22,059 nucleotides of DNA from Candidatus Yonathbacteria bacterium CG17_big_fil_post_rev_8_21_14_2_50_43_9. Lineage in GTDB: Bacteria; Patescibacteriota; Minisyncoccia; Phycocordibacterales; UBA1550. The position numbers were made by a program, and so were the translations under genes. Location of the stretch: assembly GCA_002771015.1 (NCBI GenBank), contig PCUO01000023.1:211-22269 (forward strand). The letters are read 5' to 3'. The notes beneath the pieces are model-generated. The model worked only from the letters and a program-made list of their open reading frames with translations. It searched no databases and was not told the origin of the DNA. Positions 1 through 22,059 of this stretch are shown one piece after another (within the stretch, counting starts at the first letter, position 1; the number at the start of each line of letters is the position of its first letter).

Positions 1-190
1 CAGGTTGCATAATAGCAAAACTTGGGGAAAATGCAAAATTTTGATATGATTTGCGTTCATTTAATTTAAATTTTCACCAGCCTAAACTTTTATCAAATTT
101 GGGGCGATTGAATGAGTAAGTTGTAGAGTAATAATATTATAAAATAAACATTCATATAACTGCTAAAAGTTAGGTGGGCAAAAACACTGT
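1..190. other. AT-rich region upstream of pyk
   Basis: No coding region is supported here. The sequence is AT-rich. It can form a weak hairpin between about 36-50 and 92-101, where an AAATTTTGAT-like arm faces an ATCAAATTT arm. A possible sigma70-type promoter is TTGAAT at 108-113 with an AT-rich -10 about 16-17 nt downstream, but the match is poor. The upstream gene is outside the window. Confidence 0.4.
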
Positions 191-1630
191 ATGACAATGA
201 AAAAGACGAAAATTGTAGCAACCATAGGGCCCGCATCCGAGAGCGAAGCAATGCTCACATGCCTGGTAAAAGCGGGGATGAACGTTTGCCGTCTAAACTT
301 CTCGCACGGAGCCCACGAGGAGCATTTTGAAAAGGTGAAAAACATCCGCAAGGTTGCCGAAAAGCTCGGCACTCCTACAGCAATCCTCCAAGATTTGTCA
401 GGTCCAAAAATCCGCATTGGAGATTTTTATCAGGAGCGTGTGATGCTAAAAAAAGGCGGACTTTTTACACTTACTACAAAGGCGTGCGTGGGAGACGAGA
501 CCAAGGCGTTTGTAAGTTACTCCGCTCTTCCAAAGGAAATTATGAAAGGGGACTCAATCCTTCTTGATGATGGCAAGAAGCGCTTGGAGATACTTGAAGT
601 AAAAGGAGATGAAATTAAATGTCGCATAATTGTTGGTGGCGAAACAAAGGGTCGTCGTGGAGTGAATATCCCTGGTGTGTCGCTCAAAATTAGCTGTCTA
701 ACTGCAAAGGACAAAAAAGACGTGCTATTTGGTATTGAACACAAGGTTGATTACGTTGCGCTTTCTTTTGTTCGTCGCGCTTCTGACATTCGCGAGCTTA
801 GAGCTATTCTCACAAAAGCAAAATCAACTGCAAAAATTATCTCAAAGATTGAAACAGAAGAAGCGATTCAAAACATTGACGCAATTATTGCAGAGACCGA
901 TGGCGTGATGGTTGCTCGTGGAGACCTCGCAGTGGAAGTGCCAGCGCAAGAAGTACCAATCCTCCAAAAGATGATTATTGAAAAATGTAACATCGCAGGC
1001 AAGCCGGTGATTGTGGCGACACAGATGATGGAGTCAATGATTAAGTCTCCTGTGCCAACACGCGCGGAAGTTTCAGATGTCGCAAACTCCATCCTAGATG
1101 GCGCAGACGCGGTGATGCTTTCAGAGGAAAGTGCTCTTGGTGAGTATCCCGTGGAGACAGTGCAGATGATGTCCAATGTGGCAGAGATTGCGGAAAAGAA
1201 TTATCCACATAGTAAAGCACTCTACGGAGACGCTCTTCTGGGAGTAGGCGATAGACGCGCACACAGAAAGGATGTTGTTGATGCAGTTACATTTTCTGTA
1301 GTGAGTACAGCATCAGCCGTAGGAGCAAAGGTGATTATTGCGCTCTCTGAGTCTGGCCTTACAGCTCGAATGGTTTCGCGATATCGTCCAGAACAACCGG
1401 TGATTGCAATGAGTCCAAAGGACTACGTAGTGAGGCAATTAGAACTTGTATTCGGATGCTTCCCTGCGCGTATTGAGCATTTTACGAATGTTTCAGATGT
1501 TATGAAAGTTGTGCGCGCGTATGTGCTCAAGAAGAAGCTTGCAAAGAAGGGGGATAAGGTGGTCGTGGCTGCGGGGATTCCATTTGGACACGTTGGTGGA
1601 ACTAATACCATAATGGTGGAGGTGATATAA
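191..1630 (+). CDS. pyk: Pyruvate kinase
   Basis: Catalyses the last step of glycolysis in the cytoplasm, transferring phosphate from phosphoenolpyruvate to ADP. The 479-residue product has the usual family length. Visible marks are the N-terminal KIVATIGPAS segment, the nucleotide and potassium loop NFSHG (36-40), the active-site signature IISKIETEEAI (216-226, with Lys219 and metal ligand Glu221), and VARGDLAVE (241-249, with Asp245). Positions 311-320 read SEESALGEYP rather than the common SGETA-type motif, a tolerated variant. Start: ATG at 191, with another in-frame ATG at 197; no Shine-Dalgarno site lies at a useful distance, so either is possible. The next gene follows after 46 nt without a terminator, so co-transcription with the DUF167 gene is likely. 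Confidence 0.97.
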   Translation: MTMKKTKIVATIGPASESEAMLTCLVKAGMNVCRLNFSHGAHEEHFEKVKNIRKVAEKLGTPTAILQDLSGPKIRIGDFYQERVMLKKGGLFTLTTKACVGDETKAFVSYSALPKEIMKGDSILLDDGKKRLEILEVKGDEIKCRIIVGGETKGRRGVNIPGVSLKISCLTAKDKKDVLFGIEHKVDYVALSFVRRASDIRELRAILTKAKSTAKIISKIETEEAIQNIDAIIAETDGVMVARGDLAVEVPAQEVPILQKMIIEKCNIAGKPVIVATQMMESMIKSPVPTRAEVSDVANSILDGADAVMLSEESALGEYPVETVQMMSNVAEIAEKNYPHSKALYGDALLGVGDRRAHRKDVVDAVTFSVVSTASAVGAKVIIALSESGLTARMVSRYRPEQPVIAMSPKDYVVRQLELVFGCFPARIEHFTNVSDVMKVVRAYVLKKKLAKKGDKVVVAAGIPFGHVGGTNTIMVEVI

Positions 1631-1676
1631 AAGAGAACATTTGGGACTGTAAAAACAGGGGGAACAAATTACAAAC

Positions 1677-1904
1677 ATGTATATCAGAGTTCGCGTATCG
1701 GCTGGGGCTAAAAAGGAGTCATTCGCGAAGGGTGAGTCGGGTTCCTTTTTGGTAACAGTAAAGGAGCCCGCTGAGGGGAACCTTGCAAACAGGAGGGTGC
1801 TTGAGCTTATAGCCACGCACTTCGGTATTGAACCAAAGCAGATTCGCATTATTTCAGGACACCACAGCCCTGGAAAAATCTTATCGATTCCAGACGCAAA
1901 CTAA
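1677..1904 (+). CDS. DUF167 (YggU-type) small protein
   Basis: A 75-residue protein with the DUF167/YggU pattern: an RVSAGAKKE-like start, a central VKEPAEGNLANRRVLELIA stretch with the helix following a PAxGxAN-type motif, and IISGHHSPGK near the end, comparable to the family's GxxSRxK segment. The family is widespread but its function is unknown. It lies 46 nt behind pyk and is probably on the same transcript. Its last codons and stop form the beginning of the left arm of a long perfect palindrome. No Shine-Dalgarno site is visible. Confidence 0.85.
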   Translation: MYIRVRVSAGAKKESFAKGESGSFLVTVKEPAEGNLANRRVLELIATHFGIEPKQIRIISGHHSPGKILSIPDAN

Positions 1905-1951
1905 AACGTGGCAATAGAACGCTATAGCGTTCTATTGCCACGTTTTAGTTT
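1898..1951. terminator. Perfect 54-nt palindrome, bidirectional terminator
   Basis: A perfect palindrome with 27-nt arms and no mismatch, folding as a 25-bp stem with a TATA loop at 1923-1926. It starts inside the last codons of the DUF167 gene and ends in a T-tract, and A-rich sequence on the other side suits termination in both directions. The apical stem CAATAGAACGC with its complement is identical to that of the palindrome at 21117-21174, while the basal stems differ. Confidence 0.85.
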
Positions 1952-1959
1952 TTATGTGT

Positions 1960-1988
1960 TTGGCAGACATAAATTATGGGTGTATACT
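1960..1988 (+). promoter_or_regulatory. Promoter of hpf, apparently leaderless
   Basis: A -35 TTGGCA (1960-1965) and a -10 TATACT (1983-1988) are separated by exactly 17 nt. The hpf ATG at 1995 lies 6 nt after the -10 box, so transcription should begin at or within a base of the start codon. No ribosome binding site could fit. Confidence 0.8.
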
Positions 1989-1994
1989 GTAGGT

Positions 1995-2366
1995 ATGAAG
2001 ATCAAAATTACAACAACGAATATTGACTTGACCCAAGCCATTGAAAATTATGTAGATGAAAAAATGAAAAGTGTGGAAAAGTTTGCGATTCCGCACGAGA
2101 ATGAAGAACCTGTTGTAAGTGTAGAGATCGGAAGGACGACAAACCATCATCAATCGGGAGATGTGTTTGTCGCAGAGGCAAATATGACTGTTCGCGGAAA
2201 ACACTTTCGCGCAACATCAGAAAAGTACGACCTTTATGCGGCGGTAGACGATATGCGAAACGAGCTTGTTCGTGAACTTTCTTCACACAAGGACAAAACG
2301 CAGACACTCGTTCGCAAGGGCACGGGAATGATTAAAAATATGCTCCGCTTCGGAAAGGGAGAATAA
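1995..2366 (+). CDS. hpf: Ribosome hibernation promoting factor (short form)
   Basis: A 123-residue HPF/YfiA family protein. The N-terminal MKIKITTTNIDLTQAIENYVDEKM and the segment ADMTVRGKHFRA-like (VAEANMTVRGKHFRATSEKYDLYAAVDDM) are typical of the beta-alpha-beta fold that binds the 30S decoding region and silences ribosomes at low growth. The product lacks the C-terminal dimerisation domain of the long form. The frame is open from 1908, but the upstream part overlaps the palindrome and promoter, and homology begins at the ATG at 1995, so that start is chosen. It has its own promoter and is probably translated from a leaderless message. Confidence 0.92.
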   Translation: MKIKITTTNIDLTQAIENYVDEKMKSVEKFAIPHENEEPVVSVEIGRTTNHHQSGDVFVAEANMTVRGKHFRATSEKYDLYAAVDDMRNELVRELSSHKDKTQTLVRKGTGMIKNMLRFGKGE

Positions 2367-2390
2367 TTAGAAAGTTAGATTAAATGAAAT

Positions 2391-3038
2391 ATGAGTACAC
2401 AAAATATTATTTTTTCGGTTATTGCGGTTGCAGTTATAGTTGTTGTTGTGTGGGTAGGCGGAGCGCAAAAAATACTAAATACCCCAGTAAGCGAAACACC
2501 AATTACGACAGAAACTAAAGCAGAGACAAAATCAGAAACTAACACAATAAAGAAAATGACAACAGTAACAATGACAACCAATCAAGGAGAGATTACACTT
2601 GAACTTTTTGGAGACTTAAAACCAAAAACTGTAGAGAATTTTACAAAACTCGCGAAGGAAGGATTTTATAATGACACTCGTTTTCACCGCGTCATTAAAG
2701 GCTTCATGATTCAAGGAGGCGACCCACTTTCAAAAGATGTTGCGAACCAACATAGATGGGGGACAGGTGGACCAGGGTACAGCTTTGCAGATGAGCTCAG
2801 CAATGAGAACAAAAATGTCATTGGCACCATCTCAATGGCAAACTCTGGTCCAAATACAAACGGAAGTCAGTTTTTCATCAACACAGCAAACAATAACTTC
2901 CTAGATACCAAGCACACAGTATTCGGAAAAGTTGTTGCTGGTATGGATGTAGTGTCTGCGATTGAGAACAACAAGACTGGTCAAAATGATCGCCCTATTG
3001 AGGACATGATAATTGTGAAGATTGAAGTAGGGGAATAG
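2391..3038 (+). CDS. Membrane-anchored cyclophilin-type peptidyl-prolyl isomerase
   Basis: A 215-residue protein. Residues 6-24 form a hydrophobic segment (IIFSVIAVAVIVVVVWVGG) that acts as an uncleaved anchor or signal. A Thr/Glu-rich linker runs to about residue 55, and the rest is a compact cyclophilin domain. Catalytic landmarks are FHRVIKGFMIQGGD with the active Arg and Gln, GTISMANSGPNTNGSQFFI, and LDTKHTVFGKV. It is expected to catalyse proline cis-trans isomerisation on exported proteins at the outer face of the membrane. It follows hpf by 24 nt and ends 30 nt before a strong terminator, so hpf and this gene probably form a two-gene unit. No Shine-Dalgarno site is visible. Confidence 0.93.
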   Translation: MSTQNIIFSVIAVAVIVVVVWVGGAQKILNTPVSETPITTETKAETKSETNTIKKMTTVTMTTNQGEITLELFGDLKPKTVENFTKLAKEGFYNDTRFHRVIKGFMIQGGDPLSKDVANQHRWGTGGPGYSFADELSNENKNVIGTISMANSGPNTNGSQFFINTANNNFLDTKHTVFGKVVAGMDVVSAIENNKTGQNDRPIEDMIIVKIEVGE

Positions 3039-3071
3039 ACAGTGGTCAACAGTTGATAGTCTATAGAAAAA
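3037..3071. repeat. Degenerate 7-nt repeat array after the cyclophilin gene
   Basis: Five consecutive heptamers in register, four of which begin with AG (AGACAGT, AGTTGAT and others). The array begins within the stop codon and runs into the terminator palindrome. It is the most degenerate of the heptamer arrays in this window. Confidence 0.45.
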
Positions 3072-3095
3072 AGCGATCACTAGTGATCGCTTTTT
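3068..3095. terminator. Bidirectional terminator
   Basis: A perfect palindrome with 14-nt arms centred on CACTAGTG, with an A-run on the left and a T-run on the right. It lies between the plus-strand cyclophilin gene and the converging minus-strand block ending at 3101, so it can serve both. Confidence 0.88.
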
Positions 3096-3100
3096 GTTTT

Positions 3101-3445
3101 TCACCATTGTAATTCGCGCATGCCAGTTTTCTTGCAATTGCAAGCATCAGATCGCGTCATTTCTCTATAGCGCCTATCTTTTTCACGAGATTCCGGCGTC
3201 TCTGCAGATTTTGCAGTGGTTGGAAGTTTGCGCAGGTTTTTTTGATACAACCTGCTCGTCTTTTCTAACCACAATGCAAACCAAAGACATATTGCCCCTG
3301 AATTAAAAATGATTACGTTCACCAGATTATTGTAGGCCTCAAATTTTTCGGAGAGGAATAAATTCAGTCCAATTAGTGCAAAGATTTTGAGAACAAAGAA
3401 AGTGAAATTTCTTTCAATAAGGTCGTCATCAGTGTCGTTAAACAT
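3101..3445 (-). CDS. Small two-helix membrane protein, unknown function
   Basis: A 114-residue protein that I do not recognise. Residues 14-31 and 41-59 are hydrophobic and likely to cross the membrane. The remaining half is a charged tail rich in Lys, Arg and Glu with two Cys close together (CNC). The gene is supported by a strong Shine-Dalgarno site, AAGGAG at 3452-3457, exactly 6 nt from the ATG. It ends 6 nt before the terminator at 3068-3095. It is the last gene of the minus-strand block headed by priA and follows another small membrane protein. Function is not inferable. Confidence 0.7.
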   Translation of the reverse strand: MFNDTDDDLIERNFTFFVLKIFALIGLNLFLSEKFEAYNNLVNVIIFNSGAICLWFALWLEKTSRLYQKNLRKLPTTAKSAETPESREKDRRYREMTRSDACNCKKTGMRELQW

Positions 3446-3532
3446 TTGGTTCTCCTTGAAGAGTTCATCTATCCGAACACTAGCACACTGCCGTTAAAAG
3501 CAAAAGAGCGACAGGTTTGTTTGAGTAGCTCT

Positions 3533-3664
3533 TTAGGTTTTTAATATTGAAACATATCCCTGTCGTTTGGTGTGATTACTCTGTGTGGCAGAACACCACC
3601 AACCGAAGAAAAGTACTATTAGTAGCACAACAAACAGCGCAAAAGCGAGATCCTCTTCATCCAC
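3533..3664 (-). CDS. 43-residue single-helix membrane protein, unknown function
   Basis: A short gene between fmt and the 114-residue membrane protein. It starts at GTG (3664-3662) and ends at TAA (3535-3533). The N-terminus is acidic (DEEDL), followed by one hydrophobic helix at about residues 6-24 (AFALFVVLLIVLFFGWWCS) and a basic, polar tail, a topology fitting a small anchored protein. A GGGGAG site at 3671-3676 lies exactly 6 nt from the GTG, as with the neighbouring small gene. A nearby ATG at 3660 is in another frame and gives only 13 codons. I do not recognise a family. Confidence 0.6.
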   Translation of the reverse strand: MDEEDLAFALFVVLLIVLFFGWWCSATQSNHTKRQGYVSILKT

Positions 3665-3732
3665 GATAATCTCCCCAGTGGATGACAGCTAATAATACGT
3701 TATAACAAAGATGTAGAAGCAGAAATACGGGG

Positions 3733-4614
3733 CTACCTCTGTCCCCTCATAAAATCCTCGTAGGACATTTCTTTTTTGCCTTCTGGGATGACACGGTCAA
3801 GAATGAGTTTGCCGTCCGCTAGGTGGGCTTCCGTGACTACGACACGCATGTCTTTACCATTACGCGGAGTAATAAAATATGCGCGAGGCCATGAATCAAA
3901 TGCGCGGATTTTTCTAAACATACGAGCTGAATCGTCGTCCAAATAAATCTGTCCGCTACCGCTAGTCATTTTTTTTGTAAATGTTGCGCGGTCGTGTTCT
4001 TGCTCCTCAGGCGTTGTTTCCCCAGACACCCAAAGCGGAATAGTTTCAACCAATAGTTTGCCTCCAAGAATTCCAAGCATCTCTTCAAGTTCAGCTCCTT
4101 TTGGTGGCCAGTTTGGTACTGTAATTTTTTGTTGCGCCACAATAGGCCCGTGGTCCACCTCATCGTCAATAAGCATTATTGTCACACCCGCGTCGTGTGG
4201 TTCGCCGACAGGAACCTCCTCCAATATTGCCGACTGGATTGGGGATGCTCCGCGAAGTTTTGGCAACAGAGATGGATGCACGTTTAACGTCCCGTGTTTT
4301 GGGAGGTCAAGAATGTTGCGAGGCACTATTTTCCCGTATGAAGCAATGACGAACAGCTCAAAGTCGAAAGTTGAAAGTCGAAAGCAAAATTCAGAATCCA
4401 ATTTCTCTGGTTCAAGAGTTGTAACATTGTGAGCGTCCGCCCAGACTTTTACTTCACTTGGCGACATTTCAAGTCCGCGACCTTTTTGTCGTGGTGGTGC
4501 TGTCACTATAAGAGAGGGTAGCATTCCTTCGCGCGCCATCCCCTCTAGAACTATCACAGAAATGCGAGATGTCCCCCAAAACGCAATTTTAATTTCAGAT
4601 TTATTTTTTTGCAT
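3733..4614 (-). CDS. fmt: Methionyl-tRNA formyltransferase
   Basis: Formylates the initiator Met-tRNA in the cytoplasm using 10-formyl-tetrahydrofolate. At 293 residues it is slightly shorter than the usual 310 or so. The catalytic triad is visible as Asn111 and His113 in NVHPSLLPKLRGASPIQSAI and Asp154 in DEVDHGPI. The C-terminal tRNA-binding domain (about 205-293) is present but compact. It starts 8 nt behind def, so the two are translationally coupled partners: Def removes the formyl group that Fmt adds. Residues 76-87 (FCFRLSTFDFEL) are encoded by a degenerate 7-nt repeat array at 4355-4389. No Shine-Dalgarno site is seen. Confidence 0.94.
   Translation of the reverse strand: MQKNKSEIKIAFWGTSRISVIVLEGMAREGMLPSLIVTAPPRQKGRGLEMSPSEVKVWADAHNVTTLEPEKLDSEFCFRLSTFDFELFVIASYGKIVPRNILDLPKHGTLNVHPSLLPKLRGASPIQSAILEEVPVGEPHDAGVTIMLIDDEVDHGPIVAQQKITVPNWPPKGAELEEMLGILGGKLLVETIPLWVSGETTPEEQEHDRATFTKKMTSGSGQIYLDDDSARMFRKIRAFDSWPRAYFITPRNGKDMRVVVTEAHLADGKLILDRVIPEGKKEMSYEDFMRGQR
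4355..4389. repeat. Degenerate 7-nt repeat array inside fmt
   Basis: Five heptamers in register on the plus strand, with the consensus AGTCGAA (variants AGTTGAA, AGCTCAA). The period of 7 does not match the codon period, yet the fmt frame stays open. It is the only such array in the window lying wholly within a coding region. Confidence 0.75.
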
Positions 4615-4622
4615 TATTCTGT

Positions 4623-5234
4623 TTACAATTGATCCCTACTACGTCTTATTTCTTGCTCTTCTGCGGTAATCCTTTCCATGTTACGCGCGGTGTCTATAAA
4701 TAGCACGCCGTTTAAGTGGTCGGTCTCGTGTTGAAATATTTGAGCTAATAGTCCGCTTCCACCCCACGTGAATACTTTTCCATTTTGATCATACGCGCGC
4801 ACGGTTGCTTTGTCCGCGCGGGAAACTTCGCCGTAGAGCCAGCGTACAGAGAGACACCCTTCCGGAACCCAAACCTTTTTGCGTGAAAGTTTTGTAATTA
4901 CAGGGTTGATGAAAACCATATCAGAGGAGCACATAGGTTTTTTATGCAGTGGCGGTTTTGAGAGACTCATATATTCTGAATGAATATTTTTTAATTCGTT
5001 CTCGTGTTCATCTTCCTCATCTTCATATTCAAAAGCGCGGTGCGACACGACAAAGATGCGAAGCGGTACGCCGATTTGCGGAGCCGCAATAGCAACCCCG
5101 TCCCCCTCCTTTTCTAGAGCAGTCACCATATCCTCCAAAATTTTTTTAAGACGAGGTGAATCGAAATCTTTTGGATTTATTGGCTCGGCAACCTCGCGAA
5201 GTACAGGGTCTTCCTTTTGGACAATTTTGACCAT
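4623..5234 (-). CDS. def: Peptide deformylase
   Basis: Removes the N-formyl group from nascent proteins and is a metal enzyme of the cytoplasm. All three family motifs are present: GVAIAAPQIG (motif I), EGCLS with the metal-binding Cys (motif II), and QHETDHLNG (motif III, HExxH). The length of 203 residues exceeds the usual 170 or so because of an acidic insertion (EDEEDEHENELKN) followed by a loop before motif II. It lies between priA (33 nt upstream) and fmt (8 nt downstream), a widely conserved order. No Shine-Dalgarno site precedes the ATG, and a promoter lies immediately upstream. Confidence 0.95.
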   Translation of the reverse strand: MVKIVQKEDPVLREVAEPINPKDFDSPRLKKILEDMVTALEKEGDGVAIAAPQIGVPLRIFVVSHRAFEYEDEEDEHENELKNIHSEYMSLSKPPLHKKPMCSSDMVFINPVITKLSRKKVWVPEGCLSVRWLYGEVSRADKATVRAYDQNGKVFTWGGSGLLAQIFQHETDHLNGVLFIDTARNMERITAEEQEIRRSRDQL

Positions 5235-5243
5235 AACGTTACG

Positions 5244-5272
5244 AGTATATCGTATTTAAGCCATTTTTTAAA
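5244..5272 (-). promoter_or_regulatory. Possible promoter of def-fmt
   Basis: On the minus strand a -10 TATACT (5249-5244) stands 17 nt from a -35-like TTTAAA (5272-5267), which overlaps the priA stop codon. The start codon of def is 9 nt after the -10, so the leader would be no more than about 3 nt. Confidence 0.5.
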
Positions 5273-7232
5273 GCAGGTGGTCTGGGTTTACTTCTATAGT
5301 GAATTGCATTGGAAGCGCGCGAAGTTTGCCAAGCAGTTCATTGTTTGGCCAGTTCCCCTCCGCAAGTTTCAAAATCATATGCATGCGGAAAATATTTTTT
5401 GGTTCTTTTGCGATACTCCATGGCACTATTGGCGCGTAGCTTTCTAAAAAAGTTTTGAGACGCTCCATTTCTTGTTGAACCTCTGCTCTTTTGCCACGCA
5501 AAGTGATTTTTATAATCGTGCCGTACGGCGGGTAGAAAAAAGCCTTTCTAATCGCCAGTTCGTTTTCTGTAAATTTCAAAAGGTCGCCAGCGCGCGCTTG
5601 CTCAAAAATTGTCGTGTCGTCCGCGCGCGTTTGTATAAGGAGCGTGCCTGTTGTTTTTTCACGAAGTGTTAGCACTAGCGCGAATATGCGTTCTGACATT
5701 CGTATATCGGGAATAGCGAAAAGCGAATCAATGGAAATAATTGCCGTGTTGTATGTAGATTTTAAAAGAGGAAGAGCCATCGGAGTCGCTATAAGCACAC
5801 CGGAATCTGACTTCTCAAATTTTTCAATAATCTTTTTTGCCTGAGCGCGAGTTTTCGCGCGATCGCCGTCCAAAATAAATCGCTCTGTTTTTGGAAAAAG
5901 TTTCGCAACTTCATCATCAATACGATCAATGCCAATGCCAACTCCTTGTAGTTTCCACCCTTTGCAATTTGGGCAAGTTTCATTCACGTTGTTTTCTGGC
6001 ACTCTCATAAATCCGCATCCGTGGCATACAAATATTTGCGAAGAACCATTCGCGGATTCCTTGCGGTGCACTACTAGAGGAGTTTCGCATTGCGGGCATC
6101 TTACTAATGTTCCACAGTCGCTACATGTTGTTACGGGAGCGAGTCCTTTTCTAGCGGACATAAGAAGTATGCGTTCCCTGCGCTCGCGCGCCCACTCTAA
6201 AAGCTCATAGAGCTCTTTAGAAACGAGCACCATCTCACGACGGCCTGTATTTTCACGGATAAACTTTTCCTCCTTGCGTGGATCCACCAAAATAATTTCT
6301 GTTTGCTCGCGCGCATGATGTGATATTTGTCCAAACTCGCCAATAGTGCTGTTTGCTATTCGTTCATGTGTTTCCGCCCGAAGTATTGGCGCGCCGATTA
6401 TCAGCCTGCTTCCGCTCGCGCGAGCGTATTCTTCCACAAATATGCGCAGGTCAACGAGAGGACGTGAAATCGCTTTCCACGCATGCGATTGTTCCTCGTC
6501 CAGAACAATTGTTTTGAAACTGCGAGGAAGCGCCAGGTACTGCGCAGTGCCAACCACAAGAACCGCATGCTCCTCTTTTGCAATATTTTTCCATGTTTCA
6601 ATAATTTTCTTTTTTGCAATACTGCTGTGAAGAGAAAATGTGTAGTCCAAAATGCCGTGTCCTAGCTCTGCAGATATTCGTGAGACATCTTCTTCTGTTG
6701 GCACGCATACAAAAACAGATTCGTGTCGCGCAAAGGATTCGCGAACAAGTCTTTGATAATCTTCGTAGCGAGTTTTTGTATTGCACTGAAACGCGAGCAT
6801 CTTAAATTTTCCCATTGTATCTTTTTTGGCATTGGCTTTCCCGCCTAGGTTTTTCTCTGAAAAATCTTGGCGTGGTTCCTTGAGTGTGCCATCTAGGTGC
6901 GCGTCCAGTATCGCCTTTGGAGTGAGCGCGAGCAGTACCTCGCCAAGTTTTTGTGCCGATAAGTCCGCGGTTTTCTCCACAGCTTTTAGAAATGTTGGCA
7001 ACCAAATCCTCTGCGGTTTTGCGCGAGTGATTTTTCGTATCGCGTAATCCGACGACCTGATGGACGACCTCTCTTCGGAGACTTCGCGACATTCAAGCAC
7101 AATAGCTGGCACTTCACGCGTGCGTAGTGGCGCCACTACAACCATTCCTACTTCAATATGTTCTTTTGAAAAATATGTAAGAGCGTTTTGGAGCGCTCCG
7201 CGCGCGATAGGGGCAACGGTTATAATCTGCAT
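5268..7232 (-). CDS. priA: PriA-like primosomal protein without intact helicase motifs
   Basis: Related to PriA, the replication restart factor. The start chosen is ATG at 7232 (MQIITVAPIARG), giving 654 residues; the frame stays open upstream only through an inverted repeat. The eight zinc-binding cysteines are all present as four CxxC pairs (about 370-422). In contrast, the Walker A site expected near residue 150 reads CNTKTR, the DEAH-type box reads DEEQ (245-248), and the region of motif VI (normally a GRAGR-type sequence) reads VLTLREKTTG. It probably binds DNA and primosome or SSB partners without unwinding. It heads the priA-def-fmt block. A TATAAT at 7240-7245 (minus strand) is 7 nt from the start, without a good -35. 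Confidence 0.88.
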   Translation of the reverse strand: MQIITVAPIARGALQNALTYFSKEHIEVGMVVVAPLRTREVPAIVLECREVSEERSSIRSSDYAIRKITRAKPQRIWLPTFLKAVEKTADLSAQKLGEVLLALTPKAILDAHLDGTLKEPRQDFSEKNLGGKANAKKDTMGKFKMLAFQCNTKTRYEDYQRLVRESFARHESVFVCVPTEEDVSRISAELGHGILDYTFSLHSSIAKKKIIETWKNIAKEEHAVLVVGTAQYLALPRSFKTIVLDEEQSHAWKAISRPLVDLRIFVEEYARASGSRLIIGAPILRAETHERIANSTIGEFGQISHHAREQTEIILVDPRKEEKFIRENTGRREMVLVSKELYELLEWARERRERILLMSARKGLAPVTTCSDCGTLVRCPQCETPLVVHRKESANGSSQIFVCHGCGFMRVPENNVNETCPNCKGWKLQGVGIGIDRIDDEVAKLFPKTERFILDGDRAKTRAQAKKIIEKFEKSDSGVLIATPMALPLLKSTYNTAIISIDSLFAIPDIRMSERIFALVLTLREKTTGTLLIQTRADDTTIFEQARAGDLLKFTENELAIRKAFFYPPYGTIIKITLRGKRAEVQQEMERLKTFLESYAPIVPWSIAKEPKNIFRMHMILKLAEGNWPNNELLGKLRALPMQFTIEVNPDHLL

Positions 7233-7254
7233 GCTCCACATTATAGCATCCACT

Positions 7255-7289
7255 ACGCAATTTTCTCCCTTTTTACAATAAACAGCTAT
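7255..7289. repeat. Left arm of a 35-bp perfect inverted repeat
   Basis: Perfect reverse complement of 7367-7401, with a 77-nt spacer, between the divergent genes priA and murA. Read outward on each side the same sequence keeps both upstream frames open (giving the residues IAVYCKKGENCV), which makes false N-terminal extensions for both genes. Confidence 0.95.
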
Positions 7290-7290
7290 C

Positions 7291-7352
7291 TCCAAGTGAG
7301 TGAATGAAGTACAAACACGGCGTTTGCAACTTCCGAGCGAACGTGGATAATA
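7291..7352 (+). repeat. Short repeated element, copy A
   Basis: This segment in the spacer of the inverted repeat contains CAAGTGAGTGAA at its start and TTCCGAGCGAACG near its end. A similar arrangement occurs before frr at 10760-10822. It can fold through GTACAA/TTGTAC and CGTTTGC/GCGAACG arms. Confidence 0.55.
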
Positions 7353-7366
7353 TTGTACCCAGTTAT

Positions 7367-7401
7367 ATAGCTGTTTATTGTAAAAAGGGAGAAAATTGCG
7401 T
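7367..7401. repeat. Right arm of a 35-bp perfect inverted repeat
   Basis: Perfect reverse complement of 7255-7289. It lies 76 nt before the murA start. The two arms place identical sequence upstream of both divergent genes. Confidence 0.95.
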
Positions 7402-7428
7402 GTTGAATTATGGCACAGGAAGAATCAT

Positions 7429-7458
7429 TTGGTCAAAACACAATTTACATAGTAAGAT
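7429..7458 (+). promoter_or_regulatory. Possible promoter of murA
   Basis: TTGGTC (7429-7434) and TAAGAT (7453-7458) with an 18-nt spacer. Transcription would begin about 13 nt before the murA ATG at 7478, leaving a very short leader without a Shine-Dalgarno site. Confidence 0.45.
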
Positions 7459-7477
7459 AGACTCCTACAGCGATTAT

Positions 7478-8791
7478 ATGAGCAACACATTAGTTATTAA
7501 AGGACTCAGAGGAGAAAGAAAACTCCACGGAACAGTGAGAGTTACTGGCGCAAAAAATGCCGCTTTAAAAGCCATAGCTTCCACTGTGCTTTTTCGCGAC
7601 ACTGTCACACTGACCAACATCCCAGAAATTAGTGACACTCTGAGAATGTTTGACTTGCTTAAAGATATGGGTGCAGAAGTTATCAATATAAAAAAAGGCG
7701 CATATATAGTTTCAATAACAAAAGGTTTTGTGCCAGAGCTAACACATGGCATTGCAAAAAAAATGCGAGCGTCTATTGTGGCTACTGGTCCTATCCTCGC
7801 TCGTTATGGGAAAGTTTCGTTTCCTCATCCCGGTGGATGTGTTATCGGCGCGCGCCCACTTGATTTATTTGTGAGGGGTTTTGAAAAAATGGGGGCGAAA
7901 GTTTCTATAAAAGACGACTCGTATGTCGTGGAAGCAAAAGGTGGACTAAAAGGCGCTGAATTTTTTCTTAAAAATCAAAGTGTTACCGTAACAGAGACTT
8001 TTATGATGGCAGGGGTGCTCGCAAAAGGCATGACTGTTATAAAAAATTCAGCAATGGAGCCCGAAATTATCGATCTCGCTAATTTTTTGAATAAATGCGG
8101 AGCAAAGATTTCCGGAGCAGGCACACCCACAATTACTATTAAAGGCGGAAAACTTTTGTCGGGAAAGGGTCATCCTTACAAGACAATGCCTGACCGTATT
8201 GAGGCAGGGAGTTTTTTAATATTGGGAGCAATTTGCGCGCGTGAGCTTCATATTACCAACTGCGAACCATCACACCTTGAGTCACCGATTGAAATTCTTC
8301 GAAGCGCTGGGGCATGTATTGAAATAAAGAAAAATGAAATCATCGTGCGCGCGCCATCAGTGCTAAAGCCTGTTGATATTAAAACTCACGAGTATCCCGG
8401 TTTCCCAACAGACCTCCAAGCTCCAATGACAGTTCTGCTCACTCAAGCAGATGGCGAGAGCACTGTCTTTGAAACTATTTTTGAGGGACGGCTCAACTAC
8501 ACAGAGTCGCTTTCCGCGATGGGCGCGAATATCGTGATGATGGATCCACATCGTGCTCTTGTTCGCGGGAAAACAGCTCTTCGTGGACGCAAGCTTACTT
8601 CCCCAGATCTTCGCGCCGGACTCGCATTTGTCATTTCTGCAATAGTTGCAAAAGGGGAGTCAGTCATACATAATGTGGACACTACGATTGACCGCGGGTA
8701 CGAGGATGTGGAAACCCGTCTGCGCGCTATTGGTGTGGTTATAGAACGAGCAAAGGTGGTACCAGAGGCAATTTCTGAATCAGCAGTTTAA
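7478..8791 (+). CDS. murA: UDP-N-acetylglucosamine 1-carboxyvinyltransferase
   Basis: First committed step of peptidoglycan synthesis: transfer of enolpyruvate from PEP to UDP-GlcNAc in the cytoplasm. The protein has 437 residues from the ATG at 7478, close to the family's 420-430. It shows LRGERKLHGTVRVTGAKNAALKAIAST at the N-terminus (catalytic Lys in GAKNA), the loop HPGGCVIGARPLDL (with Cys in the position that covalently binds PEP and fosfomycin), and DLQAPMTVLLTQADGES followed by FEGRLNYTESLSAMGA. The frame is open from 7304, but that part consists of the inverted repeat and has no homology. The stop is 3 nt before the first mreB-like gene, so the two are coupled. Confidence 0.96.
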   Translation: MSNTLVIKGLRGERKLHGTVRVTGAKNAALKAIASTVLFRDTVTLTNIPEISDTLRMFDLLKDMGAEVINIKKGAYIVSITKGFVPELTHGIAKKMRASIVATGPILARYGKVSFPHPGGCVIGARPLDLFVRGFEKMGAKVSIKDDSYVVEAKGGLKGAEFFLKNQSVTVTETFMMAGVLAKGMTVIKNSAMEPEIIDLANFLNKCGAKISGAGTPTITIKGGKLLSGKGHPYKTMPDRIEAGSFLILGAICARELHITNCEPSHLESPIEILRSAGACIEIKKNEIIVRAPSVLKPVDIKTHEYPGFPTDLQAPMTVLLTQADGESTVFETIFEGRLNYTESLSAMGANIVMMDPHRALVRGKTALRGRKLTSPDLRAGLAFVISAIVAKGESVIHNVDTTIDRGYEDVETRLRAIGVVIERAKVVPEAISESAV

Positions 8792-8794
8792 TTT

Positions 8795-9808
8795 ATGGGA
8801 CTATTTGTAACAAAAATCGGCATTGACCTAGGCACAGCGAACACGCTGGTTTTTATCCCTGGAAAAGGCGTGGTTCTAAATGAGCCGTCTGTTGTTGCTG
8901 TGAACCAGCAAGATAACAGGATAATGGCAGTAGGGCTTGAAGCGAAGCAAATGATTGGTCGCACTCCAGACAATATAACCGCATATCGTCCAATGAAGGA
9001 CGGTGTGATTGCTGACTATCGCGTAACAGAAGCTATGATCCGCTACTATATGTCTAAGGCTTTGGGAAACTGGAACATTTTGAAACCTGACGTGATGGTT
9101 TCTGTTCCAGCGGGAGTTTCTTCTACGGAACGTCGCGCGGTTATTGAGGCGACCATTAGAGCTGGCGCAAAAAATGTGTATGTGGTGAAGGAGCCGATTC
9201 TCGCGGCAATCGGAGCAGGGATCCCTATCTACGAAGCGCGTGGACATATGGTTGTGGACATAGGAGGAGGCACAACAGATGTCGCTGTTATTTCTCTTGG
9301 TGGGATAGTGGCATCAACATCTGTAAAATGCGCAGGGAACAAAATTGATCACGCTATTGCTGATCATATTAAAAAAACATTCAATCTTGCAATCGGCGAT
9401 CGCACCGCAGAAGAGATCAAAGTTCGCATCGGCTCAGCTATTCCAATAGATGACGAGCTTTTACTTACCATAAAAGGTCGAGATTACATCACTGGTCTTC
9501 CACGCACAGCGCAGGTTACTACTAACGAAATAGTGAAAGCTATTGACAAGGAGCTTCGCGAAATCATTCGTGCTATTAAAGATGTATTGCAGGAAACACC
9601 CCCAGAGCTTTCTGCGGACATTATTGATCAAGGAATCATTATGACAGGCGGTTCATCACAACTTCGCAACCTCGCGGAGCTTGTGGAGCGTCGAACTGGA
9701 GTAAAGGCTGTTCTTGCAGATGATGCAATATATTGTGTGGTAAAAGGGACAGGTATCGCGCTTGAACATTTGGATACGTATAAGAAAAGCATCTTAGCGA
9801 AAAAATAG
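8795..9808 (+). CDS. MreB/Mbl-family actin-like protein, first paralogue
   Basis: An actin-like cytoskeletal protein of 337 residues that would form membrane-bound filaments guiding wall synthesis. It has the phosphate loops IGIDLGTANTLVF (9-21) and VVDIGGGTTDVAVISLGG, and the adenosine loop TGGSSQLRNLAELVERRTG. Compared with the second paralogue at 14303 it is more divergent: KEPILAAIGAG replaces EEPMAAAIG, and the adenosine loop lacks the usual GGGALLRGL. It follows murA by 3 nt, outside the mreBCD cluster, and may be a specialised Mbl-like filament. Its last eight codons form the left arm of a perfect 32-bp stem that terminates the operon. Confidence 0.92.
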   Translation: MGLFVTKIGIDLGTANTLVFIPGKGVVLNEPSVVAVNQQDNRIMAVGLEAKQMIGRTPDNITAYRPMKDGVIADYRVTEAMIRYYMSKALGNWNILKPDVMVSVPAGVSSTERRAVIEATIRAGAKNVYVVKEPILAAIGAGIPIYEARGHMVVDIGGGTTDVAVISLGGIVASTSVKCAGNKIDHAIADHIKKTFNLAIGDRTAEEIKVRIGSAIPIDDELLLTIKGRDYITGLPRTAQVTTNEIVKAIDKELREIIRAIKDVLQETPPELSADIIDQGIIMTGGSSQLRNLAELVERRTGVKAVLADDAIYCVVKGTGIALEHLDTYKKSILAKK

Positions 9809-9849
9809 GCGCGCAACGCGCGCCTATTTTTTCGCTAAGATGCTTTTCT
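9783..9849. terminator. 32-bp perfect stem, terminator overlapping the mreB-like 3' end
   Basis: Two perfect 32-nt arms (9783-9814 and 9818-9849) enclose a 3-nt AAC loop. The core GGCGCGC is flanked by A6 and T6 runs suited to bidirectional termination. The left arm is the last eight codons, stop and tail of the mreB-like gene; the right arm is its exact reverse complement. Confidence 0.9.
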
Positions 9850-9850
9850 A

Positions 9851-9885
9851 CAACTAACAAGAAACAACCAACAACTGACATAAGA
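9851..9885. repeat. Degenerate 7-nt repeat array after the palindrome
   Basis: Five heptamers in register with the consensus CAACTAA (variants CAAGAAA, CAACCAA), starting two bases after the terminator stem. Confidence 0.75.
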
Positions 9886-9893
9886 ATTCTTTG

Positions 9894-9914
9894 GTCGAAT
9901 GTTAATTGTTAATA
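9894..9914. repeat. Short 7-nt repeat array before holB
   Basis: Three heptamers in register (GTCGAAT, GTTAATT and one variant) ending 3 nt before the chosen ATG of the next gene. Confidence 0.5.
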
Positions 9915-9917
9915 ATC

Positions 9918-10625
9918 ATGTTTAATCTCTTTGAACACTACAAAAAGACTGGGTACCTGCACCACGCGCATGTCATTGTGGGCGCGTATGATACGGTTTC
10001 TCCCGCGCTTGTTTCCGAGCTTGCGAAGCATTTGAATATTGAAACAAAAGGTAACCCTGACTTAATGGAGAGGTTTTATGAGACACTCGGTATAGATGAA
10101 GCGCGCGAACTAAAAGATGCGCAGACGCGTGCTGGCTTTGATGGAGCTAAAAAAATATTTATTATTGGCGCGGAATCGTTCACTCACCAAGCTCAAAACG
10201 CGCTTTTAAAAACTTTTGAAGAGCCAACCTCTGGCACACATTTTTTTATTATCCTTCCCCGCGCTGAAATGCTCCTGCCGACGCTTCTTTCAAGAGTGCT
10301 CGTGGTGTCTTGGGAGAGCAAGGAAACAGACGACGCAAAAGAATTAGCAGGAAAATTTCTTGATGCCAATTTAGAAGGTCGTTTTTCTCTGGCAAAAAAG
10401 ATAGCAGAGAAAAAAGCAGGAGAGACTGTGGACCGCGAGCTATTTATAAAGATGCTAGATCATATTGAGCGTATATTATATACCCGTACGGCTGGCGAAC
10501 GAGACGACACTACTGCAAACGTTTTCCGCGAGATTTTTCAAGCGAAAACATATATCTCAAACCCGGGCTCATCCCCCAAAATGCTACTTGATCACATAGC
10601 CATTTTGTTACCCCATTCCATTTAA
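9918..10625 (+). CDS. holB: DNA polymerase III delta-prime-like subunit
   Basis: A clamp-loader subunit of the AAA+ fold. The ATG at 9918 gives 235 residues (an upstream TTG at 9906 lies in repeat sequence). Typical features are LHHAHVIVG at the start, ITDARELKDAQTRAGFDGAKKIFIIGAESFTHQAQNALLKTFEEP-type core and LLSRVLVVSW. There is no Walker A site, as expected for delta-prime. The SRC finger motif reads SRV, and the zinc module seen in gamma/tau and in delta-prime is absent. At 235 residues it is shorter than the usual 300 or more and seems to lack most of the collar domain. It sits behind the mreB-like terminator, so it needs its own promoter or readthrough. Confidence 0.8.
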   Translation: MFNLFEHYKKTGYLHHAHVIVGAYDTVSPALVSELAKHLNIETKGNPDLMERFYETLGIDEARELKDAQTRAGFDGAKKIFIIGAESFTHQAQNALLKTFEEPTSGTHFFIILPRAEMLLPTLLSRVLVVSWESKETDDAKELAGKFLDANLEGRFSLAKKIAEKKAGETVDRELFIKMLDHIERILYTRTAGERDDTTANVFREIFQAKTYISNPGSSPKMLLDHIAILLPHSI

Positions 10626-10861
10626 AGTATTTTTTTGTTAAGATGAGATGGTATATAAATATTAAATGGGTGTAATGACAAACAAGCAACCCCCAGTTGA
10701 ACCCCGCAATGCGGGAATATTGCTTCGCAATATTGTTTAACGGGGCGATGATTTTTATATCCAAGCAAGTGAGGGAAATAGAAACTACCAAGTTTTAATT
10801 TCCGAGCGAGCGCAGGATATATAGTAATCTATATAGTCGTTACACTCTTTAAAAATCAATC
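10626..10861 (+). promoter_or_regulatory. Structured leader of frr (leader family, divergent member)
   Basis: A 236-nt region without a supported gene. It contains a possible promoter (TTTTTG, 16 nt, TATAAA around 10629-10656), hairpins CCCGCAATGCGGG and AATATTGCTTCGCAATATT at about 10693-10734, and the motif TTTAACGGGG at 10737-10746. A 9-bp stem TGATTTTTA (10749-10757) pairs with TAAAAATCA (10850-10858), extendable to 11 bp with a bulged A, and closes right at the frr ATG (10862). The same 3' part occurs before mreD and PBP2. Its loop carries repeated element copy B. Confidence 0.6.
10760..10822 (+). repeat. Short repeated element, copy B
   Basis: Contains AAGTGAGGGAA near the start and TTCCGAGCGAGCG near the end, matching copy A at 7291-7352 in order and spacing. 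Like copy A it lies in the loop of an inverted repeat, here the stem that closes at the frr start. Confidence 0.5.
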
Positions 10862-11416
10862 ATGGCATACGATTTTTCCGAATTTAAAAAAAAAGCAGGA
10901 GACCTTGCAGAGCATCTCTCAAAGGAGCTTTCAGCAATACACACAGGTCGTGCTTCAAGCGCTATTCTAGACGGCATATTTATAGAGTCCTACGGTGCTC
11001 AACTCGCCGTGCAACATGTTGCAACTATTGCCAGTGAGGACGCGCGTACACTGCGTATTGTGCCGTGGGAAAAAGCAAACGGCAAGGAGATTGAAAAGGC
11101 AATCAATGATGCAAACCTAGGGATATCGGTTTCCACCGACGAGTCGGGTCTTCGCATCTTTTTTCCACCGCTTACCACAGAGCGTCGAGCTTCATTTACA
11201 AAGCTTTTGCGTGATAAGGTGGAGTCCGCACGGGTGACGCTTAAGGGTGTGCGCGAGCAGACAAAAAACGACATTGTATCAGCAGAGAAGGATGGCGATA
11301 TGAGCGAAGACGAAAAAACGCGCTCTCTTGAAGCTCTTCAAAAATTTGTGGACGAAGCAAACAACAATCTGGAATCAATCGGAGATAAAAAGGAGAAGGA
11401 AATTATGGGAGAGTAA
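10862..11416 (+). CDS. frr: Ribosome recycling factor
   Basis: Splits post-termination ribosomes together with EF-G. The 184-residue length is exactly typical. The helical domain begins FKKKAGDLAEHLSKELSAIHTGRASSAILDGI (the conserved TGRAS motif), and the C-terminal part carries LTTERRASFTKLLRDKVESARVTLKGVREQTKNDI, the usual RRNxR-like region of the family. The start codon directly abuts a hairpin and has no Shine-Dalgarno site. In many bacteria frr is followed by uppS, cdsA, dxr, rseP and proS; here rseP follows directly. Confidence 0.96.
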   Translation: MAYDFSEFKKKAGDLAEHLSKELSAIHTGRASSAILDGIFIESYGAQLAVQHVATIASEDARTLRIVPWEKANGKEIEKAINDANLGISVSTDESGLRIFFPPLTTERRASFTKLLRDKVESARVTLKGVREQTKNDIVSAEKDGDMSEDEKTRSLEALQKFVDEANNNLESIGDKKEKEIMGE

Positions 11417-11417
11417 T

Positions 11418-11452
11418 TATAACAATTGACATTTAACCATTGACAATTGACT
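11418..11452. repeat. 7-nt repeat array, left half of a facing pair
   Basis: Units with the consensus ATTGACA in register (ATTGACA twice, ATTGACT, TTTAACC). It is the reverse complement in consensus of the array at 11503-11537, so the two can pair into a long imperfect stem. Confidence 0.8.
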
Positions 11453-11481
11453 TGAAAATTTTCGCTTGCGAAAATCTTCAA
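11452..11481. other. Hairpin between the facing heptamer arrays
   Basis: Arms TTGAA and TTCAA plus an inner 7-bp stem around the loop CTTG, with one A-C mismatch. No U-run follows, so it is a weak terminator at best. It occupies the centre of the facing repeat arrays between frr and rseP. Confidence 0.5.
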
Positions 11482-11502
11482 ACAAAATGTTATCGTGGTA
11501 GC

Positions 11503-11537
11503 GTCAAATGTCAATTGTCACAAGTCACATGTCAATT
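11503..11537. repeat. 7-nt repeat array overlapping the rseP start
   Basis: Five heptamers with the consensus GTCAATT (variants GTCAAAT, GTCACAA) in perfect register. Both candidate ATG codons of rseP (11508 and 11529) lie within the array. Confidence 0.85.
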
Positions 11538-12620
11538 TTACTATTCATCATCATACTCGCAGCTCTCATTCTCGTTCATGAGCTTGGGCATTTTACCGCT
11601 GCAAAGATGGCCGGCGTACGTGTAGATGAGTTTGGAATTGGGTTCCCGCCACGACTTTGGAAAAAGAAAGTTGGGGAGACGTTGTATTCAATCAACGCGT
11701 TTCCTGTCGGAGGATTTGTTAAAATTTTTGGTGAGGATCCAAACGAGGATTCATTGAAGGGTCACGATTCCTCGAGAAGTTTGACACATAAGTCACGACT
11801 AGTGCAGGCATGGATAATTAGCGCAGGGGTTATTTTTAACCTATTTTTTGCGTGGTTCCTTATTAGCATAGGATTTATGGCAGGACTTCCATACTCAGTG
11901 GACGACAGTGCGTATGGAGAACGCGTGGAAAATCCGAGTCTTACAATCACGCAGGTGATTCCTATGTCGCCGGCAGATGAAGCAGGGCTCAAAGGAGGCG
12001 ATATTATTGTAAAACTTGTTTCAGGAGTAGACATCCTCACAAAGCCAAAAGTATCCGCTACTCAAAATTTTATTTCCTATCACGAGGAAATGGAACTCAC
12101 ATATTTAAGAGGTGGAGAGGAGGAGACTGTCGCTGTTGGTGGCGCAGAGGGTTATATAGATGGTCGTCGCGCTATTGGAATATCAATGGATAATGTTGGT
12201 ATTTTAAAACTGCCTATTTACGAAGCGTTTTTTGTTGGGCTCACCACGACAGCGTCCATTACTTTGTCAATGACAGTAGGGATTATGGAGTTTTTCAAAA
12301 ATATATTTATCGGACAAGCAAATTTTCAGGACATTGCTGGACCTGTTGGAATTATTGGAATTGTGAGTGACGCGTCTGTGCTTGGTTTTATACATCTAGT
12401 TTCACTTACTGCAATTATTTCAATTAACCTCGCCATCATAAACCTTCTTCCTTTCCCAGCTCTTGACGGAGGTCGTCTATTTTTTATCCTTATTGAAGCA
12501 ATAAAGCGCTCACCAATAAGACCTGAAGTAGCAAACATTGCAAACGGTATAGGGTTTCTCATCCTTATCGCGTTTATGGTGTTTATAACATTCCAGGATG
12601 TCACGAAGTTGATTCATTGA
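11529..12620 (+). CDS. rseP: Site-2 (RseP-type) intramembrane metalloprotease
   Basis: A membrane zinc protease that cleaves substrates within the bilayer, in other bacteria anti-sigma factors and leftover signal peptides. From the ATG at 11529 it has 363 residues. HELGH (17-21) gives the zinc ligands and catalytic Glu within the first helix. A single PDZ domain covers about 140-205 (ITQVIPMSPADEAGLKGGDII), and NLLPFPALDGGR (305-316) supplies the third ligand. One PDZ domain rather than two fits the B. subtilis RasP type. An in-frame ATG at 11508 adds seven residues encoded by repeat units and is less likely. No Shine-Dalgarno site is visible. Confidence 0.94.
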   Translation: MSILLFIIILAALILVHELGHFTAAKMAGVRVDEFGIGFPPRLWKKKVGETLYSINAFPVGGFVKIFGEDPNEDSLKGHDSSRSLTHKSRLVQAWIISAGVIFNLFFAWFLISIGFMAGLPYSVDDSAYGERVENPSLTITQVIPMSPADEAGLKGGDIIVKLVSGVDILTKPKVSATQNFISYHEEMELTYLRGGEEETVAVGGAEGYIDGRRAIGISMDNVGILKLPIYEAFFVGLTTTASITLSMTVGIMEFFKNIFIGQANFQDIAGPVGIIGIVSDASVLGFIHLVSLTAIISINLAIINLLPFPALDGGRLFFILIEAIKRSPIRPEVANIANGIGFLILIAFMVFITFQDVTKLIH

Positions 12621-12630
12621 TAAAATATAA

Positions 12631-12660
12631 AAAGTGGAAAGCTTAAACGCTTTCCACTTT
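12631..12660. terminator. Bidirectional terminator between rseP and orf85
   Basis: Perfect 12-bp arms AAAGTGGAAAGC and complement (12631-12642 and 12649-12660) with the loop TTAAAC. A-rich on the left and ending in TTT, it lies between two converging genes. Confidence 0.8.
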
Positions 12661-12666
12661 AACTCA

Positions 12667-12924
12667 TCATCCAACTTTTAGATCAGTGAACATTGAGTTA
12701 AGACGCAGGAGGATTGATTGCTGGCTTAGATTTGGCAGTGTAATGTAGTTCACCATTGAATTGTTAAAATTCAAAAGATCAATCACTGACATTCTTGATA
12801 GTGTATTGATTACCATTAGTGCTATGTCGGCGCGCCTACGTGAAGACATATCAGGAAGCGCACCGTGCAACTCATTATAAAGTTTTTCTGCAACAATTAC
12901 TTCCAATGCGGAATTGGATTTCAT
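12667..12924 (-). CDS. Orphan 85-residue protein, unknown function
   Basis: I do not recognise this protein. It is predicted to be soluble and mostly helical, with a basic SRRRAD stretch at 28-33 and a Leu/Asn-rich second half (LLNFNNSMVNYITLPNLSQQSILLRLNSMF). It is well supported as a gene: it has a near-consensus promoter and a full AAGGAGGT site at 12931-12938, exactly 6 nt from the ATG. It interrupts the rseP-proS pair on the opposite strand and ends 7 nt from the shared terminator. The expression signals are stronger than those of any conserved gene nearby, suggesting high expression or acquisition from elsewhere. Confidence 0.75.
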   Translation of the reverse strand: MKSNSALEVIVAEKLYNELHGALPDMSSRRRADIALMVINTLSRMSVIDLLNFNNSMVNYITLPNLSQQSILLRLNSMFTDLKVG

Positions 12925-12964
12925 TTTTTAACCTCCTTCCAATTAATGAATTAAAACTGTTATA

Positions 12965-12992
12965 ATTATAGCATATTTAATATAAAAGTCAA
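12965..12992 (-). promoter_or_regulatory. Promoter of orf85
   Basis: On the minus strand TTGACT (12992-12987) and TATAAT (12970-12965) are separated by 16 nt, followed by a leader of about 35 nt ending in AAGGAGGT. It is divergent from the proS promoter. Confidence 0.8.
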
Positions 12993-12997
12993 ATAGT

Positions 12998-13026
12998 TTT
13001 GCACCTCGATGTTTTTAATGTAAGAT
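12998..13026 (+). promoter_or_regulatory. Possible promoter of proS, near-leaderless
   Basis: TTTGCA (12998-13003), 17 nt, then TAAGAT (13021-13026). The proS ATG at 13035 is 8 nt after the -10 box, so the leader would be 0-2 nt. The -35 is imperfect; TTGCAC with 16 nt is an alternative. Confidence 0.5.
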
Positions 13027-13034
13027 AGACGGAT

Positions 13035-14291
13035 ATGTTGCAGTCCAAACTCTTTACCAAAACACGAAAAGAAGCTCCTGTTGACGAGGTGGCAAAAAAT
13101 GCCAGGCTTCTTATTCGCGCGGGTTTTGTAGACAAGCTTCAAGCTGGCGTTTACACGTATCTTCCGCTTGGGCTTCGCGTTCTAAAAAAAATAGAAAACA
13201 TTATTCGCGAAGAGATGGACAATGTTGGAGGGCAAGAAATTTTTATGCCGTCGCTTCAGCCAAAAGAGAATTGGCTTGCAACTGGTCGCTGGGACACGAT
13301 GGACGACTTGTATAAAGTGAGTGATACCTCAGGTCGCGAAAACGCGCTCGGTCCCACGCACGAGGAAGTCGTCGTTCCGCTCGTGAAGCAATTTGTTTCC
13401 TCGTATCGCGATCTTCCATTTTCCGCGTATCAATTTCAAAACAAATTCCGAATGGAGCTTCGCGCAAAGTCCGGCATTCTTCGCGGTCGCGAGTTTATGA
13501 TGAAGGATATGTATTCGTTTCACACTAACGAAGCGGATATGATGGCGTACTATGAAAAGATGAAAGGTGTGTACGCACGCGTTTTTGAAAGAGCTGGCAT
13601 TTGCGCGAAAACGTTCCTCACATTTGCATCTGGTGGAAGCTTTTCAAAATATTCTCACGAGTTTCAGACTATCACTCCCGCAGGCGAGGACACTATTTAT
13701 ATTTGCGACAAATGCTGTCTCGCGGTAAACAAGGAAATTATTGAAGAACAGAAAAATTCCTGCCCACAATGTGGCGGAAGGAATCTGCGCGAAGAAACGT
13801 CTGTAGAAGTAGGAAACATTTTTGAGCTCAAGACAAAGTACTCAGCCCCGTTTAATCTTTCCTACAAAGACGAGGAGGGGAAGGACCAGACTGTTATAAT
13901 GGGTTGTTACGGCATTGGACTTGGACGCATGCTAGGCACTGTAGTGGAGGTTCTCGGCGACGATAAAGGGCTTGTTTGGCCAGAATCAATTGCGCCTTTT
14001 GCAGTTCATTTGGTAGAGCTAGGAGGCGCCTATGACGCAACTGTACGCGCGGAAGCAGAGAAGATTTACAATGAGTTTACAAGCGCAGATGTTGAAGTTC
14101 TTTGGGACGACCGTGACCTGCGAGCGGGAGAAAAATTTGCTGAAAGTGATTTGATTGGAATTCCTCTTCGTGTTGTGGTGTCGGCAAAAACTCTTACATC
14201 TGGAAAGTTTGAAATAAAAGACCGCGCAACAGGCGAGGTTTCTATGGTTGATCACAGTGAATTATTCAAAATTCGACATTCAAAATTCTAA
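13035..14291 (+). CDS. proS: Prolyl-tRNA synthetase, short form
   Basis: Class II synthetase charging tRNA-Pro. It has 418 residues against about 570 for the E. coli enzyme. Present are the motif 2 region FRMELRAKSGILRGREFMMKDMYSFH (138-163), motif 3 GCYGIGLGRML, and a C-terminal anticodon-binding domain (about 320-412). The roughly 180-residue insertion domain that hydrolyses Ala-tRNA-Pro is missing; its place holds two CxxC pairs (Cys224/227 and Cys243/246) resembling a zinc ribbon. The last residues (FKIRHSKF) and the stop are encoded within a 7-nt repeat array that runs on to the mreB start. The promoter suggests a leaderless message. Confidence 0.95.
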   Translation: MLQSKLFTKTRKEAPVDEVAKNARLLIRAGFVDKLQAGVYTYLPLGLRVLKKIENIIREEMDNVGGQEIFMPSLQPKENWLATGRWDTMDDLYKVSDTSGRENALGPTHEEVVVPLVKQFVSSYRDLPFSAYQFQNKFRMELRAKSGILRGREFMMKDMYSFHTNEADMMAYYEKMKGVYARVFERAGICAKTFLTFASGGSFSKYSHEFQTITPAGEDTIYICDKCCLAVNKEIIEEQKNSCPQCGGRNLREETSVEVGNIFELKTKYSAPFNLSYKDEEGKDQTVIMGCYGIGLGRMLGTVVEVLGDDKGLVWPESIAPFAVHLVELGGAYDATVRAEAEKIYNEFTSADVEVLWDDRDLRAGEKFAESDLIGIPLRVVVSAKTLTSGKFEIKDRATGEVSMVDHSELFKIRHSKF

Positions 14292-14298
14292 ATTCTAT
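14264..14298. repeat. 7-nt repeat array across the proS-mreB junction
   Basis: Five heptamers in register with the consensus ATTCAAA (variants ATTCGAC, ATTCTAA, ATTCTAT). It covers the last proS codons, the stop and the spacer, ending 4 nt before the mreB ATG. Confidence 0.85.
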
Positions 14299-14302
14299 TC
14301 TT

Positions 14303-15352
14303 ATGTTTGATAAATTTTACCAACTTTTTTCCAATGACATCGGTATTGACCTCGGTACCGCTAACACGCTTGTTTACTTGCGTGACCACGGCATCGTTAT
14401 CAACGAGCCGTCTGTTGTTGCGGTGAACCAAAAGACTGGGCAGGTGGTGGCGCTTGGTCAGCAAGCAAAACAAATGCTCGGTCGCACACCTGGACACGTG
14501 GTGGCTATTCGCCCTCTTGTGGATGGTGTTATTTCAAACTTTGAAGTCACTGAAGAAATGCTTTCGTATCTCATTGGCAAAGCAAACAAAATTAGCAAAA
14601 AAACTGTGCGTCCGCGCGTGGTTATTGGAGTGCCGTCTGGTATTACCACTGTGGAAGTGCGCGCCGTGTACGACGCGGCAAAAAACGCCGGCGCTCGCGA
14701 GGTGCATATAGTAGAGGAGCCGATGGCGGCGGCTATCGGTATCAAGCTCCCTGTAAAGGAGCCTATTGGCAATATGATCATAGACATTGGCGGAGGCACT
14801 ACCGACATAGCCGTAATCTCGCTCGGAGGCATTGTGCGTTCAAAAAATCTGCATATCGCGGGAGATCGCTTGAACAACGACATCATTGCTTATGTCCGTG
14901 ACGAGTTTCGCGTGCTTATTGGAGAGCGCACCGCGGAGAGTGTAAAGATTGCGATTGGTTCAGTAAAGAAAAACAAAGAGCCGATGGAGGCAGTGATCCG
15001 TGGTCGCGATTTGGTGACAGGTCTTCCGCGCGAGGTGGTGGTTACAGACAGCGATATTCGCGAGGCGATGAGCGTGTCCGTTGCGGGTCTCGTAGACGCT
15101 GTAAAAGAAGTTATTGAAACTACTCCGCCGGAGGTTCTCTCGGATGTGATGAGCCGAGGAATTATTTTGGTTGGTGGTGGAGCGCTCCTTAGAGGTCTTG
15201 ACGAGGTTCTGTCTCAGACACTCCATGTTCCTGTGTATATTGCAAATGATCCATTAACTGCTGTTGCCCGAGGCGCAGGTTGCATACTTGAGGAGATGGA
15301 AAATTTCAAAGAAGTTCTTATTGAGCACGAAAATGACACGCCACCCAAATAA
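14303..15352 (+). CDS. mreB: Rod shape-determining protein MreB
   Basis: The canonical actin-like filament protein of the elongation machinery, 349 residues. Phosphate loop 1 reads DIGIDLGTANTLVYL (12-26); VEEPMAAAIG carries the conserved catalytic Glu; IIDIGGGTTDIAVISLGG is phosphate loop 2; GIILVGGGALLRGLDEVL is the adenosine loop. It starts 11 nt behind proS and is followed, with an overlap, by mreC, in the classic mreBCD order. The paralogue at 8795 is the more divergent copy, so the symbol mreB is assigned here. No Shine-Dalgarno site precedes the ATG. Confidence 0.97.
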   Translation: MFDKFYQLFSNDIGIDLGTANTLVYLRDHGIVINEPSVVAVNQKTGQVVALGQQAKQMLGRTPGHVVAIRPLVDGVISNFEVTEEMLSYLIGKANKISKKTVRPRVVIGVPSGITTVEVRAVYDAAKNAGAREVHIVEEPMAAAIGIKLPVKEPIGNMIIDIGGGTTDIAVISLGGIVRSKNLHIAGDRLNNDIIAYVRDEFRVLIGERTAESVKIAIGSVKKNKEPMEAVIRGRDLVTGLPREVVVTDSDIREAMSVSVAGLVDAVKEVIETTPPEVLSDVMSRGIILVGGGALLRGLDEVLSQTLHVPVYIANDPLTAVARGAGCILEEMENFKEVLIEHENDTPPK

Positions 15353-16118
15353 CTATTTATTGCAAGAAAAAAAAATTGCGCTAATTGTTCTAGTTTCAAT
15401 AAGCGCGTTTGCAGTCTTGTATTCGCCGATTAGAGACACGCTTACTCGAGCGCTGTATTATGTAACTCCTGGAATATGGTACATTGGGGAAAAAACAAAA
15501 AGCTCGATTGGCTTTGTTTTGGCAAATTTTCGCGACAGTGGCACTCTCGTAGACGAAAATATAATACTTAATGAGGCAATTGAGCTTATGCACACGCAAG
15601 TTTTGGATAGAAATCTTCTTGCGGAAAAGGTTATAAGGCTTGAAGAGGCACTCGGGCGGTTGAGAATGGATGACCGTGTTGTTGCTAGCGTTTTGGCTGG
15701 GCCAGGAAGATCTCCATACGACACATTAGTTATTGACGCTGGAGAGAACGAAGGAATTAACGTGAATAATTATGTTACATATGCTGGCTCTGGAGTTATT
15801 GGGAAAATTATTGAAACAACAGGGAATTCTTCGAAGGTAAAACTTTTTTCATATCCTAACGAGGAACATGCTGTACTAGTCGGGGACAGTTACATCCCCG
15901 CCGTGGCAGTTGGCACAGGGATGGGCAATTTCGAAGCAAAAGTCCCACAAGAAAGTTCTGTGGAGATAGGTGATAATATAATTACAGCAAAGGGAGATTT
16001 TATTTTAGGAACTGTTTTCATAATAGAAGAGAAACTATCTGAGCCATTTAAGAGATTGTTGTTTCGCCTTCCGTTTAATATTTCTCAAATTCGTTCAGTA
16101 GAGGTAATTATTAATTAG
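15333..16118 (+). CDS. mreC: Rod shape-determining protein MreC
   Basis: A single-pass membrane scaffold that links MreB to PBP2 at the outer face. The ATG at 15333 gives 261 residues and overlaps mreB by 20 nt; the frame is open from 15264 but that part is a shadow of mreB. The transmembrane helix is at about 14-31 (KIALIVLVSISAFAVLYS). A helical, coiled-coil-like region follows (about 60-105, with LAEKVIRLEEALGRL), then the beta-rich domain with YDTLVIDAGENEGINVNNYVTYAGSGVIGKI, characteristic of MreC. The overlap implies translational coupling. Right after its stop begins a 32-nt block repeated after the mreD-like gene. Confidence 0.93.
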   Translation: MTRHPNNYLLQEKKIALIVLVSISAFAVLYSPIRDTLTRALYYVTPGIWYIGEKTKSSIGFVLANFRDSGTLVDENIILNEAIELMHTQVLDRNLLAEKVIRLEEALGRLRMDDRVVASVLAGPGRSPYDTLVIDAGENEGINVNNYVTYAGSGVIGKIIETTGNSSKVKLFSYPNEEHAVLVGDSYIPAVAVGTGMGNFEAKVPQESSVEIGDNIITAKGDFILGTVFIIEEKLSEPFKRLLFRLPFNISQIRSVEVIIN

Positions 16119-16236
16119 ACAATGAGCGTAGCGACATTAGACCATTAACCCTGTTAAAGATGATTTGTTGGCACCCACAAATCATCTTTAACAGGGTGGC
16201 GATTTTAATATTCGCTTCACTCATTTAAAATCAGAC
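16118..16236 (+). promoter_or_regulatory. Structured leader of the mreD-like gene
   Basis: No gene is supported here. From 5' to 3' there are: a block at 16118-16149 that matches 16490-16521 at 29 of 32 positions; a 21-bp perfect stem (16148-16168 with 16177-16197); the motif TTTAACAGGG at 16188-16197, contributing to its 3' arm; and an 8-bp stem GATTTTAA/TTAAAATC (16201-16208 with 16225-16232) ending 4 nt before the ATG at 16237. The apical part ATTTGTTGGCACCCACAAAT has the same length and pattern as in the PBP2 leader. Confidence 0.7.
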
Positions 16237-16485
16237 ATGAATAAACGAATTATTTTTGACATCATACTTCTCTCGTCCGTTTTTTATGCGCCGTGGTGGA
16301 TTGTTGCAATGTTTGCGATTGTAGGCGCGTATCTTTACAATCAGTATTATGAAATTTTTCTTTTTGGAATGCTTATAGACCTTCTGTATGGCGCAAATTT
16401 ATTTCCGCTTTGGGGCGCGCTGGGTATTTTAGGAGCAATAGTTATATTTGTATCAGTATCATACGCAAAAAAAATGGTAAGATAA
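16237..16485 (+). CDS. Short MreD-like membrane protein
   Basis: An 82-residue, very hydrophobic protein in the position of mreD between mreC and PBP2. About three transmembrane helices are visible (roughly 6-34 as one or two, 38-52, 56-75). MreD is usually about 160 residues with five or six helices, so this is about half of it. The segment YEIFLFGMLIDLLYGANLFPLWG resembles the GxxxGLxxDLLxGxxLG-type core of MreD, which is why I favour a shortened MreD over an unrelated protein. No frameshift remnant is visible downstream, where a structured leader starts at once. Sequence similarity is weak, so the name rests mainly on context. Confidence 0.6.
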   Translation: MNKRIIFDIILLSSVFYAPWWIVAMFAIVGAYLYNQYYEIFLFGMLIDLLYGANLFPLWGALGILGAIVIFVSVSYAKKMVR

Positions 16486-16489
16486 ATAT

Positions 16490-16700
16490 GATAATGAGCG
16501 TAGCGTCATTAGATCATTAACAAAGCTAAATGATTTCAAATTAGAATAACAACTAATCTCTTATGAGAAATAAAATTATCAATAATTATAAATTTGCATC
16601 TCTCTTAACAGAGAATTTGAAATCAAGATTTGTGGGCATTCACAAATCTTATTTAACATGGGGATGATTTTTATAGTCATTTCATTCCTTAAAAATCATC
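16490..16700 (+). promoter_or_regulatory. Structured leader of the PBP2 gene
   Basis: A 211-nt leader without a supported gene. It begins with a copy of the 32-nt block found after mreC (16490-16521). A 12-bp stem (16531-16542 with 16614-16625) encloses small hairpins such as TCTCTTATGAGA and CTCTCTTAACAGAG. Next comes AGATTTGTG/CACAAATCT (16626-16634 with 16641-16649, loop GGCATT), then TTTAACATGGGG, and finally an 11-bp perfect stem GATGATTTTTA/TAAAAATCATC (16663-16673 with 16690-16700) whose last base is directly before the ATG. No Shine-Dalgarno site is present. Confidence 0.75.
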
Positions 16701-18452
16701 ATGTCAAGAAGAATATCAGCAAAATTTTTTAAACAGGTCTCACGAAACATCGATCCAGATGAGATTTTTCTTGATTCAAAAAATTTGCCAGGGTTTGACA
16801 AGTACCAGTTTGAGGGACGAATTGAAAAACCAATAAGTCGCACAGCTATCCTGGGAGTAATGCTCGCATTTTTAGTTGTTGTAGTTGTTTTTCTTGGCAA
16901 GGTTGTAAGCTTGCAGATCGCTCAAGGAGAAGAGTTTCTAAAAAAGAGTGAAAATAATCGTTTAGATCATGTGCCATTGTTTGCTATGCGTGGAACTATC
17001 TACGATATAAACAATGTTCCTCTTGCGTGGAATTCTTTTGATAATGAGGCGTCGCGAACGACTTTAATTGCTACAGAAACAAGCACGACAACAAAGGTAA
17101 TGTCATTTCCTCATCGCGCATACATTGCTTTGCCAGGTTTTGGTCACGCATTAGGGTATGTAAGCTATCCAAAAAGTGACAAACAAGGATTTTTTTATCA
17201 AAAGTCATTTATCGGTATGGATGGTATTGAAGAACACTACAACGAGTTTCTTTCTGGGGAAAACGGTCTACAAATAGTAGAAATAGACGCGCTCGGAAAA
17301 ACAAGAGATGGGAGCATTGTTGAAAATCCAATAAATGGCACAGCGCTCACTCTTGGCATAGACGCGCGCGTGCAGGAAAAACTTCACACAACAATTCGCG
17401 ACACAGCAAACGATTTTGGCTACATGGCTGGAGCCGGAGCTATTATGGATGTTCATACAGGCGAGCTTCTCGCTATAACGAGCTATCCCGAGTACGAAAG
17501 CGCGGTGCTTTCTGAAGGAAAAAATAAAAAACTTATTCAAAGTTACAACCTTGATAAGAGGTCTGTTTTTCTAGATCGCGCTGTGTCGGGAGTATACACT
17601 CCTGGTTCCATAATAAAACCTTTTATGGCAGTTGCAGCGCTCGCAGAGGGTGTCATTACTCCAGAAAAGCAAATATTAAGCACTGGTTCCATTTCAATTC
17701 AGAACCCATATTATCCTGATATATGGTCCGTGTTCAACGACTGGAAGGCGCACGGCTGGGTGGATATGAGACGTGCTATCGCGGTTTCCTCTGATGTGTA
17801 TTTTTATGAAATAGGCGGAGGGTTTGAAGGTCAAAAAGGTATCGGCATTGCGAACATAGAAAAATACGCGCGGTTGTTTGGTTTTGGGGCGCTTACTGGG
17901 ATAGATATCACAGACGAAAAAATCGGGACCATTCCAAGTCCAGCATGGAAGGAAAAAATGTTTGCTGGTGAGGCATGGCGTTTGGGAAACACATATCATA
18001 CTGTCATTGGGCAGTACGGTTTTCAAACGACAATACTCCAGGCGCTTCGCGGTACTGCAAGTATCGCAAACGGAGGCACGCTCGTCACACCGCATCTTTT
18101 GAAGGATCCAGTCCAGGAATTTTCATCATCAAAAATTCCTCTTTCTTCGGAGCATCTCCAGATTGCTCGTGAGGGAATGCGTCTAGCTGTGACAGAGGGT
18201 ACTGTCTCCGGTCTCGGTGTGTGGTACGTGGATATTGCTGGAAAGACCGGTACTGCGGAAATAGACGCGGGTAAAAAATACATCAACTCGTGGGTGGTGG
18301 GATTTTTCCCATATGACAAACCCAAATATGCGTTTACTGTAGTAATGGAGCGTGGTCCGCACTCAAACACAATTGGAGGCGTGTACGTAATGCGTCAGCT
18401 TCTTGACTGGATGAACGAAAACACGCCGGAGTATTTTGGGGGCAGAATGTAG
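16701..18452 (+). CDS. mrdA: Penicillin-binding protein 2 (elongation D,D-transpeptidase)
   Basis: A class B penicillin-binding protein that cross-links peptidoglycan during elongation, anchored by one helix. The length is 583 residues, close to the usual 600 or so. The N-terminal helix is at about 48-71. The dimerisation or pedestal domain contains RGTIYDINNVPLA (97-109). The transpeptidase motifs are SIIK (303-306, nucleophile Ser303), SSD (363-365) and KTG (515-517). It lies behind mreB-mreC-mreD, so it is the elongation enzyme rather than the division enzyme FtsI. A rodA partner is not in the window. The start codon touches the leader hairpin. A 7-nt repeat array spans its stop. Confidence 0.95.
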   Translation: MSRRISAKFFKQVSRNIDPDEIFLDSKNLPGFDKYQFEGRIEKPISRTAILGVMLAFLVVVVVFLGKVVSLQIAQGEEFLKKSENNRLDHVPLFAMRGTIYDINNVPLAWNSFDNEASRTTLIATETSTTTKVMSFPHRAYIALPGFGHALGYVSYPKSDKQGFFYQKSFIGMDGIEEHYNEFLSGENGLQIVEIDALGKTRDGSIVENPINGTALTLGIDARVQEKLHTTIRDTANDFGYMAGAGAIMDVHTGELLAITSYPEYESAVLSEGKNKKLIQSYNLDKRSVFLDRAVSGVYTPGSIIKPFMAVAALAEGVITPEKQILSTGSISIQNPYYPDIWSVFNDWKAHGWVDMRRAIAVSSDVYFYEIGGGFEGQKGIGIANIEKYARLFGFGALTGIDITDEKIGTIPSPAWKEKMFAGEAWRLGNTYHTVIGQYGFQTTILQALRGTASIANGGTLVTPHLLKDPVQEFSSSKIPLSSEHLQIAREGMRLAVTEGTVSGLGVWYVDIAGKTGTAEIDAGKKYINSWVVGFFPYDKPKYAFTVVMERGPHSNTIGGVYVMRQLLDWMNENTPEYFGGRM

Positions 18453-18464
18453 AATAGAGAATAG
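18444..18464. repeat. Short 7-nt repeat array at the end of mrdA
   Basis: Three heptamers in register (AGAATGT, then AGAATAG twice) spanning the stop codon and ending at the first base of the following palindrome. Confidence 0.6.
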
Positions 18465-18522
18465 GGATTTCTCACTGCATAATAAGCTCACGGTCGTGAG
18501 CTTATTATGCAGTGAGAAATCC
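18465..18522. terminator. 27-bp perfect stem, terminator
   Basis: Perfect arms at 18465-18491 and 18496-18522 with the loop GGTC. It separates mrdA from the greA promoter. There is no strong T-run after the stem, so termination strength is uncertain despite the very stable fold. Confidence 0.7.
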
Positions 18523-18556
18523 GAGCAATTTATAAAATACAACCTTGGTTGAAAAA

Positions 18557-18585
18557 TTGACTTTTGGCTTATAAACAGATAGAAT
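18557..18585 (+). promoter_or_regulatory. Promoter of greA, near-leaderless
   Basis: TTGACT (18557-18562), exactly 17 nt, then TAGAAT (18580-18585). The greA ATG at 18594 begins 9 nt after the end of the -10 box, so the leader is at most about 2 nt. Confidence 0.8.
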
Positions 18586-18593
18586 GCAAACAT

Positions 18594-19061
18594 ATGTCAG
18601 AAGAAAAAGAATATTTAAGCCAGGAGAAATTTGAAGAATTAACCAAAGAGTTGGATTACTTAAAAAGCATTCGCCGTAAAGAGATTGCGGAGCAACTTGA
18701 GTTTGCAAAAGGTCTAGGAGATCTTTCTGAAAACGCCGAGTACCACGAAGCGCGCCAAAATCAGGCAGAAGCAGAAGATCGTGTTTCTAAGCTCGAGCAG
18801 ATGATCAAAAATGCCGTAATCACTGAAAAGCATAAGGGTGGGAATGTCGGCATTGGTTCAACAGCAGTCATCCTCATCCAAGGGGAGAAGGAGAACCGTC
18901 GTTATCAGATTGTTGGTTCAGAAGAGGCTAATACAAAAGAGAACAAAATCTCAAACAAGTCACCACTTGGAGAAGCACTCATGGGCAAAAGCAAAGGAGA
19001 AAGCTGTTCCTACGAAACTCCTATGGGTGTAGTATCGTGCAAGGTTGTTAATGTTGAATAA
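18594..19061 (+). CDS. greA: Transcription elongation factor GreA
   Basis: Rescues backtracked RNA polymerase by stimulating transcript cleavage. The 155-residue product is typical in length. The N-terminal coiled coil carries the acidic tip GDLSENAEYHEA with Asp43 and Glu46, which reach into the polymerase active site. The C-terminal domain has the FKBP-like segment SPLGEALMGKSKGE. The frame is open from 18564, but that part is the promoter region; the ATG at 18594 matches the family start. It stands alone, with its own strong promoter. The next gene follows after 56 nt. Confidence 0.97.
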   Translation: MSEEKEYLSQEKFEELTKELDYLKSIRRKEIAEQLEFAKGLGDLSENAEYHEARQNQAEAEDRVSKLEQMIKNAVITEKHKGGNVGIGSTAVILIQGEKENRRYQIVGSEEANTKENKISNKSPLGEALMGKSKGESCSYETPMGVVSCKVVNVE

Positions 19062-19088
19062 TTTTGAAGTGCATTTGCATCTGAGCCC

Positions 19089-19116
19089 CTAATCACTATT
19101 GGCTAATAACTACCCT
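19089..19116. repeat. 7-nt repeat array before lysS
   Basis: Four heptamers in register with the consensus CTAATCA (variants CTATTGG, CTAATAA, CTACCCT), ending one base before the lysS ATG. Confidence 0.65.
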
Positions 19117-19117
19117 C

Positions 19118-20590
19118 ATGGCTTCACTGGAAGAGATTCGCACAGAACGACTAAAGAAGCGCGCGCTTCTCAAAGAATATGGAATGAACCCGTACCCGAT
19201 CGCAACAAAGCGCTCGCTTTCTGTTGCGTCTGCTCTTTCTTCGTTTGCAAAGTATTCGCGAGATCATAAAAAGATGACACTCGCTGGACGCGTGATGGCT
19301 ATTAGGGGTCAGGGAGCGCTCGTATTCTTTAATTTACAAGACGATGAAGCTGTTATGCAGGGGTTCCTAAAGCGCGATGAGATGGACGATAAGCTTTTTG
19401 CGCTTTTTCAAGATGTCATCGATGTTGGCGACATCATTGAATGCACTGGTACGCTTTTTATGACAAAGCGTAAGGAACGCACGATTCAGGTGAAGGAATG
19501 GAAGATTCTGTCAAAAAGTTTGCGCCCTCTTCCTGACAAGTGGCACGGTCTTCAAGATGTTGAGGAGCGTTTTCGTAAGAGGTATTTGGATATGATAATG
19601 TCTTCGGAAGTCCGCGCGCGTTTCAAGCTTCGCTCAAAAATTATCACCGAGATTAGAAATCTTTTGAATGACGCAGATTATTTAGAAGTTGAAACACCTC
19701 TTCTTCAGTCACTTGCTGGGGGCGCGCTTGCAGAGCCATTTAAAACACACCATAATGCGCTTGATATTGATTTGAATCTCCGCATTGCCCCAGAGCTATA
19801 CTTGAAGAAGCTTTTAGTCGGTGGCTTTCCTCGAGTATACGAGATTGGGCGCAACTTTAGAAACGAAGGCATTGATGCGACACACAACCCAGAGTTTACG
19901 ATGTTGGAATTTTATTCTGCATACGAAACCTGCGCATCGCAGATGGCATTTGTGGAAAAATTGATTAAAACACTCGTGAAGGTTGTTCATAAAAGTACAA
20001 GGATAAAATCTGGAGAGGATACTATAGATGTTTCAAAAAAGTTTGCAGTAGTTTCATTTTTAGATTTGTTCAAACGCTACGCGTCTATTGATAATCCTGA
20101 AACAATGTCGCGTGAGGATTGGCGTCTTGCATCTGAGCGTTTTGGCGTGAAAGTTGAAACCCACAATTCCATTGAAAAGATTATGGATAATGTGTACAAA
20201 AAGGCTTGTCGTCCTAAAATAATTCAGCCGACATTTATTATTGACTATCCAGCAGGATTTTCGCCGTTTGCAAAGAAGCAAGAGGCTAACCCATCTCTCA
20301 TTGACCGTTTTCAGCTTGTCATTGGCGGTATTGAAGTTGTAAACGCTTTTTCAGAATTAAACGACCCGCTTGAGCAAAAAGCGCGCTACGAGGAGCAGGA
20401 TATAAAGAAAAAGGGCGGAGAAGGGGATGTGTCACCCTCGGACGAGGATTATTTGGAGGCCATAGAGTATGGGCTCCCGCCCGCAGGTGGCGTGGGCATA
20501 GGGATTGACCGTGTGGCAATGATTCTCTCTGACACACGCAATATTCGCGAAGTATTGCTTTTCCCCACGATGCGCCCTCAAAGCGAGTAG
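19118..20590 (+). CDS. lysS: Lysyl-tRNA synthetase, class II
   Basis: Charges tRNA-Lys. The 490-residue length is normal. An OB-fold anticodon-binding domain covers about 54-130, followed by the class II catalytic core: RFRKRYLDMI (151-160, motif 1 region), FRNEGIDATHNPEFTMLEFYSAY (247-269, motif 2), and GGVGIGIDRVAMIL (457-470, motif 3). The N-terminal extension begins EEIRTERLKKRALLKEYGMNPYP, as in other bacterial LysRS. No Shine-Dalgarno site is present; a 7-nt repeat array occupies the space directly before the start. Confidence 0.97.
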   Translation: MASLEEIRTERLKKRALLKEYGMNPYPIATKRSLSVASALSSFAKYSRDHKKMTLAGRVMAIRGQGALVFFNLQDDEAVMQGFLKRDEMDDKLFALFQDVIDVGDIIECTGTLFMTKRKERTIQVKEWKILSKSLRPLPDKWHGLQDVEERFRKRYLDMIMSSEVRARFKLRSKIITEIRNLLNDADYLEVETPLLQSLAGGALAEPFKTHHNALDIDLNLRIAPELYLKKLLVGGFPRVYEIGRNFRNEGIDATHNPEFTMLEFYSAYETCASQMAFVEKLIKTLVKVVHKSTRIKSGEDTIDVSKKFAVVSFLDLFKRYASIDNPETMSREDWRLASERFGVKVETHNSIEKIMDNVYKKACRPKIIQPTFIIDYPAGFSPFAKKQEANPSLIDRFQLVIGGIEVVNAFSELNDPLEQKARYEEQDIKKKGGEGDVSPSDEDYLEAIEYGLPPAGGVGIGIDRVAMILSDTRNIREVLLFPTMRPQSE

Positions 20591-20621
20591 GTAAATTATC
20601 AAACCAGGCTTGGATTTGGGC

Positions 20622-20650
20622 TTGCAAAGAAATAGTTTCTGTGCTATAGT
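20622..20650 (+). promoter_or_regulatory. Promoter of orf94
   Basis: TTGCAA (20622-20627), exactly 17 nt, then TATAGT (20645-20650). The expected leader is about 22 nt and includes GGAAG at 20668-20672, 6 nt from the ATG. Confidence 0.75.
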
Positions 20651-20678
20651 GTTAACAAATCATTTTCGGAAGTGAAGA

Positions 20679-20963
20679 ATGCAAGTTTTTAATTACAGGT
20701 CTTTTGTAGAAACGCTTAGCGAGCATAAGGAGGTGGTTCGTTTAATCAAAAATGACAAGAGTATTGCGCAAATGTACTGCGAGCTTTTTGTGGATGTAGG
20801 AAACGCGCGGGTTAAATTTAATATTAAAAATCCGCGTGCTATACTCACAAAGTTTGCGATACAGACATTGTCTCCATCTGTGACTGTGCGTCTGAATACT
20901 CTCGTAGAACAGCTCAGAGCACACCACAAAATAAAGGTGCTTCCGGAGAATTGTGAAGCGTAA
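20679..20963 (+). CDS. Orphan 94-residue protein, unknown function
   Basis: I do not recognise this protein. It is predicted soluble, with a mix of charged helices and a beta-like centre (FVDVGNARVKFNIKNPRAILTKFAIQTL). It is supported by a strong promoter with a 17-nt spacer and a GGAAG site 6 nt before the ATG, an arrangement found only in the orphan genes of this window. It stands between lysS and the terminator at 21076 as a single-gene unit. Confidence 0.7.
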   Translation: MQVFNYRSFVETLSEHKEVVRLIKNDKSIAQMYCELFVDVGNARVKFNIKNPRAILTKFAIQTLSPSVTVRLNTLVEQLRAHHKIKVLPENCEA

Positions 20964-21075
20964 AAGGCTAATACGCTGACATGGCAAAGGCTGAATCCCC
21001 TTTTCCTTTTGGCCAAAAAATGCCAGCGTTTCTGCAGGTAGTGTCTCCTCTTTCACTGGTCTGCAGGTTTTATTT
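20964..21075. other. Gene-free region after orf94
   Basis: Probably the 3' untranslated part of the orf94 transcript. CGCTG near 20974 and CCAGCG near 21024 can pair imperfectly, and CTGCAGGT occurs twice (about 21032 and 21061). A 37-residue frame from ATG 20981 to the stop at 21094 has no good ribosome site and is not called. Confidence 0.4.
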
Positions 21076-21108
21076 AAAACCCCATTTTGCATAGCAAAAT
21101 GGGGTTTT
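21076..21108 (+). terminator. Rho-independent terminator of orf94
   Basis: A perfect 15-bp stem (21076-21090 with 21094-21108, loop ATA) with CCCCATTTTGC arms, ending in five Ts. It is typical of an intrinsic terminator. Confidence 0.9.
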
Positions 21109-21116
21109 TCTTGCCA

Positions 21117-21174
21117 TAAAACACAATCGTAACAATAGAACGCTATCGCGTTCTATTGTTACGATTGTGTTTTA
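21117..21174. terminator. 27-bp perfect stem before the mraZ region
   Basis: Perfect arms at 21117-21143 and 21148-21174 with the loop TATC. Its apical 11 bp (CAATAGAACGC and complement) are identical to those of the palindrome at 1898-1951; the basal stem is different. It lies eight bases after another terminator and insulates the dcw cluster. Confidence 0.8.
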
Positions 21175-21205
21175 CTGCTTTAAAATCCCAATTTTTGCAA
21201 AAAAG

Positions 21206-21214
21206 TTATCCACA
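21206..21214 (+). promoter_or_regulatory. Consensus DnaA box upstream of mraZ
   Basis: A perfect TTATCCACA, seven bases before the first unit of the 10-bp GTG array and 20 nt before the -35 box. A single box cannot be an origin; a regulatory role is possible. The same 9-mer also occurs inside pyk at 1201-1209, so chance is not excluded. Confidence 0.45.
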
Positions 21215-21220
21215 GTTATT

Positions 21221-21290
21221 GTGTAGTGAAGTGTTGTATGGTGGTACAAAGTGTAATATAATGTATCTAAGTGGGATTAAGTGGGAAATA
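21221..21290 (+). promoter_or_regulatory. MraZ operator: 10-bp phased GTG array
   Basis: Seven consecutive 10-nt units, six of which begin with GTG and one (21261) with ATG. The last two units (21271 and 21281) begin GTGGG, the known MraZ box, which in other bacteria repeats with 10-bp spacing near the mraZ promoter. The array covers the -35, -10 and start site, as expected for autorepression by a ring-shaped MraZ. Confidence 0.8.
21234..21262 (+). promoter_or_regulatory. Promoter of the mraZ (dcw) operon
   Basis: TTGTAT (21234-21239), exactly 17 nt, then a consensus TATAAT (21257-21262). Transcription should start near 21269, leaving a leader of about 54 nt before the chosen ATG. It lies inside the GTG array. 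Confidence 0.82.
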
Positions 21291-21322
21291 TTGAAAACCA
21301 CAAATTCTCACCGAAATCACAT

Positions 21323-21757
21323 ATGTTAATCGGCGAACATATTCACACTTTGGACCCAAAGAAGCGGCTCGCGCTTCCAGCAAAGTTCCGCAAGGAGCTT
21401 GGGAAAAAAGTAGTCATCACGCACGGCTTGGACAACTGTCTTTTTGTGTACCCGATGAAGGAATGGGGAAAGGTTGCCGAGAAACTCGCAGGGCTTCCAA
21501 TGGGTCAGGCGGATACTCGCGGTTTTGGACGCTTTATGCTCGCGGGTGCTGTTGAAACAGACGTGGATAGTATCGGTCGCATCCTAGTTCCAGATTTTTT
21601 AAAAGAGTTTGCAGATTTAAAAACTCAAGTTGCCGTCGTGGGGGTTTCCACCCGCGTTGAGCTCTGGAACGAAAAGGTATGGCAGGGATACAAGACACGT
21701 ATTCAAAAAGGCGCGGACGCTCTTGCAGAAAAGCTTGGAGAGATTGGCGTGATATAA
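21323..21757 (+). CDS. mraZ: Transcriptional regulator MraZ
   Basis: A DNA-binding regulator of the division and cell wall cluster with a double AbrB-like fold, forming octamer-type rings. The ATG at 21323 gives 144 residues, the usual length. Both half-repeats are visible: LDPKKRLALPAKFRKEL (about 9-25) and VDSIGRILVPDFLKEF (about 88-103). The frame also has an upstream GTG at 21281 that would add 14 residues (GNIENHKF...), but this lies in the operator and does not fit the family start. It is first in the cluster, 4 nt before rsmH. Confidence 0.95.
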   Translation: MLIGEHIHTLDPKKRLALPAKFRKELGKKVVITHGLDNCLFVYPMKEWGKVAEKLAGLPMGQADTRGFGRFMLAGAVETDVDSIGRILVPDFLKEFADLKTQVAVVGVSTRVELWNEKVWQGYKTRIQKGADALAEKLGEIGVI

Positions 21758-21761
21758 ACCC

Positions 21762-22059
21762 ATGCACATCTCAGTTCTTTTAAAAGAATCAACAGAAGGT
21801 CTCGCTCTCGCGGAGGGCAAAACTGTGTTTGAAGGGACTGTAGGTCTCGGGGGACACAGTCGCGCGCTTTGCGAAATGATAGGGAAGACAGGTTTCTTTA
21901 TCGGCACAGACGCCGATCAGGAATCGCTCGCAATAGCAGAGGAAAGATTGAAAGATCTTCCTTGTAAAAAACTTTTCGTTTGCGACAACTTCCGAAATAT
22001 TGATGCCGTGCTTGCAAAAGCTAGTGTAGGAAAAGTAGACGCGATTCTCCTGGACATTG
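21762..22059 (+). CDS. rsmH: 16S rRNA (cytosine-1402-N4)-methyltransferase, cut by window end
   Basis: The N-terminal 99 residues of RsmH (MraW), which methylates C1402 of 16S rRNA in the decoding site using SAM. VLLKESTEGLALAEGKTVFEGTVGLGGHSRALCE corresponds to the family start; the SAM loop reads EGTVGLGGHS rather than the common DGTLGGGGHS. GTDADQESLAIAEERL gives the acidic SAM-binding strand, and VDAILLDI the next motif at the window edge. The order mraZ-rsmH is the standard start of the dcw cluster. No stop codon is reached. Confidence 0.93.
   Translation, partial: MHISVLLKESTEGLALAEGKTVFEGTVGLGGHSRALCEMIGKTGFFIGTDADQESLAIAEERLKDLPCKKLFVCDNFRNIDAVLAKASVGKVDAILLDI

Follow-up and report, generated by a model that had tools for sequence, protein, structure and literature searches.

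The leaders before the mreD-like and mrdA genes in the 22,059-nt stretch of Ca. Yonathbacteria DNA that we analyzed (the window) are copies of a dispersed non-coding hairpin cassette. We put at about one half the probability that this cassette has been copied around a single Patescibacteria order (Ca. Yonathbacteria, Ca. Nomurabacteria and relatives), is kept before start codons and acts there as a translation-initiation cassette. There are many copies per genome, placed between a stop and a start codon with the 3' end fixed at the start codon; empty sites exist, the arms of hairpins A and C pair in a copy-specific manner, and the same genes carry the element repeatedly. In addition, we infer ribosome binding, masking of the binding site by hairpin B, and a benefit to the downstream gene. 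The Ca. Nomurabacteria and Ca. Yonathbacteria records with the element are, we assume, Parcubacteria, a group with tiny genomes that is hard to culture and whose gene regulation is little known.

Hairpin leaders before mreD, mrdA and frr

A sequence-only reading of this DNA had proposed a repeated structured leader before the mreD-like and penicillin-binding protein genes, and the proposal is borne out. The 32-nt opening blocks at 16118 and 16490 are indeed identical at 29 of 32 positions, a core pattern derived from both leaders occurs twice in the window versus 0.00 times expected, and both leaders fold better than their shuffles, the mreD leader strongly (-49.3 versus -18.1 kcal/mol for shuffles; z -11.0; 0/200 shuffles as good) and the mrdA leader moderately (z -3.5; 0/200). 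The opening block was said to stand right after the stop codons; in one leader it does overlap the mreC stop by a single base, the last one, but in the other it lies 4 nt beyond the mreD stop. Similarly, an apical hairpin of the same pattern and length is present at 16163-16182 and 16628-16647, but forms the tip of a long hairpin B in the mreD copy and, in the mrdA copy, where B is branched, its side arm B2. The TTTAAC-GGG motif is found at 16187 and 16652, as described, and also at 10736 in the frr leader, which had been grouped with the other two and proves to be a third family copy with an insertion inside hairpin C.

All features of these copies lie on the forward strand of the window. Hairpin A of the mreD copy (16118..16141) consists of a conserved GACAATGAGCGTAGCGACATTAGA around the loop motif GAGCGTAGCGA (16124-16134), and its first base is the last base of the mreC stop codon. 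Hairpin B (16148..16197; ACCCTGTTAAAGATGATTTGTTGG / CCCACAAATCATCTTTAACAGGGT) was delineated by the repeat search and the fold (z -11), and the Shine-Dalgarno-like stretch GGGTGGC (16194..16200) lies at its base, just 5' of hairpin C (16201..16232). The latter has the terminal stem claimed for it, GATTTTAA/TTAAAATC, carries TCGCTTCACTC in its loop (16212-16222) and ends 4 nt before the ATG at 16237 of a putative mreD-like ORF of 82 aa (16237..16485; the name is that of the sequence-only reading). In the mrdA copy, hairpin A (16488..16517; ATGAT/ATCAT around AATGAGCGTAGCGTCATTAG) begins 2 nt past the mreD stop. It is followed by the branched B (16525..16657), which has an imperfect base, GCTAAAT/ATTTAAC, and two arms, B1 (16531-16542 with 16614-16625) and B2 (16626-16633 with 16642-16649), the likes of which recur in other copies. 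A Shine-Dalgarno-like GGGGAT (16660..16665) then leads into hairpin C (16663..16700), whose stem is again as claimed (GATGATTTTTA/TAAAAATCATC), whose loop contains TCATTTCATTC (16677-16687), and which abuts the ATG at 16701 of the putative mrdA gene (16701..18452; penicillin-binding protein 2, PBP2, likewise named in the earlier reading). The frr copy (10669..10861) has a weak A (GGTGTAATGAC, 10669-10679), a B at ~10690-10745 and TTTAACGGGG at 10736. The arms of its hairpin C (10747-10757 and 10848-10859) enclose the loop motif TCGTTACACTC (10837-10847) and the insertion of ~75 nt, and the frr ATG follows at 10862.

The window holds further repeats. Two perfect palindromes, of 32 bp at the end of the first mreB-like gene (9783-9849) and of 28 bp after mrdA (18465-18522), occupy terminator-like positions with no obvious T-run. 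Another palindrome family is represented at 1898-1952 and 21096-21195, with a common CAATAGAACGCTA..GCGTTCTATTG and 80% likeness over 55 nt, and a 42-nt inverted repeat (7248-7289 / 7367-7408, 93% complementary) lies at the 5' ends of a divergent pair of reading frames. The two mreB-like genes (8795-9808 and 14303-15352) share a 92-nt DNA stretch of 77% identity.

A dispersed family before many unrelated genes

At least 21 start-codon copies of the element exist in the window's own genome (638,213 bases, 41 contigs). The mreD leader used as query found 13 matches there, overlapping and mirror ones included, and a covariance model built from 11 three-prime halves (R1) found 20 at E<1e-4, one of which is a mirror A half. 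Nineteen three-prime halves, together with weaker frr and polA copies, each end directly before the ATG of a reading frame. Judged by their protein sequences, these target genes are presumably rpsS, rplV, rplN, rpsJ, rplM, ndk, murG, mreD, mrdA, gap, rnc and others. The rpsD copy of this genome is without hairpin B, and by eye a degenerate copy precedes nusA. Among the relatives, G002 has the most copies, with 28 R1 matches (mirrors included) and 19 fetched copies at starts. Family-wide, the targets named in the same manner, which we take to be correct, include ribosomal protein genes, nusA, nusG, fusA, typA, ndk, gap, rnc, murG and pilB/pilC. The tie to cell-shape genes suggested by the first two leaders is thus not upheld, because the family sits before so many unrelated genes.

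Read in the mRNA sense, a copy comprises hairpin A on the 5' side, in most cases a long hairpin B with an ACCC..GGGT base, hairpin C on the 3' side and the ATG. Hairpin A has a variable stem and a loop that carries GAGCGAAGCGA. The base of B reads ACCCnGTTAAAT / ATTTAACnGGGT; B often branches into two arms, and in some copies another sequence, unrelated yet still paired, takes its place (GAGCACC..GGTGCTC in the rpsJ copy, and the GCTGGG and GCGGGG types in others). GGGTGAT stands between B and C, and C joins an AT-rich variable stem to a loop with TCGCTTCGCTC, 0-7 nt from the ATG. A and the 5' arm of B mirror the 3' arm of B and C, and mirror matches on the opposite strand form an inverted pair with a spacer. 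Paired mirror halves, seen in four genomes, lie ~85-315 nt apart, with no long pair among the listed matches and many matches without a detected mirror half.

Of the 57 copies in which a B5 arm was recognized, 27 have the stop codon of a long preceding frame 28-46 nt 5' of B, which places it at or within A's outer arm. With A thus placed at stop codons and C at start codons, and with B a long duplex in many copies, the family could be an intercistronic RNA-processing or mRNA-stability element in which RNase III cuts B and the ends are capped by A and C; in four genomes of the genus the element precedes rnc itself. This explanation seems to us a poor prospect, since some copies are without a long B, the own rpsD copy among them, and since RNase III does not need the conserved loop motif or GGGTGAT. 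A role of B as terminator or attenuator was rejected as no T-run follows it (by eye). The promoter-like TGNTANAAT occurs in 13/27 long copies versus 0.8 in mononucleotide shuffles, and some long copies may thus contain a promoter, but the signal is only suggestive because the copies carrying it are related.

The leaders had been thought undescribed. In the window, Rfam gave 0 matches at gathering score and only sub-threshold matches at 16080-16720, and we found no description of a start-codon hairpin element in the open literature searched.

Some copies and leaders show additional hairpins. In two copies (L036 on G000 contig 30 and L045 on contig 26), the hairpin C loop harbors another, nested hairpin repeat that reads AATTAGCAAATTCACG or similarly. 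By eye, the rpsS leader hairpin at L104, L114 and L115 (G005, G008 and G011) contains a large extra hairpin (type GCTGGG or GCTGGA), which gives the impression that hairpin loops receive insertions of B-like palindromes. In the nusA leaders (L292-L321), a GTCCG..CGGGC-type hairpin is followed by a T-run in many of the 30 genomes read by eye, and this looks like a nusA attenuator.

Copy-specific base pairing

The paired arms of the two leaders had been reported to change together, and stems A and C do covary copy by copy across the family. Within genomes, C arms fit their own partners better than partners taken from other copies (z 8.2 in 57 copies, 0/2000 shuffles), with z 10.8 for all 122 C halves. 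The outer and inner arms of A show the same copy-specific fit (z 6.3, 0/2000 shuffles) in the 57/122 copies with an adequately recognized B5' arm, to which the A tests are limited. In the held-out set described below, the C stem reached z 4.7, with 1/2000 shuffles as good. A covariation test likewise came out in favor of pairing: the score of alignment A2 was 0.293 versus 0.155, with 0/500 shuffles as good and slid alignments at or below 0.108, and both sides had changed in 9/10 pairs. One of the five pair-count measures, that of further pair types, was weak (23/500 shuffles as high). The variety of the stems is illustrated by GATTTTTA/TAAAAATC, CAAATTTTA/TAAAATTTG and CATAATTTT/AAAATTATG, the last of which includes the rnc start codon, and by the site after tuf, where one genome reads GTAAGTAA/TTACTTAC and a second one GTAAGGAA/TTCCTTAC.

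Stems can also come to covary without selection, if template switching during quasi-palindrome repair by DNA polymerase perfects local palindromes. The long perfect palindromes of the window (32 bp at 9783-9849, 28 bp at 18465-18522) and arms that match the flanks on both sides would fit such a process. It leaves the start-codon placement, the shared loop motifs and the presence in many families unexplained, however, and we consider it very improbable.

Within the C loop, a 2-bp mini-stem is complementary in 69/106 copies versus 25.3 +- 3.9 expected, a count from which 16/122 C loops that did not fit the register were dropped. Mismatches in the mini-stem are, by 21 versus 1, those that the DNA strand opposite to the mRNA would tolerate, while the outer C stem has no strand bias (6 versus 5). 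The inner pair is C.A on the mRNA strand, which equals a G.T wobble on the opposite one, in 16 copies that come from 9 genomes, and T.G in none; in the held-out set the ratio is 4 to 0. As proof of a DNA structure this asymmetry is weakened by two CpGs in the loop, whose decay gives the same bias; CpG mutability could thus be its source, and the A half is too noisy to decide. Kissing between loops A and C was considered as well, as the two loops have complementary sequences and several of the predicted folds are dominated by A:A' pairing. It was dropped because the pairing is not copy-specific (z 0.7, 243/1000 shuffles as good; z 0.6, 511/2000).

Anchoring at start codons

The element is held closely to the starts of genes. 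In 116/122 R1 matches, a frame that spans 40 codons or more (or runs open to the stretch end) starts no more than 3 nt from the end of the model, the last 3 columns of which are ATG. These copies comprise 22 from the own genome and 100 from relatives; the latter are what remained of 111 matches, taken from shortened or thresholded match lists, after a mirror match had been merged and the final 10 set aside, and the 111 themselves exclude mirror halves and at least seven weaker non-mirror matches (G003, G013, G019, G026, G031, G036 and G049). Three of the six copies without a 40-codon frame begin shorter ATG frames, two are A halves, and one is without ATG.

R1 contains the ATG; for this reason, 44 copies from relatives were cut off ahead of the ATG and used to build an ATG-free model, R2. 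Nine genomes outside the training set provided 40 held-out matches, the best-scoring among those listed, with weaker ones left out; an ATG lies at -1 to +4 nt in 40/40 of them and begins a frame of at least 40 codons in 38/40. Anchoring is looser farther afield. Of 22 class-level matches with a fetched locus, 17 are full-span, weaker and more distant, and 13 of these have an ATG within 4 nt; the other four are one mirror half, two shortened copies, of which one is followed by an ATG after 16 nt, and a match that has no ATG. Among the five hairpin-only matches, one has an ATG. An exact pattern, also ATG-free, stands at a start codon in 7/7 contigs titled Ca. Nomurabacteria, Ca. Yonathbacteria or Patescibacteria, a set that overlaps the others in at least three loci (L077 and L083 belong to the held-out genome G604, and L080 is apparently the murG training copy of G003).

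In other Patescibacteria, lone hairpins with the same C-type loop and stem occur that do not precede an ATG (L258, L259, L260 and L263), one of them beside a tRNA-like sequence.

Gain at empty sites and patchy spread

Comparison with relatives of the same genus documents gain of the element at rplV, rplN and rplX by way of empty sites. The rpsS-rplV spacer measures 210 and 219 nt in the two genomes with the element versus 2-48 nt in the other 14 of the 16 genus genomes. Between rpsQ and rplN, readable in 15 of these genomes, the element is present in the same two, and the last rpsQ codons differ from those of relatives where the A half lies. Between rplN and rplX, also readable in 15, only G002 carries it, and the native rplX spacer is conserved among several element-free relatives. 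In three genomes the element sits between the conserved rpsS leader hairpin and the ATG, and by eye it is found in the nusA leader of several genomes; relatives have empty sites at both of these genes. Elsewhere in the S10 operon, rplB and rpsS are separated at locus L100 by ~3.2 kb (3529-6704) in which two large additional ORFs lie, and the rplB-rpsS gap differs in length in each of seven genomes measured.

Among relatives, 26/61 genomes have R1 matches at E<=0.01, the own one included; within the genus, R1 match counts range from 0 (in six genomes) to 28. The covariance-model search of Patescibacteria proposed alongside the sequence-only reading yielded many further matches upstream of genes: at E<=1e-4, R2 had matches in 55/197 genomes of the order, in 16/285 sampled from the class and in 5/286 sampled from the phylum, two of which lie outside the class and are weak. 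These large runs used stricter filters, which lose weak matches, and some of their single matches are hairpin-only. Target genes recur across families, with 43 homologous cross-family pairs versus 6.7 expected on 700 equal genes (an expectation that would rise with fewer eligible genes), and nusA carries the element in six families.

According to the sequence-only reading, the leaders are a cis-regulatory RNA. Taken in full, this would mean an RNA, passed on vertically, that responds to a protein or ligand and governs a regulon of growth genes. The leader position, the covariation, the growth-related targets and the want of an Rfam gathering match all agree with it, and its structured, covarying leader stands. 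Simple vertical inheritance does not, because the family is dispersed and has been gained at empty sites. Close relatives have such sites, with a conserved native spacer at rplX; a single genus spans 0 to 28 matches, the targets are many and unrelated, and no conserved unpaired pocket was seen apart from the loop motif and GGGTGAT. We therefore think this explanation improbable.

The opposite extreme is a selfish palindromic mobile element of REPIN or MITE type with no host role, which survives in short intercistronic spacers before ATGs and whose stems match the flanks through its mode of insertion. Its inverted-repeat build, the B interior common to copies, the empty sites and the patchy spread would all be expected, and by eye the outer arms at nusA and rpsJ resemble the native flank. 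The C-loop mini-stem and its C.A bias also speak for it, as does the purine strand of the mini-stem, which reads like GCGAAGC, a known and very stable DNA minihairpin according to the available text of PMC4686876. However, an element that inserts neutrally should turn up in other non-coding DNA too, in conflict with the 40/40 held-out copies at start codons, and the copies recur at the same genes across families. No target-site duplication was detected (z -1.1), and the strand asymmetry is explicable by CpG mutability. A purely selfish element is, on balance, unlikely.

Several candidates for the means of spread were discarded. An apparent 9-nt target-site duplication at rplV is an isolated case. 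Y1 transposases occur in 14/16 genus genomes, but a RAYT as mobilizer was rejected as no link joined Y1 loci to the element: in the 8 Y1 loci checked there was one partial element match (E 0.002) and none other below E 0.8, and G003 has 13 element matches and no Y1 match. Carriage by phage was likewise set aside, the exact pattern having no match among viral contigs.

A candidate hairpin-spaced ribosome site

In the 143/162 copies with a C-N-GGG anchor, the GGGTGAT window forms a duplex of -7.5 kcal/mol on average with the anti-Shine-Dalgarno sequence, versus +0.48 at 151 other starts and 0.2 when shuffled. These energies rest on what we presume to be the 16S 3' end, a form complementary to GGGTGAT that may not be the host's; the usual anti-Shine-Dalgarno form was not found in 372 fetched loci. 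The 151 comparison starts are from S10 stretches, minus those with TTTAAC within 80 nt, and a small number of starts of element copies with a different B stem may persist among them. The signal is in part inherent in the test, because the copies were chosen by C-N-GGG and stem B has GGG as its base. The second base after GGG lies outside stem B, though, and is G in 120/143 copies (C in 13/143). From GGGTG to the ATG, the linear distance has a median of 38 nt, and once C is folded a median of 4 unpaired nt remains (142 copies).

Given the complementarity of GGGTGAT and the folded distance of ~4 nt, we favor a ribosome site that is spaced by a hairpin and has a base that B can mask. GGGTGAT beside hairpin C would pair with the 16S 3' end, and hairpin C would fold away the intervening sequence, so that only ~4 unpaired nt would precede the AUG. 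The base of hairpin B (ACCC:GGGT) could mask the site. The element may have spread as a palindromic, non-autonomous mobile element through an activity that uses the hairpin ends, a step that is wholly conjectural. Certain observations go against the initiation cassette: the anchoring is not absolute (13/17 of the class-level full-span matches), hairpin B would also hide the Shine-Dalgarno-like site, hairpin A is not needed by the proposed mechanism, and the own rpsD copy is without B. Nor is the genome short of Shine-Dalgarno-like sites, since 4/9 element-free ORF starts in the window have ordinary ones at or below -4 kcal/mol (two further starts were left out).

A more specific version, which we regard as possible but short of even odds, is a mobile initiation cassette: a hairpin-ended element that inserts between stop and start, brings a masked Shine-Dalgarno site and a folding spacer, and thereby rewires the initiation of essential genes. 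As part of this tentative version, many operon genes of these bacteria, judged from the sampled S10 starts, would be without Shine-Dalgarno sites. If it is true, a repeat gained repeatedly at the starts of ribosomal, nusA, fusA and cell-wall genes links mobile DNA directly to growth control, and offers a concrete case of initiation at genes without a classical Shine-Dalgarno site adjoining the start codon.

Comparison with known systems

The element resembles REPINs in build and spread, and hairpin-spaced Shine-Dalgarno sites in geometry. REPINs, in the available text of two reports, are paired inverted REP sequences associated with RAYT transposases, non-coding, palindromic, multi-copy and intergenic, and are predicted to fold in ssDNA or mRNA (PMC3116915; PMC3733652). 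The element described here shares with the REPIN/RAYT system the short non-coding palindromic units, the inverted pairs around a spacer, which were found here too, the many copies and the intergenic location. It differs in that the loop (GAGCGAAGCGA) is conserved rather than the stem, which varies between copies; in that no linked RAYT (Y1) was found in 8 Y1 loci; and in a placement that is not random extragenic (40/40 held-out copies at starts; 13/17 at class level).

With ribosomal-protein leader RNAs it has in common a structured leader before ribosomal protein genes, but it is also found ahead of numerous unrelated genes, and at the compared sites most relatives do not have it. Yeast mitochondria harbor translational bypassing elements, mobile hairpins within reading frames that are skipped in translation. 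The present element would resemble them as a mobile hairpin element tolerated because translation copes, with the difference that it lies between stop and start. In gene 25 of phage T4, a hairpin loops out the spacer and brings the Shine-Dalgarno site to the start codon. The geometry is alike here, with a Shine-Dalgarno-like sequence ~38 nt from the AUG, a hairpin between and ~4 unpaired nt, whereas the present element is dispersed and has been gained repeatedly at many genes, and its Shine-Dalgarno-like site is also part of the base of a second hairpin. If mobility and a role in initiation were both proved, this combination would constitute a new kind of element.
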